A stretch of 55,213 nucleotides of DNA from a virus, in IMG/VR virus record IMGVR_UViG_3300025117_000079, positions 1 to 55,213 of that record. The stretch is one strand, 5' to 3'. The translations under genes and the position numbers were made by a program. Positions within the stretch are counted from its first letter, which is position 1, and every line of letters starts with the position of its first letter. The notes beneath the pieces are model-generated. The model was not told the DNA's origin and ran no database searches. It saw only the letters and a list, made by a program, of their open reading frames with translations. This document shows positions 1-55,213 of the stretch, piece after piece.

Positions 1-188
1 CCCATAAGTAGAATAAATTCACCAGTATAGGCTGTATATCTTCTTTTGTAAGAATGCTCATTTATTTTCTTAGCTACTTCTTTTATATCCTTTGCCATTA
101 AGATATTAGGCAAAGACCATGCAACATCTTTTGATATTTTACCGAACATGGATATATCTACTTTTGATTTTCGATCTTTAAGATCCAT
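1..188 (-). CDS. Unknown protein, N-terminal part (runs off window)
   Basis: An open frame reads leftward from an ATG at 188 to the window edge (62 codons seen). It begins MDLKDRKSKVDISMFGK and contains WSLPNILMAKDIKEVAKKIN. Its start overlaps the last 11 bases of the VWA-like gene upstream, the tight coupling used throughout this leftward block, so it is probably translated. I do not recognise the family. It is the next gene after a MoxR/VWA-type module and may belong to it, but that is inference from position only. Confidence 0.6.
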   Translation of the reverse strand, partial: MDLKDRKSKVDISMFGKISKDVAWSLPNILMAKDIKEVAKKINEHSYKRRYTAYTGEFILLM

Positions 189-1296
189 TTTGAGTTCCCA
201 TTATTACTTTATCTCCAAAAGGAATTTTAATAGACGATGATTCGTTAGTTGTCAACCATAAAACTGGATAGCTTGGTTTCTTTATTTTAAGATCAGCATA
301 CAAATCTGTGAAATATACAAGTCCTGCTATTTTCTTAGAGTTCTTTTCTACCCATTCAAATACAGGAGAGAATCTAGTTCCTCCACCACCTGGAATAGAA
401 TTGATTTTTATTTGCTCGTGTTTTTGGAATGTAAGAACTTCCTGAATATCATAATCACAAAAGATAACTATACATTTAAACTGAACCATTCTCTTTAAAG
501 CATTTAGTTCTGAAAAGAACTGATTCAATAATTCAGGATACACACTTCCAGAAACATCTATTCCTACAACTATTGTACCATAATCTACCCCATCAAGTGA
601 TGGAAAATAAAACTGTCTAATCCTTCTATTTCTTTTTAACCAGTTATAATTTGTTTTTGCTTTTTCAGTAATCCATCGAGCGATATGGCGTTTCCAAGGT
701 ACAGTCGGTTTTATAATATCAAATAATTGTCTTTCAAGCAATCCTTTTCCATCTCCTGCTAATTTTCCTAAAGAACTAGCTTGAGCTATCAATTCTTTTA
801 CTCTAGCAGTTTCTTCTGATTTGGAAGTTCCTGCTGGAGCATCTTCTACTCCACCGATATCTCCTTTAAAAGAACCGCTACCTTGATTTTTGGGTGGATC
901 TGGAAGTTTATTATACACTGATTCTACGGACATGTTTATATATTCTTCAGAATACAACATATCTGGAATAGACTCTAGTTTCATTTCTTTTATTAGAATA
1001 AGATTTACTACATAATCTGCCGCTATATTGTATTTTGTATTTTCCCTATTTTCTCTTCTAATATGGTGAGCCAGCATTATATGTAGAAATTCATGAGCTA
1101 AAACAGTTAGAGTTTGTTTTCTAGTAAGTTTATCAATAAAATCTGAATTATATTTAATCCAATATCCATTTGTACAAGCTGTAGGTATGGATTTGTCTTC
1201 TTCTATTTTGGTTGATAATAGAATTGGTATCAGCATTTGGTAATCTGATACAATTCTATTTCTAGCTACTTTGATTTTTAGTTCAGCAGATTCCAT
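178..1296 (-). CDS. VWA-domain / putative metallopeptidase-like protein (DUF2201-like)
   Basis: This 372-residue protein has an N-terminal zincin-like helix with HEFLH at residues 68-72. Around residues 140-180 lies a low-complexity Gly/Ser/Glu linker. The C-terminal von Willebrand A-like domain opens with a metal-site motif DVSGS at 247-251. This order matches the DUF2201/VWA-like family, whose members usually pair with MoxR AAA+ ATPases and are thought to work in metal insertion or remodelling of protein complexes. A MoxR-type ATPase lies 2.6 kb upstream on the same strand (3863-4876) and a DUF3150-like gene is the immediate upstream neighbour. Whether the HExxH site is catalytic cannot be judged. 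The domain assignment is fairly secure; the substrate is unknown. Confidence 0.8.
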   Translation of the reverse strand: MESAELKIKVARNRIVSDYQMLIPILLSTKIEEDKSIPTACTNGYWIKYNSDFIDKLTRKQTLTVLAHEFLHIMLAHHIRRENRENTKYNIAADYVVNLILIKEMKLESIPDMLYSEEYINMSVESVYNKLPDPPKNQGSGSFKGDIGGVEDAPAGTSKSEETARVKELIAQASSLGKLAGDGKGLLERQLFDIIKPTVPWKRHIARWITEKAKTNYNWLKRNRRIRQFYFPSLDGVDYGTIVVGIDVSGSVYPELLNQFFSELNALKRMVQFKCIVIFCDYDIQEVLTFQKHEQIKINSIPGGGGTRFSPVFEWVEKNSKKIAGLVYFTDLYADLKIKKPSYPVLWLTTNESSSIKIPFGDKVIMGTQNGS

Positions 1297-1306
1297 AATT
1301 ACCTCA

Positions 1307-2176
1307 TTAAGAGAACAATCCTGAAATATTGTTTAGAATATCATCTGCTTTTTTGATAGCATCTTCTCTCTCATTTTTGTTTTCTTTCAAGGTTTCAATA
1401 TCAAATCCTGCAAGTTCGGACTCCATTTGTTGTCTCAACATTTCAATTTTTGGATCATCTGTGATGTTAAGAAAGGGTAAAATTTGTACCAACTCTCTTA
1501 CATTTTCGACGATTGTCTTATGCAATCGTGGTGACTTATCTCCAACTTCTTTCAATTTTGTGTACTCATCAAGTCTAGTTTTCATATGAGAAATGGAATC
1601 TACTATACGATTTAGAACGTCTTGCATAGCCAAATTTGTCTTCTCATTATGATAATCTTCTACCTCTTTTACTAATTTTTCTTTCAATTCTGCTTCAGCT
1701 TCTACTCTCAAATCTCCACTTGTTGCTATTGGTTCATACTTAATATCAAACCCAAATGAGTTTCTTACTTCATCAAATTCTGGATATTTTACGTTTCCCA
1801 ATATTCCAAGAGATGTTTTCATGGAAAGAGTCAAATCTTGATACTTAGATTCTAGAGAGTCTAATGCTGTTACTTGCTCATCTCTAATAATTTTCAATCC
1901 AGTTTCAAAAATATCAATAAGCGAGATATTAAGTAATCTCCATCCACCATCACGCCAAGGCAAAGTAAACTTACAAACAAAAGGTCTAATAGCATTAGTA
2001 GATTTATCAAGTGCAGCGGTATACTCTTTAAGAAGAGTTTCCTTTTTCATTTTAATTGCTTTTTGATTTACTCCAAATGTAGACGCAAACATTTCTTCCG
2101 CTATATGATCTCTTTCCTCAAAAGGAAACTTATGAACTACAACTCTTACTAGAATTCCTTTATTAAGTAAGCTCAT
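1307..2176 (-). CDS. DUF3150-like phage protein
   Basis: This 289-residue, mostly helical, charged protein has a conserved-looking N-terminus (MSLLNKGILVRVVVHKF), a central WRDGGWRLLN segment and a long C-terminal helical region rich in Lys/Glu. The arrangement and its position between a MoxR ATPase and a VWA-type protein fit DUF3150 proteins, which travel with such pairs in phages. It starts at 2176 behind the strong leader AAGGAGAAATAAAATG, shared almost word for word by the next three genes upstream. No catalytic motif is visible. The family assignment is from memory of architecture and context, so moderate confidence. Confidence 0.55.
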   Translation of the reverse strand: MSLLNKGILVRVVVHKFPFEERDHIAEEMFASTFGVNQKAIKMKKETLLKEYTAALDKSTNAIRPFVCKFTLPWRDGGWRLLNISLIDIFETGLKIIRDEQVTALDSLESKYQDLTLSMKTSLGILGNVKYPEFDEVRNSFGFDIKYEPIATSGDLRVEAEAELKEKLVKEVEDYHNEKTNLAMQDVLNRIVDSISHMKTRLDEYTKLKEVGDKSPRLHKTIVENVRELVQILPFLNITDDPKIEMLRQQMESELAGFDIETLKENKNEREDAIKKADDILNNISGLFS

Positions 2177-2187
2177 TTTATTTCTCC

Positions 2188-2553
2188 TTATTTGTCGTCT
2201 AAAATCATTATTTCATTAGCTACTATCACTTGCATTTTATCTTGTATTCCTTTAGCAAGAACTCGTCTAAATTTTACTTTATAAACTTTACAATTATTTA
2301 AAAATGTATCTACAATATATTGAGCATCTTTTTTATGTTTAAAAATATGAAATCCAGATTGGTATGTTCCATCTCCATAGATAGTTTGTAGATATTCTAT
2401 TCCACAAAAAGAAGAATTTTTTATCCATATATTAGTTTTTAAATTTTTATTAGTGTAATAGTGTTCAAATTTTATTTTTTCTGTTTCTACATTAAAATAT
2501 TTATATCCCTCATATCTATGAATTTTAAATTTTTTTAGATAATCCAAACACAT
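2188..2553 (-). CDS. Unknown small phage protein, MCLD/GFHIF paralog 1
   Basis: I place the start at the ATG at 2553 (MCLDYLKKF, 121 aa) rather than an upstream in-frame ATG. AAGGAG lies directly before it, and two paralogs in this window (15305-15724 and 15942-16355) also begin MCLD. Shared features are a central GFHIF motif, a Lys-rich basic strand and a C-terminal segment ending (V/A)xEMxxLDD. The conserved Cys2 and GFHIF are the best diagnostic residues. The function of the family is not known to me. Three copies in one 55-kb window suggest a duplicated accessory factor. Confidence 0.75.
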   Translation of the reverse strand: MCLDYLKKFKIHRYEGYKYFNVETEKIKFEHYYTNKNLKTNIWIKNSSFCGIEYLQTIYGDGTYQSGFHIFKHKKDAQYIVDTFLNNCKVYKVKFRRVLAKGIQDKMQVIVANEIMILDDK

Positions 2554-2567
2554 TTTATTTCTCCTTA

Positions 2568-2840
2568 TTATTTGAAGGTTGCAATCCAACAAATATGATC
2601 TCTGTCAGCCCAATCATAAAGTCTACTCATTACATCATCAAAATTATATTTATCTGCTTCTTCGTCTTCTGAAAAAGAAATCAATTCATCTACTTCATCC
2701 ATTGGATAGTACTTTTCTTTTATTTTTAAATTTTCTAGTCTATTTGCTGTTTCTTTTGCCAATTCCTGAACTGTAATCTCATCATCTTTTGCTTGTTGCC
2801 AAATATCTTTAATATCTAAAGTATATTTCCAGTTTGCCAT
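2568..2840 (-). CDS. Hypothetical acidic protein
   Basis: A 90-residue acidic protein beginning MANWKYTLDIKDIWQQAKDD and ending in a Trp-rich tail (YDWADRDHICWIATF). It starts behind AAGGAGAAATAAA like its neighbours, and its stop lies 14 bases before the next start. Mostly helical by composition, no Cys pairs or membrane segment. Family not recognised. Good ribosome binding site and coupled spacing support a real gene. Confidence 0.7.
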   Translation of the reverse strand: MANWKYTLDIKDIWQQAKDDEITVQELAKETANRLENLKIKEKYYPMDEVDELISFSEDEEADKYNFDDVMSRLYDWADRDHICWIATFK

Positions 2841-2855
2841 TTTTATTTCTCCTTT

Positions 2856-3032
2856 TTAAGTAGGCCATCCATTTTTAGTTGCATCTGAAAACATCTTCTC
2901 AAGTCTTTTACAGTCTTCTTCTGGAAGTCCTGTATGGTATTGAATATCATACCAAGCAGAATTTCCGTCTATTGCCTCTAAAAAAGCCAACATCCATTCT
3001 TTTGCAGAATAACCAAACAATTTTTCTTCCAT
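2856..3032 (-). CDS. Hypothetical 58-residue protein
   Basis: A short frame from ATG at 3032 to TAA at 2856 encodes MEEKLFGYSAKEWMLAFLEA followed by a second helix containing LPEEDCKRLEKMF. The leader TTAAGGAGAAATAAAATG is nearly identical to those of the flanking genes, and the frame fills the gap between them without leaving spare sequence. No family recognised; a small two-helix protein is the most that can be said. Confidence 0.7.
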   Translation of the reverse strand: MEEKLFGYSAKEWMLAFLEAIDGNSAWYDIQYHTGLPEEDCKRLEKMFSDATKNGWPT

Positions 3033-3043
3033 TTTATTTCTCC

Positions 3044-3853
3044 TTAAAATAAGATACTACCTGGATGATCCCAAGAAGTGTAAAGATGCCCATCTTGATT
3101 ATAAATCAAACTTCTAATATCATTTGTATGGTTAGAGCTTTGAATACAATAATCAGATAACAAAATACTCATATTCTTATATCCAACCAAACGACTTCCA
3201 TCTACAGTTTCTCTGATAAATTGAAACTTCATACATTCTTTAAGAATAAAATCATAGTTAGCTGTTCCATCATTTTCTATAATATATTCTTCCGTTTTAT
3301 CTGCTTTATTACTACTTACTATGTTTTTTGGTATAGACACTTTTCTAAATATCACTTGTCTGACATTAAGACGTTCACACAAATCTAATACTTTTTTAAT
3401 TGGTTTAAGTGGAAACTTAGAAGTAACATTTAAGCATAGTCTTACTAACATTTTATATTGAGGTATATTTTCAATAAGATTTATCATTGATTGATCAAAT
3501 TCACTATCTATAGATATAGCTATGATATTTACTCCTTCTCTATAAAGAACTGGTAGAAAATCTTCATATCTTTGAGCAAGTAAAAGTCCATTAGTTTGTA
3601 TTTCTACTGGAAATGAATTAAACTTTTGTATTAGTCCTATCATTTCATAGAAGTTAAGAAATGGTTCACCTTTACCAGTAAAGAGTATACTGCTAACTTC
3701 TGCTACTTCTGCTATTTTTGCTACTTTTTTTGCATTTCTTACCATTAGTTGATAATTAGATTCTGGTTCAAAAGTCATTTTACTAATACAATATTTACAA
3801 TTTTTATCACAACCTCTATTTGGGACACAAATAGTAAGATTATTTGCTCTCAT
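3044..3853 (-). CDS. Radical SAM enzyme
   Basis: A 269-residue protein with the CxxxCxxC iron-sulfur motif at residues 15, 19 and 22 (GCDKNCKYC), which binds the [4Fe-4S] cluster and S-adenosylmethionine. A TGKGEP segment follows near residue 60, corresponding to the GGE motif, then alternating beta/alpha segments of a partial TIM barrel. The C-terminus has only scattered cysteines, so no clear SPASM domain. It lies between the MoxR ATPase gene (9 bases upstream) and the DUF3150/VWA genes in the same transcript, so it may act with that module. The radical SAM fold is secure; the reaction cannot be assigned. Confidence 0.85.
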   Translation of the reverse strand: MRANNLTICVPNRGCDKNCKYCISKMTFEPESNYQLMVRNAKKVAKIAEVAEVSSILFTGKGEPFLNFYEMIGLIQKFNSFPVEIQTNGLLLAQRYEDFLPVLYREGVNIIAISIDSEFDQSMINLIENIPQYKMLVRLCLNVTSKFPLKPIKKVLDLCERLNVRQVIFRKVSIPKNIVSSNKADKTEEYIIENDGTANYDFILKECMKFQFIRETVDGSRLVGYKNMSILLSDYCIQSSNHTNDIRSLIYNQDGHLYTSWDHPGSILF

Positions 3854-3862
3854 TATATCCCT

Positions 3863-4876
3863 CTACATTGCAAGATTTTTAGCATTTGCATTAAGCCAGT
3901 CTCTCCATTCTGGAATAGAAAGAAGTTCACCACCCATTGTCTTTCTAACAGAAAGGAAATAGAAAAACTGGAACTCTTCTCTAAGTTTATGAATATATTT
4001 AATAATATTATTAGCAGTTTCTTTTTTGGTTTTAGCTATTAGCGTACAAACAAGAGTGTAAATAATATCCGTTGCAGTCGGAACTTCTACAGAATCTGGA
4101 TTTTTAATAATAGCATCTACTGATGGAATCTTAATTGCGAGTTTAATAAAAGAATTTAGCAAAGTACCTACTGGTACTCCAACAACTCCCTGAATGATTT
4201 CTTTAAATACAAATGAAAAATGATCTTGAGTGTTGTAAAGCAATCTAGAAACAAACTCATATGTTCTAGGAGTAGCCTGATTTTTATAAATCAAATCAGG
4301 TCTAGTTTTAATCCAAGCAATGATTATAGGATGAAATTTAGATTTCAAGAAATAATCTGTATAGTCATCACAATCTATTTCAGCAGTTTTAGGAGTGCAT
4401 TCTGTAAAATCGGGAGTAGAACAAGCAACCCCTACGTGAGACATTCTAGTAATAAGAGGTGCAGGAATAGGATTAGACATTGCAAAATCTTCTGGTCTAT
4501 TTCCAGCACCCATAATATACCATTCTTTTGGTACTTTATGACCTTTTACTTCATTCTTTAAAATCAAATGGTAGAGAGCTTTTTGCAATAATAATTCTGA
4601 ATCTGGCAATTCGTCTATTAGAAGAATTCCTTTTCCACTATCTGGCAAAAGAGCTGGACGTTTAAAAACAGTTTTATCTCCAGAAATATCAGGCAATCCC
4701 AAAATATCAGATGGATCAATAAGAGGTGCTTCAATTACTTCAAATCCAATATTCATTTCTTTTGCTATTTGTTCTGGTCCTTCAGATTTTCCAACTCCAC
4801 CAGGACCCCATGCCATAAGAGGAACTCCTGCATTCATACAAATCTTTATGGCTTCTTTATATTGAGAAATGTTCAT
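3863..4876 (-). CDS. MoxR-family AAA+ ATPase
   Basis: A 337-residue single-domain AAA+ protein: Walker A GPGGVGKS at 24-31, Walker B LLIDEL with D88-E89, and a sensor-1-like MGAGNRPED segment. It lacks a second ATPase domain. MoxR ATPases act as chaperone motors with VWA partners; here the VWA partner (178-1296), a DUF3150-like protein and a radical SAM enzyme lie downstream in the same leftward array. Start at 4876 follows GAGAGTGAT. Confident in fold, moderate in the MoxR subfamily. Confidence 0.85.
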   Translation of the reverse strand: MNISQYKEAIKICMNAGVPLMAWGPGGVGKSEGPEQIAKEMNIGFEVIEAPLIDPSDILGLPDISGDKTVFKRPALLPDSGKGILLIDELPDSELLLQKALYHLILKNEVKGHKVPKEWYIMGAGNRPEDFAMSNPIPAPLITRMSHVGVACSTPDFTECTPKTAEIDCDDYTDYFLKSKFHPIIIAWIKTRPDLIYKNQATPRTYEFVSRLLYNTQDHFSFVFKEIIQGVVGVPVGTLLNSFIKLAIKIPSVDAIIKNPDSVEVPTATDIIYTLVCTLIAKTKKETANNIIKYIHKLREEFQFFYFLSVRKTMGGELLSIPEWRDWLNANAKNLAM

Positions 4877-4877
4877 A

Positions 4878-5264
4878 TCACTCTCTTTTGTTTACATATT
4901 CGTAAGGAAAATCTTTATCTTCCCAACCACAAACAAAAGATATTCCGTATTCCAGGACTGGAAAATTTGATCTCATTATTGTATCATACATTTCTATTGC
5001 TTTATTCATTGCTTCTTCTCTTGTTTTAAAAACATCTGCTTTTCCAAAATATCTAGCAATTTCTCTTGGATTTAGTTTATTTTTTGATTTTCCTTTTCCT
5101 TTATATGGGTTTTTAACTCCATTTTCTTCTTGTTCTTTTACATATTTCTCATCATAAAGTCTTTCATCGTTCCACCACCAATTAAGATTATCAATTGCTG
5201 ATGCTTCAGTGACCCTAAATCCATCTTTTGCTTGAAGAATATAAATTCCATTATCTGCACTCAT
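4878..5264 (-). CDS. Hypothetical protein with MSADNGIYIL start
   Basis: A 128-residue protein beginning MSADNGIYILQAKDGFRV, an N-terminus I have seen on many phage and bacterial small hypothetical proteins. The middle is a lysine-rich linker (KGKGKSKNK) and the C-terminus is aromatic. It ends 2 bases before the ATPase start, so the two are translationally coupled. No enzymatic motif. Function unknown. Confidence 0.75.
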   Translation of the reverse strand: MSADNGIYILQAKDGFRVTEASAIDNLNWWWNDERLYDEKYVKEQEENGVKNPYKGKGKSKNKLNPREIARYFGKADVFKTREEAMNKAIEMYDTIMRSNFPVLEYGISFVCGWEDKDFPYEYVNKRE

Positions 5265-5276
5265 AGTTTTCTCCTT

Positions 5277-6254
5277 TTAATTCTCATACAAAAGGTTTAT
5301 AACTTTGAAACTTGCTCGTTTCGGGCCAACAAAGGATTCTATTAGTGGACGAATAACAATTCCTTCTCCATTATTACCATTAGGATATTTAATCTCTGCC
5401 CATTTTCTAATTTCTTCTTCAGTAATATCAGTTGGAAGTTTAAATCCATAATTTAAAATAGTGACGGTAGGAATATCAAAGTCCGCTGCTAGTGAAAAAG
5501 CATCATCCACATTCATATATTTTTGTTCTTCAATATCCCAAACATTGTAGAGAAAAGGAGTTAGTTCTTTTAATCCAAGTCTGTTTCCTTGTATTCCAGG
5601 ACCAGCCAATTCAAATTGAAGAGCAATGTTATAATCTTTTAGTTGTCTTTCTAAATCATATCTGACTGCTATCTGCCACAACTTATTATTTTCTGTATTT
5701 TTCTTTTCTAGTGTTCTAGAACAAACCCCAAAATGGTCTTTATAATTATAGATTGTTAGTGACATACCGTCTACCTTAACTGTAGAATAAAACTCCTTTC
5801 CTCTCATAAAATCTACAATTTCTGGTACAGTTTGGAAGTTTGGTTCATCTGTTTTAGGAATAAAAGAAGGAAAAGATCCAAGATTTTGTCCTTCAAATCC
5901 TGCTGGTACTGGTTTAGAGTATTTAGTAACATTCATTAATTCCGTAATATCATCTCCAATATTACCAACAATAGTTAAAGGCATTACTAATGCTTCAGAT
6001 GGAGCATTTCTAAGTCTTTGCATTCTGATTCTGTAATTATGTTTTTCTAGAAACAAAAACTTATCTATTGTAGGTAGAATGCTATCCTGCAAATAGACTT
6101 CACAAACTGATCCAATTTCAAATGTTCCTTTTTGTGCTACAGCTCTCCATTTTCCACCCTTGCCACAAACTACTGTTAGGCTTTCTATTTTATCAGCATT
6201 TTCTATTGGAGAAATATCTACTACTTTTCCTACATAAGCTAATCCTGTAGTCAT
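5277..6254 (-). CDS. RNA ligase with N-terminal OB-like domain (DraRnl/Rnl5-like)
   Basis: This 325-residue protein has a nucleotidyltransferase core with motif I KVDGMS and the expected lysine nucleophile at residue 160. Motif IV is EGIVIRP and motif V is SFKVIN near the C-terminus. The first 150 residues form a separate beta-rich domain, as in the Deinococcus radiodurans RNA ligase family, which seals nicked RNA in duplexes. Such enzymes first self-adenylate with ATP, then seal 3'-OH/5'-phosphate ends. Encoded by a phage, it could repair host-cleaved RNA. A second, shorter ligase of another subfamily is at 40592-41317. Confidence 0.85.
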   Translation of the reverse strand: MTTGLAYVGKVVDISPIENADKIESLTVVCGKGGKWRAVAQKGTFEIGSVCEVYLQDSILPTIDKFLFLEKHNYRIRMQRLRNAPSEALVMPLTIVGNIGDDITELMNVTKYSKPVPAGFEGQNLGSFPSFIPKTDEPNFQTVPEIVDFMRGKEFYSTVKVDGMSLTIYNYKDHFGVCSRTLEKKNTENNKLWQIAVRYDLERQLKDYNIALQFELAGPGIQGNRLGLKELTPFLYNVWDIEEQKYMNVDDAFSLAADFDIPTVTILNYGFKLPTDITEEEIRKWAEIKYPNGNNGEGIVIRPLIESFVGPKRASFKVINLLYEN

Positions 6255-6257
6255 ATT

Positions 6258-6449
6258 TTATTTCCTTTTGTGTAAAAAATTATAAAGATTTAATACTTGT
6301 TCTGTTCTTCTAAAATTACCACAACTGCATTTAATAAAAGGATTAGAAACCAAGTGATTTGATTTTTTCTTACATATTTTACATTTTATTTTTATAATAT
6401 TTCCTTGAGGAGTATGCCAAACAGCAATTGGAATAATTTTCCAAGACAT
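6258..6449 (-). CDS. Small zinc-ribbon protein
   Basis: A 63-residue protein with two cysteine pairs, CKIC and CSC (KCKICKKK and FIKCSCGNF), consistent with one zinc ribbon. It ends 3 bases before the RNA ligase start. Basic composition suggests nucleic-acid contact, but this is inference. No family name recognised. Confidence 0.65.
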   Translation of the reverse strand: MSWKIIPIAVWHTPQGNIIKIKCKICKKKSNHLVSNPFIKCSCGNFRRTEQVLNLYNFLHKRK

Positions 6450-6452
6450 GTT

Positions 6453-6788
6453 TTACTCCTTACAATCCCAATCAAGTAATCTTTCCATTTCGTTTATTTC
6501 TGCATCACAAAATCCTTCAGGCCAATCAGAAATTCTTCCGTTTTTATCTGGTTTTAGTATTCTATTCTCAAACAAAAATTCTATATCTTTTGGATCAATT
6601 TCTCCTTTATGAATCGCTGCTCTAACTGCATGTATTGGTAAAGATGTAGAAACTTGAAAATTTAAGTGTAGATTTTTATCTTTGCATACTACTAATAAAT
6701 TTTTTACTCCATATTCTCCATACAACCAATCTTTATAATTGAAATCAGAAATTGGTTCTCCATCTGCACAATATTCTATTGTTATCAT
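6453..6788 (-). CDS. Hypothetical 111-residue protein
   Basis: Begins MITIEYCADGEPISDFNYKD; acidic, with alternating strands and a helical C-terminus (INEMERLLDWD). Its start codon overlaps a TGA of a zinc-ribbon-like segment in another frame (6785-6874), and its AGGAG lies inside that segment. Family not recognised. Confidence 0.65.
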   Translation of the reverse strand: MITIEYCADGEPISDFNYKDWLYGEYGVKNLLVVCKDKNLHLNFQVSTSLPIHAVRAAIHKGEIDPKDIEFLFENRILKPDKNGRISDWPEGFCDAEINEMERLLDWDCKE

Positions 6789-6874
6789 GTTTGATTCTCC
6801 TTACAAATTGGACATTTTTTCATATCTAATGTCCAAACTCTATTACATTTTTTTACACACCCACCCCAGTTCTT
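6785..6874 (-). pseudogene. Startless zinc-ribbon segment in -1 frame
   Basis: Between the stop of the upstream gene and the next start, a frame of 29 codons encodes a zinc-ribbon-like stretch with a CVKKC and a CPIC pair (NWGGCVKKCNRV, then MKKCPICKENQT). It has no ATG, GTG or TTG before its first Cys pair, but its TGA overlaps the ATG of the following gene in the 4-base ATGA pattern used by functional neighbours. It lies in the -1 frame relative to the end of the 6853-7374 gene. It could be a remnant, the product of frameshifting, or chance. Confidence 0.35.
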
Positions 6875-7374
6875 TTAGTATTTTGTGTGGTTCGCTTCTT
6901 TGGTTTTTTCTTTTTCTTATCTACTTTTTCCTCCATAATACAGGCAAAGTATGTTCTGCAATGTGGACATTGAGTTAAATTTTCATCAATTATCTTTGCA
7001 CAATTTTCACACACTACTGTATTTGTATTACCTAAACTTTCAACCAAATAGAGTAAACTTTGCATGAGAAGAAATCTCATAGCTGGATTTCCATTTGTAG
7101 ACCTAGTAAACATTCTGCCTAGTCTAATAACTTGATTATTAGAAAGTCCATCTATCATCTTCTTACTTTTTTTCATAGAAGCTGTTAAATGCTTTTCTAT
7201 TGCCATAGCAGCTCCTATTTCCATTTGAAGTAAATACTTATAACTTTCTATTGTAACATCTCCACTGCCTGTTTGTTGTCTATTAATATTTCCGATATCA
7301 ATTTCCGTTCCAAGTTGACTTGGAAAATCCTCTCGTCTATCGTTTTCTTGACCATTAAATCCTTGTATATGCAT
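6853..7374 (-). CDS. Zinc-ribbon protein overlapping the helicase gene
   Basis: Up to 173 residues: a polar N-terminus, a helical middle (residues 50-110), a CxxC...CxxC zinc ribbon (VCENCAKIID, QCPHC) near 121-139 and a Lys-rich tail. The ATG at 7374 has a good AGGAG five bases upstream, but this start lies 127 bases inside the end of the SNF2 helicase gene. An internal ATG at 7203, also behind AGGAG, would avoid the overlap and give a 116-residue protein. The two starts cannot be separated by eye. Function unknown; adjacency to the helicase suggests a nucleic-acid role. Confidence 0.65.
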   Translation of the reverse strand: MHIQGFNGQENDRREDFPSQLGTEIDIGNINRQQTGSGDVTIESYKYLLQMEIGAAMAIEKHLTASMKKSKKMIDGLSNNQVIRLGRMFTRSTNGNPAMRFLLMQSLLYLVESLGNTNTVVCENCAKIIDENLTQCPHCRTYFACIMEEKVDKKKKKPKKRTTQNTKRTGVGV

Positions 7375-8696
7375 ATTGACTCCTGTCCTATCCTATGAAT
7401 TCTATCTATTGCTTGATCCCTAACATCAAATTGCCACACATGTTCAAAAAATCGAGTATGTTGGAATTTTGCTTTTGATTCTAGTTTAAATAACTCAATT
7501 CCTATTCCACCAGACTCTTGTTGTCCAATAAATACTGGTATCTTCTTATTAGATTGATAATCTTTCCAGACTTTACCTTTATCTTTTGTTCCACCATGCA
7601 TTATTGCATGTTTGATATTCAGATTTTCTAGTTTATTAGAAATCATTTCAATTGATTTTCTAAATCTGCACCAAATTACTACAGACTCATCTGCATCCAC
7701 AACTAGTTCTGTATCTTCAATTAAGGCGTCCAATTTAGGGGTCTCCTTCAATTCTATTATTGGACCCCCTGTTTCCTCTATTAGAAATCCTGCTGTTACC
7801 TGCTGTAGCCTTATGAGCTTTGTAAGTACATTTAATAGATTACTCTTTGTTGAACCATCTTCTAATAATTTCTCAATAACTTTTTTCTTTACTCCGTCAT
7901 AAATCCTTTGAAGTGAATCGGACATTTCAACTCTAATAACATCAAATATCTTTTTAGGTAGGTCAATACATTCTTCTTTTCTTTTCCTAATACAGATTGT
8001 GAATATCTTTTTAGTCAAAACTTCAGCTTTATCCATCTTTAGAAGAAACTTATCATGTCCTGCTATTTCCTTCTTATTAAAAAAGTATCCTCTAAAGGCA
8101 AAGAAACTTCCACCAAACGTCTTTCCTAAATCTACAGCATAAAATTGTGACCAAACATCTAATGGATAATTAGATATTGGAGTACCAGTCAACATTATTC
8201 TATGTTTCACTGAACTAAGCTGAGAAATTTCAAATGAGGCTCTAGATCTATTAGAAAATGGATTCTTAATATATCTAGCAGACTCATCATAAATAATAAC
8301 ATTTATTCCTATTTCTGCCAATTGTGGTAGGAATAAAGGCAATCCCGCATAATTGATAATACCGAATTGAATATCTTCATTCTTAAACTTCTCGATTTGG
8401 TAGATTTTTTGATCTCTATTTCCTCCATGTAGAATAATAGATTTATACTCAGAGAACTTTTCTATCTGAGTTGTCCATCCATCGAAAATAGCAATAGGAC
8501 AAACTGTTAGGATTTTGGTTATTTCTTTATCCTTTTGCATTCGGTATCTTGAAATGTCGATTGCTATTTTTGTTTTTCCTAATCCCATATCATATAGCAA
8601 TCCAACATTATTATGCGTGATACCGAATGCAAGTCCTTCTAATTGATATTCTCTAGGAGGTGGACCTATAAACGTAAAATCTTTTGGAGCTTTCAT
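7248..8696 (-). CDS. SNF2-family DNA helicase/translocase
   Basis: A 482-residue SF2 protein. Walker A is DMGLGKT at 36-42, motif II is YDESARYIKN, motif III is LTGTPISN, and the second RecA lobe ends with motif VI RDQAIDRIHRIGQ. This is the minimal SNF2 core without accessory domains, as commonly found in phages. It would be an ATP-dependent double-stranded DNA translocase acting in recombination, replication or countering host proteins. All core motifs look intact. Its 3' end overlaps the next gene if that gene uses its first ATG. Confidence 0.92.
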   Translation of the reverse strand: MKAPKDFTFIGPPPREYQLEGLAFGITHNNVGLLYDMGLGKTKIAIDISRYRMQKDKEITKILTVCPIAIFDGWTTQIEKFSEYKSIILHGGNRDQKIYQIEKFKNEDIQFGIINYAGLPLFLPQLAEIGINVIIYDESARYIKNPFSNRSRASFEISQLSSVKHRIMLTGTPISNYPLDVWSQFYAVDLGKTFGGSFFAFRGYFFNKKEIAGHDKFLLKMDKAEVLTKKIFTICIRKRKEECIDLPKKIFDVIRVEMSDSLQRIYDGVKKKVIEKLLEDGSTKSNLLNVLTKLIRLQQVTAGFLIEETGGPIIELKETPKLDALIEDTELVVDADESVVIWCRFRKSIEMISNKLENLNIKHAIMHGGTKDKGKVWKDYQSNKKIPVFIGQQESGGIGIELFKLESKAKFQHTRFFEHVWQFDVRDQAIDRIHRIGQESICIYKDLMVKKTIDERIFQVNLERKLISEILIDNKQAVEMLQ

Positions 8697-8727
8697 TCAA
8701 TAGAGGTTTCCTTTCAGTTACAGGTTA

Positions 8728-8907
8728 TTAATAAGCTAGATAGTGTGCTGATTTCTTTCCATTGACTACATTATTGATTACTTCGTCTATTTCTTCTTTG
8801 TGAGTTTTAATAAATTCTTTCAAGGATTGTCTTGATTCTCTTTGCCAATTATACAATCCTTCATCATTTAGAATCCAAAGTCTTCTTTCCTCATTATTGA
8901 TTTTCAT
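8728..8907 (-). CDS. Hypothetical 59-residue helical protein
   Basis: Runs from ATG at 8907 to TAA at 8728 and encodes MKINNEERRLWILNDEGLYN followed by a charged helix (SLKEFIKTHKEEID). Its ATG overlaps the TGA of the upstream gene (ATGA, 4 bases), supporting coupled translation. No family recognised. Confidence 0.7.
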   Translation of the reverse strand: MKINNEERRLWILNDEGLYNWQRESRQSLKEFIKTHKEEIDEVINNVVNGKKSAHYLAY

Positions 8908-9128
8908 ATAATCCTTTCTTTCTTTTTTATCTCCATAGCAACTTTAGTTCTTTCATATGTACAAATAATAGATACTACTTGTGTGCCAATATATTCCATA
9001 TCAATAGTAGAAAACCCATTTTTAACCCATTTTTTAATAATAGGATCTAAAGTTTTATATAATTCTTCATCAAATGCTCCACCTTCGTCATTATATGACT
9101 CGTATTTTTCATTTATCAGGCGTTTCAT
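8904..9128 (-). CDS. Hypothetical 74-residue protein
   Basis: Begins MKRLINEKYESYNDEGGAFD and ends with a Lys-rich tail. Alpha-helical by composition. Coupled to the downstream 59-residue gene by an ATGA overlap. No recognisable domain. Confidence 0.65.
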   Translation of the reverse strand: MKRLINEKYESYNDEGGAFDEELYKTLDPIIKKWVKNGFSTIDMEYIGTQVVSIICTYERTKVAMEIKKKERII

Positions 9129-9139
9129 TTTATTACCTC

Positions 9140-9475
9140 TTATTTTATAATCATGTTTTTACCAATACAGATTTGACTTCTAGTTTTACCTGCAAGAAAC
9201 TTGCCATTTATTCTCTCAGGCATTACCCAAAGTCTATTATCTCCAATATCCTGTTCTACTTTACCTGAAAGTATATCATTTGATTGATATGAAAGTCTGA
9301 ATTTGATATTATCGTTTCTACAATATTGTTCCTCTTCTTTCATAACTACATGAAGATTAGAATTTGTTTTCTTCAAATAGTCATTAATTCTCTCAGCGTC
9401 ATCTTTTGATTTCTTTAGAAACGCTTTTACTCTTTTACCATCTACATTGTAACCATAGACTGCGTGCTTTTTCAT
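9140..9475 (-). CDS. Hypothetical 111-residue protein
   Basis: Begins MKKHAVYGYNVDGKRVKAFL, basic N-terminus, beta-rich middle. Its start overlaps the stop of the upstream gene and AGGAGGAACAAAACA lies before the ATG. Nothing identifies a function. Confidence 0.65.
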   Translation of the reverse strand: MKKHAVYGYNVDGKRVKAFLKKSKDDAERINDYLKKTNSNLHVVMKEEEQYCRNDNIKFRLSYQSNDILSGKVEQDIGDNRLWVMPERINGKFLAGKTRSQICIGKNMIIK

Positions 9476-9741
9476 TGTTTTGTTCCTCCTAATGAGATTA
9501 AATAGTCGATTCCAGTATAAACTCCTTTGGTCCCATAATACTGAATATTAGAATTAGCTAAAAGTGTTCTTCCAAAATCATTCATTGTCATTTCTGGAGA
9601 TATATAAATGTGTCTATTAATACAATTAATCAGTTTAAAATGTTTAGTTTTCATTAATGGTAAAAGTATTGTACCATCTACTAATTTAATAGCATACAAT
9701 ACTTTTCCTGGAGTTTCCTTTAATATTCTTATTTTTTTCAT
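9472..9741 (-). CDS. Hypothetical 89-residue protein
   Basis: I choose the ATG at 9741 (MKKIRILKETPGK) because the longer frame would run 100 bases into the peptidase gene and adds a hydrophobic stretch unlike a normal N-terminus. The ribosome site before 9741 is weak, so coupling to the peptidase stop 2 bases away probably drives translation. Beta-rich, no known motif. Confidence 0.6.
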   Translation of the reverse strand: MKKIRILKETPGKVLYAIKLVDGTILLPLMKTKHFKLINCINRHIYISPEMTMNDFGRTLLANSNIQYYGTKGVYTGIDYLISLGGTKQ

Positions 9742-9742
9742 A

Positions 9743-10801
9743 CTAGTGTACCGAAATATCACTATAATCAAATTCTTCGGCACATTTTTTGCACAAAAAA
9801 TCATTTCCAACTCTTTCCCAATTATCAGAGTCAAGAGATATTCCACAATAACAACAAAATGTTACATCATTTTCTTTTGATTCTGTCAATTTAACTTTAC
9901 AATCAGGGCAAGTATCTTCATCTATTTCCCAGACTTCATAAAGATTACCACATTGAGGACATTCATAATAATCATAGTAATCTTCTGTTTCTTGTTTCTC
10001 TAAATCAGAATTGAACCAAGTTTTAACATATTCTGATTTACCAAGTTTAGGAAATGTATTATAACCATAATTCCATTTCCTACTATATACTGGTTTTTCA
10101 TACTGATCTGTTATATTTTCTATAATCTCTAAACCAAACTTCCTGGCAGTTTTTAGTTGTGTAATATTTGTGTAATCGGTTGTGGTATGAGGATTATAAT
10201 AACCACAAGATAAATTTACACAACTAATATAATTAGAAACTTCATCTGCATCTGAAAAAGCTCCTGTTACAGATTTATAACCTTTTGGACCTCCAATTAT
10301 CTCTAATTCCTTTTCAAATTCTTCAGTACAGTAATCATTTAGTGTGCCTATAATATTAGTTCCGTTTCTACGGTCAAATAAAAGTCCATAAAGTAGATCT
10401 TCCAAATATTCTGTTTGACAGATATGTTTAATATTACCATTACAAGTTTCTTCTTCAGTAGAAAAGATAAAACTGATATCTGGATGTTCCTCTAATATAG
10501 AAAGACAAATCCAAATACCATTTTTATCGTCTGCTCCTAATGTACCGTCTCCTCTAATCTCAGAATTGTTAATTGTAATTTTCTTAGCTGGTTTTGCATA
10601 AACCTGATCCATATGAGCAAAAACCAATGGTGTATTAGGAATTATTCTATAAATCTGATGATAATTATCAATTTTGAAATCATTAATTCCTAATTTCTTC
10701 AACTTAGACTGGACAAGGTTTGACATTTCTTTTTCTCCAAACGTAGGAGAAAAGGTTCGATAAAGTTCTAGTAAATCTTCAAGAGTAATAATCTTACTCA
10801 T
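9743..10801 (-). CDS. M20/M42-like metallopeptidase with C-terminal zinc ribbons
   Basis: 352 residues. The first 220 look like a di-zinc aminopeptidase/tripeptidase core: FAHMDQV (H63, D65), a bridging-Asp motif GADDKNG near 89-95, the catalytic STEEET near 114-119, and YYNPHTT as a later metal His. The C-terminal 90 residues hold two zinc-ribbon-like sets (YECPQCG...DTCPDCK and TFCCYCG...LCKKC). I know of no standard M20/M42 peptidase with such a tail. Possible role: processing a host or virion peptide, or a binding protein built on a peptidase fold. Core assignment fairly firm. Confidence 0.75.
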   Translation of the reverse strand: MSKIITLEDLLELYRTFSPTFGEKEMSNLVQSKLKKLGINDFKIDNYHQIYRIIPNTPLVFAHMDQVYAKPAKKITINNSEIRGDGTLGADDKNGIWICLSILEEHPDISFIFSTEEETCNGNIKHICQTEYLEDLLYGLLFDRRNGTNIIGTLNDYCTEEFEKELEIIGGPKGYKSVTGAFSDADEVSNYISCVNLSCGYYNPHTTTDYTNITQLKTARKFGLEIIENITDQYEKPVYSRKWNYGYNTFPKLGKSEYVKTWFNSDLEKQETEDYYDYYECPQCGNLYEVWEIDEDTCPDCKVKLTESKENDVTFCCYCGISLDSDNWERVGNDFLCKKCAEEFDYSDISVH

Positions 10802-12344
10802 TTACAGCCTCCGTTTCAGGAATATAGCATTGATCACAAATTTCATCGTCAGCCGATTCGTTCTCTTTTGAAGTTATTTTTTTACAATCTTTACAAACAA
10901 AAAACAAATCCTCAAAACAACCTGAACAATATCCTGCTTTTTCTGATTCTTCATCATCATGATGAACTCCACCACATTCTTCACAAGTAAAATAATCTGA
11001 TTCATAGCATTCTGTGCAAAGAGAATTTCCATCATGTGTAGTATGGGAGTATTCCATTTTTACATATTTTTCACATCCACTGCAAAATACATAATGTCTA
11101 TTTCTACAATATTCACAAATATAATCTTCATTTATTGTTTCAAGCGCATCATCATTATAAACTGCTTCTCCACAATGATGGCAGTTTACATAACTTCTAT
11201 TAAAACAATCTTCACAATATAAACCATCATTAGTAGAATATGAATCCTCTTGATGATATCTTCCACCACAATCATCACAATAGAAATAATCCTCATCACT
11301 ATCTTCATTTAAATAAGATTCTTCAAATGAGGAAAATCCACCAGTATGAGACATATGAGTTATTGAATTACATCCACCACCATAATAAATAAAATCATTA
11401 CTATCAACTCCAACTCCAATTCCATCATAATAAATAGCAGTTATATTTCCATTTACATATCTACCTGTAGTAAATCCAAAACTTCTTCTACAGTATGTTG
11501 TATGAAAACTCGGTCTGGTCATACATTTTATTGAAAGATGTTCCATCAATCCTTTGAACATTTCTTCAGATTGATTACCAAACATTCGAAGACAACAACT
11601 AGAATTGTCTTTATAAAGATTAAATGATCTTTGAATATATTTAAAATGTTTAAATTCTAAATTTTTAGTAGTATATTTGTTTATTTTACCATTTGTGGCA
11701 AAAAAGATATATCTATGTGGATCAAGTAAAGCTGCTGGAAGTCCCATATAGAAAGCATCAGAAAACGTACTTTCTAAATTTAAACAACTTCCGTTGATTG
11801 TGCAGTTCTGATTAGTAGAGCAAAATACATAATCAATGGGGTTTCTAGTTAAACACAATGTCAAAACACCATTTGATCTATTAGATGAAATCTCATTTAC
11901 CTGTTCTTGAGTCAGAATATGATCATCAAGAAGCAATTTAAACAATTTTCTAAACTGCTTCCCAATTTTAATTTTTCCAGTTGAATAAGTATCATAATTT
12001 ATTAATTGATCCCATGCAACACTGCGTTTTTTCATCCAAGGAACTATTTTTTCATAATAATCTATACTTTCCATAATATTACAGTAAACTTTATATCCCA
12101 TATCCATATTTTTATCTGTATTGTCACAATAAAAGAATCTACGTTTGGATACAGGATCAAGTCCCAAAGCCTTATCAATCTCATATTCTTCTTCATTATT
12201 TACATAATTCAAAATTCTCTCATTTGTGTCATCGTCATAAAAGAAATGAGGAAGTAACTTCTCAAATCTTTCATGATTAATCTGATTTGATTCAGGCAAA
12301 ATAACATCATTGAATTCGTCTTTGTTAAATTCTCTAATGTCCAT
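10794..12344 (-). CDS. Large protein with C-terminal tandem zinc ribbons
   Basis: 516 residues. The N-terminal 340 form an unrecognised domain (patch with DPVSKRRFFYCDN, then CLRMFGNQ). Residues about 350-510 are a string of at least six Cys-rich units of CxxC type (YCDDCGG, CEDC, CHHCG, CEYC, CSGC, CEECGG, CKDC, CDQC), resembling LIM-like or rubredoxin-type ribbons. It overlaps the peptidase gene by 8 bases, and that peptidase ends in the same kind of ribbons, so the two may act together. Start at 12344 follows GAGGAG. Function unknown. Confidence 0.7.
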   Translation of the reverse strand: MDIREFNKDEFNDVILPESNQINHERFEKLLPHFFYDDDTNERILNYVNNEEEYEIDKALGLDPVSKRRFFYCDNTDKNMDMGYKVYCNIMESIDYYEKIVPWMKKRSVAWDQLINYDTYSTGKIKIGKQFRKLFKLLLDDHILTQEQVNEISSNRSNGVLTLCLTRNPIDYVFCSTNQNCTINGSCLNLESTFSDAFYMGLPAALLDPHRYIFFATNGKINKYTTKNLEFKHFKYIQRSFNLYKDNSSCCLRMFGNQSEEMFKGLMEHLSIKCMTRPSFHTTYCRRSFGFTTGRYVNGNITAIYYDGIGVGVDSNDFIYYGGGCNSITHMSHTGGFSSFEESYLNEDSDEDYFYCDDCGGRYHQEDSYSTNDGLYCEDCFNRSYVNCHHCGEAVYNDDALETINEDYICEYCRNRHYVFCSGCEKYVKMEYSHTTHDGNSLCTECYESDYFTCEECGGVHHDDEESEKAGYCSGCFEDLFFVCKDCKKITSKENESADDEICDQCYIPETEAVNE

Positions 12345-12347
12345 AAA

Positions 12348-12674
12348 TTAACTCCTCTTCTGATATTTTTGATAGAGAAATTTCCAAAAATTAATGGTAT
12401 AGTTATTTGATTTTTCTATTTCTAATCTAATGTGATGCCGTAAAATTACCCAAGGAACATCTTCAAGGTTAAATGTTTTAGTTTCTGTTTCATTTTTAAT
12501 TTTAAGCTGTAAGTTGCCATCTTTCATTTCTCCAATAAAGGAACAATATACATTTCCTTTTTGGAATGCTTCAGGCCAAATTTGTCGAATAGCTAATGAT
12601 CTTTCTAATTTTAAATGTAATTCCTCTCTTAGTTTTATTTTTTCTTGCAAATTCTTCCATGTTTCATTGATCAT
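12348..12674 (-). CDS. Hypothetical 108-residue protein
   Basis: Begins MINETWKNLQEKIKLREELH, a strongly charged helix, followed by a beta-rich part and a basic C-terminus. Translation starts behind AAAGGAGGATTT, the leader type also seen at 14123, 16670, 16862 and 17087, with a perfect inverted repeat just upstream (12692-12738). No family recognised. Confidence 0.65.
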   Translation of the reverse strand: MINETWKNLQEKIKLREELHLKLERSLAIRQIWPEAFQKGNVYCSFIGEMKDGNLQLKIKNETETKTFNLEDVPWVILRHHIRLEIEKSNNYTINFWKFLYQKYQKRS

Positions 12675-12691
12675 AAATCCTCCTTTGTTAA

Positions 12692-12738
12692 ATATTAAAA
12701 ATTGTCTTAAGTATAATATTTAAGACAATTTTTAATAT
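12692..12738. terminator. Perfect 19-bp inverted repeat between genes
   Basis: Bases 12692-12710 are the exact reverse complement of 12720-12738, with a 9-base loop. The stem is almost all A/T with one central GTCTTAA block. It lies after the stop of the 61-residue gene and before the ribosome site of the next, with a GTTAAA box at its left edge. It may be a bidirectional terminator or an RNA-processing hairpin; it belongs with the other intergenic hairpins of this block. Confidence 0.6.
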
Positions 12739-12780
12739 CAAGAGATAAGAGAAAAAAACTCCTACCTCTTGAAAAATGTA

Positions 12781-12966
12781 TTAGTTTTTTGGTATATATC
12801 CACCCATTGTTTTTACCCACGAAATATCTTCCTCTGTTGCTTCTCTTACTATATCTTTATAATTATAAGTTCCTACCTCAATTTTAATTTCTTTTTTAGC
12901 CTGTTCTATATTTCTATATTTTCTAATTCCACAGCCCATATCAGATTCAAAATAGTAAAAAGGCAT
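12781..12966 (-). CDS. Hypothetical 61-residue protein
   Basis: Begins MPFYYFESDMGCGIRKYRNI, then a Lys/Glu helix. AAAGGAG lies before its ATG, inside the end of the upstream 47-residue ORF. No known domain. Confidence 0.6.
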   Translation of the reverse strand: MPFYYFESDMGCGIRKYRNIEQAKKEIKIEVGTYNYKDIVREATEEDISWVKTMGGYIPKN

Positions 12967-12968
12967 AC

Positions 12969-13112
12969 CTAAACTCCTTTATAAATAATAGGATTGATAA
13001 AAAACTTCAGTATGGTTAATATCCTAATTGTGTTTTTTCTACTTATTCCAAATTCCACAAATCTGCAATATAGGTGTCCACAATTGAATTTATGTTGTAT
13101 CCAATTTCTCAT
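12969..13112 (-). CDS. Hypothetical 47-residue basic protein
   Basis: An ATG at 13112 is preceded by AAAGGAGGTGTCTT, one of the best ribosome sites in the region. The product begins MRNWIQHKFNCGHLYCRF and ends in a hydrophobic, basic helix. The stop TAG is 2 bases before the next start. Too short to classify; the ribosome site is the main support. Confidence 0.55.
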   Translation of the reverse strand: MRNWIQHKFNCGHLYCRFVEFGISRKNTIRILTILKFFINPIIYKGV

Positions 13113-13130
13113 AAGACACCTCCTTTTTAT

Positions 13131-13385
13131 TTATACCTCTTCTTCTTCATATTCTCCATAATCATAAGAGTTCACTCCAATTCCAATAAAATCTTGTATT
13201 TCTCCTGTAAAAACATTTAGCATTAATATTCCATTTGTTTTTAGAGTTGCTATACATAAAGATTTTCCTATAGAATTGTTTGTAGAATCTTCTAAAATTA
13301 TATCAATGTTCCCTTCTTTGGATTTAGTCAAAAACACATCAATAATCTTTTCTTTTTTAACTTCTTTATTTCTGAGTCTAAACAT
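13131..13385 (-). CDS. Hypothetical 84-residue protein
   Basis: Begins MFRLRNKEVKKEKIIDVFLT and ends in a run of glutamates (YEEEEV). Beta-rich core. AAGGAGAATAATT precedes the ATG. The neighbouring 67-residue protein also begins with MF and has a similar strand pattern, so the two could be diverged copies. Function unknown. Confidence 0.65.
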   Translation of the reverse strand: MFRLRNKEVKKEKIIDVFLTKSKEGNIDIILEDSTNNSIGKSLCIATLKTNGILMLNVFTGEIQDFIGIGVNSYDYGEYEEEEV

Positions 13386-13416
13386 AATTATTCTCCTTAA
13401 ATCTTATTTTTTTGTA

Positions 13417-13620
13417 TTAATATCCCAATAGAAGTTTTTTATTCTTTTTCAAAAACAGCTCCAAACTTTTTTTCAATGACTCCAAAATCCTAATTTGAGT
13501 TACTTTCTGTTCTTCTAGTGGATCAATATTTGTTAAATATAAATTTATATGTCCTTTAATATCTCCTTTTATAGAAACTTTAAGTATTTTATCTTTTATA
13601 TTACCTTGCAAAATAAACAT
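13417..13620 (-). CDS. Hypothetical 67-residue protein
   Basis: Begins MFILQGNIKDKILKVSIKGD, beta strands followed by a Lys/Leu helix (SLKKSLELFLKKNKK). AAAGGAGAGTAACT precedes the start. Unknown. Confidence 0.6.
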   Translation of the reverse strand: MFILQGNIKDKILKVSIKGDIKGHINLYLTNIDPLEEQKVTQIRILESLKKSLELFLKKNKKLLLGY

Positions 13621-13635
13621 AGTTACTCTCCTTTC

Positions 13636-13872
13636 TCACATTGTTTCTATATAATCTTGAATTATAAGATCTGCTATTACTGGATTGAATTTAGATTGTT
13701 TGAAGGATTTACCTACTCGAATTATGTTATTGCTACAGAGAAATAAAAGCTGATTATTAAAGTTATTTCTGTTTTTATAAACCTCAATTTTAGTTTTAGG
13801 AAATGTTGCTATTAAATGCATGTTCATTTTGTTAGTTAAATAAGAAACAATCATTTGCCGATCAGATAGCAT
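13636..13872 (-). CDS. Hypothetical 78-residue protein
   Basis: Begins MLSDRQMIVSYLTNKMNMHL; its ATG shares one base with the stop of the upstream gene. It follows AAGGAGAACCTA. No domain recognised. Confidence 0.6.
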   Translation of the reverse strand: MLSDRQMIVSYLTNKMNMHLIATFPKTKIEVYKNRNNFNNQLLFLCSNNIIRVGKSFKQSKFNPVIADLIIQDYIETM

Positions 13873-14123
13873 TAGGTTCTCCTTATGGGTTTAAGATTTT
13901 CAAATTCATTATACATTTCCCACCAATTTTCTGCTACTACTGGACAATTAAATTCAAATTTAAAAGGAATACATGAATCACATCTATAACATCTTAAAGA
14001 CATATCTCTATTTTCATAATTACCATCATAATAAATAGGAGTAGCTTCTGGTTGCTTTTTTATACTTTTTGCATGTTTGTGACAGAAAATCTTCTTTTTG
14101 GTATAGTAACCTACAATTTCCAT
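13872..14123 (-). CDS. Hypothetical Cys-containing 83-residue protein
   Basis: The start is set at ATG 14123 (MEIVGYYTKKK) because the in-frame upstream ATG at 14138 is itself part of the GGAGG ribosome site for this one. CHKH and CYRCDSC segments could bind one zinc. Preceded by an intergenic hairpin (14145-14203). Function unknown. Confidence 0.65.
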   Translation of the reverse strand: MEIVGYYTKKKIFCHKHAKSIKKQPEATPIYYDGNYENRDMSLRCYRCDSCIPFKFEFNCPVVAENWWEMYNEFENLKPIRRT

Positions 14124-14144
14124 AGTTAAATCCTCCATATTAGA

Positions 14145-14203
14145 TTTAAACTACCATTTCTGCTATCTAGTTCAAAACTAAATAGCAGAGAGGGAGTTTA
14201 AAC
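14145..14203 (-). other. Boxed intergenic hairpin 1
   Basis: A 13-bp stem (14160-14172 with 14176-14188, one mismatch, 3-base loop) is flanked by TTTAAAC at 14145 and GTTTAAAC at 14196. The right-hand box contains the stop codon of the upstream gene; the left-hand box stands shortly before the GGAGG of the next. This layout recurs at 15888-15946, 16889-16954 and, less exactly, elsewhere in this strand. Confidence 0.7.
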
Positions 14204-14596
14204 TTCTTTTTCTAGAATTTGGTAATATGTAAGAAATTTATTCTTGTAATCGTCCCTATCAAAATCATCATAAACTATAATTGGTTCTGATCCATCATTT
14301 GTTCCGTGATCTTCTATAATTTCTATTGCCTCTTTTATAGATTTTGCAGTATCTATAAAAACATCAAGTATTGTAAAAAATTCATCAGTATATGTTATTA
14401 TATAAATCTTTTTAGGGTTATCATCTCTGTCTTCATCTAATTTCCAGATAATTTTATGTCCACATTCTGAGCAATATTTATCATATTCTCTTATCTTCTC
14501 TTCTCCACAGTTTTGACAAATATAATATTTTTGATATGTTTCAAATTCATCAGAAAAGTCTTCATTTGTAATAATAACCGTTTTATCAGTAGTCAT
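14198..14596 (-). CDS. Zinc-ribbon protein
   Basis: 132 residues from ATG 14596 (MTTDKTVIITNEDF), chosen over an ATG 21 bases upstream because AAAGGAGAATAATT precedes it. One zinc ribbon, CQNCGEEK...YCSECGHK, lies near residues 25-45, followed by a beta-alpha acidic domain. Its stop TAA falls inside a GTTTAAAC box of the following hairpin. Function unknown. Confidence 0.7.
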   Translation of the reverse strand: MTTDKTVIITNEDFSDEFETYQKYYICQNCGEEKIREYDKYCSECGHKIIWKLDEDRDDNPKKIYIITYTDEFFTILDVFIDTAKSIKEAIEIIEDHGTNDGSEPIIVYDDFDRDDYKNKFLTYYQILEKEV

Positions 14597-14598
14597 AA

Positions 14599-15303
14599 TT
14601 ATTCTCCTTTCAACCAATTAGTTTTCAAACATTCCATACTTCTTTTGGCATTATCAAGATTTCTATATGATTCTACAAAATAATTAATGGAATCAATAGC
14701 TTGATTAAGAATTATAATCTGACTATGTTCAATTCCAATAGTCTGAAGATATTCTGAATAAGAAGAATCATAAATATCCAAAACCTTTTTTACTTGCCTA
14801 TGAAGCATTATAACATCCAACGCCCCATAATAAGATTTGGTCATAAATTTAACTACTGAATTTATAGATCCATCAGCCCACCTTGGAATTCTTTCCCATC
14901 TTCTGTCATATTGTTTATTTTCTGATCGAGAAATCTTTCTCTCACTTTCAGAATAATAAACAATTTTCTCATCATTATATTTAAGATTAGAATAAAACAG
15001 TATATCTTCATTTGAATCTTTCATATCTCTCCAAGAAGAAGAGATAATTGGAATTTCATCTTGATTATGGAAAAGATTAATTGCCAATGATCCAAGAAAA
15101 TCAATCATATTTGTAGCAGAAACTGGATATTCAGGAGAATGTTTAGTAGGATAATCATCATAACAATCAAATTGTGTAGCATAAGAATTAATAAAGCTGG
15201 AAGGATTAGAATAAAAACTCATAGGAGTATCTGTTGCTCCAGATCTCCAGCAATAACCAATCTTCTCATTCATTTGCGACCGAAAAGTAATTTCTTTTCC
15301 CAT
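14599..15303 (-). CDS. Hypothetical 234-residue protein
   Basis: Begins MGKEITFRSQMNEKIGYCWR, polar and aromatic, with long helices in the C-terminal half (HRQVKKVLDIYDSS and NQAIDSINYFVESY). No cysteine pairs, transmembrane segments or enzyme motifs seen. It ends 2 bases before the zinc-ribbon gene. Not recognised. Confidence 0.65.
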   Translation of the reverse strand: MGKEITFRSQMNEKIGYCWRSGATDTPMSFYSNPSSFINSYATQFDCYDDYPTKHSPEYPVSATNMIDFLGSLAINLFHNQDEIPIISSSWRDMKDSNEDILFYSNLKYNDEKIVYYSESERKISRSENKQYDRRWERIPRWADGSINSVVKFMTKSYYGALDVIMLHRQVKKVLDIYDSSYSEYLQTIGIEHSQIIILNQAIDSINYFVESYRNLDNAKRSMECLKTNWLKGE

Positions 15304-15304
15304 C

Positions 15305-15724
15305 TTAATTCTCCTTTTTAATAACTGTCATTTCTTTAACTACTACGGATTTACAACCATTTTGTAATCCAGTAGCACAAATATTTTTAGGATCTGTGGA
15401 ATAGGTTACTTTGAAGATTTTAACAAATTTATATGAAGGACCAAATCCTTGTCTTTTTATATAGTTAATTGCTGCATGTTTAGTACAAAAGATATGAAAT
15501 CCAGTATCATAAAATTGTCCATCTGAATAATTAAATTCTAGTTTTATTGTTTCTTCATTCAAAAGGTTAGGAAATCTATAATCTGCTTCATTTACTTTTT
15601 CATTAAACGGAATAGGTTTTGAAAGTCCCTGCTGAATTGTATAGCAATCATTATATGCAGATTCTTCCAAAATCTTATATCCTACTCCAGACACAGAAAA
15701 ATCTTTTTGTTTATCTAAACACAT
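15305..15724 (-). CDS. MCLD/GFHIF paralog 2
   Basis: 139 residues beginning MCLDKQKDFSVSGVGYKILE. It shares with the copies at 2188 and 15942 the MCLD start, a central TGFHIF motif, a basic strand near residue 108 and a C-terminal VVVKEMTVI segment. This copy has a longer middle. It ends 2 bases before the next gene. Function unknown. Confidence 0.7.
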   Translation of the reverse strand: MCLDKQKDFSVSGVGYKILEESAYNDCYTIQQGLSKPIPFNEKVNEADYRFPNLLNEETIKLEFNYSDGQFYDTGFHIFCTKHAAINYIKRQGFGPSYKFVKIFKVTYSTDPKNICATGLQNGCKSVVVKEMTVIKKEN

Positions 15725-15727
15725 AAT

Positions 15728-15865
15728 TTATACCTCAAACCAAATATTAACTACTCTATCAGAAAGTCTGATCATTTGACGCCAAATCTCTTCAGTTTCT
15801 TGATTACCATTATAAATGCAATCATTTTCTGGACACATAAGATCGAACCAATAGAGTTTAGTCAT
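15728..15865 (-). CDS. Small MTKLxWFD-type protein, copy 1 (45 aa)
   Basis: Start set at ATG 15865 (MTKLYWFDLM) behind AGAAGGAGAATTTTT; the longer frame upstream would read through an intergenic hairpin. The protein aligns with the ORFs at 16722-16862 and 16950-17087: same length, (M)xKLxxF start, an E/R-I-W/Y core and a short C-terminal helix. Probably a duplicated micro-protein family; unknown role. Confidence 0.7.
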   Translation of the reverse strand: MTKLYWFDLMCPENDCIYNGNQETEEIWRQMIRLSDRVVNIWFEV

Positions 15866-15887
15866 AAAAATTCTCCTTCTATCTAGA

Positions 15888-15946
15888 TTTAAACAACCAT
15901 TTCTGAATATAATCAATTCGGATTATATTCAGAATGAGAGTTTAAA
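15888..15946 (-). other. Boxed intergenic hairpin 2
   Basis: A perfect 14-bp stem (15901-15914 with 15921-15934, 6-base loop) is flanked by TTTAAAC (15888-15894) and GTTTAAA (15940-15946). The box to the right contains the TAA of the upstream gene. Stem sequence differs from hairpin 1, while boxes and position are kept, which argues for a conserved structural element. Confidence 0.75.
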
Positions 15947-16355
15947 TTTCATCATCCAAAACCATCATTTCTTTTGCTACTACAGTTTGAAACAAACTTT
16001 CTTGAATTCCTTTTGCTACTATATTTCTAAACTTTACTTTTTTAATAAAATAGTTACTTCTACATGGTATTTGCGATTCAAAAAACTTTTCAGCATCATT
16101 TTTGTTTATAAAAATGTGAAATCCTGGTTTGTATTTTGTAAATGGAGATATTTCTATTTCTTTTTCATTTGTAGATTTGAGTTTCCAAAAACATGGATTT
16201 CTATAATCTTTTTCTTTTAACCAAATATTTGTTGGGTATTCTTTTTCTGTATTTCCTGCCCAAAATACTCCATAGAGTTTCCTTTTTCTATTAAGAAACA
16301 TTTTATATCCTTCATCACTCTTAATTTCAAATTCTGATAGGAAATCTAAACACAT
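15942..16355 (-). CDS. MCLD/GFHIF paralog 3
   Basis: 137 residues beginning MCLDFLSEFEIKSDEGYKMF; closest to the copy at 2188 (shared DEGYK/YEGYK, TNIWLK/TNIWIK, GFHIF, VAKGIQ and VLDD). The gene lies directly upstream of hairpin 2 and ends inside its box. Family of unknown function. Confidence 0.75.
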   Translation of the reverse strand: MCLDFLSEFEIKSDEGYKMFLNRKRKLYGVFWAGNTEKEYPTNIWLKEKDYRNPCFWKLKSTNEKEIEISPFTKYKPGFHIFINKNDAEKFFESQIPCRSNYFIKKVKFRNIVAKGIQESLFQTVVAKEMMVLDDEI

Positions 16356-16395
16356 GATATTCCTCCTTAAATTTTGGGACCTTTGAAGACCTCTA

Positions 16396-16596
16396 TTATC
16401 TTTTTATTGTTTCGACTCTAAACGATTCAAACATTTCTTTAAGATCCTTATTCATTCTGTTATTAATATTTAACAGTTTATAAAATAAATCCGAATTACC
16501 AATAGTTTTAAATGCAAAACCAAGATCTTCTAATTCTGTTATACAATTCTTAATATCCTTTTCTGCATCAAAGTACTTTTGTAAATTATCTATCAT
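16396..16596 (-). CDS. Hypothetical 66-residue helical protein
   Basis: Begins MIDNLQKYFDAEKDIKNCIT, heptad-like helices, no Cys pairs. AAAGGAGAATAATT precedes the start, lying in the end of the tiny upstream membrane ORF. Not recognised. Confidence 0.6.
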   Translation of the reverse strand: MIDNLQKYFDAEKDIKNCITELEDLGFAFKTIGNSDLFYKLLNINNRMNKDLKEMFESFRVETIKR

Positions 16597-16598
16597 AA

Positions 16599-16670
16599 TT
16601 ATTCTCCTTTAATACTTAAGAAAACAATTCCTGAAAAGCAAATTAGAATGATGATTAGAAGTAGGTCCAT
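16599..16670 (-). CDS. Tiny membrane protein (23 aa)
   Basis: Encodes MDLLLIIILICFSGIVFLSI plus KGE: a single hydrophobic helix with a short charged tail. AGGAGGATTTAT sits at ideal spacing before the ATG and the stop is 2 bases before the next start. Such micro-proteins often regulate membrane events, but no function can be assigned. Confidence 0.55.
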   Translation of the reverse strand: MDLLLIIILICFSGIVFLSIKGE

Positions 16671-16721
16671 ATAAATCCTCCTATAATGAAAGAATATTAA
16701 AAAGTGATAATAAATGAAGAA

Positions 16722-16862
16722 CTAAAGCTGTTTAATCCAGTCAATAACAGCTTGTTTTGGTGCTCTTTTCAGTGAAAGCCAAATTTCAGATGTAATACTG
16801 TTCCTGGTATATTTTCCATCTGAAGAAAGATAAAGCCAGTCAAACCACATTAGTTTAGTCAT
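16722..16862 (-). CDS. Small MTKLxWFD-type protein, copy 2 (46 aa)
   Basis: Begins MTKLMWFDWLYLSSDGKYTR and contains SEIWLSLKRAP. It aligns with copy 1 (15728-15865) across its length. Leader GGAGGATTTAGAA is identical to that of copy 3, and a boxed hairpin lies upstream of the leader. Function unknown. Confidence 0.7.
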   Translation of the reverse strand: MTKLMWFDWLYLSSDGKYTRNSITSEIWLSLKRAPKQAVIDWIKQL

Positions 16863-16888
16863 TTCTAAATCCTCCATATTATTAGATA

Positions 16889-16954
16889 GTTAAACACCTA
16901 TTAATAAGCATAAACTAAAAGGAATAGTTTATGCTTAATGGATAGAGGTTTAAC
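16889..16954 (-). other. Boxed intergenic hairpin 3
   Basis: A perfect 13-bp stem (16905-16917 with 16925-16937, 7-base loop), extended by partly paired flanks, lies between GTTAAAC (16889) and GTTTAAC (16948). The right box contains the stop codon of copy 3 of the micro-protein family, and the left stands before the ribosome site of copy 2. Confidence 0.75.
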
Positions 16955-17087
16955 CTTGAAAGTATTGATTAATGGTTTTTTCTGAAATTGTAGTTTTAAG
17001 TGAGAAATATATTCTTCCAGTAAAAGAATAGGAATTAAATTCATTATCTGCCATGATCATTTGAGTAAAAAACCATAATTTATACAT
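16950..17087 (-). CDS. Small MTKLxWFD-type protein, copy 3 (45 aa)
   Basis: Begins MYKLWFFTQMIMADNEFNSY and contains GRIYFSLKTTISE, matching the SEIWLSLKRAP segment of copy 2. Leader GGAGGATTTAGAA. Diverged but alignable without gaps to within a residue or two. Unknown function. Confidence 0.65.
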   Translation of the reverse strand: MYKLWFFTQMIMADNEFNSYSFTGRIYFSLKTTISEKTINQYFQG

Positions 17088-17381
17088 TTCTAAATCCTCC
17101 TATATAAGAGAAATAATTTCGGACCTTTATCAACTTCTATTATAAAAATTTCGGACCGCCAAAGCACCCTATTAACAAAAAACGGAATATTTGGTATTTC
17201 CTGAAATTAGGGAATACTTCATTTTTAGGCTCCACCAAACATTTGGTTTTGCAAGAAACACACCAAAACATTTGTTTTAAACATTTGTTTTAAACATTTG
17301 TTTAAAACGATCGTTTGAAACATCCGTTTTAAACATCCGTTTGAATTTTCAACTGTAAAGTTTTTTTCCATAGGTGTAAAG
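17088..17381. promoter_or_regulatory. Gene-free region with iteron-like array
   Basis: About 290 bases without a convincing gene. It holds two TTTCGGACC words (near 17117 and 17148), AT-rich sequence, an isolated AAAC..GTTT element at about 17237-17249, and the tandem array described separately. It is a good candidate for the promoter/operator of the leftward transcripts at 17.1 kb and below, but no promoter can be fixed by eye. Confidence 0.4.
17266..17343. repeat. Six tandem 13-bp AAACnnnnGTTTn units
   Basis: Six units of exactly 13 bases follow without gaps: two AAACATTTGTTTT, one AAACATTTGTTTA, one AAACGATCGTTTG, AAACATCCGTTTT and AAACATCCGTTTG. Each is a partial dyad (AAAC/GTTT arms), and unit four is a perfect palindrome over 12 bases. 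Arms are invariant while the middle four vary. This is what an operator array or replication iterons look like; which one is unknown. Confidence 0.85.
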
Positions 17382-17396
17382 TTATTTTACACCTAT
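17370..17396. other. Hairpin across a stop codon
   Basis: An 11-bp perfect stem (17370-17380 with 17386-17396) and 5-base loop. The TAA of the leftward 62-residue gene (17382) lies in it. A T-tract lies on the plus-strand left side, which is the wrong side for a leftward intrinsic terminator, so I call it a hairpin only. Confidence 0.6.
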
Positions 17397-17570
17397 AGGT
17401 TTTCCAAAAGACCATAACCTTGAAATTGTTTTGCTCTGATTGTACCCAGTAACAGGATATGCGGCAGAAATGAGAGGCTGAAAAATCCGCTCTTGTATAT
17501 CCATTGACTTCAGATAACGAGTCCCCATGCTGTTCATACGAACAGTCTTAAATTGAGCCCTATGTTTCAT
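17382..17570 (-). CDS. Hypothetical 62-residue basic protein
   Basis: Begins MKHRAQFKTVRMNSMGTRYL and ends SFGKPIGVK. AAGGAGGCAAT precedes the ATG. Base composition is closer to balanced than the neighbours to the left. A hairpin with a CCCCATACTG stem lies upstream (17592-17620). Not recognised. Confidence 0.6.
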   Translation of the reverse strand: MKHRAQFKTVRMNSMGTRYLKSMDIQERIFQPLISAAYPVTGYNQSKTISRLWSFGKPIGVK

Positions 17571-17591
17571 ATTGCCTCCTTAAAACACAAA

Positions 17592-17620
17592 TCCCCATAC
17601 TGTTATGAGCAGTATGGGGA
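17592..17620 (-). other. Boxed intergenic hairpin 4
   Basis: An 11-bp perfect stem (TCCCCATACTG at 17592-17602 with its complement at 17610-17620), with GGGTTAAC on one side and a GTTTTAA-like word on the other. It is positioned between a stop and the next GGAGG, as in hairpins 1-3. Confidence 0.6.
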
Positions 17621-17641
17621 ATAGGGTTAACTTCGAGAATA

Positions 17642-17779
17642 CTAGGCTTTTCTGGGCCTACAGTAATGAAGCGGACCTAACATCAAATGGTAACTATTCT
17701 TGCGATCAAGGATAGTCAAGTAGTTTGCCAAGTACCATACAAACCCTTGAAATTCAATTCTCATAGGTACGCTGTTCAT
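17642..17779 (-). CDS. Hypothetical 45-residue protein
   Basis: Runs from ATG 17779 (MNSVPMRIEFQGFVWYLANY) to TAG 17642, behind GGAGGGAATGAAAA. Its length equals that of the MTKLxWFD micro-proteins, and it has an aromatic N-terminal third, but sequence similarity to them is too weak to claim. It overlaps the end of the next ORF by 26 bases. Confidence 0.45.
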   Translation of the reverse strand: MNSVPMRIEFQGFVWYLANYLTILDRKNSYHLMLGPLHYCRPRKA

Positions 17780-17885
17780 TTTTCATTCCCTCCATAATTA
17801 GAGTAAACAATCGACTGTTAATCGACAAACCGATTAACAGAACGGAAACAAACAAAACAATACAGGTTATAATTAGACTGGTCAT
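17754..17885 (-). CDS. Small single-pass membrane protein (43 aa)
   Basis: ATG at 17885 overlaps the TGA of the upstream 25-residue ORF (ATGA). The product begins MTSLIITCIVLFVSVLLIGL and then turns polar and charged (MKNEQRTYEN), consistent with an N-in or signal-anchor micro-protein. Its coding sequence also contains a 10-bp inverted repeat (CTGTTAATCG and complement). Short length keeps confidence moderate. Confidence 0.5.
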   Translation of the reverse strand: MTSLIITCIVLFVSVLLIGLSINSRLFTLIMEGMKNEQRTYEN

Positions 17886-17959
17886 ACTCTATCCGTAAAA
17901 TACACAATAGTAGAGTAAATGCCGATAAAAACCAATAACAGTATTGCAAGTCCTAACAT
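17882..17959 (-). CDS. Tiny membrane protein (25 aa)
   Basis: Encodes MLGLAILLLVFIGIYSTIVY plus FTDRV, one hydrophobic helix with charged C-terminus. TCGGAGGAGTGAGAAA precedes the ATG. It is followed by a second membrane ORF through an ATGA overlap, so the pair may form a membrane complex. Confidence 0.5.
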   Translation of the reverse strand: MLGLAILLLVFIGIYSTIVYFTDRV

Positions 17960-17980
17960 TTTCTCACTCCTCCGATGTTT

Positions 17981-18046
17981 GGTTTAACCCGCTTATTCCT
18001 TGCCTCATACTCCTAATTCGAGCATAAGGCAAGAATAAGAGGGTTA
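17981..18046 (-). other. Boxed intergenic hairpin 5 (long)
   Basis: A long imperfect stem of about 26 bp (17986-18012 with 18020-18045) joins GGTTTAACCC on the left with GGGTTACT on the right. The stop codon of the upstream gene lies at its right foot, and the next gene's GGAGGAG is 12 bases beyond its left foot. Same architecture as hairpins 1-4 but more GC-rich. Confidence 0.65.
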
Positions 18047-18529
18047 CTCCGCTTCACTGAAAGCTTTCTCGATTGCCTCCTGATTTTTTCTGGCGGTTTC
18101 AGCCAGGGTTGCCCTCAATTTCTGATCACTGGTCAGTGAACGTTTCGGGGGTTCGAAGTCGAAAACGATTGAGGGGATCACCCTTACTGTTTTCCCCTTA
18201 TGATTGACAAGGATGCCTTTCAGCGACTTGCTTGTTTTGGGACCGTCCTCAGCCTTGCGAAAGACCGACAATGCATCCACAAGACTGTTTGCGTGCTGAG
18301 AGATGGTCTTATTGATGGTTTCGTGAACGGTCGAAAGCAGTTTGTTGAAGGTTTCAACCGCTTTCTCTTCATCCGATTTCATTGCTTTGGCAACGTCTGC
18401 CTTCACTGACGGGGAAACCAGTTTGGCCAGCTGGGCAAACATCAAAGCTTGCTCTTGTTGGGTAAGCCTTGACAAATCAACTCCTGTGGAAACATTCTTT
18501 TCTTCGACTACCAGTTTTTTACCAGACAT
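18044..18529 (-). CDS. Unknown 161-residue helical protein of atypical GC
   Basis: Start set at ATG 18529 (MSGKKLVVEEKNVSTGVDLS) behind CAGGAGAAAAAAC. Long amphipathic helices with many Gln/Ala/Lys residues, a central basic strand (LVNHKGKTVRVIPSIVFDF) and a helical tail. GC content is visibly much higher than in neighbours, and codons such as CTG, GCC and ACC replace the A/T-ending ones used elsewhere, suggesting recent acquisition. No domain recognised; DNA-binding or structural roles are both possible. Confidence 0.7.
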   Translation of the reverse strand: MSGKKLVVEEKNVSTGVDLSRLTQQEQALMFAQLAKLVSPSVKADVAKAMKSDEEKAVETFNKLLSTVHETINKTISQHANSLVDALSVFRKAEDGPKTSKSLKGILVNHKGKTVRVIPSIVFDFEPPKRSLTSDQKLRATLAETARKNQEAIEKAFSEAE

Positions 18530-18684
18530 GTTTTTTCTCCTGTTTTCTTTTTCTAAAGGGTTTTTTGTTTCCCGCATCCTGCCCCGTTTAGTTTTGTTAA
18601 GACAAAACAAAAGGGCCTTATGTGGCGGTTTTTCAAAGTCAAACTGTTTTCAATACGGCGAAGCATAAAAGTATCACTGTTTTT

Positions 18685-18810
18685 TTAGTAGATTTTTTGT
18701 ACTCTGTATCCACATCTTTCATAAAACATTGCATCTTTTTCTGAAAACATTCCTTGATAAACTTCTTTTTCTTTTCCGTCTACATTTATTTTTAACCAGA
18801 CTTTATACAT
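18685..18810 (-). CDS. Hypothetical 41-residue protein
   Basis: Begins MYKVWLKINVDGKEKEVYQG, then FSEKDAMFYERCGYRV. A small beta-alpha protein behind GAGGAGAAAAAA. AT-rich, like the main phage genes. Unknown. Confidence 0.55.
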   Translation of the reverse strand: MYKVWLKINVDGKEKEVYQGMFSEKDAMFYERCGYRVQKIY

Positions 18811-19154
18811 TTTTTTCTCCTCTGTGAAAAACGCCGTTTTTGGCTTCACGTTACACTATAAATCGGTATACTGTCAAACTAACATTAACCTGTTTTCCTT
18901 GCCTACAGCTGATCATAACCGACTACGTTATGCTGCCTACTAAGATCATTCAATTTCGCCTGTTTTCGTCGATTTTCTTCACTTTGTTAGCTTAACCCCA
19001 CTACGTTATGCTAGACTGCATGAGATAATTTATATTGAGTTTGATTGTACCGGATAGGCTCCTGGTAGTTAAGTAGTGTTAGATATAGCTACATTATAGC
19101 TACATTACACCCTTCATTATATATAAGGGTAGAATCAACCATATCATGCTAGAC

Positions 19155-19205
19155 TAAGCATAAGTAGCTCTACTATGCTAGGTTAAGCTCGATTAGGCAT
19201 AACAT
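19155..19205. repeat. 51-bp dispersed repeat, copy A
   Basis: Begins TAAGCATAAGTAGCTC and matches 19484-19534 at 45 of 51 positions. The block includes the inverted words GCATAAG/CTATGC. The sequence following it (19202-19262) is also related, more loosely, to 19375-19435. Confidence 0.8.
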
Positions 19206-19260
19206 ACCACATTGAGCCTGGCATATATATGCCTTGCTCTAGGTGGTTAGATAGTGATAG

Positions 19261-19372
19261 GTTAAGCTAGATTGAGTTAAATTGAGTAGTTAAGCTAGAT
19301 TGAGTTAAATTGAGTAGTTAAGCTAGATTGAGTTAAATTGAGTAGTTAAGCTAGATTGAGTTAAATTGAGTA
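19261..19372. repeat. Four perfect tandem copies of a 28-bp unit
   Basis: The 28-base unit begins GTTAAGCTAGATTGAGTTAA and repeats at 19261, 19289, 19317 and 19345 without a single difference, with no spacers. Perfect identity implies recent expansion by slippage or recombination. Internally the unit repeats (GAT)TGAGTTAA/ATTGAGTA words. Confidence 0.95.
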
Positions 19373-19483
19373 TAACATGCCATATTGAGTATGGCGTACC
19401 TTCGCCTTGCTCGATATGGTTAGGTAGTGGTAGACTGGGCTCGATTAGGTATAGTTAGTTAGATTAGGTTAATTATGGTAGAT

Positions 19484-19534
19484 TAAGCATAAGCAGCTCG
19501 ACTATGCTAGATTAAGCTCGATTAGGTATAGTAT
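19484..19534. repeat. 51-bp dispersed repeat, copy B
   Basis: Second copy of the block at 19155-19205, begins TAAGCATAAGCAGCTC, six mismatches, same orientation, 329 bases apart. Confidence 0.8.
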
Positions 19535-19759
19535 GTTATATTGAATATGGTTGAGTACGATTGAGCCCCTATACGTGATGTATAGCTCGATTGAGTATGA
19601 TTAGGCTTAATTGAGTTAAAGCATGATCACTCGCAAGTAGGCCGGGGGCGGTGGCCTAGATAGAATGACCATTTTTCTCAAAAAATTCAACTACTTACTG
19701 TGTTTATTTTGCCACTTTCTAAAAATAAAGTCTATATAGGAGATAACTAAAAATCACAA

Positions 19760-19779
19760 AAAAATTTTATAAAATTTTT
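19760..19779. repeat. 20-bp perfect A/T palindrome
   Basis: AAAAATTTTATAAAATTTTT reads the same on both strands. Located between the repeat region and the HNH gene, it could be an unwinding element, terminator or protein site. Confidence 0.7.
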
Positions 19780-19844
19780 GGAGTGGGTGTTTTATTTCTA
19801 TTATTGTATTATATAACTAATAACTAACCACTAATAACCAACCT

Positions 19845-20285
19845 CTATTCCCTTACTATATATTCTTGTTTCTCTTTCAGAATCCCACAATGTTCTTCCT
19901 TATGACACTCCCAACAAAGAGGAATCAGGTTTTCAAATATCATGTTCTCATGATTGTGATCTATATGGTGTATCTGAGGATTTTTACTATTACATTTGAC
20001 ACAGCTATTCTTATAATATCTCAGAACTGATATGTATAGGGGTTTGAAGGCTATATCTATTATTCTTCTTATTGTTTGTCTTTTATATCTTTTCTTTATT
20101 ATTCTTCTAGCACCATATTTGTTTTTAGGAGATCTTACTATTGTCTTTTTTAATCTATACTCTCTTACTAATTTCTCTATTTCAGAATAGGTGAGATTAT
20201 TGATTGCCTTTCCTTTACAGATTTTAGATACTGCCTCTGGTGTTAGTTTTAGACAATCAGATAATGATTTTAGTGTTATCCTCAA
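19845..20285 (-). CDS. HNH endonuclease
   Basis: 146 residues, probably starting at TTG 20285 behind AGGAGAGTTTG. The N-terminus has a helix-turn-helix-like segment (LSDCLKLTPEAVSKICKG). The C-terminal HNH domain shows zinc Cys CVKC, the catalytic IHHIDHNHEN and CWECHKEEH. Typical of a free-standing phage homing nuclease; it sits at the edge of the repeat region. The gene is last in its leftward array. Confidence 0.85.
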   Translation of the reverse strand: MRITLKSLSDCLKLTPEAVSKICKGKAINNLTYSEIEKLVREYRLKKTIVRSPKNKYGARRIIKKRYKRQTIRRIIDIAFKPLYISVLRYYKNSCVKCNSKNPQIHHIDHNHENMIFENLIPLCWECHKEEHCGILKEKQEYIVRE

Positions 20286-20696
20286 TTACAAACTCTCCTT
20301 CCCATACATAACCCTTAGCCACCATCTGGAATGGGGATTGGTATATTTAGCATATAATTTTTCATAGTATGTATATCTCAGATCTAAGAATACTCCTTGC
20401 TTATACAGGACTTTGTTGAAAAGGATACCTAGATACTTATCAGTGTTATCTAGATTTAGAGTTATAGAATCAAATGTTAAATTTACCACTTCTAGTATTT
20501 TATCAAAATCTATTTTCCAATGACAGATATTCTCTAATCTTATCAAGAGTAAATCTTGAGCAATATAAGCTGGATAGACAGATAGCAACTTCAGATAGTA
20601 GTGAGCCGCTAATGCCTGATGTGATTCTGGATATTTGAATGTCATGACTGCTGATGTGTCATTTGGCTCTGGTAATACTACTAGGAATTGACTCAT
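20286..20696 (-). CDS. Hypothetical 136-residue protein
   Basis: Begins MSQFLVVLPEPNDTSAVMTF, mixed alpha/beta, C-terminus aromatic and basic (NPHSRWWLRVMYG). Coupled to the upstream gene by a short overlap. Family not known to me. Confidence 0.6.
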   Translation of the reverse strand: MSQFLVVLPEPNDTSAVMTFKYPESHQALAAHYYLKLLSVYPAYIAQDLLLIRLENICHWKIDFDKILEVVNLTFDSITLNLDNTDKYLGILFNKVLYKQGVFLDLRYTYYEKLYAKYTNPHSRWWLRVMYGKESL

Positions 20697-20893
20697 TTCA
20701 TCCTCACTCTTAAAGTTATAACGCTTCCATAATCACCTATAATACAATCTCCAGGATCAGCAAGAATAACTGCACTAGCAATGGTATGATCTACTTCATT
20801 TAATGTTGCCTTATCTACATCTGACTCCACCACTCTCTGATACAATTCAGATACCATTCCTAGTATTGCTTCCTTATCAGTTTCTGTTCTCAC
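20693..20893 (-). CDS. Hypothetical 66-residue protein, tandem paralog A
   Basis: GTG start at 20893 behind GAGG. Sequence includes KEAILGMVSELYQRVVESD and ends VITLRVRMK. The neighbour upstream has KEHILLLLSTLYQAVVDSK and ends ISIDMKLR at the same spacing, so the two are tandem duplicates. Function unknown. Confidence 0.6.
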   Translation of the reverse strand: MRTETDKEAILGMVSELYQRVVESDVDKATLNEVDHTIASAVILADPGDCIIGDYGSVITLRVRMK

Positions 20894-20896
20894 ATA

Positions 20897-21139
20897 CTAC
20901 CTCAGTTTCATATCTATAGAGATGTGTCGCTCACTAGAAGATATATTTTGATAGTTAGAAAAATAATTAATTGGATCATTTATGACTTTCAGGTCACAAT
21001 AGTATATCTCTTTAGAATCTACCACTGCTTGGTATAATGTAGAGAGTAGTAATAGGATGTGCTCTTTATCTTTTATTTCTAAGACATCTTTATATTCATT
21101 GATAGCACCAGTAATGTACCGACCTATTTTATTTTCCAT
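20897..21139 (-). CDS. Hypothetical 80-residue protein, tandem paralog B
   Basis: ATG at 21139 (MENKIGRYITGAINEYKDVL) chosen over an upstream TTG because GGGAG lies at normal distance before it. Paralog of the 66-residue protein that follows. Unknown function. Confidence 0.6.
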   Translation of the reverse strand: MENKIGRYITGAINEYKDVLEIKDKEHILLLLSTLYQAVVDSKEIYYCDLKVINDPINYFSNYQNISSSERHISIDMKLR

Positions 21140-21140
21140 A

Positions 21141-21362
21141 TTATAGTCTCCCAACAAAGTCCATCATGTCATTATACATTGCTTTGATCTCATCACTGTC
21201 GATCTGATTATACCGATATTTGCAATATTGTAATACTTTCTCTTTATCAGAACAGGACTGGCATGAGATATCAGCCATCATCTGCCAGTTGGTACACCTC
21301 TTACATAAGGTGCCTGAATAGATATATTTACCACAATTGATACAGTATAGTTCATTGGTCAT
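21141..21362 (-). CDS. Small two-zinc-ribbon protein
   Basis: 73 residues with CINCGK, LCKRC and SCQSC pairs, enough for one or two zinc sites, then a helical tail (EIKAMYNDMMDFVG). Ends 1 base before the next start. Unknown. Confidence 0.65.
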   Translation of the reverse strand: MTNELYCINCGKYIYSGTLCKRCTNWQMMADISCQSCSDKEKVLQYCKYRYNQIDSDEIKAMYNDMMDFVGRL

Positions 21363-21780
21363 TCTTTCTCACCCACTTCTCACTTGGATTTACTTTCCAC
21401 AACCACGCATATACATCTTCTACCCACTTACCAAATTCATAACATATATCTTCATAAGAGTTATCATTATATTCTATAACATCTGAGAATCTAGGTTTTA
21501 GGATTTCTAATCTTACTAATAAACAATGGCAAAGTTCATGACTTACAATCTCTAAATCCCATTTATCCTTTATGAAATGTACTTCTCCTAATTTTGGTCT
21601 GGACGGACTTTCTTTGTTTGTTTTCAGATCTACATTTACTGGTGAGAATCGGCAATAACCCCACGTTTCACTATCCTGTTTTGTTTTATAACAGAATTGT
21701 TTTTGATCTTCCCATAAGTAGAGATTAAAATAATATGGTTTCTTATTACATTTGAGTTTTGCTTTTGCTATTGGTTTCAT
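21352..21780 (-). CDS. Putative zincin-like metallopeptidase
   Basis: 142 residues. HELCH in LEIVSHELCHCLLVRLEI fits an HExxH zinc-peptidase helix, and a downstream acidic stretch (YEDICYEFGKWVEDVYAW) could give the third ligand, as in SprT/ImmA-like small zincins. N-terminus is beta-rich. It overlaps the metallophosphoesterase gene by 4 bases. Catalysis is inferred only from the motif. Confidence 0.55.
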   Translation of the reverse strand: MKPIAKAKLKCNKKPYYFNLYLWEDQKQFCYKTKQDSETWGYCRFSPVNVDLKTNKESPSRPKLGEVHFIKDKWDLEIVSHELCHCLLVRLEILKPRFSDVIEYNDNSYEDICYEFGKWVEDVYAWLWKVNPSEKWVRKNDQ

Positions 21781-22304
21781 TCTCTCCCTTTCATCTCTTT
21801 ACTTGCTTTACACATTAAACAATTACACACACCTACCTTTTTCAGAACGTCCTCTAATGATATTGGGAAATAAGAGTTGTTGTCTACTCCCACATCATAC
21901 TGATTCTTACCTGCAATAAGTGTGCCATGAGAATGACCGAAACACATCAAAGAGCCATAATGTGATCTGGGCCACGTTCTCATGGCATAATGACATACCA
22001 CCACATACACTTCCTGTATCATCTTCTCATATATATAAGGAGCATTATTAGGTAGCCACCTATCATGACTTCCTCTCAAGAACAGGTGTTTACCATTCAA
22101 CTTACTTATATATTTCTCAGCTATATCTCTTTTAGCTAATGTAAAATCTCCAGCATGGATTACCAGATCCTCTTTAGATACCACTGAGTTATGGTTATTA
22201 ATTAAAGTCTCGTCCATCTCTTCTACAGAATCAAACGGACGTTTGGTATATCTAATAATATTAAAATGACCAAAGTGCTCGTCTGCGGTCATGAAATAAG
22301 TCAT
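21777..22304 (-). CDS. Calcineurin-like metallophosphoesterase
   Basis: 175 residues with all family motifs: DEHFGH near residue 8, HAGDF, RGSHD (the GNHD motif), CHYAMRTW and GHSHG. These bind two metals and hydrolyse phosphomonoesters or diesters. Phage homologs may act on nucleotides or RNA ends; the substrate is unknown. First gene of the leftward array, starting behind AGGAGG. Confidence 0.9.
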   Translation of the reverse strand: MTYFMTADEHFGHFNIIRYTKRPFDSVEEMDETLINNHNSVVSKEDLVIHAGDFTLAKRDIAEKYISKLNGKHLFLRGSHDRWLPNNAPYIYEKMIQEVYVVVCHYAMRTWPRSHYGSLMCFGHSHGTLIAGKNQYDVGVDNNSYFPISLEDVLKKVGVCNCLMCKASKEMKGRE

Positions 22305-22397
22305 AGTTCAAGTCCTCCTGATTCCAATTATTTGCAAAACCCATGCCGATAATGTACGTGATAGACCGATTTTTATTAAAATAAGGAGATATATACC
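22305..22397. promoter_or_regulatory. Divergent intergenic region
   Basis: The only place in the window where leftward and rightward genes diverge. It must hold promoters for both directions unless transcription comes from farther away. No clean -35/-10 pair is visible; the AT-rich TTTTTATTAAAATAAGGAG before 22398 includes the ribosome site of the rightward gene. Confidence 0.45.
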
Positions 22398-23165
22398 ATG
22401 AAAGCAACAAAATTCCTGTTGGTTGGGGTTTGTATTATTCTTCTAACGTCAGTATCGTGGGCAAACGATGAAGAAAAGAAAGAAGACGATACATTTAAAT
22501 CTTATTGTCCTAAAACCTTAATTAGTGGTCAAGATCAATGTTTGAAATGTCATGTTCCTGGAAATTTTCAAGTTAAAGAAACTAATATAAATGATCTTTA
22601 TGCCTATCCTAATACAAAAACCAAAATCATGCATACCAAAGAAGGAAGAAAAGGATATTTCTTTTTAGATGAAATAGAGAGTTCTCCTGTACAAGAATTT
22701 TTTACATATATGACAAAACAGGATATAGATTATATTATTTTGGACATTCATAGTCCTGGTGGGTCTTATTTTTGTGGCATGAGAATAGTTGGCATCATTC
22801 AAGATTGGGAGTCTGCCAAAGAAGGAAGAATTGTAGAAACAAGGTGTAATGGGTTTGCAGCTTCTGCTGGATTTCTGGTTTTTGTAGCTGGAACTAAAGG
22901 ACATAGATTTGCAAGCAATACAACCCAACTAATGTGGCACCAATTATACAGTTTTTCCATGATGAAAATTACCACTCCGGCTTCCAGTGAAGAGGAAACT
23001 AGAGTATTGAAGCATTTGCAAAATACCGCAGATGAGTATATTGAGTCTCGTGGAAAACTCTCAAAAGATGAGATACATGAAAAAGTAAAAAACAAGGAGT
23101 TTTGGATTACTGGCAGACAGGCATTGGAGTATGGATTTGTTGATAAACTATTGGGTGGAAAATAA
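22398..23165 (+). CDS. Exported ClpP/SppA-like serine protease with CxxCH motif
   Basis: 255 residues. Residues 1-22 are a clear signal peptide (Lys, hydrophobic core, VSWA cleavage-like end). Next comes a CLKCH motif at 48-52, the heme-attachment pattern CxxCH. The protease core has HSPGGS (118-123), a nucleophile region FAASAG with Ser156, and MWHQ with His181, the order of ClpP-fold proteases. ClpP-like enzymes in phages normally mature the head inside the cell; a secreted form is odd. It may act in the periplasm during lysis or entry, or against envelope proteins. Start follows AAGGAGATATATACC. Confidence 0.8.
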   Translation: MKATKFLLVGVCIILLTSVSWANDEEKKEDDTFKSYCPKTLISGQDQCLKCHVPGNFQVKETNINDLYAYPNTKTKIMHTKEGRKGYFFLDEIESSPVQEFFTYMTKQDIDYIILDIHSPGGSYFCGMRIVGIIQDWESAKEGRIVETRCNGFAASAGFLVFVAGTKGHRFASNTTQLMWHQLYSFSMMKITTPASSEEETRVLKHLQNTADEYIESRGKLSKDEIHEKVKNKEFWITGRQALEYGFVDKLLGGK

Positions 23166-23183
23166 CGCAGGGTGGTGTTGCTG

Positions 23184-23279
23184 ATGAAGAAGTATAAGAA
23201 AGCCTTAGCTTTGACTATAGCGTGTATATTAAGAGACTTTGCCAACTATATTGAGAGGAAATTCGGCGGTGATGTATAA
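23184..23279 (+). CDS. Hypothetical 31-residue peptide
   Basis: ATG 23184 to TAA 23279, beginning MKKYKKALALTIACILRDFA. The stop touches the ATG of the next gene. Weak ribosome site (GGTGGTG). Possibly a small membrane-associated peptide; low confidence. Confidence 0.4.
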   Translation: MKKYKKALALTIACILRDFANYIERKFGGDV

Positions 23280-23759
23280 ATGGCAGACGAGAATCACACA
23301 ACCGTATGTCCATATCATGGTAAAACTACTGCATTGCTTGAGTCAGCTTTAAAAAAAGATGAACAGCAATGTCAGGCAATTAATGAAATACATAAAGATA
23401 TTAACGAAATAAATAAAACTTGTGCGACTACTAGACAATCTTTTTCAGATGCTTTGGATACCAAACGTCAACATTTAAAAGAAGAGATACTAGAAGAGGT
23501 TGATGAAGTCAGAGCAGAAGTAAGTCAAAGAGTACATCTTAAGTTATTTTATGTTTTGATTAGCATATTGATTGCCGTATGTGGATTCCTCTATACAGAA
23601 CAAAGACAAACTAACAGTACTTTAATAGATATAAAAATTGGATTAGAGGTAACAATGAGAGAGTTATCCATTACATCTAATTTACTAGATAAACATATAA
23701 TGCAAACAGACGATTGGAAAAAGACGGTGGAAAGAAGATTAGATAGAGGCGAGAAATGA
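23280..23759 (+). CDS. Membrane-anchored coiled-coil protein
   Basis: 159 residues: N-terminal CPYHGK, a long helical stretch (residues 20-85), a transmembrane segment LFYVLISILIAVCGFLY at about 89-105, then a second helical region. This shape suits a holin-accessory, spanin-like or signalling protein. Its position between an exported protease and later genes leaves a lysis role possible, but no endolysin is near. Overlaps the sugar kinase gene by 4 bases. Confidence 0.6.
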   Translation: MADENHTTVCPYHGKTTALLESALKKDEQQCQAINEIHKDINEINKTCATTRQSFSDALDTKRQHLKEEILEEVDEVRAEVSQRVHLKLFYVLISILIAVCGFLYTEQRQTNSTLIDIKIGLEVTMRELSITSNLLDKHIMQTDDWKKTVERRLDRGEK

Positions 23760-24667
23760 AAAATGTTTTCGTATTTGGTGATCTGATATTAGATAAGTAT
23801 TTATTTGGTAATATAGATAGAATTAGTCCAGAAGCTCCAGTCCCAATCATAGATGTTTCACGTGAAACATATAAATTAGGAGGAGCTGCAAATGTTGCTT
23901 TAAACATCCATAAACTTGGTTGTAAGGTAAGTTTGTGTGGAGTTATTGGTAATGATTCTTACGGTCATGTTTTAAAACAGCTATTAACTGATAATGGAAT
24001 AGATAACTCTTTTATTGTTACAGACAATGATAGAATTACAACTGTCAAAACTAGAGTTGTCTCAAATGATAATAAACATCTTTTTAGAATAGATCGGGAA
24101 GTTAGAAATACAATAACAACTTCTATTCCAGAAATTCTAGACATTATATATATGTTTGTACCACAAATGGATACGATTGTTATTTCTGATTATGATAAAG
24201 GGGTTCTTGCTTATCCACTTTTGCAGGAGATAAAGAATAAGTGTAAGAATAGACCAATGATTGTAGATCCAAAGAAATCACTTAATTATTATGGTGCTAA
24301 TATAATAACACCTAATCGTAAAGAAGCTGAATTGTTTTATGAACAACCTATTGTTACTGATAAAGATGCAGAGGATTGTTGTAGAGAGATCAAAGACAGA
24401 TATAAGTATGAAACGATAGTTTTAACTCGTGGGCCAGATGGTATGACGATACTTAATGGTAAGGACGTTATTCATTCCAGATCAGTTGCTAAGTCAGTTT
24501 TTGATGTAACTGGTGCGGGAGATACTACAATTTCTGTGATTGCCAGATATATAAATGAAAAGTCTTGGAATGAGATAGCTAAATTAGCTAGTTATGCTGC
24601 CGGAGAGGTTGTAAGTCAGTTTGGTACTTCATATGTTACTGAGGCAGATTTACAGGATGTGATCTAA
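23756..24667 (+). CDS. rfaE1: PfkB-family heptose-7-phosphate kinase-like protein
   Basis: 303 residues. Ribokinase/PfkB motifs: VFGDLILDKYLFG at the N-terminus, LGGAANVALN at 41-50, and the catalytic DVTGAGDT at 250-257 with base Asp256. The N-terminal pattern (ISPEAPVPIIDV) is characteristic of the HldE/RfaE kinase domain that phosphorylates D-glycero-beta-D-manno-heptose 7-phosphate at C1. The matching nucleotidyltransferase is not fused but lies at 53405-53983. Together they would make a nucleotide-activated heptose or related sugar. Symbol reflects similarity to the kinase half. Confidence 0.85.
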   Translation: MKNVFVFGDLILDKYLFGNIDRISPEAPVPIIDVSRETYKLGGAANVALNIHKLGCKVSLCGVIGNDSYGHVLKQLLTDNGIDNSFIVTDNDRITTVKTRVVSNDNKHLFRIDREVRNTITTSIPEILDIIYMFVPQMDTIVISDYDKGVLAYPLLQEIKNKCKNRPMIVDPKKSLNYYGANIITPNRKEAELFYEQPIVTDKDAEDCCREIKDRYKYETIVLTRGPDGMTILNGKDVIHSRSVAKSVFDVTGAGDTTISVIARYINEKSWNEIAKLASYAAGEVVSQFGTSYVTEADLQDVI

Positions 24668-24753
24668 TGAAAGGACTTTTATGTATAATCGGTTTCTTTC
24701 TGGCTATAGTTTTAGCTTCAATACTTGGTATAGTTTGTAGTAGTATGTTTTAA
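24667..24753 (+). CDS. Tiny membrane protein (28 aa)
   Basis: Encodes MKGLLCIIGFFLAIVLASIL then GIVCSSMF; a single hydrophobic helix. Start overlaps the kinase stop (TAATG). Could be a signal-type micro-protein; unknown role. Confidence 0.5.
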   Translation: MKGLLCIIGFFLAIVLASILGIVCSSMF

Positions 24754-24768
24754 TATGAGGTGAAATTA

Positions 24769-25119
24769 ATGACGATAAGAAGTGGTCAAAAACACACATT
24801 GTTTGATGGTACTAATGTAGCATCGACTGGATATTCCTATAGTAACTGGGTTAGTACGAAGTACGATAGTTTAACAATTCAGGCAGAAGTTGCGACACTA
24901 GTTGCATCTTGGTTGGCTATAAGAGTTGAAGGTAGATATGATTCAGATAGTAGAACTGCTTCTGTTTATGCAGAGAGATATACATCTGCTCACAGAGCAG
25001 CAAAAGTAATCAGCGATGTTGCGAATTACGGAGAGATGAGAGTAGGAGTTGCTGCCTCTCCACATGTTGCATCTCCAAATAATATTTATTGTTCTATTAC
25101 TCTTTTTGATATTGTATAA
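24769..25119 (+). CDS. Hypothetical beta-rich 116-residue protein
   Basis: Start at ATG 24769 (MTIRSGQKHTLFDGTNVAST), behind GAGGTGAAATTA. Ser/Thr/Tyr/Ala-rich with alternating strands, similar in style to small virion proteins. Located just before the packaging genes. Possibly a structural decoration or fibre component; no specific match. Confidence 0.55.
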   Translation: MTIRSGQKHTLFDGTNVASTGYSYSNWVSTKYDSLTIQAEVATLVASWLAIRVEGRYDSDSRTASVYAERYTSAHRAAKVISDVANYGEMRVGVAASPHVASPNNIYCSITLFDIV

Positions 25120-25134
25120 ATTAATGAGGAAGTG

Positions 25135-25800
25135 ATGAATAAATTATCTAGTGAAACAAACATGAAATTACCGTCTAATGTACGTCTAGGACCGTTTAAT
25201 TATATTGTAAAATATCCCTACGCCTTTGCTGAAAATCACGATAGGTGTGGACAGCATGGGTTTGATCGTTTAACTATTTTAGTGACTAATCGTGAAAACG
25301 ACAGTCTTATGTCTGATGAAAGAATTGTAGTGGTTCTATTACATGAACTAACTCATGCAATAGATGTTGTATTTCCTGGTCATGAACAATTAGACGAACG
25401 TAATATTGATTTGTTAGCCAAAGGCATGTTTCAAGTAATCAAGACCAACAATCTTGATTTTCAATCCATACCGAATAAGATCAATGTTATGGGGTTTACA
25501 CTAGAGATATGTTACCCATACGCTTTTGAAGAGGATTCTGAAACAGCAAGTATACATACTCCTAGTTCGTGTAGAATTTTAATTGGTGACTCAATGGACA
25601 AACAAGTCGCCATGTATCATTACATACTTCATATCCTAACTTCCATTACAGACATTCTAGGATTAGAAGAATTGGATGAATTGGATATGAAAAGATTTGC
25701 AGTTGGATACCTGTCTCTATTTCAGGATAATCCTATTCTATTAAAATTAGTCAGGAGTGACGAAAATGTACCAACCAAAAAGAAAAAGCCAAAAAAGTAA
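25135..25800 (+). CDS. Internally duplicated zincin-like protein
   Basis: 221 residues from ATG 25135. The first half has IVKYPYAFAEN followed by LLHELTHAIDVV (HExxH at about 70-74). The second half repeats the pattern, with LEICYPYAFEED followed by YILHILTSITDI in place of the zinc helix. Thus one active-looking and one decayed copy of a small metallopeptidase domain. A Lys-rich tail follows. Position immediately before terminase suggests a head-related or regulatory role, not proven. Confidence 0.6.
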   Translation: MNKLSSETNMKLPSNVRLGPFNYIVKYPYAFAENHDRCGQHGFDRLTILVTNRENDSLMSDERIVVVLLHELTHAIDVVFPGHEQLDERNIDLLAKGMFQVIKTNNLDFQSIPNKINVMGFTLEICYPYAFEEDSETASIHTPSSCRILIGDSMDKQVAMYHYILHILTSITDILGLEELDELDMKRFAVGYLSLFQDNPILLKLVRSDENVPTKKKKPKK

Positions 25801-25815
25801 TAAGGGTGTATTATA

Positions 25816-26373
25816 ATGCCAAGTGGTTCACTATCGGCAGTTGAACGCGTAAAATTGCTATCAGAGGTCAAAGAATTAGTTGAACAAGGTAAATCAGATA
25901 ACCAGATAGCTAATGAACTTGGTGTAACTTTAGGTGCAGTAAAGCGTTCAATTAAATATATAGAAGAACTTTCTCAATCAGTACTAACGACTGAAGAGAT
26001 AAGAACAGCTAGATCTGAAGTTGATAATCAATTCCTAGAGGCTGAAGAAGAGGCACGTAAATTATTCTATGAAGCTCTACAAGGCTATCCAGTAATAGAT
26101 AAAAACGGTAGTGAAGTTCTGAAAGAAGATGGAACTGTATTTAAAAAAGTAGATCGTGGTTTAGTAGAGAAATTTCATCGTCTCTGGACAGAGACATCAA
26201 TGAAACGTGCAGTTATCTATGGACTAGATAAAATCAAACAAGATAACTTCATTCAAGTTAATACTCAGAACAATAATTATGTAGATGACATCAAATTAAG
26301 TAAATCATTACTGGACAAAATTGCAGACCAGATAGTAGAGCAAAAGTCGGTGAAGTCTAATGGAAACTCCTAG
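25816..26373 (+). CDS. terS: Putative terminase small subunit
   Basis: 185 residues. N-terminal helix-turn-helix (GKSDNQIANELGVTLGAVKR at about 26-45), then helical, acidic C-terminal region. It ends 14 bases inside the large-subunit gene, the normal place for the DNA-recognition subunit that guides packaging. Identification depends on HTH plus position. Confidence 0.65.
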   Translation: MPSGSLSAVERVKLLSEVKELVEQGKSDNQIANELGVTLGAVKRSIKYIEELSQSVLTTEEIRTARSEVDNQFLEAEEEARKLFYEALQGYPVIDKNGSEVLKEDGTVFKKVDRGLVEKFHRLWTETSMKRAVIYGLDKIKQDNFIQVNTQNNNYVDDIKLSKSLLDKIADQIVEQKSVKSNGNS

Positions 26374-29300
26374 TCAAGATGCTGTAAAGAAGAAATTGGA
26401 AGAAGTAGCTGGTGAATGTGGAATCGTTTCCGATTGTGTGTTGGAAAAATTGGAAGATAAGTTTGAAAAGGCCAAGAGACAGGACGATTATAGAGATTTT
26501 GTAATTAAAACTAGAGACAACTCATTGGATGAACGTATTCAGTATGTAAAGAAAAAGGAAGAAGAGTTTTGGGAAGAAAACGAACTCTCCGTAGTGAAGT
26601 CTCCATATAGTTTAGATTACAAGTCTAATTATGAGGAGGCACCTAGAGGTGAGGTTGAGGGTGACGGTCCAACTGATTTGAAGTTGATTGTTAAGGCGTG
26701 TGAATACAGACTCGACGCTTATGCTGAGGTGTTCTTCAAACATTTTTTAAAATTACCAAATAGTTTGTTCCATCGATTTTTATACAAGACGTTGCAAAGA
26801 GAGATTAATGGAGGAAAGACGTGCAAATGGGCGATAGCGGCCCCGCGTAGGTCTAGTAAAAGCTCTTTGGTTTCAAATATCCTACCATTATGGTGTACAG
26901 TTTACAACAAACGAAAGTTTATTTTGTTAGTATCAGATACTGCTGGACAAGCAGAGGATTTTTTATCTGATGTAAAAGTAGAGTTAGAGACTAATATGCT
27001 ATTAGCTACGGCTTTTCCTCATGCCGTAGGCAAGGGAAAAGTTTGGAGAACGGATGAGATCATTACTAATAACAATGTAAAAATAAAAGCTTTAGGTACA
27101 GGTACTAAAATACGTGGTAGAAAGTTTGGAGCAGATAGGCCAGATCTTATTATTGGTGACGATCTCGAAAATGAAGAGATGGTGAGATCGGAAATTCAAA
27201 GACGATTTGTGCAGGATGAATGGTTTAATAAAGGATTGATGTTTGCTGGTAGTGATGATGTTCAGTTTTTTATTGTTGGTACAGTTATTGGTAAAGATTC
27301 GTTAATGGCGGCTTTATTAAATCCATCTCAATATCCAGATTGGAGTAGTAGAAGATTTAAAGCCGTTGAAAAGTTTTCCATGTCACCTTTATGGGATAAA
27401 TGGAAACAACTATACATGGATAGGTTTGATTTAGATCGTAAAGAAACATCTCTAAAATTCTTCGAAGATAATAAGGCTGAAATGTTAGACGGTACTGCGG
27501 TATTGTGGCCTGAAGGTAGACCATACTATGAATTAATGCAAATCAAGGCCGGTAATGAATCTGCATTTTTAGCAGAACAACAAAATGAATCAATTGACTT
27601 AACTAAAATTTATGTTACTAAAGAACAACTTCATTGGGAAAGTTTTGATTATGGAGAACACAAAAAAGCAGTAGAGCGTGCATTTAAGTTTGGAGCTATA
27701 GACCCGTCTTTAGGAAAAAAGTCGCATAAAGGAGATTATTCAGCTATTGTGACTGTAGCTAGAGATCCAATAACTGGATATATTTACGTTCTTGATATGG
27801 ATTTAAAACGTAGATCTGTTGATGATCAAATAAATGATATAATAAAACTATATGAGAGATATCCGTGGAGAATGTTTGGGGTAGAAACAGTGGCTTTTCA
27901 GTACGTGGTTGCTTCTGCTTTGAGAAAAAAATCAAGAGAGTTGGGGGCATATATTCCATTAAAAGAAATAAACCAAACTACTGACAAAAAGGTACGATTC
28001 GAGGGTATAGTACCTTTGCTTACAGATGGAACAATCATATTTGATAGAATTAAATATAGACAAAATTCTTCATATAATTTGGCAATAGAACAGATAGTAA
28101 CTTTTACAGGCGAGCAAGACGCACATGACGATGCTTGCTTGTTGGCTGGAAGTAATATAATTACAGATATTGGAGTATTACCAATTGAAGAGATAAAAGA
28201 AGGTATGAATGTTTTAACCCATACCGGAACTTTTAAAAAAGTAACAAAAACTTTTTGTAGGACGTATTCTGGAGAAATATTTAAATTAAAAGCTTCTGGG
28301 TTGGAACCTTTGTATATTACAAATAATCATTCTGTTTTAGTAAACCAATTTGAAGTAATTAAAGACTATAAAAATAGATTATTTTATACAAAAGCTATAG
28401 ATAATTTTTATTTTAAACCTGTAGAGTTCATAAATAAAGAATTAGATTTAGTAAATTCTCCAGTTTTGAAAACAAAACAAAATGTAATTTTAGATATGTC
28501 TAAATACATAAACTATCCAATTATAAAAGAAGAGCAAGTTTATGGTTCTACTTATAAAGGAACAAGATTAAACAATAGATCAAATCCAGTAAATAGATTT
28601 ATAGAAGTTGATGAGAAGTTTGCATTTATTCTTGGTTATTATTTAGCAGAAGGTGGATGTAATAAATCTCACTGTTTTGGATTTTCTGGACATGAGAAAG
28701 AGAATAGAGTAGTAGATTTTTTACGTGAAGAGTTTGGAAAATTTGGTATAGATAAAAGTTATTACTATATTAAAAATAATACAAAATCCAGATCTGTATT
28801 ATTCAATAGTGTTCCTTTTTGTAAATTATTTGAAACATTTGGAAGCAGACATCAAAAACATCTACCATATTTTTGTATGAACTTAGGAGATAAAGAAACC
28901 AAATCTCTTATTTTAGGTTATTTTTTTGGTGATGGTAATTTTACTACTGGAACTGGAAGAAGTATATCTATTTCAGCATCAATAAGTTATCAAATTTATT
29001 TTTTGTTATTAAAAATTGGATTTAGACCAAGTTTGGCTTTTGTAAGACGAAAAGGGAGATGGGAAGGAATAACTGGCAAAATAAAAAGTGATTTTTATTC
29101 TATAGGTTTAAGTGTATTAGAAACTAATGAATTGTTATCTAATTTACCGTCTTTTATAGAAGAAATTTATAAAGATAAAAATTTGAATCTAAAACCACAT
29201 AATTCTATCAATAGTTCTTCTTATAAAAGTACAAAATTTTTATCTAAAAAAATTAGAGAATTAACTTCTTATTGGTATGATGGAGAAGTTTATAATTTAG

Positions 29301-29428
29301 AGGTTGAAGAAGATAATAGTTATGTAGCAAATGGTGTAACTGTACATAATTGTGATGCCTTACAAATGGCAATAGAGATTGCAAAAGCACCGAGGTTTAA
29401 ATTACTAACATCTCAGAATAGGAAATAG
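26360..29428 (+). CDS. terL: Terminase large subunit precursor with intein
   Basis: 1022 codons. The N-terminal ATPase has a Walker A-like AAPRRSSKSS near residue 160 and Walker B LIIGDD near 262-268. The RNase H-like nuclease opens at FGAIDPSLG near 444 and continues with GDYSAIVTV and FGVETVAFQ. At residue 593 a 405-residue intein interrupts the nuclease domain after AHDDA. The spliced product would have 617 residues, ending with CDALQMAIEIAKAP, normal for a large terminase. The mature enzyme packages DNA into the prohead using ATP and cuts concatemers. Confidence 0.93.
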   Translation: METPSQDAVKKKLEEVAGECGIVSDCVLEKLEDKFEKAKRQDDYRDFVIKTRDNSLDERIQYVKKKEEEFWEENELSVVKSPYSLDYKSNYEEAPRGEVEGDGPTDLKLIVKACEYRLDAYAEVFFKHFLKLPNSLFHRFLYKTLQREINGGKTCKWAIAAPRRSSKSSLVSNILPLWCTVYNKRKFILLVSDTAGQAEDFLSDVKVELETNMLLATAFPHAVGKGKVWRTDEIITNNNVKIKALGTGTKIRGRKFGADRPDLIIGDDLENEEMVRSEIQRRFVQDEWFNKGLMFAGSDDVQFFIVGTVIGKDSLMAALLNPSQYPDWSSRRFKAVEKFSMSPLWDKWKQLYMDRFDLDRKETSLKFFEDNKAEMLDGTAVLWPEGRPYYELMQIKAGNESAFLAEQQNESIDLTKIYVTKEQLHWESFDYGEHKKAVERAFKFGAIDPSLGKKSHKGDYSAIVTVARDPITGYIYVLDMDLKRRSVDDQINDIIKLYERYPWRMFGVETVAFQYVVASALRKKSRELGAYIPLKEINQTTDKKVRFEGIVPLLTDGTIIFDRIKYRQNSSYNLAIEQIVTFTGEQDAHDDACLLAGSNIITDIGVLPIEEIKEGMNVLTHTGTFKKVTKTFCRTYSGEIFKLKASGLEPLYITNNHSVLVNQFEVIKDYKNRLFYTKAIDNFYFKPVEFINKELDLVNSPVLKTKQNVILDMSKYINYPIIKEEQVYGSTYKGTRLNNRSNPVNRFIEVDEKFAFILGYYLAEGGCNKSHCFGFSGHEKENRVVDFLREEFGKFGIDKSYYYIKNNTKSRSVLFNSVPFCKLFETFGSRHQKHLPYFCMNLGDKETKSLILGYFFGDGNFTTGTGRSISISASISYQIYFLLLKIGFRPSLAFVRRKGRWEGITGKIKSDFYSIGLSVLETNELLSNLPSFIEEIYKDKNLNLKPHNSINSSSYKSTKFLSKKIRELTSYWYDGEVYNLEVEEDNSYVANGVTVHNCDALQMAIEIAKAPRFKLLTSQNRK
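28136..29350 (+). mobile_element. Intein with LAGLIDADG endonuclease in terL
   Basis: 405 residues. Starts at Cys (CLLAGSNIITDIG) and ends VTVHN followed by Cys as the +1 residue. Block B-like ITNNHSVL with its His and block F-like NLEVEEDNSYVANG are present. Two dodecapeptide-like motifs, ILGYYLAEGG and LILGYFFGDG, indicate a LAGLIDADG homing endonuclease. All splice residues (Cys1, block B His, penultimate His, terminal Asn, +1 Cys) are in place, so both splicing and homing look active. Confidence 0.93.
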
Positions 29429-29493
29429 TATGAGATGTACATAAATACTCACAAAATGCTAATAAGACGATAATTACTAATAGGTGATAATAA

Positions 29494-31059
29494 ATGGCAG
29501 ATGTAGTTAAAGTAACACTGAAGGACAGAGTTCATCCGTTATATGATGAATACATAGATCGTTGGGAATTGTATTACGACGCTGTTAAAGGAAGTTCTAA
29601 CTTCATCACCACAGACAATCTCAGCTCGCATAGGCTCGAAGATTCCACTGACTATGATGAAAGATTCGAAAGAGCATATTTTTTAAATTTCTGCGAGACC
29701 CTCCCCAAACTCTACAACTCACTCATCTATAAGGAACACATTGAACGACCTGGCAATGAAGATCTTGCTATCTTCAGAACTAACACTGACGGTCGTGGTA
29801 AGAACATAAATGATTTTGTTAAAAGGGGTGGCTTTCTCGCTTCCACGTTTGGAGCCGTCCACTGTATCGTAGATATTCCTTCTGCACCTAAAAAGAATAT
29901 TTCAAAGTTTGAAGCTAAATCGTTTGGTCTTTATCCTTATGCTACTCTTTTCACTCCTATTCAGGTAAAAGACTGGTCTATGGATAAATTCGGTCGTCTC
30001 AGATGGATTGTGCTTGAGGAAAAGTATTATAATGATATTGACCCAACTGTAAAAAGGATTGAAGAGGTTCACTATAAACTCATTACTACCACTGAGTGGA
30101 GAGTAGAGGACGACAAGGGACAGCCTGTTACTTATGATGATGGTTCTCCTTCTAAGGGTAAGAATCCTTTAGGCATGGTTCCTATAGCCACGATGTATAA
30201 TAATGATATAGATGATAATATGGTTGGGGAATCAATGTTGAAGGATATTGTTTATATCAATAGAGCTATCTTTAATTGGTGCTCTTGTATTGATGAACAG
30301 ATTGAACGACAAACCTTTTCTCAGCTAGTTGTTCCAGATGATGGAACATTAGCTGAAGAGAAAGAGACATCTGGAGATCCGCTTTACAAAATCGGTACAT
30401 CTTCCATTTATACATTCCCTCACGATTCTGGTCATCCACCTGCTTTTATTTCTCCAGATGTCCAAAATATTACAGCGGTCTGGAAATTGGTGATAGATCA
30501 TGTTAAAGAGATTTTCAGGTTGTCTGGTTTGATGGGATCGTCTGATGATATGTATATTGGGAAGTCTGGTCGTGCTGCTCAGTTTGGATTTATCAGTGTG
30601 AATTCTTGTTTAGCTAGTAAAGCCGCTTCTTATCAGAAATTTGAAAATGATATTTCTAGACTAGCAATGATTCATTTAGGAAAGAATCCAGAGGAATTTA
30701 AAGAAGTAAAATATGCAGAGTCTTTTGATGTCGGTTCTCTAACTGAAGAAATTGATAATATATTCAAGGTGATGGAGTCTAATATTTCCGATACTTTAAA
30801 TATCTATCTTAAAAAGACAATTTCGATGAAGATTGCACCTCTTGCTCCAGATGATCTGAAAGAGAAGATTGAGAAAGAAATTGAAGCACAAGGAGGTAAA
30901 TTCGAATCACCAGAAACTATTAGGAATAGAGAAAAGGTTGAGAATACTAGTAAGGATAATAATGATGGTCCTAAAAACACAAGTGTGAAAGACACATTTA
31001 TGACTAAGGACAAGGCTGACAGTGTTAAGTCCTCACACAGAATACCAGAGGATAAATAG
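29494..31059 (+). CDS. Portal protein
   Basis: 521 residues, immediately after terL. The N-terminus is polar, with the long mixed alpha/beta body (NNDIDDNMVGESMLKDIVYI and EQIERQTFSQLVV) and an acidic, Lys-rich C-terminal tail typical of phage portals. Portal proteins form the dodecameric DNA channel at one vertex and bind terminase. The call rests on size, order (terminase, portal, scaffold, capsid) and general pattern. Confidence 0.8.
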   Translation: MADVVKVTLKDRVHPLYDEYIDRWELYYDAVKGSSNFITTDNLSSHRLEDSTDYDERFERAYFLNFCETLPKLYNSLIYKEHIERPGNEDLAIFRTNTDGRGKNINDFVKRGGFLASTFGAVHCIVDIPSAPKKNISKFEAKSFGLYPYATLFTPIQVKDWSMDKFGRLRWIVLEEKYYNDIDPTVKRIEEVHYKLITTTEWRVEDDKGQPVTYDDGSPSKGKNPLGMVPIATMYNNDIDDNMVGESMLKDIVYINRAIFNWCSCIDEQIERQTFSQLVVPDDGTLAEEKETSGDPLYKIGTSSIYTFPHDSGHPPAFISPDVQNITAVWKLVIDHVKEIFRLSGLMGSSDDMYIGKSGRAAQFGFISVNSCLASKAASYQKFENDISRLAMIHLGKNPEEFKEVKYAESFDVGSLTEEIDNIFKVMESNISDTLNIYLKKTISMKIAPLAPDDLKEKIEKEIEAQGGKFESPETIRNREKVENTSKDNNDGPKNTSVKDTFMTKDKADSVKSSHRIPEDK

Positions 31060-31095
31060 CTGGATAGCTAAAAAATTAAATGGAGGAGTCCAAGA

Positions 31096-32019
31096 ATGGA
31101 ACTTAAAGAACAAGCAAAGTTGTTAGGTGTCGATGTAACTAAATTTGAAAATGATGATGATCTGAAAAAGGCTGTTGACGAAGCTGAGTCTAAAAAGAAA
31201 GAGTCTGAAAGTAAGAATAAGACTGAGCGAGAAGAGTATCTTGACAAGGAAATGAAAGCAGCCATTAAGAAACGAGACGAGGCTAAAGAGGAAGCTCGTT
31301 TGCTTAAGAAGAAGATTGATGATCTTGAGGAAGGACGAAAAGGACTTCCTACTACCGAAGAGCTAAAAGCTTTGAAAGAGGAACTTGTTGCTCTCAAGAA
31401 TCACAAGGAAACCATTGACAAGGAAACAGAAGAGAAAGAGCTTGCAAAGAAAACTGAAATTGAACGACAGGAGATTCTTCATAAGAAAGAACTGGAATCA
31501 ATTCAGAGATCAATCGAAGCTCAGATGAAAGATATCAACGATAAACTTGCTGAGAAAGATAAGATACTCTCAGCCAAAGAAGAGAAGATTAAAGCACTAC
31601 GTTCTACAAGATTGGATGCTGATATATTGACATTTGCTTCTACTGGAGAGATGAAAGCAATTAATCCTAGACAAATCGTTAGGTTGCTGAAGGAAGACTT
31701 TGAATACGACGATAATCTAGATAAGTACTATTTCCCCGTCTATAATGATAAGGGAAAAATGGTTGATGAACTTACGGTAGAAGAAAAAGTAAAAGCTTTT
31801 CTCTCAGATAAAGAAAACGAAAACTTAGTAAAGTCCAATATTAATACAGATGGAATGAATACTAAGAAATCGGACGATACTAAGAATACGGGTAATTTTG
31901 GAGATTATGACCCAAATGATGAAAAGATAAAGAGAGCCGCTGAAGATCGTGGCTTATCTGTTAAGGATTGGATTGATATTTTAAAAATGAAAGACAGTAG
32001 GCTGTCTAAGAAAAAGTAA
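31096..32019 (+). CDS. Scaffolding-like coiled-coil protein
   Basis: 307 residues. Residues 1-175 are an almost continuous Lys/Glu coiled coil. A compact segment follows (TRLDADILTFASTGEMKAIN), then a charged C-terminus ending DSRLSKKK, a basic capsid-binding-style tail. Position between portal and capsid genes and composition are those of head scaffolding proteins. No protease domain is fused. Confidence 0.75.
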   Translation: MELKEQAKLLGVDVTKFENDDDLKKAVDEAESKKKESESKNKTEREEYLDKEMKAAIKKRDEAKEEARLLKKKIDDLEEGRKGLPTTEELKALKEELVALKNHKETIDKETEEKELAKKTEIERQEILHKKELESIQRSIEAQMKDINDKLAEKDKILSAKEEKIKALRSTRLDADILTFASTGEMKAINPRQIVRLLKEDFEYDDNLDKYYFPVYNDKGKMVDELTVEEKVKAFLSDKENENLVKSNINTDGMNTKKSDDTKNTGNFGDYDPNDEKIKRAAEDRGLSVKDWIDILKMKDSRLSKKK

Positions 32020-32037
32020 GGATGGTGAAATTTTATA

Positions 32038-32523
32038 ATGGGAAAATTCATTAAATACGGATGGATGGAAGGCCCCGGTAAGGGCAAAGAAGTTCCTGTT
32101 GCTGCTTCTCAGTATTTCAACAGATTGGGTGGGCATTTTGTCTATATTAACTCTGCTGGTCATGCTGCTGAAGTGAATTCTACGTACTATGCTAACATTT
32201 TTGGTTGGGCTGACACCCAAAAAGATGCTTCTGGTAAGAGTTCGTGGAAGTCTAGCTCTACTGCTGCGGCTGATAAGGTATTTGTCATCACTGGTGTCGA
32301 GAATAAGTTCTGGATGCCAATTAGTAATGCTCACGCTAGTGCCAATGCTACGATTCTTGGTAAGAGTGCATTGATCCAGAATACTGGTGCTACTTATACT
32401 CTGATTCAGAAAGTTGGAACTGCGTACAATACGGCGGCTAGTGGAGTGCTTTTGATCCACGATTATGATGCAAGTGAAGATTTGGCATTGGTTTCGATTA
32501 ACCCAAGTGGAGCTAATGCGTAA
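32038..32523 (+). CDS. Putative head decoration/stabilisation protein
   Basis: 161 residues, beta-rich, Ala/Ser/Gly/Thr-rich, beginning MGKFIKYGWMEGPGKGKEVP. Directly before the major capsid gene, where phages often encode a decoration protein. No family motif recognised. GGTGA ribosome site as in the portal and capsid genes. Confidence 0.55.
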   Translation: MGKFIKYGWMEGPGKGKEVPVAASQYFNRLGGHFVYINSAGHAAEVNSTYYANIFGWADTQKDASGKSSWKSSSTAAADKVFVITGVENKFWMPISNAHASANATILGKSALIQNTGATYTLIQKVGTAYNTAASGVLLIHDYDASEDLALVSINPSGANA

Positions 32524-32556
32524 TTAATTTAGTAATTTAAGGAAGGTGAAGAATAA

Positions 32557-34464
32557 ATGGCTGGTGTAGCTTACTGCACCACTTCTGGGCAACCGGAAGT
32601 TAAAAACTGGGTGAATTGACTGGAAACCTAAATTTAAGGAACAAAAAATGGAATGTCAGATTTGTAAGAAAACTTTTAAAGCGGTAACAAACACTCATCT
32701 TATGAACAGTCATAATTTGACTCCCAAACAATATGAGAATATGTTTGGTTGTTCTACTGTTCCAGAAGGGTGGGTGTCTGGAGAGAAAAATCCGTTTTAT
32801 GGTAAATCTCACAAAGATGGCATTTCAAAAGTAAAGTCTGAAGAGTATAGGGATGCAGCGTCAGAAAGAAGGAAAGGAAAATCAGCTTCTGAATTCTTAA
32901 AAAATATTTCTGTTGAAGAATTTAGAAAACATCAATCAGATGCTCATTCAGGTGAAAGAAATCCAATGTATGGTAAAATCTGGACTAGAGAAAGAAAAGA
33001 AAAACACTCAAGGTTGATCTCTAGAGAAGGAAACCCAAATTGGAGAGGTGGTATAACATCGTACCGATATAATATGAAAGTCTGGAATGATAATCTCAAA
33101 AATAAAGTGAGAGATCGAGACGGATTCAGATGTCAATTGTGTGGTATTCATCAGAATATCTCCAATAAAAAATTGGCAGTTCATCATATTGACTACGATA
33201 AATTCAATTACTCTTTTGACAATCTTATTTCGTTGTGTAACTCATGCCATCCAAAGGTGTCTTATAATAGAGAGAAGTATATGGCAGAGTTTAGAATCAA
33301 ATTGTTCCTTAAACATGGCAATCAGCAGCGAAGCCTATCGAATGTAATAGAAAAAGTAGATAGGAACGTCCAGAGACTAGATCGTGAGGATATTACAACC
33401 AATAACCGATCCACGAGCGCCCGGCTCCTAGACAATTCTAGGATGATGATATAGTCCGACTCTTATCAGAAATGGTAAGGAGATTCCTTAAATAGAATCT
33501 CATAAGATGGTGAAAAAGATCTGAATTCACGGAAGCTATGAAGAAAGATGCTTACCGTTGGTATTTTGAGAATTATCCGGAAAAACCTCCTGTTTATCAG
33601 GATCTATTTGAGGTTGTTCCGTCCAATTCAGCGTATGATATGTTTACCTCTGCGGTTGGTCTTGGAGAGCTTCTGGAAAAACCAGAAGGCGAAGATCTTC
33701 AGGCTGATAGGCCGATTGAGTCTTATACGATTGTTTGCAAGAATAGAACCTTTGGGCGTCTTGTGAGGTTTACTTATGAGACGGTTCAGGATACACAGAA
33801 GGTTGCTAATCTGTTGCAAACGACTGTTGGCAAGTGGGCTAGTTCTGTGATTGAGACCAAAGAAAAATGGTACTCGAAATTTTTTAACTATGGTGCTATG
33901 TCGGCTGGTAATGATGTTTTCAATAACAGCATTGGTGGTGTTATCACCGATTCGTCTGGGAATTTGACCTATGATGGTAAGGCTTTTTTTGCCACGGATC
34001 ATCCTGATAAGGTTGGTAATACCTATAGCAACTACGAGTCTGCCGATTCGTTGACTCCAGATAATTTGAAAGCTAATTATCTAGTTTTTACGTCTACGAA
34101 TAACAGAAATGAGAGAGGTCAGATTATTGAGTGGTCTCCTGACACTCTGTTGGTGCCTCCGGCTCTTACGTTTACTGCAAGGGAGATTTTGAATACTACT
34201 CAAGTCCCTTTTAGTCAGGATAACACTCTTAATGTTTTGACGAGCATAGTCAGCCCTCTTGAATGGAGCTTTTTGACTGATGCTGATGGGTGGTTCTTGC
34301 TGAAGAGGAGATCAGGGCTTATGGCGACAGCTAGGGAAGATGTTATGCTCGATTTCTGGGCTGACGAGACTTCCAAGGACCTCTATGCCTCCATTATGCT
34401 CAGATATGGAGGTTGTGTCTCTAACTGGAGAGGAACTTTCGCTTGTAATATTGCGAGTTCGTAA
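32557..34464 (+). CDS. Major capsid protein, split by a group I intron
   Basis: Exon 1 (32557-32612) encodes MAGVAYCTTSGQPEVKNW. Exon 2 (33519-34464) continues in frame as SEFTEAMKKDAYRWYFENYP; joined they give 333 residues. The unspliced reading frame stops at TGA 32617. The long exon matches Mu gpT-like/HK97-fold major head proteins by pattern (DGKAFFATDHPD and LLVPPALTFTAREIL) and gene order. It would form the capsid shell. Exact junctions are predicted from reading-frame continuity and group I rules. Confidence 0.82.
32613..33518 (+). mobile_element. Group I intron in the capsid gene
   Basis: 906 bases. The 5' splice region TGGGT|GAATTGACTGG resembles that of the T4 td intron. The conserved core shows GAGACTA (33372) and GATATAGTCC (33448), the two strands of P7, followed by a 3' segment ending in G before exon 2. 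Splicing after GGGT and after AAAAAG keeps the capsid frame open. It holds the HNH ORF whose stop codon lies in the P7 strand. The core motif is firm, exact ends are likely but not proven. Confidence 0.8.
32648..33454 (+). CDS. Intron-encoded HNH homing endonuclease with NUMOD3 repeats
   Basis: 268 residues. A Cys/His N-terminus (CQICKKTF...HLMNSH) comes first. NUMOD3-like DNA-binding motifs follow (EKNPFYGKSHKDG and ERNPMYGKIWTRE, then GNPNWRGG). The HNH domain has CQLCGIHQN, AVHHIDYDK and LCNSCHPKV. It would cut intron-less capsid alleles to spread the intron. Its last codons overlap the catalytic core of the intron, so protein and ribozyme share sequence. Confidence 0.9.
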   Translation: MECQICKKTFKAVTNTHLMNSHNLTPKQYENMFGCSTVPEGWVSGEKNPFYGKSHKDGISKVKSEEYRDAASERRKGKSASEFLKNISVEEFRKHQSDAHSGERNPMYGKIWTRERKEKHSRLISREGNPNWRGGITSYRYNMKVWNDNLKNKVRDRDGFRCQLCGIHQNISNKKLAVHHIDYDKFNYSFDNLISLCNSCHPKVSYNREKYMAEFRIKLFLKHGNQQRSLSNVIEKVDRNVQRLDREDITTNNRSTSARLLDNSRMMI

Positions 34465-34482
34465 TCTTTAACATAAAAAAGT

Positions 34483-34513
34483 AAGGATCTGGCATTTTTT
34501 GTGCCAGATCCTT
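34483..34513 (+). terminator. Strong intrinsic terminator after the capsid gene
   Basis: A perfect 12-bp stem (AAGGATCTGGCA with its complement, 34483-34494 and 34502-34513) and 7-base loop, followed by ATCTTTT. It ends the head-gene transcript 19 bases past the capsid stop. Confidence 0.9.
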
Positions 34514-34519
34514 ATCTTT

Positions 34520-34535
34520 TGGCACAAGTATTGCA
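34520..34535 (+). promoter_or_regulatory. Sigma54-type (-24/-12) promoter candidate
   Basis: TGGCACAAGTATTGCA fits the RpoN consensus TGGCAC-N5-TTGCA, with exactly 10 bases between the GG and GC doublets. It lies just after the capsid terminator and about 50 bases upstream of the next gene, a logical spot for a new transcript. No enhancer or activator site was identified. Confidence 0.5.
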
Positions 34536-34568
34536 GGTAATATATGTCAAAAACTCGGAGGAGTTGAT

Positions 34569-36236
34569 ATGACATTATCCAAACGCGGTGGAAGTAATAA
34601 ACTAAGTTATGAATTTGTAAAAGAGTCTTTTGAAAACGAAGGATATACACTCTTATCAGATACCTATTCAAAAATCACAGAAAAATTACAATTTAAGTGT
34701 CCAAACGGACATGTACGTAGTATGTCTTTTTCTAGTTGGAAACTTGGAAATAGATGTAAACTTTGTTATGACTCTATTAGAGGAAATGAATTACGATTAG
34801 ATTTTGATTTTGTAAAAAAAGAAATTGAAAGTAAGGGGTATAAACTTCTTTCAAATACTTATAAAAGTATTGATTCAAAACTAGATGTTGTTTGTAAAAA
34901 TGGACATACATGGAATACTTCTTACAGATCTATAAAATCTGACAATACATGCATACATTGTTTAAATTCAGAAAAGAATATAAATAGAAAATATACACAC
35001 GAAGAAGTAAAAAATATATTTGCTAGAGAAGGATATTTATTGTATTCTAATGAATATATAAATACTAATTCACTTCTTGATGTTTTGTGTCCAGAAGGAC
35101 ATTATTTTTCTATTACTCTAAGAGAATTTAATAGCGGAGGAAGATGCTCTGTTTGTTTTATGTTAAATAGAGGTAAAACAAGATTATTAGATTTTTCTGA
35201 TGTTAAGAAGTATATAGAGAAAGAAAGATATAAACTAGCTAATGATAATTATACTAATTCAGCAACTCATCTTAACCTTGTTTGTCCCAACGGGCATAGT
35301 TGGAATGTAACTTTTAATAATTTTAAAAGTAATGGAGTTAGATGTCCAAAATGTCCATCTACTAGATCTTCTGGTGAGATAGAAATATATAAGTTTTTAT
35401 CAGATTATTTTAATTCAAACGAGATTACATCTAATGATAAAAGTATTATAACTCCATTTGAGTTGGATATTGTAATTCATCCAAAAAATATAGCTATAGA
35501 ATATTGTGGTGTATATTACCATTCTATAGAAAAAAAGAAGGATGAAAACTATCATTTAAATAAATTAAATCTTTGTAATAATAAAGGTATAAAATTAATC
35601 ACCATATTCGAAGATGAGTGGGTATACAAGAAAGATATTGTTAAACAAACATTATTGTATATTTTAGGACTTTCTAATAATAAATCTGTCTTTGCCAGAA
35701 AGTGTGAAGTTAGGGAAATTGATTCTTCTGAAGCTAGAGAGTTTTGTATAAAAAATCATTTGCAGGGATATACAAATGCACTAATTAAACTTGGGTTATA
35801 TCATAATAATACTTTAGTCTCAGTTATGACATTTAGTAAATCAAATATATCAAGAAACATTAAACCAAAGGAGAATGAATATGAACTTTCTAGATTCTGC
35901 TCAGACTTAAATTTGAATGTTGTTGGTGGTGCTTCTAAATTATTTTCTTACTTCCTTAAAACATATAACCCATCTTCTATTTATTCTTATTCTGATAAAA
36001 GATGGTTTAATGGCAATGTATATAAAAAGTTAGGATTTGACTTTGCACATTCTAGCCAACCATCATATTGGTATTGTGTCAGACAAAAGAGGTATCATAG
36101 ATTTAACTTTAGAAAAAGTAATTTAGTTAATATGCCAAATTATGATGTTAATAAAACAGAACAAGAAATTATGAGTCTCGAAGGATATAGCCGAATATAT
36201 GATTGTGGAACAGATAAATGGATTTTTACGAGGTAA
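34569..36236 (+). CDS. Free-standing homing endonuclease, EDxHD/Vsr-like, with four zinc repeats
   Basis: 555 residues. The first 262 contain four repeats with C(P/K)(N/E)GH cores at residues 44, 109, 174 and 239, an exact 65-residue period, each with a following CxxC pair (probably zinc, DNA-binding). Then a nuclease segment: SGEIEIYKFL, FELDIVIHPKNIAIEYCG, YHLNKL, the pattern of the EDxHD/Vsr-like homing nuclease superfamily. A C-terminal domain of about 180 residues follows. The gene inserted behind the capsid terminator and has its own ribosome site GGAGGAGTTGAT. Likely mobile; nuclease subtype tentative. Confidence 0.7.
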   Translation: MTLSKRGGSNKLSYEFVKESFENEGYTLLSDTYSKITEKLQFKCPNGHVRSMSFSSWKLGNRCKLCYDSIRGNELRLDFDFVKKEIESKGYKLLSNTYKSIDSKLDVVCKNGHTWNTSYRSIKSDNTCIHCLNSEKNINRKYTHEEVKNIFAREGYLLYSNEYINTNSLLDVLCPEGHYFSITLREFNSGGRCSVCFMLNRGKTRLLDFSDVKKYIEKERYKLANDNYTNSATHLNLVCPNGHSWNVTFNNFKSNGVRCPKCPSTRSSGEIEIYKFLSDYFNSNEITSNDKSIITPFELDIVIHPKNIAIEYCGVYYHSIEKKKDENYHLNKLNLCNNKGIKLITIFEDEWVYKKDIVKQTLLYILGLSNNKSVFARKCEVREIDSSEAREFCIKNHLQGYTNALIKLGLYHNNTLVSVMTFSKSNISRNIKPKENEYELSRFCSDLNLNVVGGASKLFSYFLKTYNPSSIYSYSDKRWFNGNVYKKLGFDFAHSSQPSYWYCVRQKRYHRFNFRKSNLVNMPNYDVNKTEQEIMSLEGYSRIYDCGTDKWIFTR

Positions 36237-36241
36237 ACTAC

Positions 36242-36805
36242 ATGTATCTAAGACCTTCCTTGTCTTGTCTCAAAGGTCAATCTAATCTCACAGGAGTTGA
36301 AATTGGTGTGAACTGCGGTACAAACGCCGAATCTATGTTTATAAACCTTGATATTAAGAAGTTGTATTTGATTGATCCTTATTCTTTCTATTCTAATCAG
36401 CGTGGGTCTGGTTGTAATGTCACTGAAGAACAAAACGTAGAATGTAGAAAAGCGGCTCATGATCTACTTGCTCCTTACTCAGATAGGATTGAATGGATTG
36501 AAAAACCGTCTGATGTTGCAGTATTGGAACTTACGGAGTTAGAGTTTGATTTTGTATATGTAGATGGAAACCACATGCATCAATATGTTATGGCTGATGT
36601 ATTCAACTACTTTCAACTTATAAAACCAGGAGGTATGATTGTCTGTCATGATTTTGAATCTCCAGAAGTCAATAAAGGTGTAATGTCGGTTTTGGCTCAT
36701 TTTAGTATGAAGAATGGTAATCGGTATCATGTGCATGTAGAAGAAACTCTTGGTGGTCCTAGACCTGTATATGAAGCATGGTGGTTTAATCAGGTTGTAG
36801 TGTAG
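36242..36805 (+). CDS. Class I SAM-dependent methyltransferase
   Basis: 187 residues from ATG 36242 (MYLRPSLSCLKGQ), behind GAGGTAAACTAC; an in-frame ATG 24 bases upstream has no ribosome site. GVEIGVNCGT is the SAM-binding loop and FDFVYVDGNH the acidic strand, as in Methyltransf_24-type enzymes that modify sugars or small molecules. Its 3' end overlaps the first 15 bases of a tRNA gene. Confidence 0.8.
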   Translation: MYLRPSLSCLKGQSNLTGVEIGVNCGTNAESMFINLDIKKLYLIDPYSFYSNQRGSGCNVTEEQNVECRKAAHDLLAPYSDRIEWIEKPSDVAVLELTELEFDFVYVDGNHMHQYVMADVFNYFQLIKPGGMIVCHDFESPEVNKGVMSVLAHFSMKNGNRYHVHVEETLGGPRPVYEAWWFNQVVV

Positions 36806-36864
36806 CAGTAACACCCCGGCTTTGGGGGTCGGAATCGGAGGAGCGTAACCTCCCAACCTGACCA
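36791..36864 (+). tRNA. tRNA-Pro (anticodon TGG), atypical loops
   Basis: A 74-base cloverleaf can be drawn: acceptor CAGGTTG/CAACCTG, D stem GTGT/ACAC, anticodon stem CCGGC/GTCGG (one G-T pair) with loop TTTGGGG, T stem GGAGG/CCTCC, and encoded CCA. Anticodon TGG reads proline CCA. The T loop is AGCGTAA instead of TTCRANN and the D loop AGCAGTA lacks the usual GG, so it is divergent or decayed. Its 5' end is within the methyltransferase reading frame. Confidence 0.75.
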
Positions 36865-36884
36865 TTTCTTATAAAGGATAAAAT

Positions 36885-37034
36885 ATGGAAAATGTAATTG
36901 AAGTATCTGGAGACAAATTGTGTGTTTGGGCATTAAGCAAAGACGGAATATGGTTGAAACTAGTAGAGGTAGAAATAAACCAATCTATTTGGAAAACATT
37001 CAGAGTGCCATTGCTGGTAAAAATTGAGGAATAA
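36885..37034 (+). CDS. Hypothetical 49-residue protein, tandem copy A
   Basis: Begins MENVIEVSGDKLCVWALSKD and ends RVPLLVKIEE. The next ORF has the same plan (METVVEAPGK...ISALDKNGNWLSLLE...RLPILIKVE). Beta-rich. TATAAAGGATAAAAT precedes the start. Function unknown. Confidence 0.65.
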   Translation: MENVIEVSGDKLCVWALSKDGIWLKLVEVEINQSIWKTFRVPLLVKIEE

Positions 37035-37036
37035 CA

Positions 37037-37195
37037 ATGGAAACTGTAGTAGAAGCTCCTGGTAAAAGAATTTACATCTCAGCACTTGATAAAAACGGAA
37101 ATTGGCTTTCACTACTTGAAATGAACGTCTCTCCAGATATAAATAAGTTCTACAGATTGCCTATTCTGATAAAGGTTGAATCGAAGGAGAAGTAG
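37037..37195 (+). CDS. Hypothetical 52-residue protein, tandem copy B
   Basis: Begins METVVEAPGKRIYISALDKN and ends with LPILIKVESKEK. About half the positions match copy A. Its last codons contain the AAGGAGAAG ribosome site of the next gene. Confidence 0.65.
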   Translation: METVVEAPGKRIYISALDKNGNWLSLLEMNVSPDINKFYRLPILIKVESKEK

Positions 37196-37196
37196 T

Positions 37197-37562
37197 ATGG
37201 TTGTAGTAAACAGATATTGTACACAATGTGGTGGATACCACGAAAATACTTCTGCTGGTTGTCCTTATTATCAAAATGATGATAAATATGATACTGTAAA
37301 ATTAGAGAGTACTTTGTGTCCGATGTGTAGAAAATTCCATCCACCACATGAAATGTGTAATTTTTATACTTCAGAACATACTTATGTTGTCTCAGTTCCA
37401 TCAAAACAACCATTCAAGTGTCCAGTTTGTAATGGTACTGGTCTAGTATCCAGACCCCAAGAGATTGCTGGTGATATAGATAGTTGGACTTCTAATTCAA
37501 CTAATCCTTACCCTTGTAAAGCGTGTGCTGGAACCGGCATTGTGTGGGGTCCAAATGACTAA
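37197..37562 (+). CDS. Zinc-finger protein with DnaJ-type CxxCxGxG motifs
   Basis: 121 residues from ATG 37197 (MVVVNRYCTQCGGYHE). Two N-terminal Cys pairs (CTQCGG, CPMCRK), then CPVCNGTG and CKACAGTG, the paired CxxCxGxG motifs of the DnaJ zinc domain without the J domain. It may be a disulfide/zinc chaperone fragment or nucleic-acid binder. Overlaps the next gene by 8 bases. Confidence 0.7.
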   Translation: MVVVNRYCTQCGGYHENTSAGCPYYQNDDKYDTVKLESTLCPMCRKFHPPHEMCNFYTSEHTYVVSVPSKQPFKCPVCNGTGLVSRPQEIAGDIDSWTSNSTNPYPCKACAGTGIVWGPND

Positions 37563-37713
37563 AGATTGTTCAGTGCGTCGTAAATATAAATCTAAAAAGG
37601 ATACAGTAGAAGTCTGTCAACTATATAACTTAGAAGCATATAAATGTCCTATCTGCAAACAATACCATATAACAGTTTCTAAACTCATAAAGGATCTAAA
37701 AAATGACAGATGA
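37555..37713 (+). CDS. Small Cys-pair protein (52 aa)
   Basis: ATG 37555 (MTKDCSVRRKYKSKKDTVEV), ending with KCPICKQYHITVSKLIKDLK. One CPIC pair. The start within the end of the previous gene supports coupling. Unknown. Confidence 0.5.
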   Translation: MTKDCSVRRKYKSKKDTVEVCQLYNLEAYKCPICKQYHITVSKLIKDLKNDR

Positions 37714-38389
37714 AGAAATTATCAAGTATGTAAAGTCTCTTTCTCCAGAGATGAAGTTGAATCGTGTAAACTTTACAAAATCCAAATGGTGTATTGAAAA
37801 CATTAAAGTCGGTGATTTTATAATTGATGCTGGTGCTTGTAGAGGTTGGTATGCTACTATCTACAGTGATCTAGTAGGAAGTTCTGGTAGAGTATTTGCT
37901 TTTGAACCAGAATTGAGAAACTTTAATTATTTAGTTCAAACTATAAAAGGTAACAATGTTTTTCTCATAAATGCTGCCTTGTCTGATTTTGATGGCAATA
38001 CTGTATTGTATACTAATGGTATTGAAGCTCATTCTATTTATCCAGGATATGGACATCCAGAAGAACAAACTGAAGTTGTAACTATAGATACATTCTGTGA
38101 AGAAGAGAAGATACCGAGGATAGATCATATTAAAACAGATGTGGAGGGTTGTGATTTTACAATGCTTCTTGGTGGTAGACATACCATAGAGAATTCTCCT
38201 AAAATGTCAGTTATGGGTGAATTTCACTGGACTAGGTTTAATATACCTAAAAGAGATGTATTTGACTTCTTCTCTACCAGAGATATGAAGATGTATGATG
38301 TACTCAATAATTTCATACCAATTACAGATTATGAAAGTATGAGTCCAGAAATGTTGGCAATGAAAGAATACACCGATACTAGTAAGTAG
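37703..38389 (+). CDS. FkbM-family methyltransferase
   Basis: 228 residues with FIIDAGACRGWYATIYSD as SAM loop, GRVFAFEPE as the acidic ribose-binding strand, and VVTIDTFCEE...HIKTDVEGCD, the FkbM signature. FkbM enzymes O-methylate sugars or polyketides. Start of the carbohydrate-modification gene set. It overlaps the preceding small ORF by 11 bases. Confidence 0.88.
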   Translation: MTDEEIIKYVKSLSPEMKLNRVNFTKSKWCIENIKVGDFIIDAGACRGWYATIYSDLVGSSGRVFAFEPELRNFNYLVQTIKGNNVFLINAALSDFDGNTVLYTNGIEAHSIYPGYGHPEEQTEVVTIDTFCEEEKIPRIDHIKTDVEGCDFTMLLGGRHTIENSPKMSVMGEFHWTRFNIPKRDVFDFFSTRDMKMYDVLNNFIPITDYESMSPEMLAMKEYTDTSK

Positions 38390-38399
38390 GTGATATAAT

Positions 38400-38687
38400 T
38401 TGAAAGACAGTTATTTTAATGTAAGGGACAGCGAAGAGAATATAGCGACCTCGGAAATTCCTAATACAAGGCGTGATATGACCGCTATGCATGAATGGGA
38501 ACCTGGGGATACATTATATGGTACTCATGCAAATGATAGTGTGTGGTTGAAAGGTTATAAGAGAGATATAGAAAGTAAATTAGGAAAAGAAGACGATGAC
38601 TATAAGATACTACTTATAGACACATTGAAGCCAATTTTGCCGCAAATTGAAAAAATAACAGGAAAAAGGAAGAAGACTCGCAGATGA
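38400..38687 (+). CDS. Hypothetical 95-residue charged protein (TTG start)
   Basis: A TTG start at 38400 is supported by AGGTGATATAAT upstream; no in-frame ATG occurs for 23 codons. Acidic middle, basic Lys/Arg tail (TGKRKKTRR), which could be a nucleic-acid or membrane contact. Overlaps the lipoprotein gene by 4 bases (ATGA). Confidence 0.55.
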   Translation: MKDSYFNVRDSEENIATSEIPNTRRDMTAMHEWEPGDTLYGTHANDSVWLKGYKRDIESKLGKEDDDYKILLIDTLKPILPQIEKITGKRKKTRR

Positions 38688-39229
38688 AACTTACATCCCT
38701 ACTATTAATTATATTTTTCCTTTCAGCTTGTGCTGTCTCGAATCGACAACAGATAGGCGAGATCAAAACCTTTAACTATGATTCAAAGACTAAATTTGAG
38801 GATCAATTTAAAGAAGTATTAGAGTTTTGTCAACCACGATTACAAGGATTTGAAGCTAAGTCTACTCATCAGGCCAAGCTGTCATTTTATATGAAACTGT
38901 CTGGATTATTAGCAGGATCAGTATTTGCACCAGCATTGATAGCATATGGGTCTACTTCTACTATTGCTATGGCTACTACTGCTGCTTTAGCAGGATGGGC
39001 TGGAGCATCACCTTTTGCTGGTGAGGCTTTAGAGGCGTCTGGATTGTCAGGTGCAGGAATAGCTGAGACCAGGAATGGTATTATTGCTGATATTAAGGAA
39101 TCACTTAAAAGAGCGGTAGATGGATCTCTACCAATAAAGGATCGTCGCAATGCACTGCTTGAAATTCAAGCAAGTTGCATTGCTTATGAAATTTCAGTTC
39201 CACATGTGAATTGGAATAATGAAAAATAA
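38684..39229 (+). CDS. Putative lipoprotein
   Basis: 181 residues. Signal peptide MKLTSLLLIIFFLSAC with lipobox LSAC (Cys16), hence lipid-anchored outside the cytoplasm. A second hydrophobic Ala/Gly-rich stretch (about residues 74-110) could cross or insert in membrane. Phage lipoproteins often act in superinfection exclusion or as outer spanins; this is too long for a typical Rz1. Confidence 0.65.
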   Translation: MKLTSLLLIIFFLSACAVSNRQQIGEIKTFNYDSKTKFEDQFKEVLEFCQPRLQGFEAKSTHQAKLSFYMKLSGLLAGSVFAPALIAYGSTSTIAMATTAALAGWAGASPFAGEALEASGLSGAGIAETRNGIIADIKESLKRAVDGSLPIKDRRNALLEIQASCIAYEISVPHVNWNNEK

Positions 39230-39247
39230 AGACGGAGGTCATTTGTT

Positions 39248-39739
39248 ATGTCAGAAGGTACTTGTCGTATTTGTGAAAAATCATACACTAATCTTTTACA
39301 ACATTTAAGATCTAAACACGGTATAAGTATGGAAGAGCACGATGCATTACAGCTAGAAAATTTGGATATCGAACCAGACACTACCATTAAAATGGAAGTG
39401 CAGGAAGAAACGCCGATTATGAGTGTGAAAGGAGAGCCGGTGGCTGAAACATCCATAACATTGCTCGAATATGTTTCGCAGCATGGTATGTCTAAAAAAG
39501 AATTAGACTTGGTAATTACGAATTACAAAAAGGGATTGCCCATTAGTGGTGTTATGGGTCTTGAGGTCAAGAAATCGAATGCTGCTAATGAGGCAAAATC
39601 TCTTTCCAGTCAGATGAAAGTACAAACTCATAGTCTGATGGTAGCTGAAGAGTTAAAAGACAAACACGGGTTCAAGGTAACTAATGTAAGGGGTCCACAA
39701 GGAAATACCCCTAAAACTTGGTTTCTTGAGAAGAAGTAA
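39248..39739 (+). CDS. Protein with N-terminal C2H2 zinc finger
   Basis: 163 residues. CRICEKSYTNLLQHLRSKHG at residues 6-25 is a C2H2 finger (C-x2-C, H-x4-H), followed by an acidic linker and a helical C-terminal domain. It may be a regulator or DNA adaptor. GGAGG ribosome site. Followed by three short hairpins in the gap before the next genes. Confidence 0.65.
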   Translation: MSEGTCRICEKSYTNLLQHLRSKHGISMEEHDALQLENLDIEPDTTIKMEVQEETPIMSVKGEPVAETSITLLEYVSQHGMSKKELDLVITNYKKGLPISGVMGLEVKKSNAANEAKSLSSQMKVQTHSLMVAEELKDKHGFKVTNVRGPQGNTPKTWFLEKK

Positions 39740-39843
39740 CTAACGATTTTAGTTAGCATAAATATTAACCAACGAGGCTTATGTTAGCCTGACATAAGGT
39801 TTCTTTTCCAACCCACATTGGAAAGAAAGCTCTAACAAAGGAG
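39740..39843 (+). promoter_or_regulatory. Hairpin-rich leader
   Basis: Three short hairpins: CTAAC/GTTAG (39740-39756), CTTATGT/ACATAAG (39778-39798), and TTTCCAA/TTGGAAA (39805-39824). It precedes the two small repeat genes. Could be terminator/leader control; no T-tract follows the stems. Confidence 0.4.
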
Positions 39844-39852
39844 ATGATGTTC

Positions 39853-40164
39853 GTGGGAGACTCAAGGTATAGTTCTAATATTAAAGCGGGAGGATCTGCT
39901 GTCACTATCAGTGGGTTTAGTTCTGTAACTGCAACCAACATTACAGTGAGTGGTACTCTTACTGCTCCTATTGCTGCGACTACTTCTTATATTAAACTTG
40001 GAGATCATCAGTATATTCTTTTTGGTGGTCTAGCATATTTGGCTTCTATTGTTCCAGTGGCTACTGCCATCGATGCTAGTTGTCAGGGATCTTTGTATTT
40101 GAGTTCTGATGGTAAATTGGCTATTCTGGAATCAGATACAGCAGCCTCATTTATCCCGTTCTAA
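39853..40164 (+). CDS. Small beta-rich repeat protein, tandem copy A
   Basis: GTG 39853 is preferred (product starts MGDSRYSSNIKAGGS) because it gives the same N-terminus as the next copy and GGAG is 9 bases upstream; ATG 39844 would add three residues and has no spacing. Sequence GFSSVTATNITVSGTLT and YIKLGDHQYILFG are beta-strand rich like head-fibre or decoration proteins. Role inferred only. Confidence 0.65.
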   Translation: MGDSRYSSNIKAGGSAVTISGFSSVTATNITVSGTLTAPIAATTSYIKLGDHQYILFGGLAYLASIVPVATAIDASCQGSLYLSSDGKLAILESDTAASFIPF

Positions 40165-40179
40165 GGAGTGTGATTTTTA

Positions 40180-40491
40180 ATGGGTGATAGTCGTTATACA
40201 TCTAATATACTCGCTGGCGGGTCTGCTGTAACTATTAGTGGATTTAGTTCTTTATCAGCAACTAACATCACAGTTAGTGGCACTCTTACTAATCCAGCTC
40301 CAGCAGTAACGTCTTATATTAAACTAGGAAGTCATCAGTATATTCTATTTGGTTCTGCTGTTCTTGCAACAACTGCTGCAAAAACAGCTACCGCTGTAGA
40401 TGCTAGTTGTCAGGGATCTCTGTATTTTAGTTCTGGTGGTAAGCTTTATATTATGTCTTCTGATACTGTAGCATCTAGTTTTCCATATTAA
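40180..40491 (+). CDS. Small beta-rich repeat protein, tandem copy B
   Basis: 103 residues starting MGDSRYTSNILAGGSAVTIS. Clearly a duplicate of copy A (GFSS.SATNITVSGTLT, YIKLGSHQYILFG, DASCQGSLY). AAGGAGTGTGATTTTTA precedes it. Probably a virion surface or fibre component. Confidence 0.7.
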   Translation: MGDSRYTSNILAGGSAVTISGFSSLSATNITVSGTLTNPAPAVTSYIKLGSHQYILFGSAVLATTAAKTATAVDASCQGSLYFSSGGKLYIMSSDTVASSFPY

Positions 40492-40533
40492 CTAGGTATT
40501 GAATGATTGATTCAGAGTTCATGTCCAACACAA

Positions 40534-40562
40534 AGCAGGGCTGTACAAGTTGCAGCCCTGCT
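40534..40562 (+). terminator. Intrinsic terminator
   Basis: A 10-bp perfect GC-rich stem (AGCAGGGCTG/CAGCCCTGCT) with 9-base loop, then ATTTCTATTT. It ends the transcript carrying the two small repeat genes. Confidence 0.85.
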
Positions 40563-40591
40563 ATTTCTATTTAAATAATTAGAGTTTTAAA

Positions 40592-41317
40592 ATGGAAGAT
40601 CGAAAACCTATTGGAAGAAAGAACTATGGTAGTATTCCACACCTTCCTGATAGTCGTATTGGTACAGGAGATCATAAATGCTCTAAAGGTCAAGCCAGAA
40701 TTGCAACTGAGAAGTGTAGGGATAAAAATGATGAAGTAATAGTACAGGAAAAATTAGATGGTTCTAATGTTGGTATAGCCAGAGTAGAAGATTCTATCTT
40801 TCCTTTAACTAGAGCCGGATATATAGCCATTTCTTCTCCATATGAACAACACAAACACTTCCATAATTGGGTATATGAAAATACAGAAAGATTCCTAAAT
40901 GTTTTGTCTGATGGTGAACGACTTGTAGGTGAGTGGTTGATGCAAGCTCACAGTACAAGATATAAACTCAGACATGAACCATTTGTAGCATTTGATATAA
41001 TGATTAAAGATAAAAGAATGATTTATAGTGATTTTGTAGATCGTGTTGGTGGTAAATTTACAATGCCGGCATTGCTTCATAAAGGTTCAGCAATTAGTAT
41101 TAAAGATGTAATGAGAATATTAGGTAAGTACGGATTTCATGGAGCATTAGATGAAGTAGAAGGTGCAGTTTGGAGAGTAGAAAGAGATTTGAAAACTGGT
41201 AGAGCTGTTGATTATTTAGTTAAGTATGTTAGACCAAACAAAGAAGACGGAATCTTCTTACCAGAAATAAGTAAGAAAGAGCCTGTTTGGAATTGGTATC
41301 CAAGTAAAAGAGGATAA
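40592..41317 (+). CDS. RNA ligase (short T4 Rnl2-like family)
   Basis: 241 residues. Motif I EKLDGSN with nucleophile Lys54, motif III-like VAFDIM, motif IV EGAVWRVER, motif V DYLVKYVRP. No N-terminal OB domain, so different from the ligase at 5277. It likely seals RNA nicks, for example after host tRNA cleavage. Weak ribosome site. First gene after a terminator, so it may head the sugar-cassette transcript. Confidence 0.85.
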   Translation: MEDRKPIGRKNYGSIPHLPDSRIGTGDHKCSKGQARIATEKCRDKNDEVIVQEKLDGSNVGIARVEDSIFPLTRAGYIAISSPYEQHKHFHNWVYENTERFLNVLSDGERLVGEWLMQAHSTRYKLRHEPFVAFDIMIKDKRMIYSDFVDRVGGKFTMPALLHKGSAISIKDVMRILGKYGFHGALDEVEGAVWRVERDLKTGRAVDYLVKYVRPNKEDGIFLPEISKKEPVWNWYPSKRG

Positions 41318-41321
41318 CTAT

Positions 41322-42287
41322 ATGACTGAAGAAGAGAAATTTTATATAGATGAGCCTGTTGTAGTTTCTTTTGCTATTGGTGAATTGGGGTGGTTGTGTC
41401 AATATACACAAGCTAGATGGAGATTTTTAAAAGAAGAAGTTCATAAAGATAAAAAATTTATAGTTATGATGAATAAAAACTTTCATTGTCTTGTTCAGGA
41501 CTTTGTTAGTTTCACTATTGATTTACCTGAATGGTTCTATGATCTGAAATTAGAGCAAGATTGCTACGAAGCCCCACTTCCAGATTCTCCTCCTGGTTCA
41601 CTCACACCGCCCGATGTATATAAAAGATTGATCGAGTATTTCAGAACATTTTACAATAAAGATAAAGCAACTGAGATTTGGATGCCTAGAGGTTATACTA
41701 AAATTTTAGATTATCTTCCTGCAAAATACTACAAGTATTCTACTACTAAAGATTATACAGTACCTAAAACTATCTGCGTGTTCCCACGCGGACGGGCAAG
41801 AGCTGCAAATAGGAATATACCAGCTCATGTGTGGGAAGAATTTGTGCTAAAATTATCTAAGAACGTGCATATTGTTCTTGGAGGGGTTCCTAGTGGTTCT
41901 TGTTTAGCTGATTTTGAACATCCAAACGTAACCAATTTGATTTCTTATAATGGTGAGGATAAACTAGATAAGATTATTTGGCATCTTAATAATTGTTTGT
42001 TATCAGTATCTAGTCAGTCTGGATTAACTCATATAAGTTTGTTAAGTGGATGTCCCACATACGGGATCGGTCCAGAGAAGGAGAGGCATTCTGTAAAAGA
42101 AAATAGATTTTCGACTCCGGTGTCGTGGAGATTTCTGACGGACTATAGGTGCATTGACGCTCAAACTATAATATCAGATGTTGAGTCTTTTTTAGAGGCT
42201 TTAGCAAATCATGATAAACAGGAATTCCAAATCACCCTTACTAATGACATTAATTCATTAAATAATTTGATAGGAACGAAATGTTAA
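41322..42287 (+). CDS. Glycosyltransferase, GT9/heptosyltransferase-like
   Basis: 321 residues. The C-terminal half has ICVFPRGRARAANRNIPAHV, a strand-turn IVLGGVPSG, and a donor-site-like SVSSQSGLTHISLLSGCPTY, the pattern of GT-B heptosyltransferases. The N-terminal half is less conserved. Would transfer an activated heptose-like sugar. Overlaps the HNH gene by 7 bases. Confidence 0.7.
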   Translation: MTEEEKFYIDEPVVVSFAIGELGWLCQYTQARWRFLKEEVHKDKKFIVMMNKNFHCLVQDFVSFTIDLPEWFYDLKLEQDCYEAPLPDSPPGSLTPPDVYKRLIEYFRTFYNKDKATEIWMPRGYTKILDYLPAKYYKYSTTKDYTVPKTICVFPRGRARAANRNIPAHVWEEFVLKLSKNVHIVLGGVPSGSCLADFEHPNVTNLISYNGEDKLDKIIWHLNNCLLSVSSQSGLTHISLLSGCPTYGIGPEKERHSVKENRFSTPVSWRFLTDYRCIDAQTIISDVESFLEALANHDKQEFQITLTNDINSLNNLIGTKC

Positions 42288-43138
42288 CTAAAGTATGTAG
42301 TAAGTGTAAAATTGAAAAAAGTATAGAAGATTTTACAAGAGATTCTTCTAAAAAAGACGGAAGATATTCTTCGTGTAAAAAATGTAAAAGGTTACAAGAT
42401 ATTGACTATTCAAATAGAAATATTGAAAATAGAAAAGAATATAATAAAGAATATCGTAAAAATAATATAAATAAACTAAAAGAACAAGAAAAAAAATATA
42501 GAGATTCTCATAAATTGGAAAGAAAAGAATATATAGAAGAAAATAGAGAAAAAATAAAAATTCAAACAAGAGAATATGATAAAGAATATAGAAAGAAAAA
42601 TAAAGCAAGAATAAAAGAAAATAAAAAAATATATGATAATTCAATAGCAAAGTATGCTACATATTTTGAAAGATTAACTATAGTAGAATCTCCTATTTCA
42701 GATCCAAGTGGACAGTTAATGGTAAAATGTGCTCATTGTGAAAAATATTTTTATCCTACAAATTTACAGATAAGAAATAGAATTGAAGCTTTAAATGGAA
42801 AAGTACACGGAGAAAATAGACTTTATTGTTCAGATAATTGTAAACAATTATGCCCAATTTATGATCAAAATAAATACCCAAAAGGACAAAACCCTAATGA
42901 GAATTATAGAGACGCTGATGTTCAACGACAATGGCGTGAAATGGTATTAGAACGTGATGGACATAAATGTGTTAAATGTGGATCTACTGAGAATCTAATC
43001 GCTCATCATATTGAAGGAGTCAGATGGATTTCAATGGAAGCTGCTGATATTGATATGGGGGTTACATTGTGTAAAATATGTGAGCGTAAGGCACACTCAA
43101 TAGAAGGATGTTCATATTATGACATGCAGTGTAAGTAA
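42281..43138 (+). CDS. HNH homing endonuclease
   Basis: 285 residues. N-terminal CSKCKIEKS...CKKCKR zinc site, a very Lys/Glu/Arg-rich helical linker (residues 45-120), a second Cys cluster, and a C-terminal HNH domain (DGHKCVKCGS, LIAHHIEGVRW, TLCKICERKAH). Extremely AT-rich codon use compared with the neighbouring sugar genes indicates separate origin. Confidence 0.85.
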   Translation: MLTKVCSKCKIEKSIEDFTRDSSKKDGRYSSCKKCKRLQDIDYSNRNIENRKEYNKEYRKNNINKLKEQEKKYRDSHKLERKEYIEENREKIKIQTREYDKEYRKKNKARIKENKKIYDNSIAKYATYFERLTIVESPISDPSGQLMVKCAHCEKYFYPTNLQIRNRIEALNGKVHGENRLYCSDNCKQLCPIYDQNKYPKGQNPNENYRDADVQRQWREMVLERDGHKCVKCGSTENLIAHHIEGVRWISMEAADIDMGVTLCKICERKAHSIEGCSYYDMQCK

Positions 43139-43436
43139 AAAATTATTACAAAAGATATGTCAGCACTTAACGAAATTATTTCCTCTCAGAAAGTGTGAGT
43201 TTTGTGGTTCTATATTTGTAACGTGGAATTGGTTTAGTTCTCTAGGAAAAATAAGAAAAGTAAAACTAGTAGATGTTGATAAACAATTTCCTTATGGAAG
43301 AAGTGTAGAAATTATACACGATTTAAAATGGAATCATGAATGCTGGATATGTAATAATGTTCAACACACTAACCACAAAGTAAGAAATGGTATTCCGTAT
43401 AAACTTCTTTGTTATCTTTTTAGATGGAGTGAATAA
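43119..43436 (+). CDS. Cys/His-containing protein
   Basis: 105 residues. CEFCGS and CWICNN Cys pairs with later histidines (HTNHK) suggest a zinc site; C-terminus amphipathic. It overlaps the HNH gene by 20 bases and touches the glycosyltransferase start. May be a remnant or companion of the HNH element. Unknown. Confidence 0.5.
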   Translation: MTCSVSKKLLQKICQHLTKLFPLRKCEFCGSIFVTWNWFSSLGKIRKVKLVDVDKQFPYGRSVEIIHDLKWNHECWICNNVQHTNHKVRNGIPYKLLCYLFRWSE

Positions 43437-44392
43437 TGAATAACAAACCAATTGTAATACTTGTGGGAGTCTTTGACCGTGGCTCAACAAACGTGGCGCA
43501 AGCTAAGGCATTAGTGAAACTTGGCTGTGATGTTATACCAGTATCATATAGAAGTATTATACAACAAAATGGGCCTGAGTATTTTCATAGATACATTACA
43601 ACTCTTGTTTATAATTATAAACCCTTTGTAGTAATATTTAGTAAGATAAATGGAGTACACCCACAAACAGTAGAAATATGTTCTAATCATGCACGGACGT
43701 GGTACTGGCTGATGGATTCAAATATCGTTTATAGAAAAATCAACGCACAAGAATACGTATCTCGTTGTCATTTTGCTAGTGCTACTGCTCCAGATGTTGT
43801 AGAATTATTTAAAGATATAAACCCTAACTCATTTCATATAACAGAAGGACTAGATACTGATTTTTTTAAACCAGTAGAACCTGTAGAAGAATTGAAATGT
43901 GACATTAGTTTTATAGGTACACAAACTCCAGAACGAGACGAGTATTACAAGGCTCTGAAAGAAGCTGGATTTAATGTTAGATTTTATGGTCCTCAATATT
44001 CTGGTCAGAATGTAGTAGATGAAGATTTTGCTAAGGTATGTTCTAGTTCAAAATTTGCTCTTAGTTTAAACACATACAATAATATAAAAAATTACTATTC
44101 TGATCGAATCATTAGACTTCTTGGGTGTGGTGTTTGTACATTTCATCTCGATACTACTGGTACTATTGACCAATACTTCAAAAATGGAAAGGAGATTGTT
44201 TATTTTACCGATTCTATAGATCTAATCACTAAACTCAAATCTATTTCAGACGAAACTGTAGCTAAGATTGCATTGAAAGGTAGAGATAAGGTACTTAGCA
44301 GCTATCTTTGGGAACACCAACTTATTAAACTCTTAAGAGTAGTGGAGAATGCAAATGCTGTACTTCAACAGACCTCCCACGTTCAAGAATAA
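43436..44392 (+). CDS. CgeB-like glycosyltransferase
   Basis: 318 residues. GT-B pattern: N-terminal VGVFDRGSTNVAQAKALVKL, the central CDISFIGTQTPERDEYY, and C-terminal SDRIIRLLGCGVCTFHLDT...FKNGKEIVYF typical of Glyco_trans_1_2/CgeB. Sugar transfer to a glycan or protein; donor not deducible. Overlaps the aminotransferase gene by 38 bases. Confidence 0.8.
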   Translation: MNNKPIVILVGVFDRGSTNVAQAKALVKLGCDVIPVSYRSIIQQNGPEYFHRYITTLVYNYKPFVVIFSKINGVHPQTVEICSNHARTWYWLMDSNIVYRKINAQEYVSRCHFASATAPDVVELFKDINPNSFHITEGLDTDFFKPVEPVEELKCDISFIGTQTPERDEYYKALKEAGFNVRFYGPQYSGQNVVDEDFAKVCSSSKFALSLNTYNNIKNYYSDRIIRLLGCGVCTFHLDTTGTIDQYFKNGKEIVYFTDSIDLITKLKSISDETVAKIALKGRDKVLSSYLWEHQLIKLLRVVENANAVLQQTSHVQE

Positions 44393-45323
44393 AGAAGGAT
44401 TACTTTTTGAGATACAAGACATAATCAATAGTAGATGGGTTGTAAATGGATCTTATACCAGAAAATTAGAAGAACATTTTAAAGAAAAATTTAATGTAAA
44501 GTATGTTTTAGCTTGTTGTAATTGTACAAATGGCCTGATTATTGCAGTAAAGGCACTTAATCTTCCATTAAACGCAATTGTGACCATTCCTTCGTTTACT
44601 TGGGGTAGTACTGAATATGCAGCTCTTTGTTCTACAAATATGGTTGAGTATGTAGATATTGATAAAAATACATGGATGATTGATGGAAAGAAAGTAAATA
44701 ATCATTATTCATATTGTGATGCTGTTATTGCTGTTGATGTGTTTGGTAATATGTGTAATATGAATGGATTAGATCCAAGTTTACCACTTATAATTGATGC
44801 AGCTCACGGTTATGGGTTATCAAAATTAGGACAAAGGGGAAGCATTGAAGTTGTTTCGTTTGCACATACGAAGGTAGTAACGGGGTTTCAGGGAGGGGCA
44901 ATCATAACCAATAATGAAATTTACTATAATAGAATGAAATCACTAGTTGAACTTTCTGCTAAAATGACAGAGATAAATGCTCTTATAGCTTTATATTCTA
45001 TTTCAGAATATGAAGAGAAGATTAAAACGAATGAAAGAATTATAGATGCATACAGATCGTTGATTAAAATTCCATTCAATGAGCAAGTAATACCGGAGGA
45101 AACAAATCATAGTGTATATGCTGTATTGTTTGAAAATAAAAAAGTAAGAGATAAGGTGGCAGAGAATTTTAGGAAGAATGATATTGAAGTTAAAATTTAT
45201 TATACTCCTTTAAGTGAAACAAAGAACACTAGTTGGGTTTATAATAGGATTTTGGCTTTGCCTACGTATGCTGATATGGAAAAGGATGTGGATTTTATTT
45301 GCAAACAGATGAATTCAATCTAG
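44355..45323 (+). CDS. DegT/DnrJ/EryC1/StrS-type sugar aminotransferase
   Basis: 322 residues from ATG 44355 (GGAG seven bases before). PLP-dependent: FVNGSYTRKLEEHF-like start, LACCNCTNGL, the Asp in LIIDAAHGYG, and the PLP lysine about residue 173 in SFAHTKVVTGFQGGA. Converts a keto-sugar nucleotide to an amino sugar. With the SDR enzyme at 48922 it could make a 4-amino sugar. Confidence 0.85.
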   Translation: MLYFNRPPTFKNKEGLLFEIQDIINSRWVVNGSYTRKLEEHFKEKFNVKYVLACCNCTNGLIIAVKALNLPLNAIVTIPSFTWGSTEYAALCSTNMVEYVDIDKNTWMIDGKKVNNHYSYCDAVIAVDVFGNMCNMNGLDPSLPLIIDAAHGYGLSKLGQRGSIEVVSFAHTKVVTGFQGGAIITNNEIYYNRMKSLVELSAKMTEINALIALYSISEYEEKIKTNERIIDAYRSLIKIPFNEQVIPEETNHSVYAVLFENKKVRDKVAENFRKNDIEVKIYYTPLSETKNTSWVYNRILALPTYADMEKDVDFICKQMNSI

Positions 45324-45334
45324 AAAGGGAAAAC

Positions 45335-46615
45335 ATGAAGATAGTCTTGATCTCACCAAAATTTCCAAACATATGGGAACCTCTTGGTCTTGCGAGTATT
45401 TCTTCCTATTGTAGATGGAATGTTCCTAATGTAGATATTGAGTTTTATGATGAAAGCTTTGATGATATAAATCAAATCATATTAGCAGGAGCTAATGCTG
45501 ATTATGTAGGTATATCTGCTACTACAACTACTTATAGACAGGTTCTTAATATAATTAAACAGATTAAACAGATTAACAGCAATGTACGAGTAATCCTCGG
45601 TGGTTGGCACGCAACAACTTCTCCTAGAACAATATTAGACTCAGATATTACTTTTCAGAATTCCAAAAATACTCTAATTGATTATGTGGTAGTTGGAGAA
45701 GGAGAGAAAGCATTTGTAGATATTATAAATGGTATGCACAAACCAGGAATGGTATTGGGTACAAAAATGGAGTTTAAGGATCTACTTTGGCCCGACAGAA
45801 CAATAATCAAACAGGAAAGATTACTAGATCTGTGTGAAAGTATGTGTGGCATTAGAATTGCTTCTTTCCAGAGTAGAAGAGGGTGTCCAATGAGATGCTC
45901 TTTCTGTGGGGAGAAGGCAATGTCAGGCAGTACTAATACAAATGAACCTGCCGTTAGAGTAAGAAATGCAAAAGATGTATTAGATGAAATAGAGTATGTA
46001 AATAATAAATATCATATAGACAAATTTAAATTTGTCGATCCTACGTGGTCTGCGCCAAATTCCGCTGCTATAGAATTCTGCGAAGAGAAGATAAGAAGAG
46101 GAAATAAGATACCTTGGTCTGGTATGGTACACGCCGCTTTTATTAATAAAAGTCTAATGCAACTGATGAAGGAATCAAGTTGTGACCAAATAGATGTTGG
46201 AGTAGAAAGTGGCAGTCAGTCGATACTAAACAAAGTAAGTAAAGGTATTACAATTGATAGAATTAAAAATGTGTTCAGATGGGCCAAAGAAGTTGGATTG
46301 AAAAGAAGAGCATTTACTATTATTGGTTTTCCAGAAGAAACTCCTAATGATATAGAATTAACAAAACAATTAATAAGAGATATACAACCTGATGTTTTGG
46401 GTACGACCGTTCTTACCCCATTCCCCGGAACAAGTTACTACAATCACAGCACAATGAAAGATGTTGATTTCTCAGAATGTGATGAATATTCATGTTCATT
46501 CTGGAGTACTAAATATTTTTCTAATCAGGATTTAGTTAGAATACAAAAAGAGATATATGAAGAATTTAAAGATATAGCTGTTGCACACTTCAAAGAAACT
46601 TGTGAGAAAAAATAA
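45335..46615 (+). CDS. B12-binding-type radical SAM enzyme
   Basis: 426 residues from ATG 45335 (MKIVLISPKFPN) behind AAAGGG. N-terminal Rossmann cobalamin-like domain (VRVILGGWHAT). Radical SAM core with CxxxCxxC at 184/188/191 (RRGCPMRCSFCG). Further motifs: VDPTW, DVGVESGSQSILNKV and IIGFPEETP. Class B-like enzymes catalyse methylations or carbon rearrangements. The usual DxHxxG lower-ligand motif is not evident, so cobalamin dependence is uncertain. Confidence 0.8.
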   Translation: MKIVLISPKFPNIWEPLGLASISSYCRWNVPNVDIEFYDESFDDINQIILAGANADYVGISATTTTYRQVLNIIKQIKQINSNVRVILGGWHATTSPRTILDSDITFQNSKNTLIDYVVVGEGEKAFVDIINGMHKPGMVLGTKMEFKDLLWPDRTIIKQERLLDLCESMCGIRIASFQSRRGCPMRCSFCGEKAMSGSTNTNEPAVRVRNAKDVLDEIEYVNNKYHIDKFKFVDPTWSAPNSAAIEFCEEKIRRGNKIPWSGMVHAAFINKSLMQLMKESSCDQIDVGVESGSQSILNKVSKGITIDRIKNVFRWAKEVGLKRRAFTIIGFPEETPNDIELTKQLIRDIQPDVLGTTVLTPFPGTSYYNHSTMKDVDFSECDEYSCSFWSTKYFSNQDLVRIQKEIYEEFKDIAVAHFKETCEKK

Positions 46616-47337
46616 TGAAAATATGTAGTAAATGTAAACAATTATTAAGTTTAGATAATTTTGTATATTCAAAAATTACAAAAGATCGTAAGCAATCTTG
46701 GTGTAAAAATTGTAAAAATAAGTTAAAAAAAGAATGGTATAATAAATTAGTAAAAAGTAAGCACAAAGAAAAACGAATTCCAAAGATAATTCTTTTAGAA
46801 GGAAAAACTTTTGGTAACTTAATAGTATTATCAGAATATATAAGATGCCATTCTGGAAATAGAGTTAGAACGAAGTGGTTGTGTAAATGCAATAGGTGTA
46901 ATAATTTAAAATATATTAGAAGTGATAGTCTAATGAGTGGAAAAACAACTGATTGTGGGTGTATTGGCAAAGAAAGTACAAGTAAAAGATTTAGAAAAAG
47001 ATATGGAGAATCAGCAAGAAACAAATTATATGCTTCATATGCTTCAGGAGCTAGAAACCGTAATTATGAATTTTCTTTATCTAAAGAAGAATTTTTTAAA
47101 TTAACACAAATGAATTGTTATTATTGTAATTCATCTCCTATTAATATAAGTAAAAATACATGTTATAATGGAGATTATATTTATAATGGGGTAGATAGAA
47201 TTGATAATACTAAAGGATATGTATATAATAATTGTGTTTCATGTTGTAAAAAATGCAATAGAGCAAAAGACACTATGACTGTATTAGAATTTCATGAATG
47301 GATTACTAAAGTATATAATAATTTAAAAATAGAATAG
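46615..47337 (+). CDS. HNH homing endonuclease
   Basis: 240 residues. N-terminal CSKCKQLLS...CKNCKNK zinc site like the HNH at 42281, a middle Cys set (WLCKCNRCNN), and C-terminal NGVDRIDNTKGYVYNN, CVSCCKKCNRAKD (Asn-type HNH). AT-rich. Inserted between two sugar genes with one-base overlap, so likely a mobile gene with precise insertion. Confidence 0.8.
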   Translation: MKICSKCKQLLSLDNFVYSKITKDRKQSWCKNCKNKLKKEWYNKLVKSKHKEKRIPKIILLEGKTFGNLIVLSEYIRCHSGNRVRTKWLCKCNRCNNLKYIRSDSLMSGKTTDCGCIGKESTSKRFRKRYGESARNKLYASYASGARNRNYEFSLSKEEFFKLTQMNCYYCNSSPINISKNTCYNGDYIYNGVDRIDNTKGYVYNNCVSCCKKCNRAKDTMTVLEFHEWITKVYNNLKIE

Positions 47338-47346
47338 AGGTTATGT

Positions 47347-48030
47347 ATGAATAATTTAGCTATTGTTACTAGGGCAGATAGCAGAATAAATGAGATGTCT
47401 AAGCTTACACATCCATTATTAAAGAAGTATGCAAGTAAGTGTAATGCAGATTTTATTATATTATCTGAAAATATTAAAGGTTTGCATCCTCATTGGAGAA
47501 TTTTTAATTGTCAAAAACTACTCGACAACTATGATCGTATATTAATGATTGACACTGATGCTTTAGTATTACCAACATGCCCGAATATTTTCAATATAGT
47601 TGAATTTTCTAGCATAGGAACTGTTCTGGAGGACAAAGGTAGCAGGAAAGAGATTCGTAGACAGCGTATTAAAATGATACAGAACAAACTTGGTGATGTT
47701 GGCTGGACTGAAGGCTATATCAATACAGGGGTATTTGTCTTTTCGAAAGAGCACAGAAGAATACTTGAGTATAAAGTAGAAGATCTTCCAGTTGGTGATG
47801 AGACTGGTGTCGATGATGCTTATATAGGATATCAAATTCACAAGCATGGATTTAAAGTATTTGAACTACCATTTAAATTCAACCATATGAGTATGTTCAG
47901 TGAAGACGGAACATCCAGATGGGATTCTTATATTATTCATGCTGCTGGTATGGGGTTCTTTCCTCTTATAAAGAGAACAGAATTGATAAAACAAGATATT
48001 ATACTATTGAGGAAATATTATGGTATCTAA
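47347..48030 (+). CDS. GT-A glycosyltransferase (GT8/GMA12-like)
   Basis: 227 residues. RILMIDTDALVL carries the metal-binding DxD (D69, D71), and later ETGVDDAYIGYQI and FNHMSMF complete a GT-A pattern like GT8 or GMA12/MNN10. Transfers hexose from a nucleotide sugar. Overlaps next gene by 11 bases. Confidence 0.75.
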   Translation: MNNLAIVTRADSRINEMSKLTHPLLKKYASKCNADFIILSENIKGLHPHWRIFNCQKLLDNYDRILMIDTDALVLPTCPNIFNIVEFSSIGTVLEDKGSRKEIRRQRIKMIQNKLGDVGWTEGYINTGVFVFSKEHRRILEYKVEDLPVGDETGVDDAYIGYQIHKHGFKVFELPFKFNHMSMFSEDGTSRWDSYIIHAAGMGFFPLIKRTELIKQDIILLRKYYGI

Positions 48031-48925
48031 GAATTTCAAGATTTGGGGTTTTTCATACTCTCCTCTTGGTGATCTCATTATGGGTCTTCCTTGCCTTTCC
48101 TATTTTGAGAAGTTATATCCAGACAGTTATAAGATTTGGTGTATTAAAAAGAAATGTGCTTTTGCGGCCCCTATCTTTCTTAACCACTATCTGATTGACA
48201 GAATCAAGATTACAGATAATTGGAAATCTATTGGTGATATTGATAAACAGATAATGTCACAGTGTGACATAATAATCAAAGAAGAAGGCTGGAAGCATTC
48301 AGACCAATACTGGTATAACTACAAATCTTGTGTAGAAGAAACAGCATATATAGTTGGGATCTATAATATTAAAGATGTTCTCACCAGTCAGGAAATGCAA
48401 CCAAAATTAGTAAAATGGTTTGATGTGGGAGCTAACGATCTACCAGATACTTGGAGTAAACAATATATACCAAATTTATCTGCATATAGAAATAGCATTG
48501 CTATCTGGCCTTTCTCCACAGGCTTTAGAGACAGCCCAGGTTTGAGATCACCTACTACATTATGGTGGAGTAATTTTATAGATAAAGTAAAAGTAAAGGT
48601 TTATCACTATGGTATTAACTCAGAGCCTATACTTTCTTCAAATTCAAACTATATTCGTATGACTCATTATTCATATTTTGACCAGCTTAAATCATCACTT
48701 GCATCTAATGTTACAATTGGTCCTGATTCTGGATCTCTTTGGGTAAATGGTGCTTATTCTCATCCGGCTATTCATTTAATAGCCAATTGGCTCCCACATC
48801 ACAAAGACAATATATTAGCACTAAATCCTATTAATCCAAATGCTAAAGTTGTATTTGCTGAAAAGAGAGTAGATAATATTTCAATTGAATCAGTAATCAA
48901 AGCTGTGGAGGATTTTATAGAATGA
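48020..48925 (+). CDS. GT9-like heptosyltransferase-fold protein
   Basis: 301 residues. N-terminal SYSPLGDLIMGLPCLSYFEK matches the heptosyltransferase GDxxMxxP acceptor-side motif; later IAIWPFSTGF (donor site strand) and NVTIGPDSGSLWVNGAYSHP (GPDSG in the S-x-S/TG position). A second candidate heptose transferase besides 41322. Overlaps the SDR gene by 4 bases. Confidence 0.75.
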   Translation: MVSKNFKIWGFSYSPLGDLIMGLPCLSYFEKLYPDSYKIWCIKKKCAFAAPIFLNHYLIDRIKITDNWKSIGDIDKQIMSQCDIIIKEEGWKHSDQYWYNYKSCVEETAYIVGIYNIKDVLTSQEMQPKLVKWFDVGANDLPDTWSKQYIPNLSAYRNSIAIWPFSTGFRDSPGLRSPTTLWWSNFIDKVKVKVYHYGINSEPILSSNSNYIRMTHYSYFDQLKSSLASNVTIGPDSGSLWVNGAYSHPAIHLIANWLPHHKDNILALNPINPNAKVVFAEKRVDNISIESVIKAVEDFIE

Positions 48926-49896
48926 GATTCTTAGTAACCGGCTCAACTGGGTTTGTAGGACCACACCTCATGAATCTTTTAATTAATGAAGGTCATGAAG
49001 TTTTTGGTATGTTTAGAAATCAGTATGAAGATACAATTGATGTATTAAAAGAAAACTACAAATATGTAAGATGGGTGAAAGGAGATATTACTGATTACGA
49101 GTCATTGAAAAGTATATTAAGAAAACACAAATATGAAGGGTGTTTTCATCTTGCCAGCATGACTCATCCAGCTACATCATTTAACCAGCCAGTCATGACA
49201 TTTCAACAAAATGCAGTTGGTACGATAAATTTAGTAGAAGCAATCATAAACTACAATCCATTTTGTGTATTGCATAATTGCAGTACTTCTGAAGTCTATG
49301 GAGTTACTAAAACTAAAGTAACAGAATTTCATCCTAGAAACCCTAACAATCCCTACTCTGTGTCGAAACATTCAGCAGAATTATATGTAACTGAACAGGC
49401 CAAAGAAGGAAAGCTAATGGCATACTCTTCCAGGGCATTCTCTCACACAGGTCCACGTAGAAGTCCAAAATACAGTATTGCTTCAGATGCTGTACAGATT
49501 GCCAAGATTATATTGGAGAAACAAGAAAACGAAATCAGAATTGGGAATATGTCTGCAATTAGAAATGTAGCAGATGTACGAGATATAGTCGATGTTTATT
49601 ATCAGTTAATGACGAAAGCTGTAAATCAAGAAATACCGAATGGTGAAATATATAATGTGTGTGGAAACGAATTACATACTATTATGTATTATCTTGAGAT
49701 AATGTTGGGGATAGCAAACATTGATCCTAAACTTACAGTAGATCCATCTCTATACCGTAAGGTAGAGATCCAGATGCAAGATCCGGATAGTACGAAAGTA
49801 AGAAGACTGCTTGGTTGGGAACCAAAGATACCTTTAAAACAAACACTGACTGATTTGCTTAATTATTGGTTGGAGAAAGTAAATAATGAGATGTAA
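48922..49896 (+). CDS. SDR-family sugar dehydratase/epimerase (GDP-mannose 4,6-dehydratase-like)
   Basis: 324 residues. NAD(P) motif GSTGFVG at 7-13, catalytic Tyr145/Lys149 in [13 protein letters not shown], Ser/Thr in NCSTSEVYG, and [13 protein letters not shown] near 220, characteristic of Gmd/Rmd-type extended SDRs. Makes a keto- or deoxy-sugar nucleotide, the likely substrate for the aminotransferase at 44355. Confidence 0.88.
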
Positions 49897-50044
49897 AGTG
49901 TGTAATAAAAAATTTCATTGGTGTACTAGTTGTGGATATGATACTGACTTACATCCACTTTCAGAAGGATATTGTTCTTGGAATTGTTTAAGAAAAGATA
50001 ATGGACCTGAAATGCCAGAAGACGACGAGGAAGACAATGGATAA
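49886..50044 (+). CDS. Small zinc-finger protein (52 aa)
   Basis: Begins [20 protein letters not shown] with CKVC, CTSC and a CSWNC set, then a very acidic tail ([10 protein letters not shown]). It overlaps the SDR gene end by 11 bases and the next gene start by 8. Unknown function; possibly an adaptor for the radical SAM neighbour. Confidence 0.6.
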
Positions 50045-52145
50045 TCTAAATATAGACCATCATAAATTAATGTACCATCCAGAACTAGTGGCAAAATGGT
50101 TGAATGGTATGGATACTTATCCAATTATGTTAGAGGTTGGACTTACAGACAACTGCCAACATAATTGTAGTTTTTGTTTAGATGGAAACACATTAATAAC
50201 TATGTCAGATTTTTCAGAGAAAAAAATCAAAAATGTAAGACTCGATGATATGATACTAGGATTTGATGAAATTAGTCCAAAAACAGGAAGAGATAAAAAA
50301 GTCTATCCTTCTAAAGTATTAAATATATTTAGTAGAAAAGAAAATGTTATAAAAATAACATTTAATGATAATACTCATTTATTAGTTACAAAAAATCATA
50401 AAATTTTGGCAAATAGAGGACATAATAAGCATTCTTGGAGAAATGCTGGAAAATACAAAATAGGTCAAGATGTTGCATCTTTCCCATATAAAATAAAGAA
50501 AATAGAGAATATAAATCTAAATGAAGATTTATATAAAAAAGGTTATATAGTGGGTATGTTTCTTGGAGATGGATATATTTCATCTTCAGAAAAAAATAAA
50601 CACGGTAATAAAAAAAGATTTAGATTAGCTTTAACAGACATAGAACCTTTAAACAGAATAGCAAATTACTTTGAATATTTTCATATAGATTTTTATTGGG
50701 GTGTATTTGATATACACTTAAATGGAAATAAAAAACCAGCAATATATGGATCTAAATACAATGCTTATGATAATTTGGTAGATTTAATAGTAGATACTTT
50801 TAATAGTAATAATTATGATTACTATAGGGGATTTTTAGCAGGAATCTATGATGCAGAAGGACATATTGATAAAAAATCAAGAACAATAAGAATCAGTAAT
50901 ACTAATAAATTTATTATTGATGAAATTTGTAGATGTCTGGATGGTATTAATATACCATACATAATAGAATTTAATAAAAGAAAAACAAATATTAAAGATG
51001 TGTATAATGTAAGAATTCTAGCTAAAAAACAATTTTATAATCTAGGATTTATAGATATTATAGATCCAGCTATTATTAGAAAAGGAATAACAAATTTTCA
51101 CAATATTAGAATGAGAACTACTAAAGTAATAACAAATATAGAAGAAATTAAAGACAAAATAGATGTTTATAATATAGAAACAGAATCAAAAACCTATATC
51201 GCAAATAATACTTATGTACATAATTGCTCATTAAACTGGATTACTCATTCAAAGAATTATTTAGAAACAGACGTTCTTTGTAATAGAATATTTGAGATGA
51301 CAGTTTTAGGATTGAAATCTGTATACGCTGCCGGTGAGGGCGAACCACTTTTGCATCCAGATGTAGAATATATTATAAAATACTGTCATGCATTAAAATT
51401 AAGAACATCTCTTGCTACTAATGGTCAACTTTTAGATGAACATACTTCAGCAGAAATTCTTCCCTGTCTTTCTTGGATACGAATAAGTCTAGATGCTGCA
51501 AAAGATGAAACTCATAGTAAGATTCATGGTGTGTCTAAAAAATGCTTTCCATTGATTGTAGACAATATAGCAAAAGCTGTTGGTATTAAGAAAAGAAACA
51601 ATCTGGATGTAAATATTGGAATTCAGGCATTGCTTCTTTCAGAAAATATTAATGAGATAGAAGATATAGTTATATTAGCCAAAATGCTTGAGGTGGACAA
51701 TTTACAAATTAAACCAGCACACAATCATCCTAAAAGTAAGTTTAATCCTAATATATATAAATTTTCTTATGAGGGATTACAAGAAGAATTAAAGAAGTAC
51801 AATAGTGATAAATTTAAAGTAATAGTAAGATCTAAAACAATGGAGGAATTATCAGAAGCTAGATGTTATAGTGATTGTTATGGTCCTGATTTCTATGCTC
51901 TTTTATCAGCTAAAGGTGATTTTGTACCGTGCAATATTTATTACAATAAGGAAGAATTTATATTTGGCAATATCTATGAAGAAGGATTTATTGAGATTTG
52001 GGACTCTCCAAGAAGAAAAGAAATAATGAAAAAAGTAGCAGAGATGGAACATAAACAGTGCGGAATATATAAGTGTAGGCAACATATGTTAAATGAATAT
52101 CTCTGGAGAATCAAAAATCCAGAACTTAACGATGTTTTCATCTAA
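50037..52145 (+). CDS. Radical SAM/SPASM-like enzyme precursor with intein
   Basis: 702 codons from ATG 50037 ([12 protein letters not shown]); a longer start lacks a ribosome site. Cluster cysteines C40, C44 and C47 form CxxxCxxC. C47 is at the same time the first residue of a 350-residue intein. After splicing, the +1 Cys ([10 protein letters not shown]) takes its place, giving a 352-residue enzyme. Later motifs: [13 protein letters not shown] (GGE), [10 protein letters not shown], and a C-terminal Cys set (CYSDC, VPCNIYY, CGIYKC) like SPASM auxiliary clusters. Acts in the sugar/peptide modification cassette; reaction unknown. Confidence 0.88.
50175..51224 (+). mobile_element. Intein with LAGLIDADG endonuclease inside the radical SAM motif
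   Basis: 350 residues, Cys1 ([15 protein letters not shown]) to TYVHN, then +1 Cys. Block B-like LVTKNHKIL, block F-like [15 protein letters not shown], and two endonuclease dodecapeptides ([10 protein letters not shown] and [10 protein letters not shown]). Splicing residues intact. Insertion lies exactly between the second and third cluster cysteines' positions, a site under strong constraint. Confidence 0.93.
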
Positions 52146-52153
52146 GAGGAATT

Positions 52154-53395
52154 ATGATACCAAAAATTGATAAGTCTGACCTAAAAATTACTGGTAAGTG
52201 TCCATTCCAAGGATCTGGGTGGACAAATCTCTATTATGCTATGTATAATGGCGAGGAAGTGATTGTCAAGGAACAAATCAAAGAACTAGATAGATTTGAT
52301 AGAGAGTTAGAAGTTCTATCAAATAATATTGACGGTGTTGTCAAACTTTTGGCATATGGGGATAAGTTTTTAGTTTTAGAAAAGTTGTATAATATATTAG
52401 CATATCAAGCTCCAGCTAAATCTTTCTTGCAGAAAATAGCAACTAACTCTCTTCAAACTCTTAGAAAGTTATATCTCCTGAATTATAGTTGGATTGCTAA
52501 ACCTAGTCATTTATTGATAGATGCTTTAGGAGATGTTAAGTTAGTAGACTTCAATGATGATGTATACAAAAAGATACCATTCTTTAGTCATACTGAAGGT
52601 ATAATTACATTTGGAATGTGTAATAATTATGGAGTTTATTTAGGTAAAGATGTAACTCCTTATTCTGGTTATTTTGCAACAATAGATTACTATTGTAGAA
52701 AACTAAATATAAGTTTTGAAGATATTATTCAATATCCTTTACGTCAAATGGTAGAAAAAGAATACCAATTTATTCAGAATGTACACCAACCAATATTCTT
52801 TCCACCATTCAATGAATATCTTAGAAGAGAGTCTGAAGAAGATGACCCAAACTTTGGTAAATTGGTAAAACCAAATAGACTTTGTACTGATAGAATTAGA
52901 TTGATTAAATCTGCATTACCAGATAGTGTTAGAGGTTGGTCATATCTTGATATTGGAAGCAATGTTGGATGGTTTGTGTTCGCAACAGAATTTCTAGGTA
53001 TGGAATCTACTGGAATTGAAATTGGAAAGAGATTGGTAGATTTTTCACAAATGATAGCAGAGATGAATACGTCATCTGCTAAATTTATCAATAAAGATGC
53101 TACTCCAAGATATGTGGCTCAAATGCCAAATTATGATGTTATTTCTCTTCTCAGCATACTTCATTTGTTAGTTCCAAGTAAAGGAAAAGAATATGCTATT
53201 TCTTTATTAAGAGAGATTTGTAATAAAGTAAACAAAGTATTCTTCTTTGAAATTCCAATTTGGTCTTATCAGTCATTTGGAGTAACATCGGTAGAAACAC
53301 TAAGCATGTTTCTTCAGAAACTTGGTAATTTTTCTAAGGTGCAGGTTGTTGGTATGTCTGATGCCAAACGTCCTTTTATAGCCTGTTATAAGTAG
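52154..53395 (+). CDS. Kinase-like/SAM-methyltransferase fusion protein
   Basis: 413 residues. N-terminal 1-230 resembles an atypical protein/LPS kinase: VIVKEQ (Lys39), FDRELEVL (Glu51), KPSHLLID in the catalytic-loop position and LVDFND (Asp132) for DFG. The HRD aspartate seems replaced (YSWIAKPSH), so it may be a pseudokinase or bind a sugar. Residues 250-413 are a class I methyltransferase (SYLDIGSNVGW, GIEIGKRLVDFSQM). The fusion is unusual; perhaps phosphorylates/methylates a glycan end. Confidence 0.7.
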   Translation: MIPKIDKSDLKITGKCPFQGSGWTNLYYAMYNGEEVIVKEQIKELDRFDRELEVLSNNIDGVVKLLAYGDKFLVLEKLYNILAYQAPAKSFLQKIATNSLQTLRKLYLLNYSWIAKPSHLLIDALGDVKLVDFNDDVYKKIPFFSHTEGIITFGMCNNYGVYLGKDVTPYSGYFATIDYYCRKLNISFEDIIQYPLRQMVEKEYQFIQNVHQPIFFPPFNEYLRRESEEDDPNFGKLVKPNRLCTDRIRLIKSALPDSVRGWSYLDIGSNVGWFVFATEFLGMESTGIEIGKRLVDFSQMIAEMNTSSAKFINKDATPRYVAQMPNYDVISLLSILHLLVPSKGKEYAISLLREICNKVNKVFFFEIPIWSYQSFGVTSVETLSMFLQKLGNFSKVQVVGMSDAKRPFIACYK

Positions 53396-53404
53396 GAGTA
53401 ACTA

Positions 53405-53983
53405 ATGCCTTACATCTACTCTTGTCGTAATAAAGATAATTTATATCAATTTGAACATGGTGCTTTAGAATTTGAAGAGATTAAAAATTGGAGAGAAACT
53501 ACTTTAGAAGCATTTAAATGCCCTGTTTTATTTACTAATGGTTGTTATGATATATTACATCCTGGTCACATTAAAACATTCAATACAATGAAACGTAAGT
53601 ATCCACTATCATTTCTCATTGTAGGACTAAATTCGGACAAATCAGTTAAGAAATTAAAAGGAAATCATAGACCAATTAATGGTGAAGCAATAAGAGATTT
53701 TAATTTAATGTCATTGGCAGCAGTTGATGTTGTTTTTATATTTGACTCTGAAGAAGAATTAGAATTATTGATACAGGCTATTAGACCTACAATTCTATTT
53801 AAGGGAGGAGATTATTCAAAGAAGGCTATTACTGGTGCTGAGTGCATTAAAAAGAACGGTGGACAGGTAATGATTTTAGATAGAGATCCTAAATTTTCAA
53901 CTTCAGATTTAGTTACTAAAATTGGGCATACTTACTTAAAAGAACAATTTGGTGAAAATGTTTTATTAGTGAAAGGAGAGTAA
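53405..53983 (+). CDS. rfaE2: Heptose-1-phosphate nucleotidyltransferase-like protein
   Basis: 192 residues. TNGCYDILHPGHIKTF has the HxGH nucleotidyltransferase motif (HPGH 52-55); IVGLNSDKSVKKLKG, RPIN and ILFKGGDYSKKAITG are characteristic of the HldE C-terminal adenylyltransferase domain. Would activate heptose 1-phosphate with a nucleotide. A separate kinase half is at 23756. An extra 35 N-terminal residues are not part of the core. Confidence 0.87.
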   Translation: MPYIYSCRNKDNLYQFEHGALEFEEIKNWRETTLEAFKCPVLFTNGCYDILHPGHIKTFNTMKRKYPLSFLIVGLNSDKSVKKLKGNHRPINGEAIRDFNLMSLAAVDVVFIFDSEEELELLIQAIRPTILFKGGDYSKKAITGAECIKKNGGQVMILDRDPKFSTSDLVTKIGHTYLKEQFGENVLLVKGE

Positions 53984-54496
53984 ATGAGAAATCTCATTCT
54001 ATCTTGGAATAGCTATAGTTGGATCAAGTATTGTTCTGGTCTTATCATGCGTAACCCACAAGACTTTCAGGTAATTATAATCTGTAATGATAATAACCTG
54101 CCAATAGCAAAACTTCCACAACTTTGTCAAGAAGCGCGGTATATGCAAAGATCTTTTGATTTAGCTAAAGCCGGAAAGGAACTCGGTATAAAGAAGTTAG
54201 CTAATCTGAGATACAATGATGGTAAGATTGATTTAAATAGGCTTGTTGTTCAATTAAGTTTGATTATACAGACTAGTGGGATCAGTACTCTTTACTATCA
54301 GTACAATAGATTACTAGATAGTATTGTCAAGCCGATTATGTCTATTGAGAAGTATGCTTTTGGTGGATGTTTAGAACCTAAGATTCATATAGAATTAACA
54401 ATGCAAGAATACCAACGGAAGTTGGGAATAATTAATAATTTGGTTGGGTTGTATGAAGACGATAATCTAATTCCAGTTGTGGAGATGTTTACATAA
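53984..54496 (+). CDS. Unknown protein, faintly PIG-L-like
   Basis: 170 residues, start 1 base after the nucleotidyltransferase stop. QEARYMQRSFDLAKAGKELG...LRYNDGKIDLNRL and STLYYQYNRL have the spacing of PIG-L deacetylases (R/E helix, D-G, then H region), but the N-terminal HPDD metal motif is absent (LSWNSYSW). It is either a decayed N-acetyl-sugar deacetylase or unrelated. Listed as unknown. Confidence 0.55.
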   Translation: MRNLILSWNSYSWIKYCSGLIMRNPQDFQVIIICNDNNLPIAKLPQLCQEARYMQRSFDLAKAGKELGIKKLANLRYNDGKIDLNRLVVQLSLIIQTSGISTLYYQYNRLLDSIVKPIMSIEKYAFGGCLEPKIHIELTMQEYQRKLGIINNLVGLYEDDNLIPVVEMFT

Positions 54497-54511
54497 GGCA
54501 AGGAATGTGTA

Positions 54512-55213
54512 TTGGCAACAATTACAGCAAATCTTAGTGCAATATTAATTCATCCGTCTTCTTATGTTATCAGTACAGAGAATGGTATATATACATATAA
54601 TGTATGGATAGGGGAGTCTGGAAAAAATGCTGTAACTGTAACTGGTGAAAATAACACTTTTTATAATTGTATAGGTATATCCCCAACTGGTGAAGGATTT
54701 GTAAATCATTCATCCACTACCATTGCTAAAAACAATATATTTAAAGGAGTAACTGCCGATGCTTCTTCTACAGAAGATATTTCTGCTAACACATCATATA
54801 ATTGTTTTCCTTCCGGTTCTACACCAGCAAATTTTGGTTCTACTGGAAATGTAATATCTGCCCCTCTTTGGGTAGACGAAGAAGGAGAGGATTTTACTCT
54901 TGATACTGGATCTCCTTGTGCTAGAACAGGAACAAATGTAAATTTGGACTATGATTATTATTTAAGAAGAGTAAATCCAGATTACCCGTCTATAGGAATA
55001 GCAGAGTGGATAGTAACTGAAACAAAAACTTTTGGATTTGATTCCTATTTAAAGAAACTTAATATAATTTATAATCTAAATTTAGACTCTTATTTAAAAA
55101 GATTAAATATAACTAATACTTTAGATTTAGATTCTTATTTAAAAAGATTAAATACAATAGAAATAACTAATCTAGATGCTAGATTAATAACAGTACATAC
55201 TATATCTTCTTTT
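54512..55213 (+). CDS. Tail fibre/tailspike-like protein, N-terminal part
   Basis: Open frame from TTG 54512 (AAGGA upstream) to the window end (234 codons). The product begins MATITANLSAILIHPSSYVI; the first 170 residues look like turns of a right-handed beta-helix (NTFYNCIGISPTGEG, KNNIFKGVTAD). Then LDSYLKRLN repeats appear about every 14-15 residues. Likely receptor-binding or glycan-binding; the end is missing. Confidence 0.7.
   Translation, partial: MATITANLSAILIHPSSYVISTENGIYTYNVWIGESGKNAVTVTGENNTFYNCIGISPTGEGFVNHSSTTIAKNNIFKGVTADASSTEDISANTSYNCFPSGSTPANFGSTGNVISAPLWVDEEGEDFTLDTGSPCARTGTNVNLDYDYYLRRVNPDYPSIGIAEWIVTETKTFGFDSYLKKLNIIYNLNLDSYLKRLNITNTLDLDSYLKRLNTIEITNLDARLITVHTISSF

Follow-up and report, generated by a model that had tools for sequence, protein, structure and literature searches.

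The window, meaning the whole 55,213-nt stretch of DNA analysed here (a 55-kb virus record), carried a radical SAM/SPASM gene into which a class-1 intein of LAGLIDADG type, 350 residues long, was inserted exactly at the third cysteine of the cluster motif CxxxCxxC. This intein was an addition to the known radical SAM cases, and the wider site preference was the more interesting result. Few enzymes are as sensitive to oxygen as radical SAM enzymes, and an intein forced to leave before the cluster forms would couple protein splicing to cluster assembly. Such coupling would be no one-gene curiosity: the same cysteine was invaded repeatedly, in different radical SAM families and in both bacteria and phages, and this recurrence makes two ideas testable, namely redox-gated splicing in nature and homing endonucleases able to track a protein motif through genes that are not homologous.

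The interrupted gene, its intein and its phage

The host gene was a single open frame to position 52145 with its start at 50037, overlapping the stop codon of the small ORF before it, or at an alternative upstream ATG at 50001 (ORF list and translation). Its features were as follows:

50037..52145, + strand: host gene for a radical SAM/SPASM protein of the phage, intein in frame (ORF, translation, Pfam)
50037..50174, + strand: N-extein, ending CQHNCSF (translation)
50154-50156, + strand: cluster cysteine C52 in the N-extein (translation, alignments)
50166-50168, + strand: cluster cysteine C56 in the N-extein, Cys-3 relative to the intein (translation, alignments)
50175..51224, + strand: intein of 350 aa, Cys1 ... 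TxxH ... two LAGLIDADG motifs ... VYN ... HN (translation, Pfam, tree)
50388..50399, + strand: block B TxxH, TKNH (motif reading)
50547..50573, + strand: LAGLIDADG motif 1, IVGMFLGDG (motif reading, alignment, PDB sequence match to I-DmoI)
50835..50861, + strand: LAGLIDADG motif 2, LAGIYDAEG (Pfam, motif reading, alignment)
51225..52142, + strand: C-extein, starting with the +1 Cys at 51225-51227 (translation, alignment)
51876..52064, + strand: C-extein SPASM domain, region of the auxiliary Fe-S cluster (Pfam PF13186, residues 626-688)

The codon at 50175 encoded C59, which served both as intein Cys1 and as the third cysteine in CQHNCSFC; after splicing, the place of this third cluster cysteine is taken by the +1 Cys. 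The sequence-only reading had placed the intein at 50175-51224 and had given these two cysteines the same roles; its coordinates were exact (cysteine codons at 50154, 50166 and 50175; +1 Cys at 51225), and both roles were borne out by translation and alignment. As it had also said, the three-Cys spacing was kept in the precursor despite the 350-residue insert: the unspliced protein still read CxxxCxxC, Cys1 filling the third position, with the barrel expected after the motif displaced by the length of the intein.

Pfam models Radical_SAM (PF04055; 7.8e-11) and SPASM (PF13186; 1e-9) both matched the C-extein over their cut-offs. Within the intein, LAGLIDADG_3 (PF14528; E=1.5e-13) was over its cut-off, and Intein_splicing (E=6.3e-8) was slightly under it (33.0 bits vs the curated 35.8). 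The class-1 residues were complete (Cys1, TKNH, penultimate His, terminal Asn350 and +1 Cys), and both LAGLIDADG motifs retained an acidic residue (GDG and AEG). Position F:4 was Asn rather than the usual Asp; Asn was also present there in 31/81 viral inteins chosen by their C-terminal junction and without regard to host. GC content was 23% (GC3 10%) in the intein vs 31% (22%) in the extein, a low GC that this phage's terminase intein and some of its HNH-like genes have too. As modelled by AlphaFold, the precursor had a mean pLDDT of only 59, with the intein part mostly at 65-89; the model's best PDB matches were PI-PfuI (E 1.1e-16), TliVMA, PI-SceI and I-DmoI, and SuiB, a radical SAM enzyme, was also among the matches.

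The extein resembled radical SAM proteins of the SPASM group whose substrates are unknown, and its best NCBIfam match, TIGR04317, was far below cut-off. Membership in the prokaryotic viperins (pVip) was rejected (62.5 bits vs a cut-off of 180 for NCBIfam NF038283; 62.1 bits for PADLOC pVip). The same phage carried nucleotide-sugar dehydratase/epimerase and aminotransferase genes, together with two rfaE-domain genes separated by about 29 kb, each scoring a little under its curated cut-off:

23756-24667: heptose-7-phosphate kinase (rfaE domain I)
53405-53983: heptose-1-phosphate adenylyltransferase (rfaE domain II)

These separate domain I and domain II genes suggest, by sequence, an NDP-heptose pathway in the virus. 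The Solidesulfovibrio homologue described below had a PfkB kinase gene and a SIS protein gene as neighbours, and the host enzyme may make or modify a surface sugar.

Mobile elements seem to be plentiful in this phage. A second intein of 405 aa (Cys1 ... HN, +1 Cys) occupied 28136-29350 in the terminase large subunit gene (26360-29428) and was not close kin of the radical SAM intein. Free-standing HNH-endonuclease-like ORFs were recognized by eye at 19845-20285 (- strand), 32648-33454, 42281-43138 and 46615-47337, two of them very AT-rich. The window also contained two further, intein-less radical SAM genes at 3044-3853 (- strand) and 45299-46615 (+ strand), one with a B12-binding domain, and a 555-aa protein (34569-36236, GC 27%) that combined a Mom-like domain for DNA modification with repeats of a zinc-ribbon-like segment.

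Empty-site homologues and predicted splicing

An intein-less radical SAM homologue on a Solidesulfovibrio carbinolicus plasmid could be aligned with the spliced protein from end to end (100% coverage) at 33% identity, and an intein-less viral homologue (L314) showed 36% identity over residues 1-352; a further viral match (L315) was partial at 24%, and homologues from Azospirillum, Streptomyces and phages also aligned with the spliced protein. The intein-less homologues aligned straight across the junction, C52 and C56 were invariant in two alignments, and C40/C44/C47 of the spliced protein were invariant in a six-row alignment, so the motif was placed correctly and the insert was truly an insert. 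Scans of viral contigs with the intein alone and with the C-extein alone found no close relatives, and viral contig scans found no near-identical intein-less allele of the host gene.

We are highly confident in reading the insert as a canonical class-1 intein with a LAGLIDADG homing endonuclease, set at the third Cys of CxxxCxxC in a phage SPASM enzyme, whose removal restores CQHNCSFC and [4Fe-4S] binding, whose precursor is inactive, and which belongs to a selfish lineage specialised for this site. Cys1 would begin an N-to-S acyl shift, the N-extein would pass to the +1 Cys, Asn350 would cyclise, and the ligated enzyme would recover CQHNCSFC and could then bind its [4Fe-4S] cluster. We infer both splicing and endonuclease activity, and the unspliced precursor, its barrel divided in two, would have no activity. 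Activity of the enzyme likely depends on splicing, as the sequence-only reading had supposed, since a continuous barrel is required after the third cluster cysteine. The homing target would be a cysteine-triplet codon pattern; the lineage would favour the third Cys because a conserved triplet of cysteines supplies both a DNA target that is conserved and, at +1, a nucleophile already in place.

Two other readings of the insert were weighed against this canonical intein. The three cysteines might not be the cluster motif at all, with the intein lying in some other Cys-rich segment; in the interrupted protein, Pfam Radical_SAM did align with the C-extein part only, but the alignment refuted this reading, as the motif opened the Radical_SAM domain in intein-less homologues and its cysteines were invariant and not elsewhere, leaving it next to no probability. 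The sequence-only reading had named as refuting an alignment with the motif cysteines elsewhere, or a lack of splicing in vivo together with a lack of inteinless homologues; the alignment placed the cysteines in the motif, and inteinless homologues were present in the Solidesulfovibrio plasmid and viral L314. A decayed passenger that no longer splices, in a gene effectively dead, would fit the high AT content of the insert and the Asn at F:4; it is nevertheless very improbable given that the frame was uninterrupted, no catalytic residue and neither endonuclease motif was lost, and every cluster and SPASM cysteine of the extein was conserved.

Inteins at cluster cysteines in other proteins

In genome contigs, a DNA pattern for NPYxGCxHxCxYC followed by an intein start matched at least 119 stretches. 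Both junctions could be read in 68 of 80 loci taken from these matches, always at the third Cys, which on the N-side was demanded by the pattern itself; the C-junctions were ...HN/CFAR or CYAR (slash, splice point). Searched with the NCBIfam model NF038136, 296 Actinomycetota genomes included about 25 with one long match through the intein region, and many others split cleanly at profile 76/335, the empty site. In viral contigs, two DNA patterns in which CxxxCx[FY]C runs into an intein start picked out about ten different types of host that had the third Cys at both intein junctions, including:

L134 group and L175: B12-binding radical SAM host
L145 and L174: SPASM-like host
L162, L163/165/170 and L168: SplB-like host
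L157: spore-photoproduct-lyase-like host
L176: QueE-like host, with an intein that looks HNH-type
L160: third-Cys intein

Pfam backed a radical SAM assignment for most of these viral hosts, L160 and L165 being below cut-off and L168 having no match. Three loci that fitted the viral pattern (L161, L169 and L173) were rejected, as they looked like ordinary intein-less radical SAM proteins (L161 read fully). Inteins at other cluster cysteines of viral radical SAM proteins were found at Cys1 (L181 and L182) and at Cys2 (L184). Third-Cys-like C-junctions numbered 0/81 among the viral inteins sampled regardless of host, so radical SAM proteins are a minor host class overall. Third-Cys inteins also occurred in DUF5131 'three-Cys' proteins (L009 1866-3701 and L340); the L009 gene, on a Streptomyces plasmid, had no annotation in the PLSDB table.

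Two apparent radical SAM cases in phages were rejected: (i) H1/L003 (KX853510.1 Rctr197k_024), annotated as 'radical SAM protein-like', was actually a SNF2-like helicase with a related intein, and its label probably came from intein similarity; and (ii) H7 was a NinG protein with a related intein. The NinG intein lay at CHAECRH/C, again a CxxxCxxC, and the helicase had no such motif.

The best matches of the window intein were Rv2578c inteins, and the terminase intein of the same phage was not among them. In an 86-intein tree, whose branches were long, the window intein fell into one clade (97) with the Rv2578c, SplB-like viral, L174 and DUF5131 inteins; the NinG and helicase inteins, examples found through similarity to the window protein, were also within it, and six third-Cys inteins, like the terminase intein, lay outside. 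The same clade was recovered in a 48-intein tree (99/98), in which the mini-intein of L160 joined the window intein on few columns. Placing all third-Cys inteins in one group was rejected (p-AU 0.0004), and a grouping of the lineage that excluded the NinG and helicase inteins was not (p-AU 0.15).

The Rv2578c set had been gathered by motif pattern; a lineage profile was built from inteins alone, with no host sequence and with most rows Rv2578c-type. It matched in 40 of 396 Actinomycetota genomes: 35 Rv2578c-type hosts, one DUF5131 three-Cys protein, one QueE-like protein and three weak matches in other proteins. The N-side site was read in 34 of the 37 radical SAM/three-Cys cases and was the third Cys every time; the remaining three were Rv2578c-type by NF038136 profile search. 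The QueE-like host (L349, G102:C4) carried a same-lineage third-Cys intein whose first residue appears to be Ser; the third cluster cysteine would thus be missing from its precursor before splicing.

Judged by these trees and profiles, the window intein is a member of a lineage found at the third Cys in Rv2578c/SplB-like, QueE-like, DUF5131 and SPASM hosts, and inteins unrelated to it also occupy the third cluster Cys, a single origin being rejected by the AU test. A broader view is put forward more tentatively, as a possibility somewhat short of an even chance: the third cluster Cys would be a superfamily-wide landing site, where one lineage follows the cysteine-triplet motif through hosts with distant or no kinship (Rv2578c/SplB-like, SPASM, QueE-like, DUF5131 and even NinG) and several unrelated inteins have converged, either because the endonuclease reads spaced TGY codons or because the Cys-3/Cys1 pair makes precursors safer to carry.

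Redox control of the window intein is plausible by analogy. As a redox switch, a C56-C59 disulfide would block splicing in oxidising conditions, and the oxygen-sensitive enzyme would be freed only when the cell is reducing. The published precedent is the Pyrococcus abyssi MoaA intein, which has the same Cys-3/Cys1 spacing and whose native disulfide blocks splicing (PMC10663303, PMC3922620); recurrence of the site across radical SAM families, with more than one invasion, would also fit a benefit of Cys at -3. Such gating is not implied by the sequence, however, because the CxxC motif puts a Cys at -3 of every third-Cys insertion, and a Cys there is thus no sign of selection; moreover, the inteins at cluster Cys1 and Cys2 lack the redox-trap geometry, and the Ser-starting intein of L349 would be incapable of such a disulfide. 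We consider the switch unlikely, and prefer the selfish homing intein.

Comparison with known systems

MoaA is a radical SAM enzyme. In its P. abyssi intein, a native Cys-3/Cys1 disulfide blocks splicing under oxidation (Callahan 2011, as reviewed in PMC10663303 and PMC3922620), and the spacing of this pair is that of the second and third cluster cysteines. The window intein and the MoaA intein shared a radical SAM host, Cys at -3 plus Cys1 (C56 and C59 in the window precursor) and a CxxC across the N-junction, but MoaA is an archaeal cofactor enzyme and the redox trap was shown for the MoaA intein; motif position and lineage relation of the latter were judged from the published Cys-3/Cys1 geometry.

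NF038136, the 'intein-containing Rv2578c family radical SAM protein' model, was another prior case. It matched the window protein across the intein and motif, but membership was rejected (76 bits vs a cut-off of 700), the junction being alike. The window and Rv2578c inteins (blastp E about 1e-40) shared the LAGLIDADG lineage, the third Cys of CxxxCxxC and the HN/C junction, while the NF038136 host was SplB/PA0069-type (NPYRGCxHxCxYC) and mainly actinobacterial and the window host was a phage SPASM enzyme. The sequence-only reading had been aware of no well-known case in a radical SAM cluster motif, a view overturned by P. abyssi MoaA, NF038136 and the many further loci above. Among the papers searched, none paired 'intein' with 'CXXXCXXC', or 'intein' with 'Rv2578c', and recurrence of the third-Cys site across radical SAM families has apparently gone unreported so far.

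The intein of viral contig L174 was a near neighbour in the trees, likewise at the third Cys of a radical SAM/SPASM-like host, but it came from a different virus and showed 28% identity overall. The Mycobacterium SufB intein, studied for conditional splicing (PMC8891592), also resides in an Fe-S protein, but the SufB host is a cluster assembly factor, whereas the window host is a radical SAM enzyme.
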